Origin: Steroidobacteraceae bacterium
GTDB lineage: Bacteria > Pseudomonadota > Gammaproteobacteria > Steroidobacterales > Steroidobacteraceae
Direction: 5' to 3'
Length of the DNA stretch: 64,000 bases
Assembly (NCBI GenBank): GCA_025451845.1
Contig: JANWJS010000037.1
Span: 186,001-250,000, forward strand
Below the pieces are notes generated by a model. It saw only the letters and a program-made list of their open reading frames with translations. It was not told the origin of the DNA and did not search any database. Of the stretch, positions 1 to 64,000 are shown in pieces. A program made the translations under genes and the position numbers. Position 1 is the first letter of the stretch. Every line of letters starts with the position of its first letter.

Positions 1-468
1 CAGGGCACCGAAACGACTCAGGACCTGACGCGCAGCCCCGATACCGCGATGCGCGGCCTATTCCAGGCCTTCGCCGCGCCCATCGCGCGCTACCTCGAGC
101 ACATCGGGCGGGGCACCGACCCCCTGCGGCGCCGCAATGGTGGCCGCTGGCGCTTCCATGGCAGCTGGTCGGTTCGTCTGCGTAACCGCGGCTTTCACAT
201 GAGTCACGTCCATCCGCGGGGCTGGATCTCCTCCGCTTTCTATGTGGAGCTGCCGGACATCATGGCGGAGGGCCGCACGGATCAAGGCATACTCACCTTC
301 GGTAAACCCGGCATCCTGACGACGCCGGCGCTGGAAGCCGAATACTCGGTGCGCCCGGCTGCGGGAATGTTGGTTCTCTTCCCGTCATACTTCTGGCACG
401 GCACCGTCCCATTCGAGAGCCCGCAGTCCCGCCTCACCGTCGCTTTCGATGCGGTGCCTGCGAAGTGA
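1..468 (+). CDS. 2OG-Fe(II) oxygenase family protein, 3' part
   Basis: The reading frame is open from the first base, so the gene begins before the window; about 155 C-terminal residues are visible. The double-stranded beta-helix fold of the putative 2OG-Fe(II) oxygenase family is suggested by HVHPRGWISSAFYVELP, with candidate iron-binding histidines near visible residues 69 and 71, and by a distal FWHGTVPF motif (His near 133), followed by RLTVAFD, where the Arg (near 144) would bind 2-oxoglutarate. An internal ATG at 49 is not needed as a start, because the upstream codons read on as family-like sequence. The substrate is unknown. Small inverted repeats around 494-547, downstream of the stop, could help end transcription. 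Confidence 0.8.
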   Translation, partial: QGTETTQDLTRSPDTAMRGLFQAFAAPIARYLEHIGRGTDPLRRRNGGRWRFHGSWSVRLRNRGFHMSHVHPRGWISSAFYVELPDIMAEGRTDQGILTFGKPGILTTPALEAEYSVRPAAGMLVLFPSYFWHGTVPFESPQSRLTVAFDAVPAK

Positions 469-560
469 CACGCGAAATGCGGTTCTCACCGAAGTCGTGG
501 CGTTCTCACGACGAAGCGGCCTGCCTCGCGCGCACGACAGCGGTCGTGTAGGCTTCGGGC

Positions 561-1535
561 ATGGCAACCACAGCCGCTCTCGCCGGATGGCAGTGGACCG
601 AGCTCCGGCGCATCACGGCGCTCGGTGAGCCTCTGCTGGAGCTGCAACCCGTGGATAACGGCAGCGTCCACCTCGCGTTCGGCGGCGACGTCGCCAACTC
701 CATGATCTGCCTCTGCAGAATACTGGGCGCAGGGGCAAAGCGGATTTCGCTGGTCACCGCGCTCGGTGACAGCAGCTACTCCGCGTGGCTGCGGGAGGGG
801 TTGTGCCGCGAGGGAATCAACGTCATCGAGCCATCACTCGCAGGCGAGCCCGGCATCTACGGACTCCCCCTCGGGCCCGAGGGCGGTCCCGGCTTCTCGT
901 ACTGGCGGGCGAGCTCAGCCGCGCGCGCCTTCCTGCAGTCCGCCGATCTCGGGCGGTTAGAAGAGCTGCTCGGCGACTCGCAGCTTCTTCTCGTCACCGG
1001 AATCACACTCGCCCTCTGCTCCAGCGCGAGCTTCGAACACCTCTGCCGCTGGGTGGATCGGCACCGCGACGGCTGCCGGGTCGTATTCGATTGCAACTTC
1101 CGCAGGAAGCTGTGGGACAGCGAGACGCAGGCGCGCGAGCGGATCGGCAAGTTCGAGCGGTTGGCTGCAGTCATCGCGACGGGCGGCGAGGATGAGAGGA
1201 CGCTCTGGGGCGCCGAAAGCACGGCGCAGATCATCGAGCGCGTGAGCCGTCTCTCGGCCGAATATCTGATCCGCGGCGGACCTGCCGGGTGCTGGGTCGG
1301 ATTGGGAGGCGAATGTCAGCATGTCCCGACCGAGCCCCTGACGGTCATCGGCGATACCGCGGGCGCGGGAGACGCGCACCTCGCCGGCTACATGGCCGCC
1401 AGAGTTTCGGGGCGCGGCAGAGCGGAGGCCGCCGCCTATGCGAACAAAGCCGCCGCAGTCATCGTCGGCCAGCGCGGCTCGGTGCCGAAAGAAGACGCCA
1501 GGTTCCCCCCGCTGACTGCTGCGGCGCCTGGATAG
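561..1535 (+). CDS. PfkB-family carbohydrate kinase, 2-keto-3-deoxygluconate kinase-like
   Basis: 324 residues, the usual length for ribokinase/PfkB sugar kinases. The N-terminal sugar-binding part has FGGDVANSM, matching the GG-x-x-x-N signature, near residues 38-46. The C-terminal ATP and anion-hole motif reads GDTAGAGDAHLAGY, whose second GD carries the catalytic Asp. The layout resembles KdgK, which phosphorylates 2-dehydro-3-deoxygluconate in sugar-acid breakdown, but PfkB subfamilies are hard to tell apart by eye, so the substrate is an inference. The ATG lies in CGGGCATGG with no strong Shine-Dalgarno. No other sugar-acid genes are adjacent. A second PfkB protein in this window (the adenosine kinase) is clearly different. 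Confidence 0.82.
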   Translation: MATTAALAGWQWTELRRITALGEPLLELQPVDNGSVHLAFGGDVANSMICLCRILGAGAKRISLVTALGDSSYSAWLREGLCREGINVIEPSLAGEPGIYGLPLGPEGGPGFSYWRASSAARAFLQSADLGRLEELLGDSQLLLVTGITLALCSSASFEHLCRWVDRHRDGCRVVFDCNFRRKLWDSETQARERIGKFERLAAVIATGGEDERTLWGAESTAQIIERVSRLSAEYLIRGGPAGCWVGLGGECQHVPTEPLTVIGDTAGAGDAHLAGYMAARVSGRGRAEAAAYANKAAAVIVGQRGSVPKEDARFPPLTAAAPG

Positions 1536-1644
1536 GGTCGCCCGGTACATCCAAAGTCGTGCGCCGTTTGTCGTTTGCGCCGCTCTTGGGACGTCTCCAG
1601 GGTGAGGCGCCGCACCGGGTGGCGCCATCTGAACGGAGCCAGCA

Positions 1645-1989
1645 ATGAAATACGCGCTTTTGATCTACGAAGACGAGAATCAGTACGGTCCCGACAAGGC
1701 GGGCCCCCGCGTGCAGGAAGTCGCGTCCAGGCACATGACCTTCTCCCAGGGGCTCGGCACCAAGCGCGTGGGCGGCGCGGGACTCAAGGGCACGGCGACG
1801 GCAACCACGGTGCATACCAAGGGCGGCAAGAAGACCGTGCACGACGGTCCTTTCGCCGAGGCACGGGAGCAGCTCGGGGGACTCTATCTCGTCGAGGTGG
1901 CGAGCCTGGATGAGGCCATCGAGATCGCCAAGGGTATTCCCCTCGCGCAGGACGGCGCGATTGAGGTCCGCCCCCTCCTCGGTCCGTGA
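1645..1989 (+). CDS. YCII-related DGPF-domain protein
   Basis: 114 residues forming a single YCII/DGPF domain: the start MKYALLIYEDE and the HDGPFAEAREQLGG signature (near residues 67-80) are clear. The stop codon overlaps the GTG start of the sigma factor that follows (GTGA), so the two are translationally coupled. Pairing of DGPF proteins with ECF42 sigma factors is an established genomic association. The DGPF protein is thought to act in the same response, but its biochemical role is not settled; YciI-like folds have been proposed to be enzymes. A GGAG-containing Shine-Dalgarno lies about 8 bases before the ATG. Confidence 0.9.
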   Translation: MKYALLIYEDENQYGPDKAGPRVQEVASRHMTFSQGLGTKRVGGAGLKGTATATTVHTKGGKKTVHDGPFAEAREQLGGLYLVEVASLDEAIEIAKGIPLAQDGAIEVRPLLGP

Positions 1990-3224
1990 CGAGCGGACTC
2001 GCGCTCGAGAGGGTATTCCGGGCGGCGAGCGGTCGCATCATTGCGGCCCTTGCCGCCCGGTATCGCAATCTCGCGCTGGCAGAAGATGCTTTTTCCGAAG
2101 CCTGCCTCAGGGCGCTGCGGGCCTGGCCGGACACGGGCGTACCCGACGATCCCGCCGCATGGCTATATCGCACGGCGAGCCGCGTAATTCTGGATGCACT
2201 CCGCCAGCAGAGTGTGCGCGAGCGTCATTCCATCCCGGAGCCTCCCTCCGAGCCTTCGGCTGAGCAACTGTTGGCGGACGACGGTCAGGTGATACCCGAC
2301 GAGCGGCTGCGACTCATCTTCATCTGCTGCCACCCCGCGGTGGCGCAGGACGCGCGTGCCGCGCTGACACTGCGGCTGGTCTGCGGACTGACGGTTACCG
2401 AGATCGCCCGTGCCTTCCTCATCGAGGAAGCCACATTGGCGCAGCGCTTGGTGCGCGCCAAGCGCAAGATCGCCGAGGCCGGGGTCTCCTTCGAGCTGCC
2501 CCCGCCGGAGCTTTGGCCCGAGCGACTGGAGGCGGTGCTCTCCACCCTGGAGGTGTCCTACTCCCGGGCGCACGAGGACGCTTCGGGCACCGGAGCCCGC
2601 GCGCACTTTGCGGCCGAAGTGATCCATTTGACGAGCCTCCTGGCGCAGCTCCTGCCCGCAGAGAGCGAGGCTCACGCCCTCGCAGCGCTGGTGCGATACT
2701 CGGAAGCGCGGCGGCCGGCGCGGGTCGACTCGGAAGGCATGATGGTGCCTCTGTCGGAGCAGGACCCCCGGCTGTGGGATCGCACGCGCATCGGCGAGGC
2801 CGACGCTCTGCTGGCGCGCGCCGCGGAGCTCGGGCCGCCCACTGCACGCCTGCTCCAGGCGAAGCTGCAGCGGGTCTGGTGCGCCCGCGGGAGCTGCGCG
2901 AAGTCCCCGCCGTGGCCCGAGATCTTGAGCATCTATGACCGCTTGGTTCAGCTGCGTGACGATCCGTTCGTACGCATCAACCGTGCGGTCGCCCTGGCTG
3001 AGATACGCGGACCCGAGGCGGCGCTGGAGGAGCTCGCCAGCCTGGATGGCGCCAAACTTGCCGGATTTGCGCCGTATCATGCAGTGCGTGCCGATTTTTT
3101 GGCACGTGTCGGGCGACACGGCGACGCGCGGCAGGCTTACGAAACGGTCCTTGCGCTCGACCCGCCGCCCGCCGAGGAGCGGTGGATTCGCCGCAAACTG
3201 ACCCTGTTGAAAAACGAGGCCTGA
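1986..3224 (+). CDS. ECF42-type RNA polymerase sigma factor with C-terminal TPR-like extension
   Basis: 412 residues, about twice the size of a minimal ECF sigma factor. The N-terminal half has region 2 (residues about 15-75; AEDAFSEACLRALRAWP and the AWLYRTASRVILD helix) and region 4 (about 115-165; LRLVCGLTVTEIARAFLIEE). The remaining 230 or so residues are the helical DUF6596/TPR-like extension typical of ECF42 (SigJ-like) factors, containing LLQAKLQR and YETVLALDPPPAEERW. The GTG start overlaps the stop of the DGPF gene. No anti-sigma gene is adjacent, which fits this group: the C-terminal extension is believed to control activity. An M48 peptidase follows 7 bases after the stop and is probably in the same transcript. 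Confidence 0.92.
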   Translation: MTSGLALERVFRAASGRIIAALAARYRNLALAEDAFSEACLRALRAWPDTGVPDDPAAWLYRTASRVILDALRQQSVRERHSIPEPPSEPSAEQLLADDGQVIPDERLRLIFICCHPAVAQDARAALTLRLVCGLTVTEIARAFLIEEATLAQRLVRAKRKIAEAGVSFELPPPELWPERLEAVLSTLEVSYSRAHEDASGTGARAHFAAEVIHLTSLLAQLLPAESEAHALAALVRYSEARRPARVDSEGMMVPLSEQDPRLWDRTRIGEADALLARAAELGPPTARLLQAKLQRVWCARGSCAKSPPWPEILSIYDRLVQLRDDPFVRINRAVALAEIRGPEAALEELASLDGAKLAGFAPYHAVRADFLARVGRHGDARQAYETVLALDPPPAEERWIRRKLTLLKNEA

Positions 3225-3231
3225 AATCCCG

Positions 3232-4476
3232 ATGCATTGGCCCACAGCATTCTTCATTGCCGCAGTTGCGGTTGCGGCGGCCGTGGAGCTTTGGCTCGCT
3301 GCGCGTCAGATCGCCGCGGTCGCGACACACCGCGATCGCATTCCGGAGCCCTTTGCCGGCCGGCTCTCGCCGGAAGATCACCGCAAGGCGGCGGACTACA
3401 CGGTCGCCAAGGCCCGGCTCGGAATGATCAGCACGGTCATCAATGCCGGAATCACTCTGGCGCTGACCGTCGGCGGAGGCATCGCGGCGATCGATTCCCT
3501 CTGGCGGCACACCGGTTGGAGCGAGCTCTGGCTCGGACTAGCGGTGATCGCCACAGTCGCCGCCGCCGTGGGGATCGTCGGCCTGCCGTTGTCGCTGTTG
3601 CGTACTTTCCGCATCGAAGCCGACTTCGGCTTCAACCGAACGACACCCCTGATCTTCCTGGCCGATCTCGGCAAGGGAATCGCGCTCGCGGCGCTGATCG
3701 GCGGGCCGTTGATTCTCGCGGTCCTCGTGCTGATGGCTCATGCCGGCCGCTGGTGGTGGCTGGGGGCATTCGGTTGCTGGCTCGTGCTGACGTTGCTCAT
3801 CACCTGGGCCTGGCCAGCCTTCATCGCGCCGCTGTTCAATAAGTTCTCACCGCTCGAGGACACTTCGCTGCGGGACCGCATCGAGGCGCTGCTCGGGCGC
3901 TGCGGCTTTCGCTCGAGCGGCGTCTTCGTCATCGACGGCTCGCGACGGTCCGCGCACGGCAATGCCTACTTCACCGGGATCGGCAGGCACAAGCGCATCG
4001 TGTTCTTCGACACGCTGCTGAAGCAACTCGCTTCGCCCGAGATCGAGGCCGTGCTCGCGCATGAGCTCGGGCATTTTCGCCTGCATCATGTCCGCCAGCG
4101 GCTGCTCGTGTCGTTCGCCACCATGCTGGCCGGCTTCGCGCTCCTCGGCTGGCTGGCCGGCAAGCCGGGCTTCTACCGGGCGCTCGGCGTACCAACTTCA
4201 TCGGCGCACGCCGCGCTCATCCTTTTCGCGTTGGTGGTTCCGGTGGTGCTCTTCTTCACCACTCCCCTCGGCTCGCTCTGGTCACGCCGCCACGAGTTTG
4301 CGGCGGACCGATTCGCTTCCCAACACGCGAGCGCGCAGGAGCTGGCCTCGGCGCTCGTCAAGCTGTATCGCGACAACGCGAGCACGCTGACGCCCGATCC
4401 GCTTTACACCGCCTTCTACTACTCGCACCCACCGGCGCTCGAGCGCATTGCGCGGCTCACAGCCGCGCCTCCTTGA
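3232..4476 (+). CDS. M48 family membrane metallopeptidase (Ste24/CAAX protease-like)
   Basis: 414 residues. It is a multi-spanning inner-membrane protein with hydrophobic segments near the N-terminus, around 65-85, 100-125, 145-170, 175-200 and 290-350. The zinc site is explicit: HELGH at residues 277-281 and the third ligand Glu at about 355 in HEFAADRFA. The N-terminal half matches the CAAX-protease N-terminal domain of Ste24-like enzymes. Bacterial members degrade or process membrane proteins; no specific substrate can be read here. It begins 7 bases after the ECF42 sigma factor and probably belongs to the same operon, which suggests an envelope-related output for that sigma factor (inference). 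Confidence 0.92.
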   Translation: MHWPTAFFIAAVAVAAAVELWLAARQIAAVATHRDRIPEPFAGRLSPEDHRKAADYTVAKARLGMISTVINAGITLALTVGGGIAAIDSLWRHTGWSELWLGLAVIATVAAAVGIVGLPLSLLRTFRIEADFGFNRTTPLIFLADLGKGIALAALIGGPLILAVLVLMAHAGRWWWLGAFGCWLVLTLLITWAWPAFIAPLFNKFSPLEDTSLRDRIEALLGRCGFRSSGVFVIDGSRRSAHGNAYFTGIGRHKRIVFFDTLLKQLASPEIEAVLAHELGHFRLHHVRQRLLVSFATMLAGFALLGWLAGKPGFYRALGVPTSSAHAALILFALVVPVVLFFTTPLGSLWSRRHEFAADRFASQHASAQELASALVKLYRDNASTLTPDPLYTAFYYSHPPALERIARLTAAPP

Positions 4477-4513
4477 CACAGTCAGAAATCGACGCTACTT
4501 TCGGGGGGTGAAC

Positions 4514-4591
4514 ATGGCGCCGCGCAAACAGCAACAAACCCGCAAAACCTCCGCGGGCAATGCGTGCGTCCGTTCCGAATCCGCGGCCTGA
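4514..4591 (+). CDS. possible 25-residue basic leader ORF
   Basis: An ATG preceded by a GGGGGG tract five bases upstream opens a 25-codon frame starting MAPRKQQQTRK, rich in Lys, Arg and Gln, ending at a TGA before the next gene. It is the only gene-like object between the M48 peptidase and the hypothetical gene at 4683. Such short frames are common by chance in GC-rich DNA, so this is a weak call kept because of its purine-rich upstream tract. Confidence 0.2.
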   Translation: MAPRKQQQTRKTSAGNACVRSESAA

Positions 4592-4652
4592 AGGCCGAAT
4601 CGATCCGAACACCCACTCTCGCAGATCCCGCCGTCGGCGGGGTCAGCTTAGG

Positions 4653-4676
4653 CTCCGCCCGGCACGGCGAAGGAGC
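4653..4676 (+). promoter_or_regulatory. inverted repeat that would sequester a Shine-Dalgarno
   Basis: GGCTCC at 4653-4658 is the exact complement of GGAGCC at 4671-4676. The second arm contains the AAGGAG Shine-Dalgarno that decides the ATG at 4683. A second strong hairpin, CCCGCC-GTC-GGCGGG, lies just upstream near 4628-4642. Together they could hold the ribosome site of the downstream gene in a closed state. Only the complementarity is seen; regulation is inferred. Confidence 0.35.
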
Positions 4677-4682
4677 CAGACC

Positions 4683-5111
4683 ATGTCATATCCCCGTTCC
4701 GACGACGAGATCGAGCACATTGCCCGCGGGCTGATGGAGCGCACGCTGCCCAAATCCGGCTGGACACATGTTGCGCATTTCGCCGCGGCGTTCTGGCTGT
4801 TGCGCCACCGGGGCGATGCGGCACTGCATGACATGCCGCCGCTCATTCGTGCCTACAACGAATCGACCGGCGTTGCAAATACGGACACGAGCGGCTATCA
4901 CGAGACGATCACCGTCGCCTCACTGCGCATCGCGCGCGCTTGGCTCATCGAGCGCCCGGACATGCCGCTGCATGGCGCGCTCGCCGAGTTGCTGATGAGC
5001 CCTTTGGGCCGCTCCGACTGGCCCCTTGCCTACTGGTCGCGGGAGCGGCTCTTTTCGGTAGCCGCACGCCGGGCGTGGGTCGATCCCGATCTGCGCGCCT
5101 TCACGCTCTGA
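4683..5111 (+). CDS. conserved hypothetical protein
   Basis: 142 residues from the ATG with a good AAGGAG site; a longer in-frame opening upstream has no ribosome site and runs through hairpins. The sequence is soluble and helical, with histidine-bearing motifs GWTHVAHFAAAFWLLR (near residues 24-39) and TSGYHETITVASLRIARAW (near 70-88). It looks like a compact single-domain family with conserved His/Tyr/Glu residues, but I do not recognise a function and assign none. It stands alone between a peptidase gene and a minus-strand cupin gene. Confidence 0.75.
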   Translation: MSYPRSDDEIEHIARGLMERTLPKSGWTHVAHFAAAFWLLRHRGDAALHDMPPLIRAYNESTGVANTDTSGYHETITVASLRIARAWLIERPDMPLHGALAELLMSPLGRSDWPLAYWSRERLFSVAARRAWVDPDLRAFTL

Positions 5112-5150
5112 GCAGCACCGTACTGCAGCGCTCGGCGCGATAGCGGCTCT

Positions 5151-5621
5151 TCAGCGCGGACGCGGTGGGTACGGTGTGCCGTCCTTGTGCAGGAACGAGC
5201 GCGTCCCGGGGCGAATGGTGAGATCGAGGTCCGGATAATCCACCCCATCGCGCTCCGGGTCGCGCGAGCCGATCTCGATGAGGACGGCCTCCGTGTTGGT
5301 GCGGTTCTGCAGGTGATGGCCATCGCCGTCGCCCGCCTTGAACCCGGCGCCGTCGCCCGCCCGCAGCACTTCTTCGCCCGCGTCGCTGACCAGCACGACC
5401 TCGCCCTCGAGGATGTATACGAACTCATCCTCCGCCGTATGCCAGTGGCGCTGGCTGGACCACGTGCCGGGCGGCAGGCGCAGCAGATTGACGCCGAACT
5501 GGGTGAGCCCCGCCACATCCCCCAGCCGCAACCGCTTGCGCTGCCGGCAAGGCTCGTCGTAGGGCGCGGGATAGCCGCTGCCGAGCGAGATCTTGATGGC
5601 CGAGATATCTATTTTCTTCAC
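5151..5621 (-). CDS. cupin domain-containing protein
   Basis: 156 residues from a GTG start with a strong GGAGGCGG Shine-Dalgarno; the much longer open frame upstream is antisense to the HAD gene and has no family resemblance. One cupin barrel is evident: RHWHTAEDEFVYILEGEV (metal-binding His, His, Glu at about residues 57-65) and the second motif with GHHLQN. After the barrel comes a short C-terminal tail with RPGTRSFLHKDG. Cupins of this type range from sugar-phosphate isomerases to small-molecule binding proteins, so only the fold and probable metal binding are claimed. It is divergent from the HAD phosphatase, with 63 bases between the starts. Confidence 0.85.
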   Translation of the reverse strand: MKKIDISAIKISLGSGYPAPYDEPCRQRKRLRLGDVAGLTQFGVNLLRLPPGTWSSQRHWHTAEDEFVYILEGEVVLVSDAGEEVLRAGDGAGFKAGDGDGHHLQNRTNTEAVLIEIGSRDPERDGVDYPDLDLTIRPGTRSFLHKDGTPYPPRPR

Positions 5622-5684
5622 GTTCCGCCTCCGACAGAATGCGAGGGTCGCTTGCCGAAGTCTACACGGCCGAGGTCCAGATCG

Positions 5685-6362
5685 ATGAGCCGCTCCGACG
5701 TCAGTTTCCTTTTCGATCTCGATGGCACGCTGGTCGACAGCGTCTACCAGCACGTCCAGGCCTGGCAGGAGGCGCTCCACGCAGCAGGTATCGAGCTTTC
5801 GGTCTGGCGCATTCACCGGAAGATCGGCATGAGCGGCGGCCTCTTCACAGAGATGCTGCTGCGCGAGATGCCCATCGAGATCACTCCTGCTCTGCTCGAG
5901 AACCTGCAGCGCCAACACGCCGAGGCATACGCGCGGCTGGTCCGCTGGGTGAGGCCTTTGCCGGGGGCGATCGAGCTGCTCCGATACCTGACGAAAGCTC
6001 GGATTCCCTGGACTATCGCGACGAGCGGGCGCATGGGGTCGGCGAAATTCAACCTCGATATTCTCGAGGTCGACCCCGCCAAGGTACCGGTGGTCACTCG
6101 CGACGATGTGCGTCGTGCCAAGCCCGATCCCGATCTCTTCCTCGCGGCTGCCTCCCGGCTGGGCACCGACATAGAGTCCGCGGTCATCGTCGGTGACAGC
6201 ATCTGGGACATGCTCGCGGCGCGGCGCGCCCGCGGACTGGGGGTGGGACTCTTGTCGGGCGGCTACGGCCAGGACGAGCTCGAGCGCTCTGGTGCCGTGC
6301 GCGTGTACGAGGACCCGGCCGACCTTCTGCGCCACATCGACGAGATCGGAGGCAGAGCCTAG
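5685..6362 (+). CDS. HAD-superfamily hydrolase (phosphoglycolate phosphatase / beta-phosphoglucomutase-like)
   Basis: 225 residues from the ATG just before the first motif. HAD motif I is FLFDLDGTLVDS (residues about 8-19, nucleophile Asp); motif II is the TIATSGR region; motif III is the Lys in RRAKPDPDLFL; motif IV is VIVGDSIWDM. A helical cap lies between motifs I and II, as in class C1 enzymes such as Gph and PgmB. The substrate is a small phosphorylated metabolite that cannot be named from sequence. An upstream extension of the frame lies in the divergent cupin promoter and is rejected. A glutathione S-transferase gene follows 75 bases downstream. Confidence 0.88.
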   Translation: MSRSDVSFLFDLDGTLVDSVYQHVQAWQEALHAAGIELSVWRIHRKIGMSGGLFTEMLLREMPIEITPALLENLQRQHAEAYARLVRWVRPLPGAIELLRYLTKARIPWTIATSGRMGSAKFNLDILEVDPAKVPVVTRDDVRRAKPDPDLFLAAASRLGTDIESAVIVGDSIWDMLAARRARGLGVGLLSGGYGQDELERSGAVRVYEDPADLLRHIDEIGGRA

Positions 6363-6437
6363 TAGCGCGGCATTGCGACTCATCAAGCAGCACAGCAACT
6401 GCACGGGACGCGAGTTGCCGCCGGAGAGAACACGATC

Positions 6438-7046
6438 ATGCAACTCTACTTCAATCCCGCCTCGCCCTTCGTTCGCAAGGTACGCGTGACCGCGCACGAG
6501 CTCGGGCTCAGCGAAAGAATCGAGCTCATCGGCATCATGCTCACGCCGGTGAGCCCGCACGATGCGCTGCGTTCCAGGAACCCGATCGGCAAGATTCCGG
6601 CACTCGTCCTCGACGAGGAGACCGTGCTCTACGACTCGCCTGTCATCTGCGAATACCTCGATGCGCTCGCGGGCGGTGGTCGCATGTTTCCGGCCGCTGG
6701 TGTCGCGCGCTGGACGGCGCTTCGCCGCCAGGCGATAGCAGACGGCATCATGGATGCCGCCGTGTTGACACGGTACGAGGAAGCGGTCCGCCCCAAGGAG
6801 CTGCGCTGGCAGGACTGGGTCGATGCGCAGTTCCTGAAGATTCGCACGGCTCTCGACAGCCTGGAGCGGGAGAATCTCGCAGACGCCTTCGACATCGGCT
6901 CGATCTCGATCGCTTGCGCGCTGAGCTATCTCGACCTACGCTTCGCCAGCGAGGGTTGGAGAACGAGTCGGCCGCGGCTCACCGAGTGGGCAGCCGCGAC
7001 GGCCCAGCGGCCGTCGCTCACCGCGACCGCGCTCGCGGTGCCGTGA
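6438..7046 (+). CDS. glutathione S-transferase family protein
   Basis: 202 residues with the two-domain GST layout. The N-terminal thioredoxin-like domain (about 1-80) starts MQLYFNPASPFVRKVR, with the SPFVRK segment where the catalytic Ser or Tyr normally sits. It also has KIPALVLDEETVLYDSPVIC, giving the cis-proline and the glutathione-binding DS pair. The C-terminal helical domain ends in the SIACALSYLDLRF capping motif. GSTs conjugate or exchange glutathione on electrophiles. The window also encodes a glutathione-dependent S-formylglutathione hydrolase, but nothing links the two directly. The start is the ATG after GGAGAGAACACG. Confidence 0.92.
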   Translation: MQLYFNPASPFVRKVRVTAHELGLSERIELIGIMLTPVSPHDALRSRNPIGKIPALVLDEETVLYDSPVICEYLDALAGGGRMFPAAGVARWTALRRQAIADGIMDAAVLTRYEEAVRPKELRWQDWVDAQFLKIRTALDSLERENLADAFDIGSISIACALSYLDLRFASEGWRTSRPRLTEWAAATAQRPSLTATALAVP

Positions 7047-7077
7047 CTGCCATGCCTGCCGCATTGTGCGGCGGGCG

Positions 7078-8559
7078 CTACGCGCAACGGCTCGCCGCGG
7101 TCTCGGTGGCCGGCTGGCCGCTCGCCTGGTCACTCGCGAGCCGATCGCGGCGATGCGACAGCTTCATCCTGTACATGCTCTCGTCCGCGATCTTCAGCAG
7201 GCTGTCGGTATCAGCGGCGTCGCGGCCGTAAATGCTGATACCGAGGCTAGCCTCGACACGCAGCGACTTGCCACCGACACTGACAGGCCTCCCGATGGCA
7301 TCGGTCGCTGCGACGGCGCTCCTACGAGCCTCGGCCGGGTCGCTGATGCCCGGCAGCACGATCACGAACTCATCCCCACCGACGCGCGCCGCGAGGTCCG
7401 ACTCGCGGATGCTGGTCGCGATCTGCGTGGCCACATGCTGCAGCACCGCATCCCCGGCCGCATGCCCGAGGTTGTCGTTGATCTCCTTGAACAGATCAAG
7501 ATCGATGTACACGACCGCCAGCGCGCAGTCGCTGTGCGCCGCAATCAGCTTCTCCAGGGATTCGTAGAGCGATGCGCGATTCAGCAGGCCAGTCAGCGAG
7601 TCATGATGCGCGCGCCGCATCATCTCGAGGAGCATCTCCCTCTCGCTCGTGATGTCGATCATGGCGCCCGTGGCGCGGGTGAGCTCCGAGCCGGGCATGA
7701 GCATCCATTGACTGCGCATCCAGCGCACCGCGCCGCTCGGCAGGATGAGGCGGAATTCGGCTTGCATGGTCCCGCCGGCGCGTCGGCCCCCCTCGGTACC
7801 CGACCACAGGGCACTGCGGTCATCGGGATGGACCATGGCCTCGAACACCGTGCGGCTCAGCTCACACCTCATCGGCGAGCGCTCCAGCAGCGCGGCGAGT
7901 CCACTCGAGACAGTGACGGTGTTGCGCTCGAAGTCCGCTTCCCAGATGCCGAACCGCGCTGCCTGTTCCGCCAGATTGAGGCTCCTCACCGCATCGGCAA
8001 GCTTCCTTTCGGCGCGAATGCGCTCGATGGCGTTGCCTGCGAGCTGGCCGGCCACACGCGCAAGCCGCAGCTCCTGCGGCCGAGGGGACGAGATCACTCG
8101 GCGGTAGGTGGCGAAAGTACCCTGTACCAAGCCCCTGGAATCGCGAATCGGCTGACTCCAGCAGGATCGCAGCCCGTAGCTCAGCACGAATTCACGTGCC
8201 AGCGCGAACCGGTGGTCGGTGGCGATATCCTCCACGATCACCGTCTCATTGCGGTACGCGGCGGAGCCGCAGGAGCCCACATCCGGACCGATCTCGAGTC
8301 CGTTGGCGGCGTCGAGATAGGACTGCGGCAAGCTGGGACCCGAGGCAACGAGCAGGCGGCACCGCTGCACCTCATCGAGCAGCATGATCGTGCACAGCGA
8401 CTGCGGGGATATTCGCTCAATCGCGCGAGTCAGGGTGTCGAGCACTTCGCCGAGCGGCGCGCCCTTGGCGACCAGCTCGAGCATGCTGCGCTCGGTCTCG
8501 GTGACCAGCGAGGAGGTCGTGAGCTCCTCCGACTCGCCCACCTTCGGGCTCCGTGTCAC
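7078..8559 (-). CDS. GAF-PAS-GGDEF diguanylate cyclase
   Basis: 493 residues, soluble. Domains: GAF (about 20-165; LCTIMLLDE, DVGSCGSAAYRNETVIVEDI), a PAS/PAC segment (about 195-310; FGIWEADF, WMRSQWMLMPGSELTRATGAMIDIT) and a C-terminal GGDEF domain (about 315-475). The active site reads VGGDEFVIVLP, with YIDLDLFKEIND supplying the metal-binding Asp, so c-di-GMP synthesis is expected. The inhibitory I-site is intact: RESD lies five residues before GGDEF. The GTG start overlaps the stop of a tiny upstream frame (GTGA). A second c-di-GMP enzyme, an EAL phosphodiesterase, lies about 11 kb away, but the two are not in one operon. Confidence 0.95.
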   Translation of the reverse strand: MTRSPKVGESEELTTSSLVTETERSMLELVAKGAPLGEVLDTLTRAIERISPQSLCTIMLLDEVQRCRLLVASGPSLPQSYLDAANGLEIGPDVGSCGSAAYRNETVIVEDIATDHRFALAREFVLSYGLRSCWSQPIRDSRGLVQGTFATYRRVISSPRPQELRLARVAGQLAGNAIERIRAERKLADAVRSLNLAEQAARFGIWEADFERNTVTVSSGLAALLERSPMRCELSRTVFEAMVHPDDRSALWSGTEGGRRAGGTMQAEFRLILPSGAVRWMRSQWMLMPGSELTRATGAMIDITSEREMLLEMMRRAHHDSLTGLLNRASLYESLEKLIAAHSDCALAVVYIDLDLFKEINDNLGHAAGDAVLQHVATQIATSIRESDLAARVGGDEFVIVLPGISDPAEARRSAVAATDAIGRPVSVGGKSLRVEASLGISIYGRDAADTDSLLKIADESMYRMKLSHRRDRLASDQASGQPATETAASRCA

Positions 8560-8633
8560 GGCAGCACGGCGGCGACCACTGCGCCGGCAGCGGCCGCGAC
8601 AAGCAAGGCGGCACTCAGCTCGAACGAAATCAA
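8556..8633 (-). CDS. possible 25-residue hydrophobic peptide upstream of the diguanylate cyclase
   Basis: A TTG-initiated frame encodes a very hydrophobic stretch (SAALLVAAAAGAVVAAV), enough for one membrane helix, and its TGA overlaps the GTG start of the diguanylate cyclase. The overlap would couple translation of the two. The purine-rich GGGGGTGA tract upstream is only one or two bases from the TTG, which argues against efficient initiation. Treat it as a candidate only. Confidence 0.22.
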   Translation of the reverse strand: MISFELSAALLVAAAAGAVVAAVLP

Positions 8634-8832
8634 GTCACCCCCGGTACGTCGCGACCTCGCGGCTCGCGCGACCTACTGCTGGTCTTTTGTACCAGATAGG
8701 GTGTCCCGCCGACTGCTCCCGGCGCCGCATTTCCTGCAAATCGCCGCCGGCGGGCCACAGCCTGCGGCCCGGTCGCGGGCCATAGCAGTGTGGGGCGCGG
8801 GATCTGTGACGTGAGTCGCAGCGCGGCGGCGT

Positions 8833-9744
8833 CTAAGCCACCGCGCGATCCACGCTCTTGCCATCCAACTCCCGAACCAGCTCGATGAGCAGCTTTGCGA
8901 GCTCACCAGCCATCACGGCGAAGTCGAGATCGAACTGCTCGGCCGGGTCGATCTCCCCTTCATCGCCACTCTCGGGGGCGACCTCGAGGAACTCGACGCG
9001 TTTGATCTGCAGCTTCTCCGTCAAGACGAAGGAGATCCGGCCGTTCCAGGTGAGTCCGAGCTGAGTGGGACGCTTCCCGCCCGCGACGTACGCGCGAACC
9101 TCCTTCCCATCGAGAGGATGGCGGCGGTAGCGCACGATCGACTTGGCCGGCCCTGCTGACTGCAACTCGAGATCCTGCTCGATCGAGAAAGCGCCGGACG
9201 CATCCGCCTGCATCAACCAAGCCGCCATGCAGGCGCTCGGAGAGCGCTCCGTGTCGACCTTCTGTACCGCGAGACTGCCCAGCGTGTCGCGCAGCGTCTC
9301 CACGAGCTCTTCGGCGCGGCGGTCGCTCGCAGAGTCAATGACCAGGCAACCGCCGCGCGGATCGATCCACGCCCGCGTGGCGCGGCGCCTGGTCAGTGCG
9401 CGGGCGCGCAGCTCTTCCAACACCTGTATCTTCAGGGCCCGCATCTGGCGGCGCCCGACCGCGAACCCTTGGGTTGCGGCCTGAATCCGCGCGCGCCGCT
9501 CAGCTTCCTGCCGCACGATCGAGGCAGGCAGGAGTTTCTGATCGACACCGAGCGCAAGCAGGTGATGCTCGCCGAGCGTGTGCAGCAGCCGATCGGTCGT
9601 CGCTGGCGGCACCCACCCCATGCTGCGCATCTCGAATGGACTGCAGGGCTGCAACGGCCGGCGCGCGAGCGCCTCCTCGAGGCTGGCCGCGGACCAGCGC
9701 CAATCGGCGGGCAGGCGATAGACGGTGAGGTTCTTGAACCACAT
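8833..9744 (-). CDS. rdgC: recombination-associated protein RdgC
   Basis: 303 residues, the standard RdgC length. The start MWFKNLTVYRL is diagnostic, and GWVPP, AVQKVDTERSPSACMAAWL and LGLTWNGRISFVLTEKLQIKR match the family throughout. RdgC forms a ring-shaped dimer around DNA and modulates RecA; this is known from Escherichia coli and Neisseria. The gene stands alone on the minus strand, with the PEP-mutase-family gene 68 bases upstream. A GC-rich inverted region near 8750-8790, downstream of the stop, probably ends transcription. RdgC is characteristic of beta- and gammaproteobacteria, which supports the taxonomic inference. Confidence 0.97.
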   Translation of the reverse strand: MWFKNLTVYRLPADWRWSAASLEEALARRPLQPCSPFEMRSMGWVPPATTDRLLHTLGEHHLLALGVDQKLLPASIVRQEAERRARIQAATQGFAVGRRQMRALKIQVLEELRARALTRRRATRAWIDPRGGCLVIDSASDRRAEELVETLRDTLGSLAVQKVDTERSPSACMAAWLMQADASGAFSIEQDLELQSAGPAKSIVRYRRHPLDGKEVRAYVAGGKRPTQLGLTWNGRISFVLTEKLQIKRVEFLEVAPESGDEGEIDPAEQFDLDFAVMAGELAKLLIELVRELDGKSVDRAVA

Positions 9745-9812
9745 GGGGCCGGATTGAGACAATCCTGTCGGCGGGGGCGGGCCGCGCAGTATACCGGCGC
9801 GAACGATCCGCG

Positions 9813-10673
9813 CTAGATGCCGCGCGTGGACGGATCGCCGGCCGGCACTCTCATAAGCGATTCGAGCGTGTCGTGCGACGGCGTATCCGCGAAGCCGTCG
9901 AAACGACCCTGCTCCGCCAGCAATTTCGCGGCGCGGATGAAGCCGCCCCACGCTGCGCGTGCAAGCGCGCCGCCCACGCTGATGCGGCGCACGCCAAGCG
10001 CCGCAATCTCCGCCACCGAGGCCTGGATTGCCTGACCGACGAGGAGGTTGACAGGCTTCGGTGCGACGCTCTCGACGACGCGGCGAATGTGCTCGGGCGA
10101 GCGGACTCCCGGCGCGTAGAGACAGTCTGCACCGGCACCCGCGTATGCCTGCAGGCGTGCAATCGTCTCTTCGATGTCGGGCCTGCCTTCCAGGAAGCAC
10201 TCCGCGCGCCCAACCAACAGGGTGTCGCCCCCCGCCCGGTCGATTGCCTGGCGGGCCGCGCGCATCCTTGCGACGGCATCGTCGAGGTCATAGAGCGGCT
10301 TGGCGGCATTGCCGGTCGAGTCCTCGATCGAGAGACCGGCAATGCCGGTCTCGACAGCCAAGCGCACGCTCTCCGCAACGCCCGCCGGCTCATGCGCGAA
10401 GCCCGCTTGGAAATCCGCATTGATCGGCAGCTCCGTCGCATCGACCATTGCCCGCAAGTGCGCCAGGACCTCCTCGCGCGGCATGCCGCAGTCGAGGGCT
10501 GCCTGCGACCAGGCAAATCCCGAGCTGGTCGTGGCGAGCGCCTTGAACCCGAGCACCTGCAGATAGCGCGCGCTGCCCAAGTCCCATGGATTGGGGATCA
10601 CGAAGCATCCGCTGCGATGCAGCTCGTGGAAGCGACGGCGCTTATCGGCGACGCTCGAGGGGCTGGCGGGCAT
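9813..10673 (-). CDS. isocitrate lyase / phosphoenolpyruvate mutase family protein
   Basis: 286 residues from the ATG of MPASPSS; GGAG lies about ten bases upstream. The TIM-barrel of the PEP mutase/isocitrate lyase superfamily is visible: FVIPNPWDLGSARYL near residues 24-38, LPINADFQAGF (metal-binding Asp), GLSIEDS, VGRAECF and GADCLYAPGV. Related proteins include oxaloacetate decarboxylases and carboxyphosphonoenolpyruvate mutase-like lyases; the KKCGH hallmark of true isocitrate lyase is absent, so the glyoxylate shunt is not supported. No phosphonate genes are nearby. The reaction is therefore left as C-C or C-P lyase on a 2-oxo acid. Confidence 0.88.
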   Translation of the reverse strand: MPASPSSVADKRRRFHELHRSGCFVIPNPWDLGSARYLQVLGFKALATTSSGFAWSQAALDCGMPREEVLAHLRAMVDATELPINADFQAGFAHEPAGVAESVRLAVETGIAGLSIEDSTGNAAKPLYDLDDAVARMRAARQAIDRAGGDTLLVGRAECFLEGRPDIEETIARLQAYAGAGADCLYAPGVRSPEHIRRVVESVAPKPVNLLVGQAIQASVAEIAALGVRRISVGGALARAAWGGFIRAAKLLAEQGRFDGFADTPSHDTLESLMRVPAGDPSTRGI

Positions 10674-10750
10674 GGTGGCGGTCTCCGTCGGTGGGCGGCC
10701 ATGATACTCCCGGGAGAGGCGCAGCCGCCGGAGGTGTAATAACCTAGCCC

Positions 10751-10819
10751 ATGCGCTGGATCCGGGCCCCTGCCCCGCCCAGCGCGGCCACCTGCGGCGG
10801 CGGGCACATCCCTGTGCCT
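10751..10819 (+). repeat. family A dispersed repeat, copy A1 (internal hairpin deleted)
   Basis: This 69-bp copy begins with the CGCTGGATCCGGGC arm, closes with CCCAGCG, then goes directly to GGCCACCTGCGGCGGCGGG and the terminal palindrome GGCACATCCCTGTGCC. The central A/T-rich terminator-like hairpin found in copies A2-A4 is missing. It lies between the divergent PEP-mutase-family and DMT transporter genes, where a bidirectional terminator would not be wanted. A TATGCT hexamer directly follows the element, upstream of the transporter GTG. Confidence 0.8.
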
Positions 10820-10854
10820 TATGCTTGTGACACTCGAGAGAGGAATTCGTACAC

Positions 10855-11751
10855 GTGAGCGCGCGAGCCTGGTTGGCGTTTGCAGCCCTCGGGGTCATCT
10901 GGGGCCTGCCGTATCTGTTCATCAAGATCGCGGTGCAGGAGATCTCGCCGTTCGATGTGGCCTGGGGGCGCATCACCCTGGCGGCGCTCATCCTGCTGCC
11001 CATCGCCTGGCGCCGCGGGGCGCTGCGCGCGCTCGCCACCCACAAGATGGCGGTCCTGGCGTTCGCGCTGGTGGAGTTCACCATACCCTTCTCCGTGATC
11101 TCCATGGGCGAGCGCTGGATCCCTTCCTCGGTCACGGCGATCCTCATTGCGACGGTGCCGCTGATCATTGCGCTCATCTCACGCTTCTTCGGCGTCCACG
11201 AGCGCCTCGGGGCCGCGCGGCTCATCGGCCTCGCGGTCGGCTTCGCAGGTGTCATTGCACTGGTTGGATTCGGCAGTCTCTCTGGCCCGCTGGCCTGGGC
11301 GGGCGTGGGCTGCGTGGCCCTGGCGACAGTGGGCTATGCGATCGGCGCGCTCACCATCGAGAGACACCTCCACGACGTCGATTCCATCGGCCCTGTCGCC
11401 GGCAGCCTATTGATTTCGAGCCTGCTGCTGCTCGTCCCCGCCATGCTGACCCTGCCGAAGCGCATGCCAAGCGCGTTGGCGCTGTCGTCGGTCGCGGTAC
11501 TGGGGCTGGTCTGCACCGCGGTCGCCATGCTGCTGATGTTCTATCTGGTGAAGAATGCGGGCGCATCGCGGGCATCGATCATTACTTACATCAACCCGGC
11601 GGTCGCCACGCTTCTCGGCATGGTCCTGCTCGATGAGCACCTGGGGGTCTGGGGCCTGATCGGTTTCGGTCTGATTCTCTTCGGCTCATGGCTCGCGACG
11701 CGCGCAAGCACGGCTGCCGCCGAGGGTGCACCGGCCGAAGCTTCTCCCTAG
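10855..11751 (+). CDS. EamA/DMT-family transporter
   Basis: 298 residues with ten hydrophobic segments arranged as two EamA repeats of five (about 1-140 and 145-285), as in RhtA/YdcZ-type drug/metabolite exporters of the inner membrane. Typical features are the N-terminal FAALGVIWGLPYLFIKIA, the first-repeat end RLIGLAVGFAGVIALVG, and the second-repeat motif NPAVATLLGMVLLDEHL. The GTG start follows GAGAGGAATTCGTACAC, with the Shine-Dalgarno 9-12 bases upstream. The substrate is unknown; relatives export amino acids or other metabolites. The stop is 21 bases from the convergent cyoD stop. Confidence 0.93.
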   Translation: MSARAWLAFAALGVIWGLPYLFIKIAVQEISPFDVAWGRITLAALILLPIAWRRGALRALATHKMAVLAFALVEFTIPFSVISMGERWIPSSVTAILIATVPLIIALISRFFGVHERLGAARLIGLAVGFAGVIALVGFGSLSGPLAWAGVGCVALATVGYAIGALTIERHLHDVDSIGPVAGSLLISSLLLLVPAMLTLPKRMPSALALSSVAVLGLVCTAVAMLLMFYLVKNAGASRASIITYINPAVATLLGMVLLDEHLGVWGLIGFGLILFGSWLATRASTAAAEGAPAEASP

Positions 11752-11772
11752 TCGGCCGGTTGCGTCCAATCC

Positions 11773-12171
11773 TTACCCCATCGAGCCCGGCATCATGCCG
11801 GGCATCATGTTGACGTACAGATTGTGCATGATCCAGAGGGAGCCGCCGAGGATGATGCACACGACGATAGCCGTGAAGAGGAGCGCCGTCAGGTTCCAGC
11901 GCTGCTCCGCGGAGCGGTCGACGTGCAGGAAATACACGATGTGCACCATGATCTGCGCCAGCGCAAACACGGCGATGAGGAGCGGCGTACCGACTGGCGC
12001 ATGAGTCATCACCAGCCCGAAGGGCACGAGGGTCAGCGCGATCGCCAGCAGGAAACCGACGATGTAGGACTTGCGGGAGCCATGAGCCGCGCCGTGCGCA
12101 CTGACATGCGCACGGCCGTGGATGGCTCCGTGCGGGGCGTGGCCGACAATGGCCTCATTGGCGACGCTCAC
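11773..12171 (-). CDS. cyoD: cytochrome o ubiquinol oxidase subunit IV
   Basis: 132 residues with three membrane helices (about 36-56, 62-84, 97-120), the CyoD pattern, including AQIMVHIVYFLHVD. It is the last gene of cyoABCD and starts one base after cyoC ends. CyoD assists assembly of the haem-copper centre. Two unusual tails are seen: the first 30 residues contain six regularly spaced histidines (positions 11, 14, 18, 22, 26, 30) and the C-terminus is methionine-rich (NMMPGMMPGSMG). Both could bind copper, but that is inference. Confidence 0.95.
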   Translation of the reverse strand: MSVANEAIVGHAPHGAIHGRAHVSAHGAAHGSRKSYIVGFLLAIALTLVPFGLVMTHAPVGTPLLIAVFALAQIMVHIVYFLHVDRSAEQRWNLTALLFTAIVVCIILGGSLWIMHNLYVNMMPGMMPGSMG

Positions 12172-12172
12172 G

Positions 12173-12865
12173 TTACGACACTCCGAAGAGGTAGACGAGG
12201 GAGAACACGCCCACCCAGATGATGTCGAGGAAGTGCCAGAAGAGGCTCAAGCAGTTGAGGCGCGACTCGGTGGACGGCGTGAAGCCCTTCTTCACCACCA
12301 ACACCATCATGATGGCCATCCAGACGAGGCCACAGGTGACGTGCAGCCCGTGGGTCGCCACCAGCGTGAAGAAGCTGGAAAGGAAGGCGCTACGATCCGG
12401 GCCCGCGTTGTCCGCGACCATGTGCGCGAATTCGTGCACCTCCATGCCGACGAACGCGATTCCGAGCGCGAAGGTTACCGCCAGCCAGCCGAGCGTCGCG
12501 CGGCGGCTGCGCCGCCCCATCGCGAGCGTCGCGAGCCCGCAGGTGAAGCTGCTCACGAGGAGAAAGACGGTCTCCGCCAACACGTAGGGCAGGTCGAAGA
12601 GGCTCTGCGGCGTGGGGCCGCCCGCGGTGCGCACGTGCAGGACCGAGTAAGTGGCGAACAAGCCCGCGAACAGCAGGCAGTCGCTCATGAGGTAGACCCA
12701 GAAGCCGAGCTGAGCCGTGCCAGCCGCATCGTGGTGGTGCTCCAGCTCGAAATCGGTCGTCTCGCTTGCCGGACGCAGATCCCGCAGCGCATCGGCCGCG
12801 TTGTCGGCGTATCCCGGCTTGAAAGCCAGTGCCCCGCCGCGGGCAGTGATCGGACCGGTTGACAT
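12173..12865 (-). CDS. cyoC: cytochrome o ubiquinol oxidase subunit III
   Basis: 230 residues with five membrane helices, as in CyoC. The helices start near residue 50 with LGFWVYLMSDCLLFAGLFATY and end with FWHFLDIIWVGVFSLVYL; both stretches are family signatures. Subunit III stabilises the oxidase core and binds lipid. The N-terminal 45 residues are hydrophilic with a EHHHDAAGT stretch just before helix 1. It follows cyoB by three bases and precedes cyoD by one base, so the four genes are one transcript. ATG with GGAGCGTGTAAGCC upstream. Confidence 0.96.
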   Translation of the reverse strand: MSTGPITARGGALAFKPGYADNAADALRDLRPASETTDFELEHHHDAAGTAQLGFWVYLMSDCLLFAGLFATYSVLHVRTAGGPTPQSLFDLPYVLAETVFLLVSSFTCGLATLAMGRRSRRATLGWLAVTFALGIAFVGMEVHEFAHMVADNAGPDRSAFLSSFFTLVATHGLHVTCGLVWMAIMMVLVVKKGFTPSTESRLNCLSLFWHFLDIIWVGVFSLVYLFGVS

Positions 12866-12868
12866 GGC

Positions 12869-14842
12869 TTACACGCTCCTTAGTTGCGCGCGACCGCGGA
12901 GGATCTCGGTCCGCCGCACCTCTTCGGCTTCGACGTAGTAATCGCGATCGTCATCGAAGGCGTAACGGATCAGCGCCGCTCCCGCGGCGGCAACGCCGCC
13001 GATCGCGAGCCACCAGATGTGCCAGATCATCGCGAAACCGGCGAGGCCCAAAACCATGGCCATGACGAAGCCGGTGCCGGTGTTGCGCGGCATGTGGATC
13101 GGCCGATAGACGGGGGCCTTCATATCCACGCCCCGCTGCTTCATGTCCCAGAAGGCATCGCGATCGCGTACCACGGGAACGCGGGCGAAGTTGTAGGCCG
13201 GGGGCGGCGAGGATGTCGCCCACTCCAGCGTACGCCCGCCCCACGGGTCGCCGGTCAGGTCGCGCGCACGCTCGCGCTGTGCGAGGCTCACCACCACCTG
13301 CGCGAGCTGCAGCAGGATGCCGCAGAAGATGATGGCCGCGCCGATCGCCGCAACGACAAAGAGCGGCTGCCAGGCCGGATTGTCGTAATGATCCATGCGG
13401 CGCGTCGCGCCCATGAGCCCGAGGACGTAGAGCGGCATGAAGGCCACATAGAATCCGATCAGCCAGCACCAGAACGCCGCCTTGCCGAGGGTCTCGTTCA
13501 GACGGAAGCCGAACACCTTCGGGAACCAGTAGGTGAGCCCGGCCATCGCGCCGAACACCACACCGCCGATGATGACGTTGTGGAAGTGCGCCACCAGAAA
13601 GAGACTGTTGTGCAGCACGAAGTCGGCAGGCGGCACGGCCAGAAGCACGCCACTCATGCCGCCGATCACGAACGTGATCATGAAACCGATGGTCCAGAGT
13701 ACCGGCGACTCGAAACGCACCCGTCCGCGGTACATAGTGAAGAGCCAGTTGAAGATCTTCACGCCCGTCGGCACGGCGATCACCATCGTCGTGATCCCGA
13801 AGAAGGCATTGACATCGGCTCCCGAGCCCATCGTAAAAAAGTGGTGCAGCCAGACGACGAAGGAAAGGAGCGCGATCGCCATGGTGGCGAACACCATCGA
13901 GGTGTAACCGAAGAGGCGCTTGCCCGAGAAGGTGGCGATGATCTCGGAGAAGATACCGAACGCCGGCAGGACGAGGATGTAGACCTCAGGGTGTCCCCAG
14001 ATCCAGATGAGGTTGATGTACATCATCGGATCGCCGCCCAGGTCGTTCGTGAAGAAATGCATGCCGAGGTAGCGGTCCAGGGTCAGCAACGCCAGGGACA
14101 CCGTGAGCACCGGGAACGCGGCGACGATCAGGATGTTGGTGCAGAGGGCGGTCCACGTGAACACGGGCATGCGCATCAGCGTCATGCCGGGCGCGCGCAT
14201 CTTCAGGATGGTCGCGATGAAGTTGACCCCTGTGAGGGTCGTACCCAAACCTGAGATCTGCAGCGCCCAGATGTAATAGTCGACCCCGACGCCCGGGCTG
14301 AAGTGCAGCTCCGAGAGCGGCGGATAGGCGAGCCAGCCGGTGCGCGCGAAGTTGCCGACGGCGAGCGAGATGTTGACGAGCATCGCTCCCACCACGGTCA
14401 GCCAGAGGCTGAGGGAGTTGAGGAAGGGGAAGGCGACATCCCGGGCGCCGATCTGCAGCGGCAGCACGCAGTTCATCAGTCCGATCATGAACGGCATGGC
14501 CATGAAGAAGATCATGATCGTGCCGTGCGCACTGAACACTTGGTCGAAGTGCTCCGGCGGCAGATATCCCGAGTGAGGACCATAGGCCATGGCCTGCTGT
14601 GCACGCATCATGACCGCATCGGCGAAGCCGCGCAGCAGCATCACCCCTGCGAGGATGAGGTACATCGCGCCGATCTTCTTGTGATCGACCGAGGTCAGCC
14701 ACTCCTTCCACAGATACTTCCACTTGCCGAACACCGTGATGGCGCCGAGCACGGCAATCACGGCGAGCACCATGAAGGCCACCGCCCCCATGACGATCGG
14801 GTTCTGATAGGGAATCGCGGACAGCGTCAGCTTGCCGAGCAT
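12869..14842 (-). CDS. cyoB: cytochrome o ubiquinol oxidase subunit I
   Basis: 657 residues with about fifteen membrane helices. All metal ligands are present at Escherichia coli CyoB positions: His106 and His421 for low-spin haem, His284, His333 and His334 for CuB, the cross-linked Tyr288 in WGHPEVY, and His419 for the high-spin haem ([11 protein letters not shown]). This is a type A haem-copper oxidase that reduces oxygen to water with quinol electrons and pumps protons. The start ATG is two bases after the cyoA stop. No haem O synthase (cyoE) gene follows the operon here; it must lie elsewhere. Confidence 0.98.
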
Positions 14843-14844
14843 GC

Positions 14845-15918
14845 TCAGTTGCTCCTCGTCGCGGGCGAGCCGGTGTCTTTCAACAAGGACACTTGCAGCG
14901 TCCTCGCTCCGGCGAGCGCCCGCACACGGATGTGCGGGCCGGCGGGGCCGGCGCCCAGGACGGCCAGCGGCACTGCCTTCCGGGCGACGATGTCGGCGAA
15001 GAGACTCGGCTGCACTTGCGAGTAGTACGCCACCGGGTTGTTCTCACTCGGCCTGGCGAGCTGCTCATAAGCCTCGGCACCGAGTGTCTGGTGCGCGGCT
15101 TTCACCTGCGCGACCCAGGCAGCGAATCCCTGCCGCGGCAGGGCAATGGCTTTGAAGGTCATCCCTGAGAAGCCCTCACCGCTGTAGTTCGAGGAGAGCC
15201 CTTGATAGGTGCCCGGCTCATTCGCCAGCAGGTGCAGCTGAGTCTGCATGCCCGCCATGGCGTAGATCTGGCTGCCGAGCTGCGGGATGAAGAAGGCGTT
15301 CATCACCGTCGCGGAGGTGATGTGGAACTCGACCGGCACGTTCGCCGGGAAGGCCACCTGATTCACCGTGGCCACTTTCTCATCCGGATAGATGAAGAGC
15401 CACTTCCAGTCGAGCGCCACCGCATCGATGCGGATCGGCTTGACCTGGGAATCCAGCGGCCGGTAGGGATCGAGCGAGTGCGAAGACCTCCAGGTGATCA
15501 CGCCGAGGGCCGCGATGATGAAGCAGGGGATGAGCCACACCACGGCCTCGATCCTGTTGGAATGCGACCAGTCCGGCCGGTAATCGGCCTTCTCGTTCGA
15601 GGCCCGGTACCGCCAGGCGAAGATGAGGATGAGCGCAATCACCGGCCCGACGACGAGCAGCATGAGCACCGTCGCGGTGATGATGATCGAGCGCTCCTGC
15701 AGGCCGATCGGCCCCTTGGGATCGAGCACCGCCCATTGACAGCCGGAAAGCAGCAGCACGGCCGCGAGCGGCAGGAGCCTTGTTAGAAGTGCTGGAACCG
15801 GGCTCCTGCCCGGCCCAGCGCCTTCTCGGGCAAAAAGCGCGGCATTTGCCCGACACTCGGCCACCTGCGGCGGCCGGGCACGTCCTCGTGCCTCCATCGC
15901 TGTGTCTTGTCGCTTCAT
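14845..15918 (-). CDS. cyoA: cytochrome o ubiquinol oxidase subunit II, lipoprotein (start uncertain)
   Basis: The mature part is a clear CyoA: lipobox LLLSGCQ, two membrane helices, then a cupredoxin domain. The CuA cysteines are missing ([12 protein letters not shown] occupies that place), so it is a quinol rather than cytochrome c oxidase subunit. The C-terminal COX-aromatic-rich extension runs to the end. The start is unusual. No ATG, GTG or TTG lies close to the signal peptide; the first credible ATG (MKRQDTAM) is at 15918. Between it and the hydrophobic core, a 105-bp family A repeat is read in frame as about 35 arginine- and proline-rich residues. An ATG at 15897 and a TTG at 15987 are alternatives. 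Confidence 0.92.
15789..15893 (+). repeat. family A dispersed repeat, copy A2, inside the 5' end of cyoA
   Basis: A full-length 105-bp copy with all four hairpins: GCTGG...CCGGGCTCCTGCCCGG...CCAGC, a GGGCAAAAAG / ATTTGCCC arm pair, CCACCTGCGGCGG, and the terminal GGCACGTCCTCGTGCC. The last stem differs from A1 at a paired position on both sides (A-T replaced by G-C), a compensatory change. The copy length is a multiple of three and leaves the minus-strand cyoA frame open. Confidence 0.85.
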
Positions 15919-16010
15919 GGCTTGGGGTCGCAACGCAGTCACCGGTCTTTTTCGACGCGATGAGCATGACTGCGCCAAGCCGCTCAAATCCTTAGCTGTT
16001 CTTAAAATTG

Positions 16011-16110
16011 GCTAAAAGTCGCCTGCGGCGCTTTTAGCAGCCAGCCCCCCGACTGCGTTTGATCCCGCGGCCCAGGGAGCGGCCCTGGGCCGCTCCATTA
16101 CTTGCTTTCG
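16011..16110 (+). repeat. family B two-hairpin repeat, copy B1
   Basis: Hairpin 1 (16011-16038) is GCTAAAAG, bulged T, CGCC, loop TGC, GGCG, CTTTTAGC. Hairpin 2 is GCGGCCCAGGG / CCCTGGGCCGC with a five-base loop. The element ends with a GCCGCTCCATTACTTGCTTTCG segment related to the terminal repeat of copy B2. It lies between the stop of the winged-helix regulator and the cyoA start, on the 3' side of the regulator, and its A/T flanks fit a terminator. No left-end inverted repeat is visible here. Confidence 0.8.
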
Positions 16111-16133
16111 AACGTCGCAAGTTGTGGAGCGCG

Positions 16134-18701
16134 TCACGCCTCCAAGGCCGTGGACATCGCCTCTTCTTCGGTCCAGCGCGCGCCGGTTTCCATGAGCTCC
16201 GTCAGCCGCTCGCCCGGCATGACACGGCGCAGGCCCTGCACGATGCGCTCCTGGATTTGCTGTTTGGCGGGACTGCGCCCGGCGAACTCCGCGCAAAAGA
16301 AGGCGTGCGCGTAACCGATGAGCTGCGCCGCGCGCTCCAGGCGGTTTTCCCGGGCGGCAATGGCCGCGAGGTGCTGCAGGCCGCCGGCGAGCAGCACTGC
16401 ATCGAGCTCGCTCTCCTGCGCCAGCGGCAACCCCTCGCGCAGTGCGGCACCGGCCTCCTCGAGGTCACCGTGTGCAATCAGATAGCCGGCGAGATTGCAG
16501 AGTGCGTGTCCAAGCATGCCGGTGCGCCGGGCCGCCCGGGCGAGCGCCACGACCGCGCGCGCCTGCGTGATCGCCTCCTCCAGATGTCCCTCGGCGAATT
16601 CCACCTCAGCCTTGTAGATGAGCGCACGCCAGACCCAGAAGTCCGCGTTGGAGTGGGCGCCGACCGCGAGCGCCTCATCGAGGAGTGCGCGGGCCACTTC
16701 GAACTCCGCGGCGACCGTGCGCGCGATGGCAAGGTTGGTGAGACAGAGAGCGAGACTCTTCGGATGCGCGGCGGCGGAGAGCTGTCGCCGCGCCTCCTCG
16801 AGGGCCGCGAGCCCTTCGGTGAGCTGGCCCGCGCGTGCCAGGTTCAGGCCGTAGAAACTCAGCACGCGGCCGAGATCCAGCGGCTCGCCGGACTCACGAT
16901 AGAGCGACACGGCCCGCCGCAACGCCGGCACTGCGCGCCCGCGCGGCTCCCCGGTCGAGAGGAAGCCGTAGCCGTACCAGAGCTGCGCTTCCACCTTCTG
17001 CGGCGTGGCTGGATCCAACGCTGCCGTAGCACGCTCGAGGCGCGCCCTGCCCTCCTGCATGAGCGAGAGCAGATACCACAGCACGTACGAGGCGGCGGCA
17101 AGCTCGATACCGACAGCCGTATCGCCGTCCGACCCGAAAGCCCAATCGAGCGCTATACGAATGTTGTCGATCTCCGGACCCTGTGCCTCCAACCATTGCA
17201 CCGAGGGAGTCTCTTCCCAGAGCGCGAGCGCGCTGCGCGCATGATCGCGAAAATGCAACGCATGCAGCCGCGCGAGTGAGCCGAACTCGCCGCTGTCGGC
17301 GAGCTTTTCCATGGCGTAGGCATGTGTCGTTTCGAGCAATCGATAGCGGCGCACGGAACCGGCGGCATCGGCGACGACCAGCGATTTGTCCACGAGCTCG
17401 GCGATTCGGCCGATGACCTCCCACTCCGCGAGCGCCGGGTCCGCCACGACGCTCGCCGCCGCTTCCAGGCTGAAGCTGCCCGCGAACACCGCGAGCCGCC
17501 GCAGCACGATCCGGTCGGGCTCCGCGAGCAGCCGGTGGCTCCAATCGAGCGTGGCACGCAAGGTCTGATGGCGGGGCAGCGCCGTGCGACGGCCGCCGGT
17601 GAGCACGTGAAATCTCAGATCCAACCGGCGCGCCAACCCCTCGATGCCGAGCGCCGCAGCACGCGCGGCGGCGAGCTCGATGGCGAGCGGAATGCCGTCG
17701 AGGCGGCGGCAGATGGTCGCCACCGTCGCGGCGTTGCGCTCGCTCAGGTTGAAATGTGGATCAGCGGCGCGTGCACGCGCGACGAAGAGCCGGACGGCGT
17801 CGTGGCGCAGAGCAGCCGCAAGCTCCGCGGTCTCCTCCGCGGGAAACTCCAGTGGACTCAGGCGATAGGTGCACTCCCCATCGAGCCCCAGAGGCTCCTG
17901 ACTGGTCGCCAGGATGCGGACGCCCGGCACCGCGCGCAGCAGGGTTTCCGCCTCGCGGGCCACGGCTCCGATCAGGTGCTCACAGTTATCGAGCACCAGC
18001 AGGAGCCGGCGGCCGCGCAGCGCCGCCGCGAGCCGCTCCGCCGTCCAGCGGCCGGCGCCGCTCTGCAGCCCCAAGGCGGTGTTGACGGCGCTCGCGACCA
18101 GGTCGGGATCCGTGAGGGGCGCAAGCTCGGCAAGCCATACGCCATCGGGAAACCCCTCGAGCGTGGCCCGCGCCGCCTCGAGGCCGAGCCGAGTCTTGCC
18201 GATGCCTCCGGTACCGACCAGCGTCACGAGCCGGTTGTGGCGCAGGAGCTCGCGCAACTCCGTGAGCTCGGTCTCGCGCCCAATGAAATCCGACACGGGC
18301 GCGGGCAGATTGGTCTCAATCGGCCGCGCAATCTGGGGCTCAGGAGCCGGCGGTGCGAGCGCTCGGCCCTCGCCATCGAGCGCGCGTACCTCGCCCGTGA
18401 AGCGATAGCCCCGCAGCGGCACCGTGAGGATGAGGTTGCGCTCTTCGCCGAGCGCCTTGCGCAGCGCCGAGACCTGCACCTGGATGTTGCTTTCCTCGAC
18501 GACGGCGCCCGGCCAGACGCGCGCCAGCAGCTCCTCCTTGGTGACGAGCTCGCCCTCGGCCGCGACGAGAATGAGGAGCACGTCGAAGGCCCGGGAGCCG
18601 AGCGGAACAGTCATGTCGCCGAGGCGCAGCTCACGCTGACGGGTGAAGAGCCGAAAATGTCCGAACTCGAGGCAAGCCGCGCCTCGCGCAATAACATGCA
18701 T
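16134..18701 (-). CDS. winged-helix / AAA-type ATPase / TPR transcriptional regulator
   Basis: 855 residues from the ATG of MHVIARG; an upstream in-frame ATG lies inside a repeat hairpin and is rejected. Domains: OmpR/CadC-type winged helix (about 5-100; VPLGSRAFDVLLILV, ELLARVWPGAVVEESNIQVQVSALRKALG), then an NB-ARC-like ATPase (about 130-420) with Walker A VGTGGIGKTRLG and Walker B LLLVLDNCEH, then a long alpha-solenoid of TPR-like repeats. Large signal-integrating ATPase regulators of this design bind an unknown ligand through the repeats. It sits between cyoA and an EAL phosphodiesterase, each separated from it by a repeat hairpin, so it is probably transcribed alone. Confidence 0.9.
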   Translation of the reverse strand: MHVIARGAACLEFGHFRLFTRQRELRLGDMTVPLGSRAFDVLLILVAAEGELVTKEELLARVWPGAVVEESNIQVQVSALRKALGEERNLILTVPLRGYRFTGEVRALDGEGRALAPPAPEPQIARPIETNLPAPVSDFIGRETELTELRELLRHNRLVTLVGTGGIGKTRLGLEAARATLEGFPDGVWLAELAPLTDPDLVASAVNTALGLQSGAGRWTAERLAAALRGRRLLLVLDNCEHLIGAVAREAETLLRAVPGVRILATSQEPLGLDGECTYRLSPLEFPAEETAELAAALRHDAVRLFVARARAADPHFNLSERNAATVATICRRLDGIPLAIELAAARAAALGIEGLARRLDLRFHVLTGGRRTALPRHQTLRATLDWSHRLLAEPDRIVLRRLAVFAGSFSLEAAASVVADPALAEWEVIGRIAELVDKSLVVADAAGSVRRYRLLETTHAYAMEKLADSGEFGSLARLHALHFRDHARSALALWEETPSVQWLEAQGPEIDNIRIALDWAFGSDGDTAVGIELAAASYVLWYLLSLMQEGRARLERATAALDPATPQKVEAQLWYGYGFLSTGEPRGRAVPALRRAVSLYRESGEPLDLGRVLSFYGLNLARAGQLTEGLAALEEARRQLSAAAHPKSLALCLTNLAIARTVAAEFEVARALLDEALAVGAHSNADFWVWRALIYKAEVEFAEGHLEEAITQARAVVALARAARRTGMLGHALCNLAGYLIAHGDLEEAGAALREGLPLAQESELDAVLLAGGLQHLAAIAARENRLERAAQLIGYAHAFFCAEFAGRSPAKQQIQERIVQGLRRVMPGERLTELMETGARWTEEEAMSTALEA

Positions 18702-18780
18702 GAAAAAGTCTAGCGGGGATGCCCGGTGGGCGATGTGCGAGCGAAATCCAGGGCGGAATTGTAGCTCGGTTTTTCGTTTG

Positions 18781-18806
18781 GCCAAACCGGCCTGCGGCCG
18801 TTTGGC
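18781..18806 (+). terminator. family B bulged hairpin, copy B4
   Basis: GCCAAAC, bulged C, GGCC, loop TGC, GGCC, GTTTGGC. Every paired position of the outer stem differs from copies B1-B3, yet pairing, bulge position and loop are kept. It lies ten bases after the stop of the phosphodiesterase gene (minus strand) and before the regulator start, so it most likely ends the phosphodiesterase transcript. It has no long U-tract. Confidence 0.7.
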
Positions 18807-18815
18807 GGATTTCCC

Positions 18816-21371
18816 TTACAAGACCCTTCTTGCCCGCGAGCCGTTGCGGCGGGCAAGCATTTGCTCGAGCTCGCGGGCGGGCACGGCGGGGCTGTGCAAG
18901 AATCCCTGCGCGTGGCTGCAGCGCAGCGCGCGCAGCGCCGCGAGCTGCTCCGCAGTCTCGACCCCCTCCGCCACGGTAATGAGATCGAACGCCGAGGCCA
19001 GCTCGACGATGCTCACCACCAGGGTCACGCTCGCCGGATCCTCCGGCAGTCCGATCACGAACGAGCGGTCGATCTTCAGCACATCGACGGGAAGCTTCGA
19101 CAGCAGCCCGAGCGATGAGTAGCCCGTGCCGAAATCATCGAGGGCGACGCGGATGCCGGCCTTGCGCAGCTCGCGCAGCTTCTCGCTCGTGCCCTCGAGG
19201 TCTTGCAGCAGCGTCGTCTCCGTGATCTCGATATCGAGCCCGAAGCCTGCGAGCGGCGCGAGCCGCTCTGCAAGGCCCAGCAGACCATGCAGGAACTCGC
19301 GCTGCTTGAGCTGCTGCGCCGACACGTTGACCGCGACGCGCATCGGGCCGCAGCCCGCCTGACACCAGCCCTCGAGGTCCTCGACCGCCTTGAGCAGCGT
19401 CCAGTTGCCGAGCGGCACGATCATCCCGGAAGATTCGAGAACCGCGAGGAAGCAGCCGGGCAGCACGAGACCCCCCGTGGGCTCGCGCCAGCGCAACAGC
19501 GCCTCGGCCGAGTCGATCTGGCCGGTGGCGAGATCGATCTGCGGTTGGTAATGCAGCACGAACTGCTGCTCCTGGAGCGCGGTGCGCAGCCTGTGCTCGA
19601 GTACGGCTCGCTGCACCGTCTCGCGGCTCATCTCCGGATGGTAGTCGAGGTAATGCTCGCCGGATTCCTTGGCGCGCTTCAGCGCCACCTCTGCTCGCTG
19701 CACCAGAATCGCGCCGCTCGCCACCTCAGGCGAATGTTCTGCCGCCCCGCAACTGACGGAGAGCCGGATCTCGCGGCTCTCGATCTCGAACGGCTCCTGG
19801 AGTAGCGCAGTATCGAGCGCGGAGCGTGGCCCCTCCGTGGCCGAATCGGGCACCCGCACAAGGGCCACGAAGGTCCCGGCCCCGAGATACCCGATATGCT
19901 CATAGTCCCCGGCCTGCCGGTACAGCCGTTTGGCGAGCCTCTGCAGCAGCAGATCGCCGAATCGTTCTCCGTGGAGAGTGTTGATGCTGCCGAGCCCGCG
20001 CACGTCGAAGGCGATGACCACCGCACCCGCTGACTCGGTTGGACCGGCCGCAGCGCCGGTCGGACTCGGCGCGTGCGCAGGGGCGGTGCTCCTCGATTGC
20101 AATTCCTTGTCCAGGCGCTCACAAAACAGCGCCCTTTTCGCCAGGCCGGTGAGCGGGTCGAAACTGGCGAGATACTGCGCGGCATCGGCGCTCGCGAGCG
20201 AATGCAGCGCGAACGACAGGCTGGCCGCTATGTTCTCCAGCAGCCGCAGCAGCTCGCCGTCCTCTGCGGCGGAGGAATCACGCGCGCTCAAGGTCAACAC
20301 AGCGACGCGCTTTCCCTCGACGATCAACGGCAGCGCGATGAGGGAGCGGATGCCGCGGGCCAGCAGCCGCTTACGCGCCGCCACGGGCGCATCGCCGCGG
20401 GCGATGTCGGTGCACACCACGACCTTGCCGGTGCGCAGTGCACGGCCCGAAAGACTGGGATCGGGCCCCGTGCCGTCGCCGATCTCGAGCCGCTGCAACG
20501 TCTCGTAGTCACGCACCTCCGCCCCGGCGCGATATTTCATCCAGGCCCAGCGGCCGCTGCCGTCGACGACCCACACCACCGCGCCGAAGAACCCCCCGAG
20601 GTCGACAGCGAGCTGGCACGCCTCCTGCAGCAGCTCGTCCCGATTGCGGATACGCATCACCGTGGAGTTAATGGCGCTGTGCACGCGTACGATCTGCGCC
20701 TGGCGATCCAGTTGTTGCTGCTGCCGGCGCATCTGCGCGCGCACGTGCAGGGCGTTCAGGCCAAAAGCCAGGTCGGCGGCGAGCTCGGTGAGGAGCGCGA
20801 GCTCCGGCTGATCGAAGGCGTCCGGACGATCGGAGTAGATGCAAAGAGCGCCGATACACTGGCTCTCGAGGAGGAGGGGCAAGGCCACCGAAGAGCGATA
20901 GCCCTCGCGATGCGCCTGCTCCCGCCAGGGTGAGAAGTGCGGATCCGTCTCGATGTGTCGGCACATCTGCACGCTGCGCTCGCGGATGGCGCGGCCGGTC
21001 GGTCCGCGGCCCCGCTCATCGTCGCGCCAGCTGATTCGCAATCGCTCGAGATACCCGCCGTCGTGGCCGGCTTTCGCGACAACGCGCACGTTGCAGTCCG
21101 GCTCGCCGTCAGCGAAGCCAATCCAGGCGAGCCGATAGCCGCCCGGGCCGACGAGGATTCGGCAGATTTCCGTAAGCAGTTGCGGCTCGTCCTGTGCGCG
21201 CGCCAGCGAACGTTTGCAGTCGATGAGCATGCGCAGCTCGCGATTGGATTTGGCGAGCGCAGCTTCAGGGCAGGTCGTGTCGGGGAGGAGCGCGCGAGGA
21301 AAAGCCGGCCCGGAGTCCGCCTGGGCCTCCCGCCCGGAACTCGCGAAGCCCTCATCCGCCGCTCTGACCAT
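18816..21371 (-). CDS. GAF-GAF-GGDEF(degenerate)-EAL cyclic-di-GMP phosphodiesterase
   Basis: 851 residues from an ATG with GAGG six bases upstream; a TTG five codons earlier is possible. Order: two GAF domains (about 45-200 and 220-380), a GGDEF-like domain whose signature is eroded to LGAGTF and so cannot make c-di-GMP, and a C-terminal EAL domain (about 590-840). EAL motifs are intact: AEALLRW, ITETTL, DDFGTGYSSL, KIDRSFV and AEGVET, so it should hydrolyse c-di-GMP to pGpG in the cytoplasm. The degenerate GGDEF may act as a GTP sensor, as in known hybrid proteins. No membrane segments are evident. Confidence 0.95.
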   Translation of the reverse strand: MVRAADEGFASSGREAQADSGPAFPRALLPDTTCPEAALAKSNRELRMLIDCKRSLARAQDEPQLLTEICRILVGPGGYRLAWIGFADGEPDCNVRVVAKAGHDGGYLERLRISWRDDERGRGPTGRAIRERSVQMCRHIETDPHFSPWREQAHREGYRSSVALPLLLESQCIGALCIYSDRPDAFDQPELALLTELAADLAFGLNALHVRAQMRRQQQQLDRQAQIVRVHSAINSTVMRIRNRDELLQEACQLAVDLGGFFGAVVWVVDGSGRWAWMKYRAGAEVRDYETLQRLEIGDGTGPDPSLSGRALRTGKVVVCTDIARGDAPVAARKRLLARGIRSLIALPLIVEGKRVAVLTLSARDSSAAEDGELLRLLENIAASLSFALHSLASADAAQYLASFDPLTGLAKRALFCERLDKELQSRSTAPAHAPSPTGAAAGPTESAGAVVIAFDVRGLGSINTLHGERFGDLLLQRLAKRLYRQAGDYEHIGYLGAGTFVALVRVPDSATEGPRSALDTALLQEPFEIESREIRLSVSCGAAEHSPEVASGAILVQRAEVALKRAKESGEHYLDYHPEMSRETVQRAVLEHRLRTALQEQQFVLHYQPQIDLATGQIDSAEALLRWREPTGGLVLPGCFLAVLESSGMIVPLGNWTLLKAVEDLEGWCQAGCGPMRVAVNVSAQQLKQREFLHGLLGLAERLAPLAGFGLDIEITETTLLQDLEGTSEKLRELRKAGIRVALDDFGTGYSSLGLLSKLPVDVLKIDRSFVIGLPEDPASVTLVVSIVELASAFDLITVAEGVETAEQLAALRALRCSHAQGFLHSPAVPARELEQMLARRNGSRARRVL

Positions 21372-21506
21372 TGCCTCAGCCCCCAATGTGCTCCGAGCCT
21401 ACTACACAGTCGGGCCCGCCTGCGCAACACGGCGGCAAGGGAGCGCTGCTGCGGCATCCGGCGATTCGCAGGGCAGTGTCATTCCGTGACTTGGATCACA
21501 CTGCCG

Positions 21507-23438
21507 TCAATGTCCCGCGCGGAAAGCCACAAAACTGTGCGGCTCGATACGCAGCTCGTAACCGAACTGCTGCCGGCCGGCCGGGGCGGAGGGCGGCACG
21601 AGAAAGCTCGGAATCGCAGGCTCCGGCTCCCCATCCGACGCTGTCCCGGCTGTCAGGTTGGTGAGGTGCGCAAAACCGCCGATGACCCGGACGGCCGCGG
21701 GATGATCGAGATAGGACTCCACCACGAAAGTGCCGTTGCCATACTCGAAGAGGCTGACCTGCCCGGGCCCCTCGAGCCTGACGGGCAGGCCCGGTGTCAG
21801 ATAGCGGCGCAGCGCGTTCAGCACCGGGGACGGCAGCGAATAGAGATCGCTCATCTCCTCCGGCACCGCGACGACGTAGAGCTCTCCCTGACCGTAGTGG
21901 TCCATCAGAAGGAGCGGCACGCCCCCCTGGCCCGCGACGCCGCGCAGCACCGCCCACTCCTCATTGGTGTAGAAGTGAATGAGGGGGAAGAGAATCGGCC
22001 TCGAGTGGCCCAGCACCGTCCCCGCGCCGAAGCCGAAGCCCTCGACATACTCGCTGGCCGGCACCACGCTTCGGGTCACGCGCATATCGGTGACCTGATC
22101 GAACCCCTTGTCCTGGATCGCGCGCAGGAGGCCCGACGTGATGATGACGTTGTCACCGCCGCGCAGATGCCGCTCGATCTGCCGCACGATGTTGGGATCG
22201 GTCGCGGCCGCCTGCGTCAGGAAGACCGTCCTGGCTTGCGGCCATTGCGGATACATCTCTATGGGGACGCCGACCATTCCCGCAGTCTCCGGCAGGAAGT
22301 CCTCGCCCGTCGAGTCGTACGGGCGATAGGTCGCGAGCCCTACCGGCTGGCCGAGCGCGCCGGCGGCATCATCCACCTTGCGCAGGGCGTACTCGACCGC
22401 GTCCGCGAGCAGCGGATCCCGCGCGCCCGGCATGCCCGGAAAGCCGCCGCAACACTGGCGCGCCATGTCGAAGTAGTTGAACGTGGTCGGCAAGCGCTGC
22501 CAGGCATCGCGATTGGCCGCGTCGGCGGTTTGCAGCAGATCCGTGTACTGGAAGAGATTGATGGCGGGCGCCTTGGCGAAAATCGTGTCCCAGAGCTGAC
22601 TCGCGTAGCGGTCGAGGTACTGCATGGCGATGGGATCCACCCAGCCGCCCCCGTTGCGCCCGGGAGCGATGTTCTCGAAATAGCGGAAGATCTCGTAACT
22701 CTCGTAGGGCCGCAGCTGCTGATCGGTCGTCGGCGCGTAACGCGTCTCATCGCCCGTCCAGATCTCCGGAAAGATCTTCGGCTCGTTCTTCAGGTCGAAG
22801 CCCATCTCCTGGAAGAAGGGATAGAAGTTAGGGAACTTGATGATGACCTTGACGTTCGGATTCGCCGCCTTGGCGGGCTTGAGGATGAGATCGCGCGAGA
22901 CCTCGTCCATGGTTCGCATGCGAAACTGCGCCCAGCTCTGTCCGCCCTTGGCGGTGATGTCCGAGTCGCTCTTGGTATTGAAGAAATAGAGGTCATCGAG
23001 CACGAAGGTGTCGAAGTGCCGCGCCAGGAGCGCCGACATGCGGCTTGCGAGCTCCCGGTCCCGCGGCACCGCATAGTCGAGCGTCTGGAACTGCGCGCTG
23101 CGTCCCGCGCCCAGCATTGCCATGCCGCCGGCAACTGCGACACCCTGGGAGACGAAGAACTGCTTCACCCGCGCGAGAGTCGCATCGTCGGCGCTGACGC
23201 CGGAGCGGTAGTCCTCGATGAATACCTGGTCGACATGCAGCCGGCTGCTGATCGTCTGCCAGCTCGAGCGCATCCACGCCGGGTCCTGGCCCATGCGCTC
23301 CACCGCCTGCACCGGAATGTAGACGGTTACCTTGAAGGTGTGGAACGGCTGCGGCGCGGCCTGGCAGATCTCCGGAGCGCACGTGATGGCGGCAAGGACG
23401 AGGAGCGAAGCAGCGCTCAACCACTGTCTGCGTAGCAT
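21507..23438 (-). CDS. secreted glycoside-hydrolase-like protein of unknown family
   Basis: 643 residues from the ATG with GGAGAGAAGAAAG upstream. A cleavable signal peptide ends near AICQA-AP (hydrophobic core LSAASLLVLAAI). The middle reads like a TIM-barrel carbohydrate enzyme: FDTFVLDDLYFFNT with a DD pair, VKVIIKFPNFYPF, EIWTGDETR, GGWVDPIA and INLFQYTDLL are spaced like successive barrel strands with acidic and aromatic residues at strand ends. A beta-rich C-terminal region follows from about residue 520. I do not recognise the family and assign no substrate. A LacI-type operator 46 bases upstream of the start supports a role in carbohydrate use. Confidence 0.65.
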   Translation of the reverse strand: MLRRQWLSAASLLVLAAITCAPEICQAAPQPFHTFKVTVYIPVQAVERMGQDPAWMRSSWQTISSRLHVDQVFIEDYRSGVSADDATLARVKQFFVSQGVAVAGGMAMLGAGRSAQFQTLDYAVPRDRELASRMSALLARHFDTFVLDDLYFFNTKSDSDITAKGGQSWAQFRMRTMDEVSRDLILKPAKAANPNVKVIIKFPNFYPFFQEMGFDLKNEPKIFPEIWTGDETRYAPTTDQQLRPYESYEIFRYFENIAPGRNGGGWVDPIAMQYLDRYASQLWDTIFAKAPAINLFQYTDLLQTADAANRDAWQRLPTTFNYFDMARQCCGGFPGMPGARDPLLADAVEYALRKVDDAAGALGQPVGLATYRPYDSTGEDFLPETAGMVGVPIEMYPQWPQARTVFLTQAAATDPNIVRQIERHLRGGDNVIITSGLLRAIQDKGFDQVTDMRVTRSVVPASEYVEGFGFGAGTVLGHSRPILFPLIHFYTNEEWAVLRGVAGQGGVPLLLMDHYGQGELYVVAVPEEMSDLYSLPSPVLNALRRYLTPGLPVRLEGPGQVSLFEYGNGTFVVESYLDHPAAVRVIGGFAHLTNLTAGTASDGEPEPAIPSFLVPPSAPAGRQQFGYELRIEPHSFVAFRAGH

Positions 23439-23483
23439 CTTTCTTCTCTCCGCGGGAGTTTGGATTGCGGTCCCACTCATTTA

Positions 23484-23496
23484 GGTAGCGCTAACA
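23484..23496 (-). promoter_or_regulatory. LacI/GalR-family operator
   Basis: GGTAGCGCTAACA contains the palindromic core TAGCGCTA with the central CG of LacI/GalR-type operators. It lies 46 bases upstream of the start of the secreted glycoside-hydrolase-like gene. No LacI-family gene is in the window, so the regulator would be encoded elsewhere. Single-site evidence only. Confidence 0.5.
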
Positions 23497-23536
23497 CATT
23501 ACACCTGCGCACTCCTGAAGTCGATCGCACCCGCGG

Positions 23537-24199
23537 CTATTGCCACGGCGCGCGTACGAGCGGCGGCAAATCGGCGAAGCTCTCGAGGGCGGCGATGCAG
23601 GCGATCCCTTCCGCCGGCCCGCGGCGGTAGCCATGCTTCATCAGCACGAAGGGCACCCCCGCCGCATGCGCGGTGGCCGCATCGACCTCGCTGTCGCCCA
23701 CGAGAAGCGAGCTTGCCGGCGCGGCGGCGAGCGCCGCCACCAGAGAAAGCAACACGCGCGGATCCGGCTTGCGGTACGGCAGCGAGTCGCCGCCGATCAC
23801 GCGCACGAAATATTGCGCGAGATCGAGGCTGCCGAGGATGTCGGCGGTGATGCGCGCCGGCTTGTTGGTGCAGACCGCGAGCGGAATGCCGGCCGCGCGC
23901 AGAGCCTGCAGCGCCGCGCCGGCGCCGGGAAAGGCGCGCGTCAACGAGGTCGCATCGGCTTCGTAATGTCGCATGAAGATCCGCGCGGCCTCGTCGGGGT
24001 CCGCATGCTCGCAATGCCTGGCAGCGAGAGCGCGTGTGACCAGCATCGCGACGCCATTGCCGATCATGCGCCGCACTTCCGCGACCGGAAGCGCCGCGCG
24101 GCCGAAGTGCGCCAGCATGGCATTGACCGCCGCCGCCAGATCCGCGGCACTGTCGATCAAAGTGCCGTCGAGATCGAAGACGATGAGCGCAGGCGGCAT
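23537..24199 (-). CDS. gph: phosphoglycolate phosphatase
   Basis: 220 residues from the ATG with a GGAGG site; motif I follows immediately (IVFDLDGTLIDSAADLAAAVN, nucleophile Asp about residue 8). Motif II is VCTNKP, motif III the Lys in PYRKPDP, motif IV VGDSEVDAATAHAAG. The cap segment VRRMIGNGVAMLV is the hallmark of Gph. It converts 2-phosphoglycolate, formed for example during DNA 3'-end repair, to glycolate. The start is four bases after the methyltransferase stop, so the two are co-transcribed. Confidence 0.9.
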   Translation of the reverse strand: MPPALIVFDLDGTLIDSAADLAAAVNAMLAHFGRAALPVAEVRRMIGNGVAMLVTRALAARHCEHADPDEAARIFMRHYEADATSLTRAFPGAGAALQALRAAGIPLAVCTNKPARITADILGSLDLAQYFVRVIGGDSLPYRKPDPRVLLSLVAALAAAPASSLLVGDSEVDAATAHAAGVPFVLMKHGYRRGPAEGIACIAALESFADLPPLVRAPWQ

Positions 24200-24203
24200 G
24201 CCG

Positions 24204-24980
24204 CTACCCTCCGGCCGACTCCGCCCGGCCCGGCTGCCCGAAATACACGCGCGTCTGATAGGGGAATACGACCTTGCCATCGCGTTGATGCCGGTCGAAC
24301 ACTTCCCTGAGGCCGGCCATCAGCGGGGCGTGCTGCGGCCGGTCGGGCATGGGAGCGTACGAGGCGGACATGACTCTTCCCGTCAGGCCCTCGAAATCGA
24401 ACACCTGCTCGTTGGGAAAGGTGGCGAGCTCCGGCGTGTGGCCGAAGAAGACACCGATGCCGGCCTCTTGCGCCCGCAGCCGCGCCACCTCGTCATACTC
24501 CGTCGCATAGCGGCGCAGCAGCGCTTCATAGTCTTCCAGAAAGGGTACGAGGCCGCTCGGCCGCTCGTTCCAGAGCAGCGCCGCCCAGGCGCCCGGTTTC
24601 AGGATGCGCAGCGCCTCGGCACGCGTGCGCTGCGGGTCGAACCAGTGGAACGCCTGACCGCAGACCAGGAGGTCGAAGAACCTGTCCGGCATCTGGGTGT
24701 TTTCCGCGGTTCCGGAGTCGCTGTAGAATTCCCCGCTGACGGCAAGATCGGAGAAATAGCGCATCTCCCTGTTCGGCTCGATGCCGAAGACCCGCGCGCC
24801 GCGCTTCACCAGCAGGGACGACAGGATGCCGGTTCCGGAGCCGAGATCGACGGCGTCCGCGCCGCGCTTCAGGCCGCAGCGCGCCGCCAACAGGTCGATT
24901 GCGGCGGACGGGTAGCTCGGCCGGTATTTCGCATAGGCCTCGACACGGCCCAGGAATCGGTCACTGGAACTGAGCGGCAT
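24204..24980 (-). CDS. class I SAM-dependent methyltransferase
   Basis: 258 residues. The Rossmann fold SAM site is clear: AVDLGSGTGILSSLLVKRG (motif I, about residues 42-60), GIEPNREM for the acidic ribose-binding position, and FDLLVCGQAFHWFD as motif IV. The AFHWF signature resembles the UbiE/methyltransferase-11 and yeast Crg1-like groups, whose substrates are small molecules. The acceptor is unknown. It is the first gene of a two-gene unit with gph and is divergent from the tyrosine phosphatase, with 61 bases between starts. Confidence 0.9.
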   Translation of the reverse strand: MPLSSSDRFLGRVEAYAKYRPSYPSAAIDLLAARCGLKRGADAVDLGSGTGILSSLLVKRGARVFGIEPNREMRYFSDLAVSGEFYSDSGTAENTQMPDRFFDLLVCGQAFHWFDPQRTRAEALRILKPGAWAALLWNERPSGLVPFLEDYEALLRRYATEYDEVARLRAQEAGIGVFFGHTPELATFPNEQVFDFEGLTGRVMSASYAPMPDRPQHAPLMAGLREVFDRHQRDGKVVFPYQTRVYFGQPGRAESAGG

Positions 24981-25041
24981 ACCGACATTGTACGCATCCC
25001 GTGGACAACGCGGCGGTCCCTGGTCGGCTACACTCCGCAGG

Positions 25042-25737
25042 ATGTTTCCCAGCCTGCTCAACGCCCGCGATCTCGGCGGGTATCCGACCCTGGATGGCAC
25101 GGTCACCAGAAGTCGATCACTCGTGCGCGCCGATGACCTCGCGCAACTCTCGCCCGCGGGGCTCGAGGCACTGGCCGACTTCGGCATCGAAACGGTGCTC
25201 GACCTGCGCTGGCCGGAGGAGATCGCCGCAGCGCCGAGCCCCGTACCACGGCAACTGCCGCGCGTGCGCTACGTGTCGGTCTCGCTGCTCGCCGACACGC
25301 CAGCCGATTGGGGTGCTCTCGGCGGCCATTGCGCCAAGGAGGCGTGGAAATGCACCGTGCTCGACCGGTTGCAGCCGCGCCTCAAACAGGCGTTGGCCGC
25401 GATCGCGGCAGCGGGACCCGGGCCGCTCATTTTCCATTGCGTGGCGGGTAAAGACCGCACCGGCGTCATTGCCGCACTCATTCTGGCCCTGGCGGACGTC
25501 GTTCCTGCGGCGATTGCCGCCGACTATGCGGCCAGTAGCGCGAATTTGCGCGATGCCTACCTGGACCGATACCGCGGCGGCGATCCGGCGGCCATCATCG
25601 AGGCCGTTCGCTGTCCGGAAGACGCCGTCCACAACATGCTGGACTACCTGGACCGCGTCGGCGGCACACGCGGCTATCTCGCCCGCATCGGGCTGGATGC
25701 CGACGAGATCGCCCGCCTCCGCGACCGGCTGCGGTAG
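25042..25737 (+). CDS. tyrosine-protein phosphatase (Y_phosphatase3 type)
   Basis: 231 residues. The cysteine phosphatase loop HCVAGKDRTG places the nucleophile at Cys133 and the Arg at 139. The N-terminal NARDLGGYPTLDG and RSRSLVRADDL motifs are typical of the bacterial PF13350 family, which includes lipid- and protein-phosphate phosphatases. The ATG follows CCGCAGG; an upstream TTG in the same frame is less likely. No kinase partner or polysaccharide cluster is adjacent, so the target is unknown. Its stop is four bases from the stop of the convergent lipoprotein gene. Confidence 0.9.
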   Translation: MFPSLLNARDLGGYPTLDGTVTRSRSLVRADDLAQLSPAGLEALADFGIETVLDLRWPEEIAAAPSPVPRQLPRVRYVSVSLLADTPADWGALGGHCAKEAWKCTVLDRLQPRLKQALAAIAAAGPGPLIFHCVAGKDRTGVIAALILALADVVPAAIAADYAASSANLRDAYLDRYRGGDPAAIIEAVRCPEDAVHNMLDYLDRVGGTRGYLARIGLDADEIARLRDRLR

Positions 25738-25741
25738 ACGG

Positions 25742-26455
25742 TTACTGCTGCGGCGCCTGCGGCGCGAAGTCCACTCGCGTCGTCCAGTGCGGTACGCCCG
25801 GCAGGTCGGTGTCGATCACCAGGTTGGCATGAGCGAGCTGCTTCTTCGATGCCAGTTGCACAGCCGTCGGCGTGCCGCATGGGGCATCGATTGGGAACGA
25901 GCTCACGACGCTGATGGGCTTGGCAGCCGCCACGTCCGCCTTGTCCTGACTCACCGGCTCCAGGTGCGCGCCGGTGATATGGGCATCCGGCGCCGTGACG
26001 ATGTCGTAGGGCACCCCTCCCTGCCAGGACCGCGTCTTCTTATCCGGCTTGCCGGAGGTGTCGATGCTCGCCTGGGCATTGAGCGGCGGCGGCGTCAGTT
26101 CGATATCGCGGGGCTGCGCCGGAAAGAGCTGGCGCTTGGTGATCATGCCCTGCAGCCGCCAAACCGCGAGAAATTGCAGTGGAAAGGTGCGCTTGCACCT
26201 GACGGAGTACATGGTCTCGTAGGTCCCGTCCGACGCCAATGACAGGGGAACCTGCTGCTGCCCGTCAGACACGGCAAACACGTATATCGGCTGGCTGACC
26301 AAGGGGCCCGCGGTCACCTTGACCGTGAGCGGATACATGGCGACGTCCGGGTTGGCCTTGAATCGGCCCGGAGTCTCGTCCTGCAATTGCACCCCACAGC
26401 CGGCCAGCGCCAGCCCTACCGCCGCCAGACAGGAAAACGCGATGTCTCGCCGCAT
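25742..26455 (-). CDS. putative outer-membrane or periplasmic lipoprotein
   Basis: 237 residues with a type II signal peptide: basic MRRD, hydrophobic core and lipobox LAGC with the lipidated Cys at about residue 20. The rest is a mixed beta-type domain with MYPLTVKVTAGPLVSQPIYVFAV and VRCKRTFPLQFLAVWRLQG; two further cysteines (in VRCKR and DAPCG) may pair. I do not recognise a family and give no function. It is a single gene on the minus strand. The purine-rich AAGAAAC stretch upstream is a weak ribosome site. Confidence 0.8.
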   Translation of the reverse strand: MRRDIAFSCLAAVGLALAGCGVQLQDETPGRFKANPDVAMYPLTVKVTAGPLVSQPIYVFAVSDGQQQVPLSLASDGTYETMYSVRCKRTFPLQFLAVWRLQGMITKRQLFPAQPRDIELTPPPLNAQASIDTSGKPDKKTRSWQGGVPYDIVTAPDAHITGAHLEPVSQDKADVAAAKPISVVSSFPIDAPCGTPTAVQLASKKQLAHANLVIDTDLPGVPHWTTRVDFAPQAPQQ

Positions 26456-26549
26456 GCCGCCCCCCCTTCTTTAGGTTTCTTGACATCAGCGGCGCTGAGT
26501 CTGACAACTCAGGGCAGCCGTGGCAAGGGCGGAGCTGTCTTAAATGCAA

Positions 26550-26580
26550 ACGGGGGCCCGCCTATGAGGCGGGCCCCCGT
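26550..26580 (-). terminator. strong intrinsic terminator hairpin
   Basis: A perfect 13-bp stem (ACGGGGGCCCGCC / GGCGGGCCCCCGT) with a five-base loop TATGA, followed on the minus strand by a short T-rich stretch (TTTGCATTT). It lies 18 bases after the stop of the small HTH gene and would end its transcript before the lipoprotein gene. Confidence 0.85.
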
Positions 26581-26598
26581 CCGTACTGCGTTCGGCGC

Positions 26599-26802
26599 TT
26601 ACTTCTTCTTGCGAGCGCCGGCTCTCTTGGCCGCCCGGAAGGAAATGCCAGCCCGCATGGCCTTCTGCTGAACGGCCGCCGCGGTACGCCCGAGCTTCTT
26701 CGCGACCTCGCTGGTCGGAGTTCCCGCCTTCGCGAGAGACTTCAAGGTCTTCAGCTCACTGGCGCTCCAAGAAGCGCCGTCGTTCGGGGGACGTTTCGCC
26801 AT
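26599..26802 (-). CDS. small basic SANT/HTH-like DNA-binding protein
   Basis: 67 residues. A central helix-turn-helix is visible: WSASELKTLKSLAKAGTPTSEVAKKLGRTAAAVQQKAMR, a three-helix Myb/SANT-like pattern with the W near residue 12. A lysine/arginine-rich tail ends in RKKK. Proteins of this size and design occur widely in proteobacteria as uncharacterised nucleoid or regulatory proteins. It has its own strong terminator and a long upstream region, so it is a monocistronic and probably well expressed unit (inference). Function unknown. Confidence 0.82.
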   Translation of the reverse strand: MAKRPPNDGASWSASELKTLKSLAKAGTPTSEVAKKLGRTAAAVQQKAMRAGISFRAAKRAGARKKK

Positions 26803-27289
26803 TACTCGATACTCCAGAAAACACCCAACTGTAGGGTCGGGGCGGAATCATACACGCTTTTGCGGAAAAAGGCGCGCCCAACATCACGCGCGGCGGCGAA
26901 TCGACATGTTGTAGGGTCGGGTCAGTTGGAGAGGGCGAGCGAGCCAGCGCTTCGGCTCGAGTCTGGCGCTGCCGCTTCCCCCCCGGATGATGATGGCTGG
27001 CGGGAGGTTCTCCCGGGTTTTACGACTTGCGACGCTGTCTCGCGGAGGTTGCTCTGCGCCGGTTTTGGCGCGGTAACTTTTGCAACATACAGGCCAGCGC
27101 CAGCGCGAAACGCGTCTCTCACATTCGGCAGCAGGTAAATGTCGATGAGCCGGAGGCCGCGTCAGGGCGTCCGGCGGCGCGCGAGCGTGCGCCGCCGGAC
27201 AATGCTGTCGCCGAATGGCGTCAGCTCGATCTCTCCCCGGGCTCGACCCCTAGATGATGCTCACGGGTCGGATTACCCCCCTCCCAGAC
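26803..27289. other. unexplained 487-bp intergenic region
   Basis: Between the small HTH gene and the ahcY stop. A 12-base direct repeat TGTAGGGTCGGG occurs near 26830 and 26911. The rest is GC-rich with short inverted repeats, such as CCGGCGGCGCGCG / CGCGCCGCCGG around 27170-27200. Open frames of 66-92 codons exist on both strands (for example 26922-27122 minus, Ser/Pro-rich, starting MRDAFRAGAGLY), but none has a convincing ribosome site or family. It could hold the HTH gene promoter and an ahcY terminator; an RNA gene is not excluded. Confidence 0.4.
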
Positions 27290-28723
<1,434 letters not shown>

Positions 28724-28744
28724 GGGTCTGGTACTCCAATGACT

Positions 28745-28855
28745 TGGGTGAGCGCCGTATGTAAATTCGCACGCCTCTGAGCCTGGCAGCTGGCCCTGAG
28801 CGCCGGGTCTTCCCCGGCGTCAGCCCATCTGTCGCAACGCTCCTCAGAGACGCCG
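28745..28855 (-). promoter_or_regulatory. S-adenosylhomocysteine (SAH) riboswitch
   Basis: On the minus strand the leader reads CTCTGAGGAGCGTTGCGAC, then a GCCGGG-type hairpin, then GCCAGGCTCAGAGG and finally ACGGCGCTCACCC about 20 bases before the ahcY ATG. GAGGAGCG-TTGC-AC, CCAGGCTC and CGGCGCTCACC are the conserved blocks of the SAH riboswitch class. CTCTGAG pairs with CTCAGAG to form P1/P2, and GAGCG pairs with CGCTC for the pseudoknot. Known members switch on ahcY when SAH accumulates. Confidence 0.93.
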
Positions 28856-28885
28856 CACCGCCGCACCGTTGCGGCGGGTGATTTG

Positions 28886-28993
28886 ATGCGCTGGATCCGG
28901 GCATCCTGCCCGGCCCAGCGCGGCCTCGGGCAAAAAGCGTGGTTTTTGCCTGGGGCTCCGCCACCTTCGGCGGCGGGGCACCTCCTTGTGCCT
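28886..28993 (+). repeat. family A dispersed repeat, copy A3
   Basis: A complete four-hairpin copy: CGCTGG / CCAGCG enclosing CCGGGC / GCCCGG, then GGGCAAAAAGCGTGG-TTTTTGCC, then CCGCC / GGCGG, then GGCACCTCCTTGTGCC. It lies between the metK stop and the ahcY riboswitch. The second hairpin has an A-run and a T-run on opposite arms, so it can act as an intrinsic terminator for metK on the minus strand. A TACAAT hexamer (28996-29001) follows on the plus strand. Confidence 0.85.
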
Positions 28994-29009
28994 GCTACAA
29001 TCTCGAGGT

Positions 29010-30182
<1,173 letters not shown>

Positions 30183-30206
30183 TGATTCGTTTCCTCATTG
30201 GATTGC

Positions 30207-30232
30207 GTAAAAGTCGCCTGCGGCGCTTTTAC
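30207..30232 (+). repeat. family B bulged hairpin, copy B3
   Basis: GTAAAAG, bulged T, CGCC, loop TGC, GGCG, CTTTTAC. Stem and loop have the B1 architecture, with the outermost pair changed from C-G to G-C. It sits between the adenosine kinase stop (30314) and the metK start (30182). A further GC-rich stem, GCGGGCGGGA / TCCCGCCCGC, follows near 30262-30290. The A/T arms make it a good bidirectional terminator for the adenosine kinase gene. Confidence 0.75.
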
Positions 30233-30313
30233 CGCGCAGGTAATGGGCTTTTTCCAGCCCGCGGGCGGGACTTGGATTCCCGCCCGCTGCGTCACTTCGG
30301 GGCGGCGTTCTCG

Positions 30314-31306
30314 TCATGATGCCGCAAATGACCTGCGGCCAGACAGCGCTGCCTTGGCGGCAGCGGCATCGCCAAAGCTTTCCGCGAGGCGCCGCTCGAG
30401 CTGTTCCGGCGTCGCACGATGATTCTGGGTGCCGCGTGACTCGATCTTCAGCGCGCCCATCACGGCTGCGACCTGGCCGGTGGTCTCATAGTCGAGGTCG
30501 TGCATCAGGCCGTACAAGAGGCCCGCACGGTAAGCATCGCCGCAGCCCGTCGGATCGACCACGGCCGCGGCCTTCGCGCAGGGGATCTCGAACTGCCCGT
30601 CGAGGGTATGGATGATCGAGCCTTTGCTTCCACGGGTGACGATGAGCGCCTCCACCCGTTGCGTCAGGTCGCGCACGGTCCAACCGGTTTTCTGCTGCAG
30701 CAACTGCCACTCGTAGTCATTGACCGCGACCCAGTTGGCTTGCTCGATGAAGCGGTCGAGATCCGCCGCATCGAACATCGGCAGCCCCTGTCCGGGGTCG
30801 AAGATGAACGGAATGCCCAGCTCCGCGAACTGTTCCGCATGCTCGACCATGCCCTGGCGCCCGTCCGGAGCCACGATCCCAATGACGATGTCGCGGGCAT
30901 CCGACACCTTGTTGAGGTGTGCATGCTGCATGGCGCCCGGGTGAAAGGCAGTGATCTGATTGTCGTCGAGGTCGGTCGTGATGAACGCCTGGGCCGTGAG
31001 CTCCGAGTCGACCGCACGGATGTGCTCATGCGCCAGTCCGCCACGCTCCATCCAATCCCGGTACGGCGCAAAATCACGTCCCACGGTAGCCATTGGAACG
31101 GCCGGATCACCGAGGAGGTGGAGGTTGTAGGCGATGTTACCGGCGCAACCGCCGAATTCCCGCCGCAGCTGCGGCACGAGGAACGCCACGTTGAGGATGT
31201 GCAGCTGTTCCGGGAGGATGTGCTCGCGGAAGCGCCCTTCGAACACCATGATGGTGTCGAAGGCCGCTGATCCGCAAATCAGCGCTTTTTCTGGCCGCTC
31301 AGCCAT
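30314..31306 (-). CDS. adenosine kinase (PfkB family)
   Basis: 330 residues. The ribokinase-like fold is marked by FGGCAGNIAYNLHLLG (sugar-binding GG-x-x-x-N, about residues 51-66) and DPTGCGDAYRAGLLYG with the catalytic Asp near 264. The length and N-terminus (ALICGSAAFDTIMVF) match bacterial adenosine kinase-type PfkB proteins that lie beside ahcY. Phosphorylating adenosine to AMP pulls the reversible AhcY reaction forward, so the location beside metK and ahcY gives good contextual support. A palindrome TCATTGG-N5-CCAATGA lies about 30 bases upstream of the ATG. Confidence 0.88.
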   Translation of the reverse strand: MAERPEKALICGSAAFDTIMVFEGRFREHILPEQLHILNVAFLVPQLRREFGGCAGNIAYNLHLLGDPAVPMATVGRDFAPYRDWMERGGLAHEHIRAVDSELTAQAFITTDLDDNQITAFHPGAMQHAHLNKVSDARDIVIGIVAPDGRQGMVEHAEQFAELGIPFIFDPGQGLPMFDAADLDRFIEQANWVAVNDYEWQLLQQKTGWTVRDLTQRVEALIVTRGSKGSIIHTLDGQFEIPCAKAAAVVDPTGCGDAYRAGLLYGLMHDLDYETTGQVAAVMGALKIESRGTQNHRATPEQLERRLAESFGDAAAAKAALSGRRSFAAS

Positions 31307-31337
31307 GGTATCCGGACGGTTCTCGGGAGGGGTCTCT

Positions 31338-31356
31338 CATTGGGACCTCCAATGAT
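31338..31356. promoter_or_regulatory. palindrome TCATTGG-N5-CCAATGA upstream of the adenosine kinase
   Basis: Perfect 7-base arms with a five-base spacer, 31-49 bases before the adenosine kinase ATG. Half-sites of the same sequence occur near the metK start (CCAATGA, around 30196) and the ahcY start (TCATTGG, around 28735). It may be an operator shared by the methyl-cycle genes. In ahcY and metK the half-site overlaps the Shine-Dalgarno region, so chance is a real alternative. Confidence 0.35.
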
Positions 31357-31530
31357 AAATTGAGTGGCGAGGCCGTGCCACTCGCCATGCGGGGCGGCAG
31401 GCCCCCGGCCCACAGATCCATGCCTGGATACTCGCCGGAGCGAGCATCCGTTAAGTGTCCTCGCAAGGCACCGGCGGGGCCATGGCTGTAGAGGTCCACT
31501 TGGCGGCCTCCCGGGGCCGCGGCAGGCGTC

Positions 31531-31779
31531 TTACGCCGGCGGGGCGGGGGCCGCGGGAGGCTCCGCGGCGGCCAGCAGCCCCACGCCGCGCTGCGCCAGC
31601 TCGCTGAGACCTGCACCCTGGCGCTCCTCATAATAAGTAATGATCTGGCGCCGCATGCGCGGCTCCCAGTAGCGTCTGAGGTGTCCCGCCACATCCTTCG
31701 CAGCCTGTTCCGTATCCTTCTCGGCGGCGAAGTAGGCGCTGATCTCGTTGGCCATTTTGATGAGAAGGTCGATGTTCAT
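31531..31779 (-). CDS. fdsD: NAD-dependent formate dehydrogenase delta subunit
   Basis: 82 residues. The helical pattern KMANEISAYFAAEKDTEQAAKDVAGHLRRYWEPRMRRQII is the FdsD family signature. An Ala/Pro-rich tail (AAEPPAAPAPPA) follows. FdsD is needed for mature, active FdsABG-type formate dehydrogenase; its exact role in cofactor insertion is not fully known. The ATG overlaps the fdhD stop (ATGA), so it is the last gene of the fds operon. Confidence 0.95.
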   Translation of the reverse strand: MNIDLLIKMANEISAYFAAEKDTEQAAKDVAGHLRRYWEPRMRRQIITYYEERQGAGLSELAQRGVGLLAAAEPPAAPAPPA

Positions 31780-32582
31780 GGAGATTCCAGACGCCAGGGA
31801 TGGGTGTAGACGACGTGCTGATGCTCGCGCGCAAACGCAACCAGCGTCATGCCCGCGCGCTCGGCGAGACGTACTGCGAAGGCCGTAGGGGCCGAGAAAG
31901 CCGCGACGAGCGCTACGCCCACCGCGGCGCTCTTCTGCACCATCTCGAAACTCGCGCGGCTGGTGAGAAGGAGCGCACCGCCCGCCGGGTCCACCCCGGA
32001 GCGCACCAGCGCGCCGATCGTCTTGTCGAGGGCGTTGTGGCGGCCAACATCCTCCCGCACCACCTGGATCCCCTTCCCCGGCACGATCCAGGCTGCCGCA
32101 TGCACGCTGCCGGTGCGGGCATTGATCGGCTGCAGGTCCGCGAGCTGCATGATGGCCTCGTGGAGCTGAGCGGCGCTCAGCCGCGCTCCCGGTCCGACGG
32201 GTTGCAGCTCCCGCACCGCTTGCTCGACGGTTTCCTGACCACAGAGCCCACAGCCGCTGCGTCCTGTGAGATTGCGCCGCCGGTCCAATAGCGCGGAGAA
32301 GCGCTCCCAGGCGACGGTGATTCTGACCTCGGCAGCCTCTTCTCCCCAGATCACCTCCACACCGCGGATCTCATCCGGGCGCGCCACGAGGCCCTCGCTC
32401 AACGTGAACCCGACAGCGTAGTCCTCGAGGTCCGCTGGGGTAGCGAGCATCACCACGTGCGGTACGCCGTGATAGACGAGGGCAACCGGCATCTCTTCCG
32501 CGATGAGATCCCTCTCGCGGGTCAGCGTACCGCGGCGCCAACGCTCGACGTCGAGCTCGACGCTTTCGCGATGAGGGGCCAC
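31776..32582 (-). CDS. fdhD: formate dehydrogenase accessory sulfurtransferase FdhD (FdsC)
   Basis: 268 residues from a GTG two bases after the fdsA stop; the far longer open frame upstream is antisense-like shadow within fdsA. FdhD passes sulfur to the molybdenum cofactor before it enters the dehydrogenase. Visible motifs: LVYHGVPHVVMLATPADLEDYAVGFTLSEGL, the conserved GRSGCGLCG loop with the two sulfur-relay cysteines near residues 110-113, and GSVHAAAW, REDVGRHNALDK and LTSRASFEMVQK. The order fdsG-B-A-C-D is the same as in Cupriavidus-type fds operons. Confidence 0.95.
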   Translation of the reverse strand: MAPHRESVELDVERWRRGTLTRERDLIAEEMPVALVYHGVPHVVMLATPADLEDYAVGFTLSEGLVARPDEIRGVEVIWGEEAAEVRITVAWERFSALLDRRRNLTGRSGCGLCGQETVEQAVRELQPVGPGARLSAAQLHEAIMQLADLQPINARTGSVHAAAWIVPGKGIQVVREDVGRHNALDKTIGALVRSGVDPAGGALLLTSRASFEMVQKSAAVGVALVAAFSAPTAFAVRLAERAGMTLVAFAREHQHVVYTHPWRLESP

Positions 32583-32584
32583 GC

Positions 32585-35434
32585 TCAGGCGGGCGCCGGA
32601 TCGCGCGACCGCCGGCGCGCCGGCTTCGGCAGCGCCCGCTCCTCTGCGGTGCGCTGGCGCCAGGCATCCTTCTGATTGACCAGGACCACCTCGACCGCTG
32701 TCACTTTGTACTCCGGACAGTTGGTCGCCCAGTCCGAATTCTCGGTGGTGACCACGTTGGCGTTGGTCTCCGGGAAGTGGAAGGTGGTATAGACGACGCC
32801 CGGGGCGATCCGCCCCGTCACCTTGGCGCGCAGCACCGTCTCTCCGGCCCGGCTCATGAGCCCGATCCAATCGCCGTCGCAGATGCCGCGGACCTCCGCA
32901 TCGTGCGGATGGATCTCCAGCATGTCCTCCGGGTGCCACACGACATTGTCCGTGCGGCGAGTCTGGGCGCCGACGTTGTACTGGGTCAGCACCCGGCCGG
33001 TGGTCAGGATCAGCGGGAAGCGGCTGGTCGAGCGCTCGCTGGTCGGGACGTACTCGGTGAGGCAGAACTTGCCCTTGCCGCGCACGAATTGATGCACGTG
33101 CATGGTCGGCGTGCCCTCGGGCGCCTCGTCGTTGCATGGCCACTGGATGCTGCCCAGACGATCGAGCTTCTCGTAGGTCACGCCGGCGAAGGTTGGCGTC
33201 AGCCGGGCGATCTCCTCCATGATCTCGGACGGATGACGGTAGTGCATGGGAAAGCCCAGCGCCTCCGACAAGAGCATGGTGACCTGCCAATCCTCGTACC
33301 CCGCCTTGGGCGGCATGATCTTGCGCACGCGGCCGATGCGCCGCTCCGCATTGGTGAAGGTCCCGTCCTTCTCGATGAAGGACGAGCCCGGCAGGAACAC
33401 GTGCGCGAATTTCGCCGTCTCGTTGAGAAACAGATCCTGCAAGATGACGCACTCGAGCGACTCCATCGCGCGCGTGACGTGATGAGTGTTGGGGTCGGAC
33501 TGCACGAAGTCCTCCCCCTGCACGTACATGCCGCGGAAAGTGCCGTCGAGCGCCGCCTCGAACATATTGGTGATTCTCAGCCCTGGCTCCGCTTGCAGCG
33601 TGACGCCCCACGCGCGCTCGAAGAGCCCGCGCACCACCGGATCCGACACATGCCGGTAGGCGCTGAACTCGTGCGGGAACGAGCCCATGTCGCAGGAGCC
33701 CTGGACGTTGTTCTGCCCGCGCAGCGGGTTGACGCCCACGCCCTCGCGGCCGAGATTGCCCGTGGCCATGGCGAGATTGGCCAATGCCATGACGGCCGTC
33801 GAGCCCTGGCTGTGCTCGGTCACCCCGAGGCCGTAGTAGATGGCGCTGTTCGGTCCGGCGGCATAGAGCCGCGCCGCGCGGCGCACGAGGTCTGCCGGCA
33901 CTCCGGTCACACTCTCCATCGCTTCCGGCGAGTTGCGGTCCGCGGCGATCAGCTCCTGCCACAACTGATACGCCTCCGGCTCGCAACGCTCGGCGACGTA
34001 GTCGTCCTTCGTCAGCCCTTCGGTCACGATCACGTGGGCGATGGCATTCAGCACCGCGACATTGGTGCCGGGCGTCAGTTGCAAGTGCACGTCCGCGGCG
34101 ATGTGCGGACTGCGCACCAATCCAATGGCGCGCGGGTCAACGACGATCAGCTTCGCACCCTGACGCAGGCGCTGCTTCATCTGCGACGCGAATACAGGAT
34201 GCCCATCGGTCGGATTTGCGCCAACGACCATGATGACGTCAGCCTTGGCAACCGAAGTAAAGGCCTGGGTGCCAGCCGACTCTCCGATCGTGCTCTTCAA
34301 TCCGTAGCCGGTCGGGGAATGGCAGACGCGGGCACAGGTATCGACGTTATTGTTACCGAAGGCGACGCGCACCATCTTCTGCACGAGGAACGTCTCCTCG
34401 TTGGTGCAGCGCGAGGAAGTGATGCCGCCGACCGAATCCCGGCCGTACTTCGCCTGGATGCGCCGCATCTCACTCGCCGCGTAGCGGATCGCCTCGTCCC
34501 AGGAGACCTCACGCCACTCTTCACGCGTGGTCTTGCGGATCATCGGCTTCAGGATGCGATCGGGATGCGTCGCGTAGCCGTAGGCGAAGCGGCCCTTGAT
34601 GCAGGCATGGCCATGGTTGGCGTCGCCGTCACGGCTCGGCGCCATGCGCACTACCTCGGTTGCGGCGCCCGCGCCGCGGACCTCGGCCTCGAAGGTGCAG
34701 CCCACTCCGCAGTACGCGCAGGTGGTGGTGATGGCGCGCTCCGGCTGACCGAGGCGAATGACGGACTTCTCCATCAGCGCGGTGGTCGGGCAGGCTTCGA
34801 CGCAGGCTCCGCAGGAGACGCACTCGGACTCCAGGAACGGCTGATCCTGACTCGCCGCGATCTTCGACGCCAAACCGCGCCCCTGCACGGTCAGAGCGAA
34901 AGTGCCCTGCACCTCGTCGCAGGCGCGCACACAGCGTGAGCAGACGATGCACTGTTCCGGATCGAACGTGAAGTAGGGATTGCTCTCGTCGCGCGGCGCC
35001 GGCTCACGCGCCGCGCGCCGGTATGAGGTTTGAGCGAGTCCCACCGTGCGGGCTACGTCCTGCAGCTCGCAACGCGCACCGGCAGGATCGAGCGGATGCT
35101 CGGAGAGATAAAGGTCCAACACTCCCCGGCGCAGCGCCGTGAGCCTGTCGGAGTGGGTCCGGATCTTCATCCCGGGGACCACCGTCGTGGTGCAGGAGGC
35201 CGGATAACCCTTACGTCCCTCGATCTCGACCAGGCACATGCGGCAGGAGCCGAAGGCCTTCAGCGTATCGGTGGCGCACAACTTGGGCAGCTGCGTCCCC
35301 GCGAGCGCCGCAGCCCGCATGACGGAAGTGCCGGCCGGTACGGTGGTGGCCTCGCCGTCGATCTCCACAGTGACGGCGGCACCGGCCTCGACGGGCGCCG
35401 GCGTTCCGAGATCCTCATAATCGATCGCAAACAT
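32585..35434 (-). CDS. fdsA: NAD-dependent formate dehydrogenase alpha subunit (Mo-bis-MGD)
   Basis: 949 residues from MFAIDYE. An N-terminal [2Fe-2S] domain uses Cys53, Cys64, Cys67 and Cys81. A NuoG-like His-Cys cluster region and two [4Fe-4S] ferredoxin motifs follow (CIVCSRCVRAC near 162-172; CVSCGACVEAC near 205-215). The molybdopterin domain starts with a [4Fe-4S] site (CAYCGVGC, 239-246, and Cys278). The probable molybdenum ligand is Cys371 in CARVCHSP, so this is a cysteine and not a selenocysteine enzyme. It oxidises formate to CO2 and passes electrons to FdsB. It lies two bases after fdsB. Confidence 0.97.
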   Translation of the reverse strand: MFAIDYEDLGTPAPVEAGAAVTVEIDGEATTVPAGTSVMRAAALAGTQLPKLCATDTLKAFGSCRMCLVEIEGRKGYPASCTTTVVPGMKIRTHSDRLTALRRGVLDLYLSEHPLDPAGARCELQDVARTVGLAQTSYRRAAREPAPRDESNPYFTFDPEQCIVCSRCVRACDEVQGTFALTVQGRGLASKIAASQDQPFLESECVSCGACVEACPTTALMEKSVIRLGQPERAITTTCAYCGVGCTFEAEVRGAGAATEVVRMAPSRDGDANHGHACIKGRFAYGYATHPDRILKPMIRKTTREEWREVSWDEAIRYAASEMRRIQAKYGRDSVGGITSSRCTNEETFLVQKMVRVAFGNNNVDTCARVCHSPTGYGLKSTIGESAGTQAFTSVAKADVIMVVGANPTDGHPVFASQMKQRLRQGAKLIVVDPRAIGLVRSPHIAADVHLQLTPGTNVAVLNAIAHVIVTEGLTKDDYVAERCEPEAYQLWQELIAADRNSPEAMESVTGVPADLVRRAARLYAAGPNSAIYYGLGVTEHSQGSTAVMALANLAMATGNLGREGVGVNPLRGQNNVQGSCDMGSFPHEFSAYRHVSDPVVRGLFERAWGVTLQAEPGLRITNMFEAALDGTFRGMYVQGEDFVQSDPNTHHVTRAMESLECVILQDLFLNETAKFAHVFLPGSSFIEKDGTFTNAERRIGRVRKIMPPKAGYEDWQVTMLLSEALGFPMHYRHPSEIMEEIARLTPTFAGVTYEKLDRLGSIQWPCNDEAPEGTPTMHVHQFVRGKGKFCLTEYVPTSERSTSRFPLILTTGRVLTQYNVGAQTRRTDNVVWHPEDMLEIHPHDAEVRGICDGDWIGLMSRAGETVLRAKVTGRIAPGVVYTTFHFPETNANVVTTENSDWATNCPEYKVTAVEVVLVNQKDAWRQRTAEERALPKPARRRSRDPAPA

Positions 35435-35436
35435 GG

Positions 35437-36975
35437 TTAACTCCGAATGCCAAAGTCTTCCCTGAAATGCCGCAAGGCGCTCTGCACGGGGAATGGCGCC
35501 ATGCCGCCGAGGCCGCACAGCGACCCCTGCACCATGAGCTCACACAGCTCCTCGAGCTTGCGCACGTTGCCTTGCGTCTCCCGCCCCTCGATGAGCAGGT
35601 CGATGACCTCCATGGCGCGCGTCGAGCCGATGCGGCAGGGCGTGCACTTGCCGCAGGACTCGACCGCGCAGAACTCCATCGCATAGCGCGCCATCCGCGC
35701 CATGTCGACGGTGTCGTCGAAAGCGACGATGCCGCCGTGGCCGAGCAGCGCGCCGATGCTGCCGAGCGCTTCGTAATCCACCAGCGTGTCGAACTGCGAG
35801 GCCGGTATGTAGGCGCCAAGCGGGCCGCCCACCTGAACCGCCCGCAGCGGCCGGCCGGAGGCAGAGCCGCCGCCGTAGTCGTACAGCAGCTCCCGCAACG
35901 TCAGGCCGAACGCCCGCTCGACGAGGCCGCCGCGCTTGATGTTCCCGGCGAGTTGGATGGGCAGCGTGCCACGGGACTTGCCCATCCCGTAGCCCGCGTA
36001 ATGCTCGGCGCCGCGGTGGAGAATGGTCGGCACGCTCGCGAGCGTGATCACATTGTTGACGATGGTGGGCCGACCGAAAAGCCCCTTGATGGCCGGCAGT
36101 GGCGGGCGCACACGCACCTCGCCCCGTTTGCCCTCGAGGCTCTCGAGCATCGAGGTCTCCTCGCCGCAGATGTAGGCGCCGGCGCCGAGCCGGACCTCGA
36201 GATCGAAGCGCTTGCCGCTGCCCATCACGTCGGCGCCGAGATAGCGCGCCTGATAAGCGGCCGCGATCGCCTGATGCAACGCGCGGTGCGCGTGCGGATA
36301 CTCTGCCCGAAGATAAATGTAGCCCTGGGTGGCGCCGACGGCGAGTCCCGCGATCGTCATACCCTCGATGAGGCTGAGGGGATCGCCCTCCATCAGCATG
36401 CGGTCCGAGAACGTGCCGGAGTCACCTTCGTCCGCATTGCAGGTGACATATTTCTGGCCGGCTGGCTGCTCGAGCACGGTTTTCCACTTGATGCCGGTCG
36501 GGAAGGCCGCCCCGCCCCGCCCACGCAGGCCGGAGCCAAGGATCCTCTCAACGACGGCGTCCGGGCTCAGCGCCAGCGCGCGCCGCAGTCCCTGATATCC
36601 GCCGTGTACGACGTAGTCTGCCACGCTCACCGGATCGACGATGCCGACGCGCGCGAACGTTAGCCGCTGTTGGCTTGCGAGCCACGGAATCGCATCGGTG
36701 GGACCGAGCGAGAGAGGGTGCGCGCCGCCGCTCAGGAAGTCCGCATCGAAGAGCCCCGGCACATCGGCGACAGTCACGGGGCCGTACGCCGTCCGTCCGC
36801 GCGCGGTAGCCACCTCCACCAGCGGCTCCAGCCAGTACGCCCCGCGCGAGCCGTTGCGAATGAGCTGCAGCTCGAGTCCCCGCGCTGTCGCCTCGCGCGC
36901 GATCGCGTGCGCGACCTCTCCCGCGCCGAGAGACAGAGCGCCGGCATCGCGGGGCACATATAAAGTGGAAGTCAT
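35437..36975 (-). CDS. fdsB: NAD-dependent formate dehydrogenase beta subunit (NuoF-like)
   Basis: 512 residues. The N-terminal 120 residues are thioredoxin-like, followed by the NuoF core. GLRGRGGAAFPTGIKW is the NADH/FMN glycine-rich site, YICGEETSMLESLEGKRG follows, and ESCGKCTPCRIGS carries the N3-type [4Fe-4S] cysteines near residues 440-450. It takes electrons from FdsA through FdsG and reduces NAD. Gaps of two bases to fdsA and ten to fdsG show tight operon packing. Confidence 0.97.
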   Translation of the reverse strand: MTSTLYVPRDAGALSLGAGEVAHAIAREATARGLELQLIRNGSRGAYWLEPLVEVATARGRTAYGPVTVADVPGLFDADFLSGGAHPLSLGPTDAIPWLASQQRLTFARVGIVDPVSVADYVVHGGYQGLRRALALSPDAVVERILGSGLRGRGGAAFPTGIKWKTVLEQPAGQKYVTCNADEGDSGTFSDRMLMEGDPLSLIEGMTIAGLAVGATQGYIYLRAEYPHAHRALHQAIAAAYQARYLGADVMGSGKRFDLEVRLGAGAYICGEETSMLESLEGKRGEVRVRPPLPAIKGLFGRPTIVNNVITLASVPTILHRGAEHYAGYGMGKSRGTLPIQLAGNIKRGGLVERAFGLTLRELLYDYGGGSASGRPLRAVQVGGPLGAYIPASQFDTLVDYEALGSIGALLGHGGIVAFDDTVDMARMARYAMEFCAVESCGKCTPCRIGSTRAMEVIDLLIEGRETQGNVRKLEELCELMVQGSLCGLGGMAPFPVQSALRHFREDFGIRS

Positions 36976-36985
36976 GCGGTAGCAG

Positions 36986-37465
36986 TCACCTCTTACGGTC
37001 GACTTCCGACAGCAACGCGTCGAAGCGCTCCGGACTCACGCGTCCGTGCAGCCGGCCGTCGATCATCACGGCGGGCGAGCAGGCGCAGTTACCCAGGCAG
37101 TAAACCGGCTCCAGGGAAAACCGCCCATCGGGGGTCGTCTCATGGAAGTCTACTCCCAGCTGCTGCCGCACGTGCGCGGCGAGCGCCTCACCCCCGACGG
37201 CCTGACACGACTCCGCCCGGCATACGCTTACGGTATGCGCTCCCGGGGGTGTGCTGCGGAAGAAGTGATAGAACGACACGACACCGTGGACCTCGGCGCG
37301 GGAGAGGTTGAGCTCCGACGCCACGAGCGGTACCGCCGCCGGCGGCACGTACCCGAGCTCTGCCTGAATCGCGTGCAGCACCTCGATCAGCGGCCCCGGC
37401 CTCCCCTTGAGGTCCCCCGCGATGCGCCGGACTGTTTCGCCTTGCGAGGAGGACAGTGTTTCCAT
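36986..37465 (-). CDS. fdsG: NAD-dependent formate dehydrogenase gamma subunit (NuoE-like)
   Basis: 159 residues. A helical N-terminal domain ([20 protein letters not shown]) precedes a thioredoxin-like [2Fe-2S] domain with cysteines in VCRAESCQA and in [16 protein letters not shown], the NuoE pattern. It is the first gene of the fds operon, so the promoter should lie in the 124 bases between it and the upstream S-formylglutathione hydrolase stop. No LysR-type FdsR regulator is adjacent, unlike Cupriavidus; none is visible in the window. Confidence 0.96.
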
Positions 37466-37589
37466 GCCTCCAAGTATACGTCCAGCGCCGCTTGCGTCTC
37501 CTCCCTATCCCGGAAGGCGCCACCGCCAAAGCCGGGTGTTCGATTTCCGAGACGCAGCGTCTATACCACTGAAATCAATGAGAAGGCCA

Positions 37590-38447
37590 TCACACTCCGA
37601 GCTGCCGCGCGTGATGCCGCAGATGGTCTTCGATGAAGCTGGCGATAAAGTAATAGCCGTGGTCGTATCCGTCATGGCGCCGCACCGTGAGCCTGACCCC
37701 CGACCTGCGACAGGCCTCCTCCAGAAAATGCGGATGCAGCTGCGCCTGCAGAAACTGGTCGGCCAAGCCCTGGTCCACCAGGATCGGCGGCCGTTGCGGC
37801 CCATCGGCTACCTGGCCGGCCAACTCCGAGGCATCGTAGGCCGCCCACTGCCCCGTGTCCGCGCCAAGGTAGCCGTTGAATGCCTTCTGCCCCCATGGAC
37901 AGCGGCGCGGCGCGCTGATGGGAGCGAAGGCTGACACGGAGCGATAGCGGCCGGGATTGCGCAGTGCAATGGTGAGCGCTCCGTGCCCCCCCATCGAGTG
38001 GCCGAAAATACCCGTGCGCTCCGCGTGCGCCGGGAAATGCCCCTCGATGAGCGCGCGCAGCTCCTCGGTGACATAGGTGTACATGTGGTAATGGCGCGAC
38101 CACGGCTCCGCCGTGGCATCGACATAGAACCCGGCGCCCACGCCGAAGTCCCACGAATCGCTGTCACCCGCCAGCTTGACTCCACGCGGACTGGTGTCAG
38201 GCGCGACGAGCATCAGGCCGAGCTCGGCGGCGACCCGCTGCGCGCCGGCCTTGATCATGAAGGTTTCCTCGGTGCACGTCAGACCGGCGAGGTAGTAGAG
38301 CACCGGCACCGGTCCGGATTTCGCTTGCGCGGGCGTGAAGACCGCAAAGCGCATCGCGCTCGAGGTGCTCGCCGCCTCGTGACGATAGAAGCCGACCGTG
38401 CCGCCGAAGCAGCGATGCTGACTGATGACTTCGAATGGGCCGGCCAT
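37590..38447 (-). CDS. fghA: S-formylglutathione hydrolase
   Basis: 285 residues, the normal FghA length, esterase D family. The nucleophile elbow GHSMGGHGAL puts the catalytic Ser at 151; the Asp and His are expected in the DQGLADQFL and RRHDGYDHGYYF regions, which are both present. The start KSFEVISQH-like pattern (FEVISQHRCFGGTVGFY) and YYLAGLTCTEETF are family hallmarks. It releases formate and glutathione from S-formylglutathione in formaldehyde detoxification. The formate would then be oxidised by the downstream fds operon, so the two steps are neighbours. The class III alcohol dehydrogenase that precedes them is not in the window. Confidence 0.97.
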   Translation of the reverse strand: MAGPFEVISQHRCFGGTVGFYRHEAASTSSAMRFAVFTPAQAKSGPVPVLYYLAGLTCTEETFMIKAGAQRVAAELGLMLVAPDTSPRGVKLAGDSDSWDFGVGAGFYVDATAEPWSRHYHMYTYVTEELRALIEGHFPAHAERTGIFGHSMGGHGALTIALRNPGRYRSVSAFAPISAPRRCPWGQKAFNGYLGADTGQWAAYDASELAGQVADGPQRPPILVDQGLADQFLQAQLHPHFLEEACRRSGVRLTVRRHDGYDHGYYFIASFIEDHLRHHARQLGV

Positions 38448-38580
38448 GGTGTCTCTCCGGTGAAATGCGCGCGACCGAGCCCCTTATACCGGGCGGCAGC
38501 GGGTGAGTCACCGCAGGTGCATCATGCGCCGCGCGAGTGTCACGTCACTGGAACAGGTTGGCTGCCGGCTTCTCGGAATC

Positions 38581-38683
38581 GCTGGATCCGGGCTCCTGCC
38601 CGGCCCAGCGCGCCTCGGGCAAAAAGCGCGGTTTTTTGCCCGAGGCTCCGCCACCTGCGGCGGCGGGCCACATCCCTGTGCCT
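38581..38683 (+). repeat. family A dispersed repeat, copy A4 (best-preserved)
   Basis: A 103-bp copy. Hairpin 1 is GCTGG / CCAGC enclosing CCGGGC-TCCT-GCCCGG. Hairpin 2 is CTCGGGCAAAAA / TTTTTTGCCCGAG with loop GCGCGG. Hairpin 3 is CCGCC-ACCTGC-GGCGG. Hairpin 4 is CACATCCCTGTG. It lies between the 3' end of the efflux operon and the fghA start, both minus-strand, so hairpin 2 likely terminates the efflux transcript. An imperfect TAGGAT follows on the plus strand. Confidence 0.88.
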
Positions 38684-38740
38684 GACGGTAGGATTTTTGG
38701 GGCGTCTTGATTTCGGGGTCGACCGCCGATCGTTTGGCAA

Positions 38741-40273
38741 CTACTGAGCCATGCCGCGGACTTTGCTTGGCGACGTCACGGAGCCTTGCTGCGCGCTGTC
38801 ACTGCTTTCCCACCCACCGCCGAGCGCCCGGTAGAGCTGCACGAGATCGGCGGAAACGGCCGTCTGAGCATCCGCGAGCGACACTTCGTTCTGCTCCTCG
38901 GTGCGCTCTGCATCGAGGACATCGATGAAACTCGCCACGCCGCTCTGATAGCGCTCTCGCGCCAGCGAGCGGGCGCTACGGCTCGCCGTCACCGCAGTCT
39001 CGAGTGATGTCCGCCGTGCCTGGTCGGCGCCGTAGGCCGCCAACGCATCCTCCACTTGCTGCAGTGCCGCAAGCACCGTCTGCGCATACGCGACGGCCGC
39101 CTCCTTGGCCTTGACCCGTTGCAGGCGCACGGTCGCGCGCAGCCGCCCGCCCTCGAAGATCGGCAGCTCGATGGCCGGACCGAGCGAGGCGAAGCGGCTC
39201 GCCGTCTGGATGAGTTGGGAAAGTCCCTCGGCCTGAAAGCCACCCTCGGCAGTCAGCGTCAGCTGCGGAAAGTAGTTGGAGATCGCGACACCGATCTCCG
39301 CGGTCGCCGCGTGCAGGTTGGCCTCGGCCCGACGGATGTCCGGCCGGCGGCGCGCCAGATCCGACGGCAGCCCGATCGGCACTTCGGGCGGCACCGGCGG
39401 TATCGGCTGTTGCCGCTCGAGCTGTGCACGCAACGCCTCGGGCGGTCGCGCCATGAGCTCGCTCAGCTGATTGATGTCGATGGTGATCTCCCGATCCGCA
39501 AGCGGCACCTCCGCCTGCGTCGTGCCGACTTCGGCGGTCGCGTTCTCCACGTCCAGGTCCGAGGTCAGGCCCGCGTTGCGCCGGTCGCGGGTGAGCTGCA
39601 GCAGATCGCGCTGCGTTGCGAGGCTGCGTTCCAGGATCGAGCGGCGAAGCTGCGCGCCGCGCAGGTCGATGTAGGTCGCCGCCACATTGCTCATCATCGC
39701 GAGCAGCGCCGCGTGCGCGCCCTCGAGCGCGGACTGCGCCTGGGCGTTGGCGGCCTCGAGCGAACGCCGCTCGGTGCCGAAGAGATCGAGGGTCCAGGAG
39801 GCACCGAGGCCCAGCTGATACTGACTGTAGGGATTGACCAGGGTCGGCGGCAGGCCGGGGAAATGCAGCCCGAAGATGGCGCCGTTCGGCGTGTTGGTGC
39901 TGAGCCGCTGGCGCGACCACCCGGCGTTGGCCGACACATTGGGCCAGAGGCCGCCCGCCACCACGGCCATCTGCGCCTGCGCCTCCTCGATGCGCAGTGC
40001 CGCCTGCCTGACGTCCAGATTCTGCCCGGCCGACTGTTGCACGAGCGATGTCAGCGTCGGATCGTCGAAGGTCGACCACCATGCAACCGTCTGCCCACCC
40101 TGCGCAGTGACGTGTGCAGCGCCTTCGGTGCCGTTGGCCGTCGCCGTTGCGGACCATTGCGTCGGCACGTCCGGCTTCGGCTTGACGAAGTTCGGCCCCA
40201 TTGCGCAGCTTGCCAATATGCAGCCGAAGGAGGCGAGCGCCAGGGACCGCGCCACGCTGTTGGTTTTTGTCAT
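38741..40273 (-). CDS. NodT-family outer-membrane efflux lipoprotein
   Basis: 510 residues with a type II signal peptide and lipobox LASC (Cys about residue 23), then the MGPNFVKP start typical of NodT/OprM factors. Two outer-membrane efflux repeats follow, each with long helices and a beta hairpin; LDLFGTERRSLEAANAQAQSALEGA and RRPDIRRAEANLHAATAEIGVAISNYFPQL are the classic motifs of the two halves. It would form the trimeric TolC-like channel for the upstream HlyD-ABC genes, which is an unusual but sensible partner for an ABC-2 exporter. It is the last gene of the operon; stop and repeat A4 follow. Confidence 0.95.
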   Translation of the reverse strand: MTKTNSVARSLALASFGCILASCAMGPNFVKPKPDVPTQWSATATANGTEGAAHVTAQGGQTVAWWSTFDDPTLTSLVQQSAGQNLDVRQAALRIEEAQAQMAVVAGGLWPNVSANAGWSRQRLSTNTPNGAIFGLHFPGLPPTLVNPYSQYQLGLGASWTLDLFGTERRSLEAANAQAQSALEGAHAALLAMMSNVAATYIDLRGAQLRRSILERSLATQRDLLQLTRDRRNAGLTSDLDVENATAEVGTTQAEVPLADREITIDINQLSELMARPPEALRAQLERQQPIPPVPPEVPIGLPSDLARRRPDIRRAEANLHAATAEIGVAISNYFPQLTLTAEGGFQAEGLSQLIQTASRFASLGPAIELPIFEGGRLRATVRLQRVKAKEAAVAYAQTVLAALQQVEDALAAYGADQARRTSLETAVTASRSARSLARERYQSGVASFIDVLDAERTEEQNEVSLADAQTAVSADLVQLYRALGGGWESSDSAQQGSVTSPSKVRGMAQ

Positions 40274-40281
40274 GCTCGTCC

Positions 40282-41400
40282 TTACTGTAGCCGGTGCTTG
40301 AACATCCAGGAAGCGGCCGTCAGCGTGACGGCGGCCATGGCCGCGAGCGGCCAGAGATCGGGCATGAGGACGCCCGGCCCCGCTCCCTCGAGATAGACCC
40401 GCTGAGCGATATCGATGGCATAGCGCAGCGGATTGACGAAAGTGAAGTATTGCAGAGACTGCGGCATGTTGCTGATGGGTGTGGTCAGTCCGGAGAGCAG
40501 GGCGAACGGCATGATGAGAATGAAAGAAAAGAGCATAGCCTGCTGCATCGTGTAGCAGAGCGCCGAAACCACGAGGCCTACTCCCACCGCCGCGAGCACG
40601 AAGAGAACCAGGCCGGCGTACAGCGTCAGGAACGAGCCCTGGAAGGGTATGCGGAACCAGAGCTGCGCGACGAGGAGAACGCCCGTCGCCTGGATGATGC
40701 CGACCAGCATCGATGGCAACGCCTTGCCAGCCATGATCTCAGCGGGCCGGAACGGAGTGACGAGCAACTGATCGAAAGTCCCTTGCTCGCGCTCGCGCGC
40801 CACTGACATCGCCGTCAACATCAGCGTCTGGATCATCGTGAGGGTGCCGATAAGGCCCGGGATCATGCTCCAGCGCGTCATCAGATTCGGGTTGTACCAG
40901 GCGCGCGCCTCCACGGTCACGGGCGGCCCCGGCTGACCGTGATCGGCGCGCCAGTCGACGTTGAAGCCCTCGACCACCGATTGAGCGTAGCCGAGCGCCG
41001 TGCCCGCGGTGTTGGAATTGCGGCCGTCCGCGATGATTTGCACGTCCGCGCGGCCGCCGGCCTCCAGCCGGCGGCCGAAGTCGTCCGGAATCTCGATCGC
41101 AAGCAGCGCACGGCGGTCGTCGACGTAGTCGCTGACCTCGCGCTGCGTGCGCAGGCTCGCCACACGCTCGAAGAGGCCCGTGCCGTCGAATCGCGACAAC
41201 AGCTGCTGCGATTCGGTGCTATGCGAGCGGTCGAGTACCGCGTAGGGGACGTGATTGAGGTCGTAGGTCGCGGCGTACCCGAAGAGGAGGCACTGCAGGA
41301 TAGGCGGCAGCAGGAGCGCGTTGCGCGCCCGATTATCCTTCAGCACGGCCAGCAACTCCTTGCGGGTGAGCGCAATGATGCGCAGGAGTGACTCCATCAT
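40282..41400 (-). CDS. ABC-2 type transporter permease (YbhR-like)
   Basis: 372 residues. One N-terminal membrane helix (LLPPILQCLLFGYAATY) is followed by a periplasmic domain of about 140 residues and five C-terminal helices. This is the ABC-2 topology of YbhR/YbhS, including AREREQGTFDQLLVTPFRPAEIMAGK. It pairs with the previous permease gene as a heterodimer and uses the double ATPase upstream. Start ATG at 41400, four bases after the preceding stop; the tandem second ATG is equally possible. The E. coli homologues export drugs such as cefoperazone and cations; the substrate here is unknown. Confidence 0.93.
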   Translation of the reverse strand: MMESLLRIIALTRKELLAVLKDNRARNALLLPPILQCLLFGYAATYDLNHVPYAVLDRSHSTESQQLLSRFDGTGLFERVASLRTQREVSDYVDDRRALLAIEIPDDFGRRLEAGGRADVQIIADGRNSNTAGTALGYAQSVVEGFNVDWRADHGQPGPPVTVEARAWYNPNLMTRWSMIPGLIGTLTMIQTLMLTAMSVAREREQGTFDQLLVTPFRPAEIMAGKALPSMLVGIIQATGVLLVAQLWFRIPFQGSFLTLYAGLVLFVLAAVGVGLVVSALCYTMQQAMLFSFILIMPFALLSGLTTPISNMPQSLQYFTFVNPLRYAIDIAQRVYLEGAGPGVLMPDLWPLAAMAAVTLTAASWMFKHRLQ

Positions 41401-41404
41401 GACC

Positions 41405-42544
41405 TCAGCCGAGCCTCTTGTGGGTGACCGCGCGGCTGGCAAGCCCCAGCAGCGCGACCATGATGGCCAGCACTGCAGCGTTGGGCAGGATCACCGGCCA
41501 GATGTCGCCGGCCAGGAAGGTGGTTTGCAGCAGTGACACGTAATATCTCGCCGGCAGCAGATAGGTGATCGCGCGGATCACCGCCGGCATGCTGCGCAGG
41601 TCGAAGAGAAATCCGGACAGCATCAGGGCCGGCATGAAGGTCGCGAGCATGGTGAGCTGGCTCGCGACGAGCTGATTTTTGAAGTACGAGGAAATGAGCA
41701 GCCCCATGCCGAGCGCGACCAGCACGTAGAGCATCGAGCCCCCGAGGAGCACCACGAGCGAGCCCACGATGGGGACATGAAAGAGAAACCTGCCCGACAC
41801 GACACATAGCAGGAGCCCGAGCACTCCCAGGCCGAAGTAGGGGACGGTCTTGCCGACCAGGATCTCGCCGCTGCGCACCGGGGTGACGAAGAGCGCCTCG
41901 AACGTGCCGCGCTCCCATTCCCGCGCCACCACCATCGCGGTCAGGAATGCGCCGATCAGCGTCATGACGAGAACGATGAGTCCCGGCACCAGGAAGTAGT
42001 GGCTGTCGTTGGCGGAGTTGAACCACAGCCGGCTCTGAATCGAGACCGGACCGCCAGCCACGGTGGTGCCGTCTTCAGCGGATTGGCGCGCCGACCAGGC
42101 ACCGACGGCGCCATCGACGTAGGACTCGATGATGCGGGCTCGGTTGGCGTCGCTCCCGTGCACCAGAAGTTGCACGGTGGCATGGCCCGCACCGAACCGG
42201 CGCCCGAAGTCGGAAGGGATCGTCAGGATGCCATCGACGCTGCCCGTCATCACCAGCCGGTCGGCCGTCTGCAGGGAGTAGACAACCTGCGGGTGCAAGT
42301 ACGGCGACAGCTCGAACGCCGCGAGCAGATTCTCGGCCGGCGCGGAGCTGTCCTCCAGCACGACGGCCAGCGGCACGTTGCTGACATCGAGCGACAATCC
42401 GAAGCCGAAGAGGAGGATGAGTATGACCGGCAATACGATGCCCACCGCGATCGTGGCCGGATCGCGAATCATCTGGCGCGTCTCCTTCTTCACCAGCGCC
42501 AGGATGCGCCGCAGCTTCGGGCGCCACGCGCCTTGGGCTTTCAC
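41405..42544 (-). CDS. ABC-2 type transporter permease (YbhS-like)
   Basis: 379 residues with the same fold as its downstream neighbour: an N-terminal helix (IAVGIVLPVILILLFGFGLSL), a periplasmic domain, and five helices, with AREWERGTFEALFVTPVRSGEILVGK as the coupling-helix region. Its stop is four bases before the next permease start, and its start is three bases after the ATPase stop. The two permeases, the fused ATPase and the HlyD protein match the order of ybhGFSR. Confidence 0.93.
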   Translation of the reverse strand: MKAQGAWRPKLRRILALVKKETRQMIRDPATIAVGIVLPVILILLFGFGLSLDVSNVPLAVVLEDSSAPAENLLAAFELSPYLHPQVVYSLQTADRLVMTGSVDGILTIPSDFGRRFGAGHATVQLLVHGSDANRARIIESYVDGAVGAWSARQSAEDGTTVAGGPVSIQSRLWFNSANDSHYFLVPGLIVLVMTLIGAFLTAMVVAREWERGTFEALFVTPVRSGEILVGKTVPYFGLGVLGLLLCVVSGRFLFHVPIVGSLVVLLGGSMLYVLVALGMGLLISSYFKNQLVASQLTMLATFMPALMLSGFLFDLRSMPAVIRAITYLLPARYYVSLLQTTFLAGDIWPVILPNAAVLAIMVALLGLASRAVTHKRLG

Positions 42545-42547
42545 ACT

Positions 42548-44296
42548 TCAGCTCCCGGCTCGCGCGCGCGCAGCCTCAACGACGGCTATAAAGGCGTCCT
42601 CCATGGAGGCTTGGCGCCCCTCCGCGGGGTGAGCGAGCCGGCGAATCTCGGCGGGTGAGCCCTGGGCGAGCACCCGCCCGCCATCCATGATGGCAATGTG
42701 GTCGCAGTATTCCGCCTCCTGCATGAAGTGGGTGGTGACGATGACCGTGACCCCCTGCTCCGCAAGCGCCGTGATCCGCCGCCAGAAGGCGCGCCGGGCC
42801 AGCGGGTCGGCGCCGCTCGTGGGCTCGTCCAGGAACAGGATGTGCGGCTCGTGCAGCAGCGCCGCGCCCATGGCTAGGCGCTGTTTGAATCCGCCGGGCA
42901 GCTCGCCGCTCGCCGTGTGCTCGTGCTGCTCGAGGTCGAATTGCCGGATCGCCCAGTCGATGCGCTGGCGCCGTATGCCGCCACGCAGGCCGTAGGCGCT
43001 GGCAAAGAATTCCAGATTTTCGCCGACCGTGAGCGAGCCGTAGAGGGAGAATTTCTGCGCCACGTAGCCGAGGCGCGCGCGCGCGGCGGCGCCGGCGCTG
43101 CGCACATCGACACCGGCGACCTTGAGCGTACCGCCGCTCGGCGGCAACAATCCGCAGAGCATGCGGAAGGTCGTCGTCTTGCCGGCGCCGTTGGGGCCCA
43201 AGAGCCCGAAGATCTCGCCGCGGCGCACCTCGAAACTCACGTCATTCACTGCCGTGAAATCGCCAAAGCGCTTGATGAGGTCGCGCACCTGGACGACAGG
43301 TCCCGCCTCCGCTGCAGGCAACGGACGTTGCAGCCGGATGTCAACTCCCGCCTCGTGAGCTGCCGTGCCGCGCAACAACACCATGAATCCGTCCTCGAAC
43401 CGTGGCTCGACCGGGAGTGCGGTGAGCCCTGCGATCGAATTTCGAGCAGGTCCTGCGGACGCGTCTCCAGCGCGGACCACCCTCACCAACCCACCGTCGG
43501 GTACCGCGTCGATGACTTCAGGATCATCGAGCAGCCGCGCCTGGAGGTTGCGGGCGTTGTTGCCGGACCCGGGATCGAGCGCGAGACTGCGTCCGGCGGC
43601 AACGCGGGTGACACCGGCGGGCTCGCTCTGGGCGAGCGCCTTCCCCGCGTGCAGCACGAGCACGCGCGCCGCTTTCTCCGCCTCATCGAGGTATGAGGTG
43701 CTCGTCAGCACGGTCAGTCCCTGCTCGCGCACCAGGTGCTGGACGATGACCCACAGCTCCCGCCGCGAGAGCGGATCGACGCCGACCGTCGGCTCATCGA
43801 GCAGCAACAGCTCCGGCGAGCGCACCAGCGTGCAGGCCAGGCCGAGCTTCTGCTTCATGCCTCCCGAAAGGCGCCCGGCCAGCCTGCCGGTGAAGCGGCC
43901 GAGATCGGTCATCTGCATGAGCTGCGGATAACGTTGGCTGCGCTCCGCCGCCGTGACGCCGTGCAGGTCGGCATAGAGGTCGAGGTTTTCCTGTACGCTC
44001 AGGTCCTCATACAGGCCGAACCTTTGCGGCATGTAGCCGATCCGGTCCTGCACCCGCTGCGGCTCGACTGCCGGGTCGATGTCGAGCACACGCAAAGTGC
44101 CGCCGTCCGCGGCAAGCAAGCCGGCCATCAGGCGGATCAGCGTCGTCTTGCCGGCGCCGTCGGGCCCGACGAGCGCGGTCAGCTCGCCTGGGCGTACCTC
44201 GATCGAGACGCCATCGAGCGCGCGGACCTCGCCGCCGTTGCCCCGCGCGCGGAAGGTCTTGCGCAGATCCTTCCCGATGACGACCGGGGGCGTCAT
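42548..44296 (-). CDS. double ABC ATPase subunit (YbhF-like)
   Basis: 582 residues with two fused nucleotide-binding domains (about 5-235 and 325-570). The first has Walker A GPDGAGKTTL, signature LSGGMKQKL and Walker B LLLDEPTVGVD. The second has Walker A GPNGAGKTTT, a slightly divergent signature LPGGFKQRL and Walker B LFLDEPTSGAD. The double layout matches YbhF, which powers a YbhS/YbhR permease pair. Between the two domains lies a linker of about 90 residues. It is encoded one base after the HlyD stop. Confidence 0.95.
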   Translation of the reverse strand: MTPPVVIGKDLRKTFRARGNGGEVRALDGVSIEVRPGELTALVGPDGAGKTTLIRLMAGLLAADGGTLRVLDIDPAVEPQRVQDRIGYMPQRFGLYEDLSVQENLDLYADLHGVTAAERSQRYPQLMQMTDLGRFTGRLAGRLSGGMKQKLGLACTLVRSPELLLLDEPTVGVDPLSRRELWVIVQHLVREQGLTVLTSTSYLDEAEKAARVLVLHAGKALAQSEPAGVTRVAAGRSLALDPGSGNNARNLQARLLDDPEVIDAVPDGGLVRVVRAGDASAGPARNSIAGLTALPVEPRFEDGFMVLLRGTAAHEAGVDIRLQRPLPAAEAGPVVQVRDLIKRFGDFTAVNDVSFEVRRGEIFGLLGPNGAGKTTTFRMLCGLLPPSGGTLKVAGVDVRSAGAAARARLGYVAQKFSLYGSLTVGENLEFFASAYGLRGGIRRQRIDWAIRQFDLEQHEHTASGELPGGFKQRLAMGAALLHEPHILFLDEPTSGADPLARRAFWRRITALAEQGVTVIVTTHFMQEAEYCDHIAIMDGGRVLAQGSPAEIRRLAHPAEGRQASMEDAFIAVVEAARARAGS

Positions 44297-44297
44297 G

Positions 44298-45299
44298 TCA
44301 CGTACGTGCGTCGGCGGGCGACAGGTACACCGTCGCCGGCATGCCCAACCGCAGCTGATCCCCCGGATCCTTCACGAATACGCGGATCTCGTACACCAGG
44401 CTCGAGCGCAACTCCTGCGTCTGCACCGTCTTCGGTGTGAATTCCGCCTCGGGTGAGATGAAGCCCACCCACCCCTCGAAGCGCCTTCCCGGAAAAGAGT
44501 CGACCGCGATCGTCGCGGTCATTCCGGTGCGTACCCGGCCGAGGTCGGCCTCCGAGACGTAAGCGCGCACCCACTTGGGATCGGTGATGGCGAGCGTGAG
44601 GGCGGTCTTCTGCGGCGAGGCCATGTCCCCGGGCTCCGCGATGCGCGAGCGCACCACGGCGTCGAGGGGCGCGCGCAGGTCGGCGTCGGCGAGCTCCTGC
44701 CTGAAAAGCGCCACCTGCGCCTCCTCGCCATCGAGCGTCGCTTCCGCCTGCGCAATGTCCTCCTTGCGCGGTCCGATCAACGCCAGCTGCAGCGCCTTGC
44801 GGCTGACGGCCAGCTTGGCATCGGACACATCCGCCTGGGCCTTGGCATCATCGAGCTCCTGCCGGCTCACGGCCCGCCCGGCGGAGCTGTCGAAGACGGT
44901 CTCGAGCCGGTGATAGTTGTCACGCGCCTGACGGGCGTCAGCCTGCGCCAGCGCGAGATTGGCGCGCGCCTGGGCAATTTCCTGCGGTCTGCTGCCATGA
45001 TGCAGGCGGTCGGTGACAGCTCGTTGCGCGGCTGCCTGCGCCTCGGCCTGCGCCAGCTGCGGCTCCAGGCGACTGGTGTCGAGGCGCGCCAGGACCTGAC
45101 CTTTGCGGACGGAGTCGCCCTCGCGCACCAGAACGCTCGCGACCCGCTGACTGTCGTTGAAGGCGAGGTCGACCTCCCGCAGGTCGAGATTGCCGTACAG
45201 CACGATCTCATGGCTCGCCGCATGGCGGTGCGTGAGCCACCAGGCCAGGCCCAAGGCAGCGAGCACGACCAGACCGATGGGGATCATTCGTTTGCTCAT
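44298..45299 (-). CDS. HlyD-family periplasmic adaptor (YbhG-like)
   Basis: 333 residues from MSKRMIPIG with a signal anchor (LVVLAALGLAWWL). A biotinyl-lipoyl half-motif (LYGNLDLREVDLAFN, VREGDSVRKGQVLARLD) leads into a long coiled-coil hairpin of about 120 residues rich in Ala, Gln, Arg and Asp, then the second lipoyl half and a beta-barrel. This is the membrane-fusion topology of YbhG. A GTG four codons upstream is an alternative start. First gene of the efflux operon, with the divergent TetR-family gene beyond a shared promoter region. Confidence 0.94.
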   Translation of the reverse strand: MSKRMIPIGLVVLAALGLAWWLTHRHAASHEIVLYGNLDLREVDLAFNDSQRVASVLVREGDSVRKGQVLARLDTSRLEPQLAQAEAQAAAQRAVTDRLHHGSRPQEIAQARANLALAQADARQARDNYHRLETVFDSSAGRAVSRQELDDAKAQADVSDAKLAVSRKALQLALIGPRKEDIAQAEATLDGEEAQVALFRQELADADLRAPLDAVVRSRIAEPGDMASPQKTALTLAITDPKWVRAYVSEADLGRVRTGMTATIAVDSFPGRRFEGWVGFISPEAEFTPKTVQTQELRSSLVYEIRVFVKDPGDQLRLGMPATVYLSPADART

Positions 45300-45342
45300 G
45301 TCGAACCGCACTTTCCCGATGAGATCGCTCGACAGGCTTGAT

Positions 45343-45393
45343 TTTCTATCACTTGATACAAATCAGTCAAGAGAATCTTTCAGGTGATAGAAT
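45343..45393. promoter_or_regulatory. divergent promoter region with a long inverted repeat, probable CecR-type operator
   Basis: TTCTATCACTTGA (45344-45356) and TCAGGTGATAGAA (45380-45392) are inverted repeats with one mismatch and a 23-base spacer. On the minus strand a TTGACT (45365-45370) and TAGAAA (45343-45348), 16 bases apart, form a good promoter for the efflux operon. On the plus strand TAGAAT (45388-45393) could be the -10 of the regulator. Each arm covers one -10, so one repressor could switch off both directions. Confidence 0.65.
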
Positions 45394-45435
45394 TCGAGAC
45401 GTGCGCAGCGATGCCGATATTGTGATCGCGAGATC

Positions 45436-46168
45436 GTGAGAAACCGCCGCCCGGCGCCCCGCACCGCGCGCGCTTCCGCCCAGGGGGCCGGCAACAAGCG
45501 GGCACGGCGCCACACCGCCGGCGGCGGCTACGCCCGCGGCGAGCACACGCGCCAGCGGCTGTTGGAGGCCGGGATCGAGCTTTTCGCCGAGCTCGGCTAT
45601 GAGCGCGCCTCGACGCGCGCCATCGCGCGCCATGCCGGCGTGAGCCTGCCGGCGTTGCAGTATTACTTCGGCGGCAAGGAAGGGCTGCACCGTGCCTGTG
45701 CGGAATACATCATGGAAGACGTGCGCTCCCGGTTGGGTCCGGCGGCGGAGCGCGTCCGGCTGGCCCTCGAGCGGTCCGACCTCACGCGCGCGCAGCTCCT
45801 CGAGCTATTGCGCGCGGTCGTGGAGCCTTTCCTCGAAGGCCTCGCCACCGATCGGCCGGAGAGCTGGGCGCTCTTCTTCGCGCGCGTTCAGGGGGAGCAC
45901 AACGCCGCATTCGAAGCGATTTTCGAGCAGATCGGCCGCCGGCTGCTGGCGACCGCCATCGAGATCGTCAGCCGCATCCTCGGTCTGCCGGCGGCGAGCC
46001 CTGAAGTCACAATCCGTTCGGTCTTCATCGTCGGGCAGCTCACTCTGGTGCGCCGCGCCCGACCCATCATGCTGCGGACGCTCGGCTGGACGGACTTCGA
46101 AGGCGAGCGGCTGCAGACGCTGAAGGAAGTTGTCTGGAAGGGAATCACTTCCAGCCTGTCACCCGGTC

Positions 46169-46185
<17 letters not shown>
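45436..46185 (+). CDS. TetR-family transcriptional regulator, CecR-like (DUF1956)
   Basis: 249 residues from GTG. A basic N-terminal tail is followed by the TetR helix-turn-helix (about 38-90; LLEAGIELFAELGYERASTRAIARHAGVSLPALQYYFGGKEGL). The remaining helical domain is of the CecR/YbiH type, with ESWALFFARVQ. In Escherichia coli CecR lies next to and controls ybhGFSR, the same partners as the divergent operon here. The last codons and the TAA stop are in the left terminal repeat of family B element B2. Ribosome site before the GTG is weak. Confidence 0.92.
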
Positions 46186-47343
<1,158 letters not shown>

Positions 47344-47421
47344 TCACACGTCCACGCGCGGGCGGCGCTGGCCCGTGACACGCCGCGGAGCAGCGAGTAC
47401 GATTACCGTACCGGCAGCTCC

Positions 47422-48297
47422 GTGTCGCACGTGCAGATCGTGTTGAATCCCAAAGCGTCTCCCAGGGGGTCGCGTCCGTTGATCGCGCCGCGTACCCCCG
47501 CGGCGGGCGATCCGGATGAAGGCCTCTACCGCGGCGGCGACCCTGACTTCATGACTTCGCTCGCGCGCGGGCTGCACGTGATCCGCGCCTTCTCGGGGGT
47601 CGACCGGCGGCTCACCATCGCCGATGTCAGCCGCGCCAGCGGGCTCACGCGCGCCGTGGTGCGCCGCTGCCTCTACACCCTGCGGGAGCTCGGCTACGCC
47701 GCGACCGACGGCCGCACCTTCAGTCTGCAGCCGCGAATCCTCAATCTGGGCTACGCCTACCTCTCGACGGCCGCCCTGCCCATCGCCGCGCAACCGGTCC
47801 TGGAAGAGCTGAGCGGGCAACTGAGCGAAGCCACTTCGGTTGCCGTGTTCGATGATGGCGCCGTGGTTTACGTGGCGCGCGCGGCCACGCGGCGCATCAT
47901 GGCGGTCAATCTCGGTGTCGGCAGCCGCCTGCCCGCCTACTGCACGTCGCTCGGACGCGTGCTCCTCGCCGCAATGCCGCCGGAGCAGGCCACGGGGGAG
48001 CTGGCGAAAATCGAGCTCGTGGCGCACACCCGCTTCACCGTGACCTCGCGCCGTCGCATCGAGGAGATCCTGGCCGAGACGCGGGCCGAAGGCTTCGCCG
48101 TGAACGACCAGGAGCTCGAGATCGGGCTGCGCGCGATCGCCGTACCGGTGAGAAACGTCGTCGGCGCCACCGTGGCGGCGATGAACATCAGCGCACAGGC
48201 TTCACGGGTCACGCGGCGGGAGCTCCTCGATAAGAGCCTGCCGCTCCTCAGGGTGGCCGCCGAGCGCCTCGGCCACCAACTTGCCCCCTCGCGTTAG
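47422..48297 (+). CDS. IclR-family transcriptional regulator (PcaR/PobR type)
   Basis: 291 residues from a GTG; a later ATG at 47551 (MTSLARG) would give a shorter protein that still keeps the helix-turn-helix, so the start is uncertain. N-terminal winged HTH (residues about 50-105; LTIADVSRASGLTRAVVRRCLYTLRELGYA) and the C-terminal IclR effector domain (about 120-285; YVARAATRRIMAVNLGVGSRLPAYCTSLGRVLLA, AIAVPVRN). The YCTSLGRVLLA motif is typical of the beta-ketoadipate pathway regulators PcaR, PcaU and PobR, but no aromatic-degradation genes are adjacent, so its targets are elsewhere or it is repurposed. Confidence 0.93.
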   Translation: MSHVQIVLNPKASPRGSRPLIAPRTPAAGDPDEGLYRGGDPDFMTSLARGLHVIRAFSGVDRRLTIADVSRASGLTRAVVRRCLYTLRELGYAATDGRTFSLQPRILNLGYAYLSTAALPIAAQPVLEELSGQLSEATSVAVFDDGAVVYVARAATRRIMAVNLGVGSRLPAYCTSLGRVLLAAMPPEQATGELAKIELVAHTRFTVTSRRRIEEILAETRAEGFAVNDQELEIGLRAIAVPVRNVVGATVAAMNISAQASRVTRRELLDKSLPLLRVAAERLGHQLAPSR

Positions 48298-48314
48298 TCC
48301 GGGAGCGAGCCAAC

Positions 48315-48809
48315 ATGCAGCTGCTCGATGCCGCGGAACACGACTTGGCGGGCCTCGTCGCGATTTACAATGAGGTCATCGCGACTTCGACCGCGGTCTA
48401 CTCCTCGACTCCCGTCACAGTGGAGGATCGCCGGCAATGGTGGCGCGCGCGTGTCGCGGCCGGCTTCCCGGTTCTGGTCGCGCGGGATGAGTCGGGCATC
48501 GCCGGATTTTCGACCTTTGGGGAATTCAGGACCTGGCCCGGGTACCGCTTCACGGTGGAGCACACCGTGCACGTCCGGGCCGACCGGCGCGGCAGCGGTG
48601 TCGGCACGAAACTGGTGGAGGCGCTGTTTCCGCGCGCTGCCGCCCTGGGCAAGCACATGATGATCGCGGGCGTGGATGCCGCGAATACCGCTTCGATCCG
48701 TTTTCACGAGCGCCTCGGCTTCGCGCAGGCCGGCTGCCTGCGCGAGGTCGGGCACAAGTTCGACCGCTGGCTCGACCTTGTGTTCCTGCAGCGCCGGATC
48801 GGCGCGTAG
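48315..48809 (+). CDS. GNAT N-acetyltransferase, phosphinothricin acetyltransferase-like
   Basis: 164 residues. The PAT/YncA-type GNAT fold is evident: IYNEVIATSTAVYSSTPVTVEDR at the N-terminus, FSTFGEFRTWPGYRFTVEHTVHV, then the acetyl-CoA loop VRADRRGSGVGTKLVEAL (motif A) and RFHERLGFAQAGCLREVGHKFDRWLDLVFLQ. Members acetylate phosphinothricin, methionine sulfoximine or related amino acids. It starts 18 bases after the IclR stop and is followed by the rhomboid gene 10 bases after its own stop, which makes a probable three-gene unit. Confidence 0.93.
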   Translation: MQLLDAAEHDLAGLVAIYNEVIATSTAVYSSTPVTVEDRRQWWRARVAAGFPVLVARDESGIAGFSTFGEFRTWPGYRFTVEHTVHVRADRRGSGVGTKLVEALFPRAAALGKHMMIAGVDAANTASIRFHERLGFAQAGCLREVGHKFDRWLDLVFLQRRIGA

Positions 48810-48818
48810 ACTCCGCGG

Positions 48819-49427
48819 ATGTTCTCGAAGCTCACGCCGGCCACGCGGGCCATCATCCTCGTCAACGTGCTCGTCTTCATCGTCGAGCTGCTGCTGCCGC
48901 GGTACAACTGGGGCCTGTTCGCGCTGCAGCCCCTGGCGACCCCGGATCAGGCCTTCCGGATCTGGCAGCTGGTGACCTACGCCTTTCTGCATGGCGGCAT
49001 CGAGCACATCTTCTTCAACATGTTCGCGCTCTACGTGTTCGGCCCGGCGCTCGAGAGTTACTGGGGTGCGCGCCGCTTCCTCGGATACTATTTCGTGTGT
49101 GTCATCGCGGCAGGGCTGACACAGCTCGCGGTGGGCTACGCCATGGGCGGGGGCGAGCCTACCATTGGCGCCTCCGGCGGCATTTTCGGGATTTTGTTCG
49201 CGTTCGCGCTGCTGTTCCCGCGCGCCCGGCTCCTCCTCTATTTCGCCATTCCCGTGCCCGCCTGGCTCTTCGTCGCGGGCTACGCGGTACTCGAGCTCTT
49301 CTTCGGCGTCACCGGCAGGCAGGCGAGCGTCGCGCATTTCGCGCACCTCGGCGGAATGCTCGGCGGCGCACTGATGATGCTCTACTGGCGGCTGCGCTCC
49401 CATCGCGGCGGCTGGCGGCCCACCTGA
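48819..49427 (+). CDS. rhomboid family intramembrane serine protease
   Basis: 202 residues with six membrane helices. The catalytic dyad is present: GASGG with Ser119 and His176 in AHLGG. The HGGIEHIFFNMFALYVFG motif on helix 2 supplies the oxyanion His and Asn. It is a compact bacterial six-helix rhomboid without an extra helix or a cytoplasmic domain. The substrate is not known. A related soluble neighbour is not seen; it follows the GNAT gene and precedes the Gld-like ABC system by 55 bases. Confidence 0.94.
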   Translation: MFSKLTPATRAIILVNVLVFIVELLLPRYNWGLFALQPLATPDQAFRIWQLVTYAFLHGGIEHIFFNMFALYVFGPALESYWGARRFLGYYFVCVIAAGLTQLAVGYAMGGGEPTIGASGGIFGILFAFALLFPRARLLLYFAIPVPAWLFVAGYAVLELFFGVTGRQASVAHFAHLGGMLGGALMMLYWRLRSHRGGWRPT

Positions 49428-49482
49428 ACGGAACTTTTTTCGATTGCCTGCATCTACCGCAACCTCGGAGGTAGGCACACCC

Positions 49483-50406
<924 letters not shown>

Positions 50407-50426
50407 CGACTCACACCGGGGGCGCC

Positions 50427-51161
50427 ATGCGCAACGTGGGCATCATTCTGCGCCGCGAGCTCGCGAGCTATTTCGCGACACCGCTCGCTTATGTCTTCAT
50501 CCTGATCTTCCTCGTGCTGGCCAACGCCTTCACGTTCTATCTCGGCGGCTTCTACGAGCGCGGCCAGGCGGACCTGGAGCCATTCTTCGCCTTCCATCCG
50601 TGGCTCTATCTCTTCCTCATTCCGGCCCTCTCCATGAAGCTCTGGGCCGAGGAGCGCAAGTCCGGCAGCATCGAGCTGCTGATGACCCAGCCGGTGAAGC
50701 TCTGGGAAGCCGTGCTCGGCAAGTACTTCGCGGCCTGGCTCTTCACCGCGCTCGCCCTGGCGCTCACCTTCCCCATCTGGATCACCGTCAATTTTCTCGG
50801 CAAGCCCGACAACGGCACGATCGTGGCCGGCTATCTCGGCAGCCTGCTTCTCGCCGGCGGCTTTCTCGCGGTCGGCTCCTGCATGTCGGCGTTGACGCGC
50901 AACCAGGTCGTGGCCTTCATCCTCGGCGTCGCGGTCTGCTTCGCGTTCCTCCTCGCCGGTTACCCGATGGTGGTGAATGCGTTCCAGAGCTGGGCGCCGC
51001 AGGCGCTCGTCGGCGCGATCGCCTCGCTCTCCTTCCTCAGCCATTTCGAGTCGATCTCCAAAGGCGTGATCGAGGCGCGCGATCTTCTCTACTTCGCCAT
51101 GCTGATCGGCTTTTTCCTCTTTACCACCGCGGTCGCCCTCGACCTGCGCAAGGCGGACTAG
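50427..51161 (+). CDS. ABC-2 family permease (GldF-like)
   Basis: 244 residues with six membrane helices; the LASYFATPLAYVFILIFLVLANAFTFYLGG start and KLWAEERKSGSIELLMTQPVKLWEAVLGKY motif mark the GldF-type ABC-2 family. No large periplasmic domain is inserted. In Bacteroidetes GldAFG is linked to gliding motility, but homologues are widespread in non-gliding proteobacteria, where the cargo is unknown. It is 20 bases after the ATPase and 9 bases before the GldG-like gene. Confidence 0.92.
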   Translation: MRNVGIILRRELASYFATPLAYVFILIFLVLANAFTFYLGGFYERGQADLEPFFAFHPWLYLFLIPALSMKLWAEERKSGSIELLMTQPVKLWEAVLGKYFAAWLFTALALALTFPIWITVNFLGKPDNGTIVAGYLGSLLLAGGFLAVGSCMSALTRNQVVAFILGVAVCFAFLLAGYPMVVNAFQSWAPQALVGAIASLSFLSHFESISKGVIEARDLLYFAMLIGFFLFTTAVALDLRKAD

Positions 51162-51170
51162 GAGCGCCCC

Positions 51171-53063
51171 ATGACGAAACGCTCGACACTCGGCTGGGGC
51201 GCGGTAGCGGCGCTGGCGCTCACCTTCATCGGCCTCACGATCGTCTTCAACTACTCCCTGGCGGGCTGGCAGCTCGATCTGACCCAAAACCGCCTCTACA
51301 CCGTCTCGCCGGGCACGGACCGGATCCTGCAGGGCATCAAGGAGCCCATCGACCTCTATTTCTTCTACTCGGCCAACACTGCGCAATCCATCCCGCAGAT
51401 CCGCCCCTATGGCCAGCGCGTGCACGACTTTCTCGCAGAGCTGGCGCAGCGCTCGGACGGCATGATCCACCTGCACGTCATCGATCCGCAGCCCTACTCG
51501 GTGGACGAGGATCGCGCCACGGCGCTCGGCGTCACCGGCACGGCCATCAACGACGCCGGCACCAAGTTCTTCTTCGGCCTCGCGGGCACCAACTCGACCA
51601 ACGGCCGGCAGGCAATCCCTTTCTTCGATCCGAACAAGCAGCGTTTCCTCGAGTATGACGTCACCAAGCTCATCTACCAGCTCGCGCATCCCGCGAAGCC
51701 GGTGGTTGCCTGGCTCTCAACGCTGCCCATGACGGGGGGCTTCGACCCGCAGACCGGTCAGATGCGCCAGCCCTGGGTGATCTACTCGCAGGCGCAGCAG
51801 CTCTTCGATGTGCGCCCGCTGCAGCCAACCGCAACCTCCATCGGCCCTGACGTGCGCGTGCTCGTCCTGGTCGATCCGAAGAACCTGTCGCCCGCCACGC
51901 AGTTCGCAATCGATCAATACGCGCTGCGCGGCGGTCACATCCTCGCCTTCGTCGATCCGGTAGCCGAGTCGGATCAGTCGGGGGGCAATCCGATGCAGTC
52001 GATGGGCGCCGACCGCGCCTCGCACCTGGAAAAGCTCCTGTCCGCCTGGGATGTCGACTTCAATCCGGGCGAAGTGGTCGCAGACCGCGGCCACGCGCTC
52101 ACCGTGGCCGCGCGCGAGGGACAGCCCCCCGTCGAGCACCTGGGGATCCTGGGCCTCGATGGCAGCTCCCTGTCGCAGAACGACGTCATCACCTCGGGCC
52201 TCTCCAACATCAACGTCGCCACCGCGGGCTTCCTGACACCCGCCAAAGGCGCGACGACCCGGTTCGAGCCGCTGATACAGTCGAGCACGGATGCCGAGCC
52301 GATGGCAGCGCAGCGGTTTGCGACGCTGTTGGATCCATCCACGCTGTTGAACGGCTTCAGGCCCACCGGCCAGCGCTATACCGTCGCCGCCCGCATCACG
52401 GGGATGGTGAAGACGGCGTTCCCCGACGGTCCGCCCCACGGCGTCACGTTGCCTGCCGGTCAGCGCGACCTGCAGACGTCAGTCAAGCCGCTTCATCTGG
52501 TCGTCTTCGCCGATACCGACCTGCTGTCCGACTACCTCTGGGTGCACGAGGAGCAGCTCTTCGGTCAGAACATCACGCAAGCCTGGGCAAGTAATGGGGA
52601 TCTGGTGCTGAACGCCCTCGACAACCTTGCCGGCAGCTCGGACCTCATCAGCGTCCGCGGCCGCGCGGGTTTCACCCGCCCCTTCGTGCGTGTCGATGCA
52701 CTGCGGCGGGCAGCCGACGGTCGCTTCCACGCCCAGGAGCAGCAGCTGCAGCAGGAGCTGCAGCAGACGGAGCAGCAGCTGACCTTGTTGCAATCCAAGC
52801 GCAATGACAAATCCGCGCTGATCCTGACGCCCGCGCAGGAGCAGGAGATCACACACTTCGAAGCGGAGAAGCTCGACATCCGCAAGCAGCTGCGCGCCGT
52901 GCAGGCAGGCCTCGTCAGCGACATCGACAAGCTGGGCACGGAGCTCAAGTGTGTAGACATCATCGTGATGCCGGCCCTCTTCGCGCTCGCGGCGCTCCTC
53001 ATCGCCGGGCTGCGCCGCCGGCGTCCCGCCGCCGTACCGAATGAGAAGGACAACCTCCGATGA
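51171..53063 (+). CDS. GldG-like ABC-type transport auxiliary protein
   Basis: 630 residues. An N-terminal membrane helix (about 8-30), a large periplasmic or extracytoplasmic region (about 30-600), and a C-terminal membrane helix (about 603-622; VMPALFALAALLIAGL) give the GldG topology. The sequence LDLTQNRLYTVSPGTDRILQGIKEPIDLYFFYS near the N-terminus is a family hallmark. Before the last helix lies a glutamine-rich coiled coil (residues about 520-580; QQLQQELQQTEQQLTLLQSK). The stop overlaps the start of the DUF4340 gene (ATGA), so they are coupled. The exported cargo is unknown. Confidence 0.92.
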   Translation: MTKRSTLGWGAVAALALTFIGLTIVFNYSLAGWQLDLTQNRLYTVSPGTDRILQGIKEPIDLYFFYSANTAQSIPQIRPYGQRVHDFLAELAQRSDGMIHLHVIDPQPYSVDEDRATALGVTGTAINDAGTKFFFGLAGTNSTNGRQAIPFFDPNKQRFLEYDVTKLIYQLAHPAKPVVAWLSTLPMTGGFDPQTGQMRQPWVIYSQAQQLFDVRPLQPTATSIGPDVRVLVLVDPKNLSPATQFAIDQYALRGGHILAFVDPVAESDQSGGNPMQSMGADRASHLEKLLSAWDVDFNPGEVVADRGHALTVAAREGQPPVEHLGILGLDGSSLSQNDVITSGLSNINVATAGFLTPAKGATTRFEPLIQSSTDAEPMAAQRFATLLDPSTLLNGFRPTGQRYTVAARITGMVKTAFPDGPPHGVTLPAGQRDLQTSVKPLHLVVFADTDLLSDYLWVHEEQLFGQNITQAWASNGDLVLNALDNLAGSSDLISVRGRAGFTRPFVRVDALRRAADGRFHAQEQQLQQELQQTEQQLTLLQSKRNDKSALILTPAQEQEITHFEAEKLDIRKQLRAVQAGLVSDIDKLGTELKCVDIIVMPALFALAALLIAGLRRRRPAAVPNEKDNLR

Positions 53064-54103
53064 CCGTACGCCGTGTCACGCTCCTATTCGCCATCGGCAT
53101 CGTCATCATTGCGCTCGCCGCCTGGGTGTCGAGCCGCAGCCAGACGGGCGGCGACTCGATTGCGGGCACCACCGTCCTCCCCGGCCTCGAGAGCTCGCTC
53201 AACGGGGTCACCCGGATCCGCATCACCAAGGCCGACCGCACGGCGGCGACTCTCAACCGGCAGGCAAGCCATTGGGTCGTCGGCGAGCGCGGCTATCCGG
53301 CCGACTCCGGCAAGCTGCGCAAGCTCCTGCTCGATCTCGGATCGTTGCAGGCCGTGCAGCGCAAGACGAGCATCGCGCGCAACTATTCCGTCCTCGGCGT
53401 CGAGGATGTGACCCAACCCAAGGCCACAGGCGCGCGCATCGACATCATCTCCCCCGGCAAAACCTGGTCACTGATCGTCGGCAGCTCCGTGGATGGCAAC
53501 AATTGCTACGTACGGGTCGTCGACTCCGCGCAGAGCCTGCTCGCAAGCCCTCTGATCCTCGTCGATGCGGACCCGAAACTCTGGCTCGACCCGGCAATCC
53601 TCGACGTCGCGCAGAGCCGGGTGAGTGAGATCGAGCAGCAGCCGGCCAAGGGCCGCGGGTTTACGGTCTCACGTGAGAAGAAGACGCAGGCCGACTTCAC
53701 CGTCCAGGGCATTCCGCGCGGCCGCGTGCTGACCGGCGCCGACGCCGCCGATTCGATGGGCAGCGCTCTTTCCGCCCTCACGCTCACCGACGTGCGCAAG
53801 GCCACTTCCCCGCCGCCGGGAACCGGCCTCGCCCACGCCGTCTTCCAGACCTTCGACGGTCTGGAAATCGAAGTGAGCGGCTATCAGCAGGCGAGCACCG
53901 GCTACATCGACGTCATGGCGCGTGCGACCGGCAAATCCGCCGCCGCCGAGGCGCAGCAAATCAACTCTCGCGTGCGAGGCTGGGACTACGAGATCCCCGA
54001 CTACCGCTACGACGAGATTTTCCAGTCGCTCGACGGGCTGCTGAAACCCCTTCCCGTGAAGAAGGCGCGCACGCACGCACTATCTGGCCCGCGCAAGAAG
54101 TAA
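53060..54103 (+). CDS. DUF4340 domain-containing protein
   Basis: 347 residues. N-terminal membrane anchor (LLFAIGIVIIALAAWVSS), then an extracytoplasmic beta-rich DUF4340 region: VTRIRITKADRTAATLNRQASHWVV, YPADSGKLRKLLLDLGSLQAVQRKT and SWSLIVGSSVDGNNCYVR-like strands. The DUF4340 protein is usually encoded right after GldG-like genes; its role is unknown. The frame overlaps the GldG-like gene by four bases and the end of the convergent lptG gene by 24 bases. Confidence 0.9.
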   Translation: MTVRRVTLLFAIGIVIIALAAWVSSRSQTGGDSIAGTTVLPGLESSLNGVTRIRITKADRTAATLNRQASHWVVGERGYPADSGKLRKLLLDLGSLQAVQRKTSIARNYSVLGVEDVTQPKATGARIDIISPGKTWSLIVGSSVDGNNCYVRVVDSAQSLLASPLILVDADPKLWLDPAILDVAQSRVSEIEQQPAKGRGFTVSREKKTQADFTVQGIPRGRVLTGADAADSMGSALSALTLTDVRKATSPPPGTGLAHAVFQTFDGLEIEVSGYQQASTGYIDVMARATGKSAAAEAQQINSRVRGWDYEIPDYRYDEIFQSLDGLLKPLPVKKARTHALSGPRKK

Positions 54104-55147
54104 CAGACTCACGGTGGCGAGCAGCGCGGTCGGCAGCCAGGCGAGTACCACCGGATCGAGATTGAAAACGTTCGCGCCGCTCTGGATCAGCCGCTCCAGC
54201 AGAAAGAACGCGAGTCCGATCACCACTCCCAGCGAGGCGCGTGTTCCCGCCCCCGCGGACCGCATCGACCCCAGAACGAAGGGAATGGCGAGCAGCACGG
54301 CAAACGCTATCGCCACCGTCCGCGCGATCTTCGACCAGAACGCGAAGAGATACTGGCGCGCGTCCAGCGAATTGGCGTTGTAATAGCCGATGACCTGCCA
54401 CAGCGCCCGCAGCGTCAACTGCTCCGGATCCTGCACCGCCAGCCCCAGGAACCCCGCCGTGACATTGGACTGCAGCAGCTTCCCGCCCGGCGGGGTGGTC
54501 ATCACCCCATCAGTCGTGAAGCGCGACTCGGTGTAGCCGCCTAGAAGCCACTTGCGCTGTCCCGCGGCCGTCGCGTTCGCCGCGTGCCCGATCGACACCA
54601 GCGTGTGCTGCGGCGAGAGCTGGAACACTTGCATGCCGACGAACTGCCGCGACCCGGATTGCCGCGCGACGTTTAGGATGAGATCGCCGTCCCGTACCCA
54701 GGCTCCGGTGCCCCCGCCGAATCCCACGCTGTTGTATTGAGTGAACGCCTTCTGTTGGTTTGCCGCCTCCTGCAGCTGCGGCGCCACGAACTCCCCGATG
54801 GCCGCCTCGAACGCGATGAGGAAAGCCGCGGCGATGAGAGCCGTGCCCGCGAGGCGCGCCACCGATACGCCGGTGGCACGGATCACGGTGACTTCGCTGC
54901 CGCGGGCGAGCTGACTGAAGCCGATGAGTGAGCCGATGAGCGCGGTGATCGGCAGCAGCTGATAGACCTGCTGCGGCAGGTTGAGGAGGGTGTACCAGAG
55001 CGCGTCCGCCACGGTGTAGTGACCGATCCCGATGTCACTCTGTTGGGTGAAGAAGACGAAGAGGCCGCCGAGGACGAGCAGCACCACCATCACCAGCAGG
55101 ACTGCACCGAGCAGGGTGCGCACGATGTAACGGTCCAGAATGCTCAT
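54080..55147 (-). CDS. lptG: LPS export ABC transporter permease LptG
   Basis: 355 residues. LptG/YjgQ permease with six membrane helices in two groups (about 10-110 and 270-350) around a beta-jellyroll periplasmic domain. The LDRYIVRTLLGAVLLVM start and GSEVTVIRATGVSVARLA cytoplasmic loop are typical. With LptF and LptB it extracts lipopolysaccharide from the inner membrane, consistent with a Gram-negative envelope. It starts within the lptF stop (ATGA overlap). Its last 24 bases overlap the DUF4340 gene tail-to-tail. Confidence 0.96.
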   Translation of the reverse strand: MSILDRYIVRTLLGAVLLVMVVLLVLGGLFVFFTQQSDIGIGHYTVADALWYTLLNLPQQVYQLLPITALIGSLIGFSQLARGSEVTVIRATGVSVARLAGTALIAAAFLIAFEAAIGEFVAPQLQEAANQQKAFTQYNSVGFGGGTGAWVRDGDLILNVARQSGSRQFVGMQVFQLSPQHTLVSIGHAANATAAGQRKWLLGGYTESRFTTDGVMTTPPGGKLLQSNVTAGFLGLAVQDPEQLTLRALWQVIGYYNANSLDARQYLFAFWSKIARTVAIAFAVLLAIPFVLGSMRSAGAGTRASLGVVIGLAFFLLERLIQSGANVFNLDPVVLAWLPTALLATVSLLLLARAR

Positions 55148-56241
55148 GCCGAACCCGCGAAACGGTAACGCAACCGTTGCACGGCCTGCGGCGCGAAGAT
55201 CACCCCCAGGGCGAGCAGCAGGACGGCGGCGTGCACCCACCAGAGGCCGAGCGCGACGGGAATCGCGCCATGCGCGATCCACGCCTGACCGGCGGAGATC
55301 AGGTTCGAATAGACGATATAGACCACGAGCGCGAGCCATACGCGCGCATAGCGGCCCTGGCGAGGCCTCAGGCGCGCAAGCGGCACCGCGAGCACCGTCA
55401 GGACGATGCACATCAGCGGCATCGAGATCCGCCACTGCAGCATCGCTTGCCGCTTCGGGTCGGCGGAAGCGAGCAGTGCCGCGGTAGGTTGCGCGTCGAG
55501 ATCGGTAATCACCCCCGTCGCCGGGGGCAGCCGTACCGGGATGGTGAGCTCCGCAAAGGAGGGCATGGCGCGGAACTGCGCGCTGCCGGGCACGCCCTCG
55601 AAGCGCTGCCCATCGAAGAGCTGGATCGCTTGGCTCGAGCCGTCCGGAGCGACGCTTTGGACCGCACGCCGCGCCAGGGTCACCTCCACTATTGATCCCT
55701 GATTGCGTTCCACGAAGACGTTCCCCAGCGTGCCGCCGGGCTCGACCCGCTCGGCATAGACGACCGCGGTACCGCCCGCGAACGCGCGGAAGGTCCCCGG
55801 CTGCAGAGGCGCGAACTGCCCGGCCCGTGCTGCCTGGTCGCGCAGGGTGAGCGCCTGCGCCGTAGCGCCCGGCGAGACGAGCAAGGTGAGCGCGCCAAGA
55901 CCGACCGCCAGCACGACACCGAGGCCGATCACGCCGCCATAGAGCGCGGCCGGCCGCAAGCCGCAGGCAAAGGCGGCGGCGAGCTCGCTGTCGTGATAGA
56001 GCCTCCCGAGGGCGAGGATGATCCCGAGCAGCAGCCCGAAGGGAACGAGGAAGCTCAGGTACTGCAGCATCCCGAGATAGATGAGCTCGAGCACCACGCT
56101 CTCGGGAAACTGGCTCGCCGCGGCGCGCTCGAGCACGGCGGCCACCTGATTGGCGAGCAGAATGACGAGCAGCACGCCCATCACCACGATCCAGGCGGTG
56201 ATGACTTCGCGCAGAATGTAGCGTCCTAGGATTTTTCCCAA
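55144..56241 (-). CDS. lptF: LPS export ABC transporter permease LptF
   Basis: 365 residues. LptF/YjgP permease: LGRYILREVITAWIVVMGVLLVILLANQ at the N-terminus, SFLVPFGLLLGIILALGRLYHDSELAAAFACG as the coupling region near 60-95, a periplasmic beta domain, and three C-terminal helices. It is the first gene of the lptFG operon and divergent from pepA across 165 bases, the same order as in most gammaproteobacteria. Confidence 0.96.
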   Translation of the reverse strand: MGKILGRYILREVITAWIVVMGVLLVILLANQVAAVLERAAASQFPESVVLELIYLGMLQYLSFLVPFGLLLGIILALGRLYHDSELAAAFACGLRPAALYGGVIGLGVVLAVGLGALTLLVSPGATAQALTLRDQAARAGQFAPLQPGTFRAFAGGTAVVYAERVEPGGTLGNVFVERNQGSIVEVTLARRAVQSVAPDGSSQAIQLFDGQRFEGVPGSAQFRAMPSFAELTIPVRLPPATGVITDLDAQPTAALLASADPKRQAMLQWRISMPLMCIVLTVLAVPLARLRPRQGRYARVWLALVVYIVYSNLISAGQAWIAHGAIPVALGLWWVHAAVLLLALGVIFAPQAVQRLRYRFAGSA

Positions 56242-56366
56242 CCGATGGCCTGCCGTGACTTTCCCCGCCGGACCGCCGGTGGGTTAGACTAAAATATTAC
56301 GGTAAAGCAGGCGGTTGCGCGCCTCAATGGTGCACGACCGCGAAACCGAAAAATACTCCGGCGCTC

Positions 56367-56386
56367 GGTGCCGGCACTCCGGCACC
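56367..56386 (+). promoter_or_regulatory. GC-rich hairpin in the pepA 5' leader
   Basis: GGTGCCGG-CACT-CCGGCACC is a perfect 8-bp stem with a four-base loop, 20 bases upstream of the pepA ATG. An AT-rich block TAGACTAAAATATTAC near 56285-56300 is the probable shared promoter area of pepA and lptF. The hairpin could influence pepA translation; no attenuator-type leader peptide was found. Confidence 0.35.
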
Positions 56387-56406
56387 GCCGGCACGGGGAT
56401 ATTGCG

Positions 56407-57897
56407 ATGCGATTTGAGACCTGGAGCAAGGGGATAGCCACGCTCGAAGTGGATTGCCTCGTCGTCGGCGTCTACGACGAAGGGGAGCTGAGCGAGGAGG
56501 CGCGCGCCGTCGACTCGGCGTGCGGCGGACGGCTGAAGAAGCTGCTGGCCCGCGGCGATTTTCCCGGCAAGCCTGCAGAGACGCTGCTGCTCGCCGACCT
56601 GCCGGGCCTCCGCGCCACGCGCGTGCTGCTCGCGGGCCTGGGCGGGAAGAAAAGCTTCGGCCGCAAAACCTGGCGCAAGGCCTGGGCAGCAGCGGTCGCG
56701 GCGCTATCGAGGACCGGCATCGAGAGTGCCGCGGTGGCGCTCACGAGGCCCGACGCGAAGGAGCTCGATGATTACTATTTCGGCCGCGCCGTGGCGGAGA
56801 TCGCCGCCTCCGGGCTGTATCGGATCAACGACCTCAAGAGCGGCAAGAAGCCCAAGGCCCCCCGCTTCGCTCGGGTGCTGGCAGGCCCCGTGCCGAAGAG
56901 CGCTGCAGCAGCGGTCAGCCGCGGGCTCGCGCATGGCGCGGCCATCGCCGAAGCCTGCAAAGTCCAGCGCGACCTCGCGAATCTGCCCGGCAACGTGTGC
57001 ACGCCCCTGTTTCTCGCGGAAGAGGCGCGCGCGCTCGCCAAGCGCTACCGCTCGTTGCGGGTGCGCGTGCTCGATGAGCCGGCAATCCGCCGCGAGAAAA
57101 TGGGCTGTCTGCTGGCGGTCTCCCAGGGCAGCGCGCAGCCGCCGCGATTCCTGGTGATCGAGCACGGCGGCTCGGGCGCTGCCCATCCCGTGGTCCTCGT
57201 CGGCAAGGGCGTGACATTCGACACCGGCGGCATTTCCCTCAAGGATCCGCCGGCCATGGACGAGATGAAATTCGACATGAGCGGCGCGGCGGCGGTAATC
57301 GCTTCGCTGACCCTCGCCGCGGCGCTCGATCTGCCGCTGCGTGTCGTGGGGCTCGTCGCCGCCGTCGAGAACATGCCGGACGGCAAGGCGGTCAAGCCCG
57401 GTGACATCGCCACCAGCGCCTCGGGGCAGACCGTGGAGATTCTCAACACCGACGCCGAGGGCCGGCTGATCCTCTGCGATGCGCTGCACTACGCGCGCCG
57501 CTTCCAGCCCGCGGCCGTCGTGGACATTGCGACACTGACTGGCGCGTGCGTCGTGGCGCTCGGACATCATCACTCCGGCGCGATGGGCAATGATGAAGAG
57601 CTCGTCGCCGAGCTCGTCGCGGCAGGAGTGCGCGCCGACGATCGTGCCTGGCCGTTGCCGGTCACGGAGGAATACGCGGAACAGCTCAAGAGCAATTTCG
57701 CGGACTTCGCCAATATCGGCGGCCGGGACGGTGGCGCCATCACCGCCGCGGCATTCCTCGGGAAGTTCACACAGGGGCTGAAATGGGCGCATCTGGACGT
57801 CGCGGGCACCGCCTACCAGGGCGGTGCGCAGAAGGGCAGCACTGGGCGTCCGACCCCGCTTCTCGCGGATTTCCTCATCCGGCGCGCCGGGCTCTGA
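56407..57897 (+). CDS. pepA: leucyl aminopeptidase PepA
   Basis: 496 residues from MRFETWS. M17 family cytosolic aminopeptidase, a hexameric two-metal enzyme that trims N-terminal residues. The signature NTDAEGRL is at residues 347-354. VLVGKGVTFDTGGISLKDP (with metal-binding Lys and Asp), MKFDMSGAAAVI and the TGACVVALG loop complete the active site. In E. coli PepA also binds DNA as a transcription factor and Xer accessory protein; whether this holds here cannot be read. The order pepA-holC-valS is characteristic of gammaproteobacteria. Confidence 0.97.
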   Translation: MRFETWSKGIATLEVDCLVVGVYDEGELSEEARAVDSACGGRLKKLLARGDFPGKPAETLLLADLPGLRATRVLLAGLGGKKSFGRKTWRKAWAAAVAALSRTGIESAAVALTRPDAKELDDYYFGRAVAEIAASGLYRINDLKSGKKPKAPRFARVLAGPVPKSAAAAVSRGLAHGAAIAEACKVQRDLANLPGNVCTPLFLAEEARALAKRYRSLRVRVLDEPAIRREKMGCLLAVSQGSAQPPRFLVIEHGGSGAAHPVVLVGKGVTFDTGGISLKDPPAMDEMKFDMSGAAAVIASLTLAAALDLPLRVVGLVAAVENMPDGKAVKPGDIATSASGQTVEILNTDAEGRLILCDALHYARRFQPAAVVDIATLTGACVVALGHHHSGAMGNDEELVAELVAAGVRADDRAWPLPVTEEYAEQLKSNFADFANIGGRDGGAITAAAFLGKFTQGLKWAHLDVAGTAYQGGAQKGSTGRPTPLLADFLIRRAGL

Positions 57898-57915
57898 CGC
57901 GCCACGGCGTGAGTC

Positions 57916-58437
57916 ATGGGCGACGACGACGGCACTGCAGCATCTGCCGCCCCGAGCGGCGCCGATTCCTCGCCGCCCGCCTCCTGCGCCGCTGAGCAGA
58001 ATCTTCGAGTCGACTTCTACGTCATCGAGGGGACCACGGCTGCCGCACGGCTGAAAGTCGCCTGTCGCCTTGCGGAGAAGGCCTATCTCGCCTCCCAGCG
58101 CACACTCATCTGGCATACCGACCGCGCCGAGCTCGAAGCGCTCGATGATCTGCTCTGGACCTTCGCGGACGGCAGCTTCGTGCCGCACGATTGGCTGACA
58201 TCCAACGCCGCTGCTGCCGAAGCGCCGGTGCTTCTCAGCGCCGGCTCACCCCCCGCCGCGGCGTTCGATTTCGTCGTCAATCTCGCGGCCGATCCGCCGC
58301 CTTTGCTGCACTTGACGCGGCGGATCGCGGAAATCATCGACGGTGACGAGGGCCGCCGCCGCGCCGGGCGGGCGCGCTTCAAGGCCTACCGCGAGCTCGG
58401 CGTAGAGCCCGGCACCCACGCGCTGCGCGGCGAATGA
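57916..58437 (+). CDS. holC: DNA polymerase III chi subunit
   Basis: 173 residues. The chi fold begins at about residue 32 with RVDFYVIEGTTAAARLKVACRLAEKAY; LIWHTDRAELEALDDLLWTFADGSFVPHD is diagnostic. The conserved NLAADPPPLLHLTRRIAEII follows. The first 30 residues are an Ala/Ser-rich extension (GDDDGTAASAAPSGADSSPP) absent from the E. coli protein; the start may be later, but no other start codon lies near the fold. Chi links the clamp loader to SSB. It precedes valS by 69 bases, which include repeat fragment A5. Confidence 0.93.
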   Translation: MGDDDGTAASAAPSGADSSPPASCAAEQNLRVDFYVIEGTTAAARLKVACRLAEKAYLASQRTLIWHTDRAELEALDDLLWTFADGSFVPHDWLTSNAAAAEAPVLLSAGSPPAAAFDFVVNLAADPPPLLHLTRRIAEIIDGDEGRRRAGRARFKAYRELGVEPGTHALRGE

Positions 58438-58438
58438 G

Positions 58439-58464
58439 GCGGCGGCGGGCGCCTCCGTGTGCCT
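58439..58464 (+). repeat. family A fragment, copy A5, directly upstream of a TATAAT
   Basis: Only the tail of the element remains: GCGGCGGCGGGCGCCTCCGTGTGCCT, equivalent to hairpin 3's right arm and hairpin 4 (GGCGC / GTGCC, a G-T pair replacing A-T). It starts one base after the holC stop. A perfect TATAAT at 58466-58471, one base after the element, lies 36 bases before the valS ATG, so the fragment may carry part of a valS promoter. Confidence 0.6.
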
Positions 58465-58506
58465 CTATAATCCCCTGACACTTTCCTCTCGGGCCTCTCA
58501 ATCATC

Positions 58507-61307
<2,801 letters not shown>

Positions 61308-61311
<4 letters not shown>

Positions 61312-62276
61312 ATGCGAATGCGGCCGCGGCGCCGGACCGTGACGGGGCGGCTCTGCAGCGAGCGCTCGCAGCCCTGGAGTCGGTGGTACTCGGCAAACCG
61401 CGACAGGTGCGGCTCTGTCTGACCTGCCTGCTGGCACGGGGACACCTGCTCATCGAGGACATTCCCGGCGTGGGCAAAACCACACTCGCGCACGCGCTGG
61501 CTCGGGTGCTCGGACTGGCGTGGCAACGCGTGCAATTCACCAGCGATCTCCTGCCGGCCGACATCATCGGCGTGTCGATCTTCGACCGCGCCAGCCAGCA
61601 GTTCAAGTTCCGCCAGGGTCCGATCTTCACGCAGCTGCTGCTCGCCGACGAGGTGAACCGCGCGAGTCCGCGCACGCAGAGCGCCCTGCTCGAGGCGATG
61701 GAGGAGCGTCAGGTCAGCGTGGATGTGACCACCCATCGCCTTCCCGAACCGTTCTTCGTGGTGGCCACCCAGAACCCGCAGGAGCAGCTCGGCACCTTCC
61801 CATTGCCGGAATCGCAGCTCGACAGGTTCCTCATGCGCGTGATGCTGGGCTACCCCGACGCCGCCCACGAGCGGGAGTTGCTGCGGACCGGGGACCGGCG
61901 CGATCTGATCCCCGGCCTCGAGCCGGTGCTCGGACCCGAAGCGGTCATTCGCGCCCAACAGCTGGTGCGCACGACTCACGTGTCGGAACCGTTGCTGGAT
62001 TACGCTCAGGCGCTCATCGCCAGAACGCGCGACCGGTCGGATTTGAAGCTGGGCCTGTCGCCGCGCGCCGGCCAAGGACTGATCCGCTGCGCGCAGGCGT
62101 GGGCGCGACTCGCCGGCCGCTCAGCGGTGCTTCCGGAGGATGTTCAGGCGGTCCTGCCAGCCGTGGTCGCACACCGACTCGAGCGCCGCGATGCCGGGCA
62201 GTTTGACTCACCCGGCTCTGGCGCAAGGGGGAACACGGCCGAGGAGCTGATCAGGACAGTACCCGTTCCGACATAA
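61308..62276 (+). CDS. MoxR family AAA+ ATPase
   Basis: 322 residues. Walker [15 protein letters not shown] (about 52-65), Walker [24 protein letters not shown] (about 107-129) and sensor [27 protein letters not shown]; all match MoxR. MoxR ATPases act as chaperones for metal or complex maturation. They are almost always found with DUF58 and transglutaminase genes, as here. The ATG overlaps the valS stop by four bases. A degenerate family A head (A6) lies right after the stop. Confidence 0.95.
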
Positions 62277-62278
62277 CC

Positions 62279-62305
62279 GCTGCATCCGGCATCCTGCCCG
62301 GGCAG
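62279..62305 (+). repeat. possible degenerate family A head, copy A6
   Basis: CGCTGCATCCGGCATCCTGCCCGG-like bases between moxR and the DUF58 gene match the first 25 or so bases of A3 (CGCTGGATCCGGGCATCCTGCCCGG) with two differences. Hairpins 2-4 are absent. The similarity is short, so this could be a decayed copy or chance. Confidence 0.45.
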
Positions 62306-62319
62306 GCGAGATCGAGGCA

Positions 62320-63321
62320 ATGGCGGCTTTTGCGACGCTCCAGGAACGCTTACGGCACCGCGCCGCCGAGTGGGCGCGGCGGCGCCAGGGTCCCGACCCA
62401 TTGCCGCTCGGGCTCGGGCGGCGGCGCCTGTACATCCTGCCGACGCGTGCCGGGATGGCCTTCGGGGCACTCGTATTTGCCATGCTGGTCGCGGGGCTGA
62501 ACTATGGCAACAGCGTCGCGCTGCTGTTCGCTTTCCTCCTCGCCGGCTTTGTGCTCGTGGCCATGCACCAGTGTCACCGCAACGTGCTGGGCCTTTCGCT
62601 GCTGGAGGCCGCAGCGAGCCCGCTCTTCGCGGGCTCCACCGGCACTTTGCGCCTCACGCTCCAGAATGCATCGCGCCTCGCACGCTATCGGGTCCAGGCT
62701 GCGGTGACTGGCGAAGCCGCCGTGGCGCTGGACGTGGCGGGCGGCGGCCGCGCCCAAGTTGAGCTGCCGATCCGGGCGGGCCCGCGCGGCTTGCAGCGAA
62801 TCGATCGGCTGCGAGTCAGCAGCTCGCATCCCTTCGGGCTGTTTCGGGTCTGGACCTGGGTACACGCACCCATCGTGGCCATCGTCTATCCGCGGCCCGC
62901 GGGCTCACTGCCCCCGCCTGCTGACAGCGGCGCCAGAGCCGGCACATGGCCGCGGGGTACAGCGGGCGCGGACGAGTGGCTCGGGTTACGTCCGTTCCGC
63001 GACGGCGACTCGCCGCGGCAAGTCGCCTGGAAGGCTTATGCGCGCGAAGCGCCGCTGCTCGTCAAGGAGTACAGCTCCACCGGCTCGCCGCTGCGCGTGC
63101 TGTCCCTGGACGCTGTCCGGCAACCCGACATCGAGTCGCGGCTCGCACAACTCGCGCGCTGGGTCGTGGACGCCGAGGCAGCCGGGGATCTGTACGGCCT
63201 CGAGCTGCCGGGCGAGCGCATCCCGGCGCATCGCGGCCCCGACCACCGGCACCGGTGCCTGGTGGCACTCGCGCTCTACGGCGCGCCGAAGAGCGCAATT
63301 CCCGTGGCGGCAAAGCGATGA
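62320..63321 (+). CDS. DUF58 domain-containing protein
   Basis: 333 residues. Two close membrane helices near residues 40-80 (GMAFGALVFAMLVAGLNYGN, ALLFAFLLAGFVLVAM) precede a soluble domain. The DUF58 signature is GADEWLGLRPFRDGDSPRQVAWKAYARE at about 217-245. It follows moxR, as in most genomes, and its stop overlaps the start of the transglutaminase-like gene (ATGA). Its function is unknown; the domain is a von Willebrand A-like fold in distant relatives. Confidence 0.94.
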   Translation: MAAFATLQERLRHRAAEWARRRQGPDPLPLGLGRRRLYILPTRAGMAFGALVFAMLVAGLNYGNSVALLFAFLLAGFVLVAMHQCHRNVLGLSLLEAAASPLFAGSTGTLRLTLQNASRLARYRVQAAVTGEAAVALDVAGGGRAQVELPIRAGPRGLQRIDRLRVSSSHPFGLFRVWTWVHAPIVAIVYPRPAGSLPPPADSGARAGTWPRGTAGADEWLGLRPFRDGDSPRQVAWKAYAREAPLLVKEYSSTGSPLRVLSLDAVRQPDIESRLAQLARWVVDAEAAGDLYGLELPGERIPAHRGPDHRHRCLVALALYGAPKSAIPVAAKR

Positions 63322-64000
63322 GCGCCGCACGCGCCGCCGCGCAGACATCGCGCTCGCCATTGCTCTGGTCCTGCGCCGCGAGTGCTGCGGCCATTCTTCT
63401 GCATGCCGTCCAGGTCTCGGTATGGATCACCCTCACCGCCCTCGGGCTCATCGGCTGGCGGCTCGCGGCGGCCATCGGCGCGGCGCGCTTGCCTGGCGGC
63501 GCCCTGCGCATCACCTTGGGACTGGCGCTCGTCGCCGGGGTATTCGCGCAGTTTCATACCCTCAACGGCCTCGTCCCCGGCACGGCGATGCTGATGTTGA
63601 TGATAGCGATCAAGCTCCTGGAGACGCGCACCCGGCGCGACCAGTACGTCGTGATCGGCGGCGCGCTGTTTCTGCTCCTGGCGGCATGCCTCTACGGCCA
63701 GGCGCTCTTGTGGATGCCTCTCTACGGGGCGCAGGCCCTATTGTGCTGCTCGGCGCTCGCCGTCGTGGCCTACGAGCCCGCCATGGACGAGGGCTATTTT
63801 CCCGCGCCGGCCGGCCTGCGCACGCGCGAGGTCATCGCCCTTGCGGGCCGCACGCTGCTTTACGCCATGCCGCTCGCCATCCCGCTGTTTCTTTTCTTCC
63901 CGCGCCTGCCGGGCCACTTCTGGGCACTGCCCGCAGGCAACGATGCCATGACGGGACTCGGCGACACGCTGACACCGGGGAGCATCACCCGTCTGACCTC
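63318..64000 (+). CDS. DUF3488/transglutaminase-like protein, 5' part
   Basis: About 227 codons are visible before the window ends; the family is usually 650-680 residues, with an N-terminal membrane region and a periplasmic transglutaminase-like domain. The visible part shows at least five hydrophobic segments, including LLWSCAASAAAILLHAV, LGLALVAGVFAQF, GGALFLLLAACLYGQALLW and LAIPLFLFFPRLPGHFWALP, the last being a hallmark of the DUF3488 region. The FPRLPGHFWALP stretch is followed by the GLGDTLTPGSIT motif. The Cys-His-Asp catalytic region lies beyond the end. ATG overlaps the DUF58 stop. Confidence 0.92.
   Translation, partial: MSAARAAAQTSRSPLLWSCAASAAAILLHAVQVSVWITLTALGLIGWRLAAAIGAARLPGGALRITLGLALVAGVFAQFHTLNGLVPGTAMLMLMIAIKLLETRTRRDQYVVIGGALFLLLAACLYGQALLWMPLYGAQALLCCSALAVVAYEPAMDEGYFPAPAGLRTREVIALAGRTLLYAMPLAIPLFLFFPRLPGHFWALPAGNDAMTGLGDTLTPGSITRLT

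Follow-up and report, generated by a model that had tools for sequence, protein, structure and literature searches.

At positions 38,581 to 38,683 of the 64,000-nt stretch of Steroidobacteraceae DNA analysed here (the window), four consecutive hairpins lie between genes in an arrangement that recurs elsewhere in the window, raising the question of what this repeat is, where it ends and how it became dispersed. A sequence-only reading had taken it for a unit of about 105 bp. Our analysis shows that the 105-bp repeat is the core of a longer, protein-free DNA element of ~175 nt, which looks like a new family within the known class of small hairpin-rich mobile repeats, not a new kind of gene. Judged from the sequences of its copies, it is quite probably a non-autonomous REP-like mobile element of this length with CTA as its target.

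Anatomy and distribution of the element

With a covariance model (R1) derived from 29 copies of the host genome, which include three of the four long window copies, these four were recovered at the proposed positions on the plus strand with 115, 113, 104 and 51 bits; the next match in the window has 21.9 bits (E=0.059). The copies and the parts of the focal one are as follows.

38569..38746, plus strand: focal copy, full length; core 113 bits; tail-profile match 38702-38746, E=1.1e-5
Parts of the focal copy: degenerate leader 38569-38580; four-hairpin core 38581-38683; tail 38684-38743, with the last CTA at 38741-38743
38580..38611, plus strand: hairpin 1 of the focal copy, CGCTGG..CCAGCG around CCGGGC..GCCCGG
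38612..38646, plus strand: hairpin 2 of the focal copy, GCCTCGGGCAAAAA..TTTTTTGCCCGAGGC, with the most compensated variation of all stems
38648..38666, plus strand: hairpin 3 of the focal copy, CCGCC..GGCGG
38666..38683, plus strand: hairpin 4 of the focal copy, GGCCACA..TGTGCC
38741..38743, plus strand: terminal CTA of the focal copy, which on the opposite strand is the TAG stop of the efflux gene 38741-40201 (minus strand)
28878..28993, plus strand: copy between metK (29010-30182, minus strand) and the SAH riboswitch plus ahcY (27290-28723, minus strand); 115 bits
15779..15941, plus strand: copy upstream of a cytochrome/quinol oxidase subunit II gene (14845-15759, minus strand); 104 bits
10743..10819, plus strand: short copy without hairpin 2; 51 bits, core match 10755-10819
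62279..62333, plus strand: probable remnant starting with hairpin 1; core profile E=0.0036
58439..58464, plus strand: possible remnant of hairpins 3-4; hairpin 3-4 profile E=0.24, alone not significant

The lack of hairpin 2 in the copy at 10755 had been noted correctly. The two fragments of the earlier reading both turned out to be weak, the one at 58439 especially. They begin 2 nt past the called stop of gene 61308-62276 and 1 nt past that of holC (57916-58437), respectively, which makes them plausible remnants. The copy next to metK consists of leader GTGATTTGATGC and a full core (28890-28993), with no tail detected. The copy beside the oxidase gene, whose product has PF06481/PF00116 matches and which is its immediate neighbour, carries leader CTTGTTAGAAGT, a core at 15791-15893 and a degraded tail at 15900-15941 (tail profile E=5.7e-4), and the short copy has leader CCTAGCCCATGC and no detected tail. 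Two of the four long window copies, including the focal one, have kept the tail. Compared with shuffles, the three full window copies fold with z-scores of -4.3, -5.1 and -6.2, the short copy with only -1.6. The gene at which the focal copy ends encodes an outer-membrane efflux protein according to the gene call and Pfam (PF02321).

In Rfam 15 at gathering score, the one window match is an SAH riboswitch (RF01057) at 28743-28851 on the minus strand, in the gap 28724-29009 ahead of ahcY. No match was obtained over the element in the window, and for a stretch with two full-length copies the best match had E=0.068, below gathering. Among open-licence papers, no description recognisable as the element was found.

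Across its copies, the element begins with a 12-nt leader (CTAGTNTGAAGC) and continues with the four hairpins; about one copy in three also has a tail of ~60 nt that contains a fifth hairpin, and tail-bearing elements end GGGGAACTA. The leader consensus was derived from 185 distinct junctions upstream of hairpin 1. In 90 copies away from sense stops, the motif is no weaker than in the 74 beside one, indicating that the leader belongs to the element or its target and not to the gene end. Downstream of the core, the tail motif CCGCTTCATG is found in 61 of 169 copies, compared to 5.35 in shuffled flanks, and lies 13-17 nt past the core in 56 of these 61. The ends are sharp, as many alignments of 165-180 nt share nearly identical boundaries, and the consensus of 52 full-length copies spans about 175 nt, with TCGATGGGGAACTA as its last letters. 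CTA tends to occur at both ends, in the best-preserved copies mostly as CTAG on the left and as AACTA plus any base on the right. Within the 52 full-length copies, CTA occupies the expected left place in 25 (CTAG is the commonest left flank, 17/52) and AACTA the right one in 18; both ends are as expected in 12, and the fourth base agrees in seven of these. No terminal inverted repeats were seen by eye in this consensus or in an alignment of 35 copies.

An internal repeat or outer stem, ATGAAGC/GCTTCAT, shows no covariation within the genus and one compatible change in another genus (ATGAAAC/GTTTCAT in locus L305). The tail can fold as a fifth hairpin (GTCGAC..GTCGAT, GTGGAC..GTCCAT), with one pair compensated in 12 of 35 copies. 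Support for hairpin 5 is modest and its controls are weaker than those for hairpin 2: for hairpin 5 and the outer stem, 93 of 500 shuffles matched or exceeded the pair-count measure, and one slid control (+3) gave 0.112 vs 0.129. In eight of 30 tail loci read by eye (L236, L244, L248, L249, L251, L253, L256 and L259), inner hairpins are replaced or extra ones joined. Five host copies (L019, L024, L072, L078 and L084) carry an alternative 3′ segment (GCGCAAGCCCGGG..) in place of the usual tail, which aligns across about 95-100 nt in four of them. We also observe head-to-tail tandems with CTAG or CTGG at the joints, a single CTAG serving both units, and other tandems joined core to core.

Further repeats are present in the window. 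A second dispersed family (16010-16111, 46203-46299 and 30205-30253) is made up of TAAAAGTCGCCTGCGGCGCTTTTA and GGCCCAGGGAGCGGCCCTGGGCC followed by a TGATTTGCTTTCGA tail, part of which directly follows a full-length copy of the element in L003. A third is an inverted pair of palindromic repeats at 14886-14945 and 31402-31461 (GGACACTT.., CCGCACACGGATGTGCGG); similar hairpins are joined to the element's tail in L256 and replace the element in L185.

The repeat is indeed dispersed and intergenic, with four consecutive hairpins, and many more copies exist in the genome and in relatives. The covariance-model search suggested earlier, run with the model built from 29 copies, returned 66 matches at E≤0.01 for the host. 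In its genome (4.40 Mb, 58 contigs), BLAST with the focal copy yields 42 or more matches with a length of ≥72 nt, with 40 of the 114 candidates from the first look scored. Among the candidates scored, the eight closest copies are 93-96% identical to the focal one, indicating that the family spread fairly recently, and the weaker matches suggest older rounds of spread.

Conservation analysis of 60 genomes, the host included, gave matches at E≤0.001 in 20, of which 19 are of the host genus and several match by short stretches only. In an order-wide search of 396 genomes, which scored two candidates per genome and therefore gives lower bounds, at least 25 match at E≤1e-4; they belong to at least three of 72 genera, all from the family of the host. 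In one genome per species across 84,980 species, an exact match to the hairpin 1 pattern was obtained in 91 stretches from seven uncultured proteobacterial MAGs plus one Micrococcaceae record; the viral contigs scanned gave none. The Micrococcaceae match (L174) was taken as chance, as it had no covariance-model match at E≤0.01; this check covered 80 of the 91 stretches. Copies from two further genera mostly form a comparable series of hairpins whose stems are largely different in sequence. The best-preserved copy of another genus (L305) has kept the CTAG-TATGAA leader, the hairpins, the CTAG ends, the tail and a head-to-tail junction.

All window copies lie on the plus strand, as had been pointed out, but the genome has 41 plus and 25 minus copies among the 66, on arbitrarily oriented contigs. 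The suggested link to replication direction did not hold up, as the mean GC skew in the orientation of the element is 0.0022 (s.e. 0.0031, n=148). Within contigs, 28 of 42 neighbours are alike in orientation (p=0.03), a concordance confounded by gene direction.

Pairing and covariation of the hairpins

When 28 distinct host copies are aligned with MAFFT without structural information, 95.0% of cells pair and 10 of 36 pairs are changed on both sides; the covariation score was reached by 0 of 500 shuffles. The excess covariation anticipated by the sequence-only reading is present mainly in hairpin 2, which across 162 distinct cores holds 302 compensated cells and 116 distinct arm pairs. The paired substitution in hairpin 4, on which the earlier argument for selection had been built, is seen in the window, but among the 162 cores the position is Watson-Crick in only 54 of the 157 that have letters there. 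It behaves as a loop and is poor evidence of selection on structure.

One-sided changes in the 162 cores comprise 87 G.T and 97 A.C if one mostly unpaired loop pair is left out, and 126 and 100 with it. Selection on a plus-strand RNA would predict that G.U wobbles are tolerated better than A.C mismatches; as G.T is not favoured over A.C, we see no sign of such selection on a transcript. Selection on structure can therefore be upheld in part: stems are compensated between subfamilies, but changes in single copies show no preference for G.U over A.C. Pairing is kept in the spreading lineages, and single copies decay without strand preference. Template switching from arm to arm could be another source of the compensated stems.

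Placement at stop codons

Genes were called with a home-made program based on codon usage. Among the host copies, 65 of 66 overlap no called gene and one overlaps by more than 15 bp, and the stop lies within 12 nt of hairpin 1 in 33 of the 42 host copies with a sense upstream gene. Gene orientation was classified for 164 copies with enough flank, 64 from the host and the others from relatives; copies common to several species are counted repeatedly here and are not independent. The classes contain 61 ++, 40 +-, 31 -+ and 26 -- copies; four further copies overlap a gene and two have no gene on one side. Hairpin 1 lies ≤12 nt from the stop in 72 of the 101 sense-upstream copies, where uniform placement in the gap would give 25.0. 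If the upstream gene is antisense, its start is found at ≤12 nt in 2 of 57 copies, compared to 6.0 predicted.

At the right end, 42 copies have both a recognised tail and a called downstream gene, which is convergent in 23. In 11 of these 23, including the focal copy, the stop of the convergent gene lies at one exact offset, the tail end, and ten of the 11 sequences show CTA there. Binning the stops of convergent genes gave no significant signal; measuring their offset from the tail gave a sharp one. Sense stops at left ends and antisense TAG at right ends would both follow from a target CTA that is read on the element's strand, and this asymmetry is not predicted by a palindromic duplex target.

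Of the 72 genes that end beside the element, 37 use TAG. The proportion is 13 of 52 for window genes (one-sided p=0.0025) and 6 of 29 for upstream genes in sense orientation that end farther away. CTAG itself is ~12-fold rarer in the window than expected from base composition (16 vs about 198), with three sites at stop codons, four intergenic and nine coding. TTAA occurs only six times in the window.

We also considered whether insertion shortens the encoded proteins, with the stop provided by the element, which is mostly not the case. Compared to element-free orthologues, the protein end is equal in 7 of 12 rows from nine queries (6 of 82 C-termini were left out, as the extracted end was not a stop). 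In four rows the orthologue is longer by 3-5 residues, two of these being only 45-51% identical, and in one it is shorter.

Mobility and alternative explanations

Comparison of sites with and without the element indicates mobility. In genome G035, one copy lies directly after a TAG stop (GTGCCC-TAG-TATGAAGC...GGGGAAC-TAG-TTAATT), and the same site without the element reads GTGCCG-TAG-TTAAGG in G080 and GTGCCG-TAG-GCTC in G000. To the right of the element, the G035 DNA equals that of G080 for about 4 nt and then diverges over ~120 nt, so that a target duplication is indistinguishable from element-borne ends. The gap between metK and ahcY contains the element in G000 and G035; it is absent in G034, G065 and G080, which by eye have other GC-rich inverted repeats. 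More generally, eight element-free relatives carry a long GC-rich inverted repeat in this gap whose sequence mostly differs between them (by eye). In several site comparisons the surrounding intergenic DNA differs as well. Such element-free sites, together with the head-to-tail tandems and the patchy distribution, argue for a mobile element.

The REP-like element would insert at CTA, usually within CTAG or CTAA, with CTA on both sides of well-preserved copies. Insertions would survive mainly where this CTA overlaps a stop codon: at the left end this would be the (C)TAG or (C)TAA of a gene that runs in the same direction as the element, at the right end the TAG of a convergent gene. Movement would probably occur as folded single-stranded DNA, by a putative HUH-type enzyme with specificity for the subterminal hairpins and cleavage at CT(A), like TnpAREP on REPs, and copying would be by transposition and not by recombination. 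Passages of PMC8266576 describe cleavage by TnpAREP at CT 5′ or 3′ of the REP, with which the CT(A) at both ends of our element appears consistent.

The main alternative is gene conversion or homologous recombination of intergenic hairpin arrays, with stem compensation arising by template switching between the arms, which we consider unlikely. It would account for the hairpin modules swapped or inserted in the eight tail loci, and the often differing intergenic flanks would fit replacement of whole segments. Moreover, the rpsA-type site occupied by host copy L023 is filled in the relative L185 by another palindromic repeat, of the same type as that at window 14886-14945. This repeat exchange favours recombination and slightly weakens the REP-like reading, and several palindromic repeat families in the genus seem to exchange parts and places. 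Against recombination speak the sharp ends common to the copies, the CTA on either side of the best ones, placement to the nucleotide on the stops of unrelated genes, and presence and absence between collinear genes.

Less probable still is an RNA element serving the host as a 3′-UTR terminator, mRNA stabiliser or ribosome-stalling hairpin under selection. The sense copies right behind stops are what such a role would require, a drop in translation is reported for REPs ≤15 nt from a stop (passages of PMC12306157), and other GC-rich hairpins fill the metK-ahcY gap of element-free relatives (by eye). Against this, 57 of the 158 classed copies are antisense to the upstream gene, one-sided changes show no wobble preference, the leader motif is unchanged away from stops, and Rfam gives no match to the element at gathering score. 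Very improbable is a MITE of an IS5-like DDE transposon with a YTAR/CTAG target: passages of PMC5493358 describe for IS5 a duplication of Py-T-A-Pu, mostly CTAG, and a CTAG/CTAA preference that our left flanks resemble, but no terminal inverted repeats were seen, the element contains no DDE gene, IS5-type DUF4096 (PF13340), the DDE family searched, is found in one of eight element-rich genomes, and a palindromic target predicts no fixed orientation, whereas here orientation follows the target strand.

Among known systems, the REP-like reading finds its closest parallel in REP/BIME sequences, which passages of PMC8266576 and PMC3733652 describe as high-copy, intergenic and palindromic, without terminal inverted repeats, in tandem clusters and in part located past stops. 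High copy number (66 matches) and a mostly extragenic location are shared by our element. Unlike a REP, described there as a palindrome of 20-50 nt, it spans about 175 nt with five hairpins and has CTAGTNTGAAGC instead of GTAG beside the palindrome, and no Y1 transposase was detected in the host genome. The element may thus work like a REP, but the missing GTAG tag, the five hairpins and the failure to detect a Y1 enzyme in the host speak against membership among REPs. Subterminal hairpins at both ends, a strand-specific short target at the left end and the absence of terminal inverted repeats are also features of the IS200/IS605 group, according to passages of PMC8266576 and our general knowledge; in contrast to that group, no Y1 gene lies inside the element, none was detected elsewhere in the genome, and the Y1 elements of relatives have other ends. 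Composite modules with strong secondary structure, some of them absent or replaced, recall the Streptococcus BOX elements, judged parasitic in passages of PMC3049150. This likeness concerns structure; unlike in BOX, modules differ in identity through hairpin swaps, and insertion is directed to CTA at stops.

The Y1 family (PF01797) gave no match in G000, a 97% complete assembly in which the gene may sit in the missing part, nor in the element-rich genomes G034, G070, G076 and G080; it matched in 7 of the 18 genomes of the genus searched, and the E. coli control matched. Y1 transposase was tried as the mobiliser and set aside, the ends of the element being unrecognisable in the 14 of 17 Y1 loci scanned (best nhmmer E=0.085; L097, L098 and L100, from other genera, were left out). 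In the search for an autonomous relative, at least seven tail matches among the loci examined have no adjacent core, and of 38 tail matches across 10 genomes the sequences of 30 were inspected. These loci look like copies that have degenerated or exchanged modules, and the space between their visible parts is too small for a gene.

As several element-rich genomes show no PF01797 match, we tentatively entertain a variant of the REP-like reading in which a family-specific single-stranded DNA element of interchangeable hairpins would be moved by an enzyme outside the known Y1/RAYT group. In this variant, the 5′-CTA-3′ target would place surviving insertions exactly on stop codons, and the element's own first G could complete TAG. 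As a secondary effect, copies ≤15 nt from a stop could slow ribosomes or shape mRNA 3′ ends; in E. coli, REPs within 15 nt of the stop codon lower translation, according to passages of PMC12306157. The wobble counts of our element show no sign that such an effect is under selection.

The family offers a countable system for an open question, the spread of palindromic repeats without a recognisable RAYT, and its ends, target and placement on stops are precise enough for direct tests. Its swapped stem sequences with pairing kept provide a natural dataset with which selection might be told from palindrome-correcting replication errors. For REP-like elements in general, our analysis calls for caution, since a sense position downstream of genes can follow from a CTA target at stops and not from regulation.
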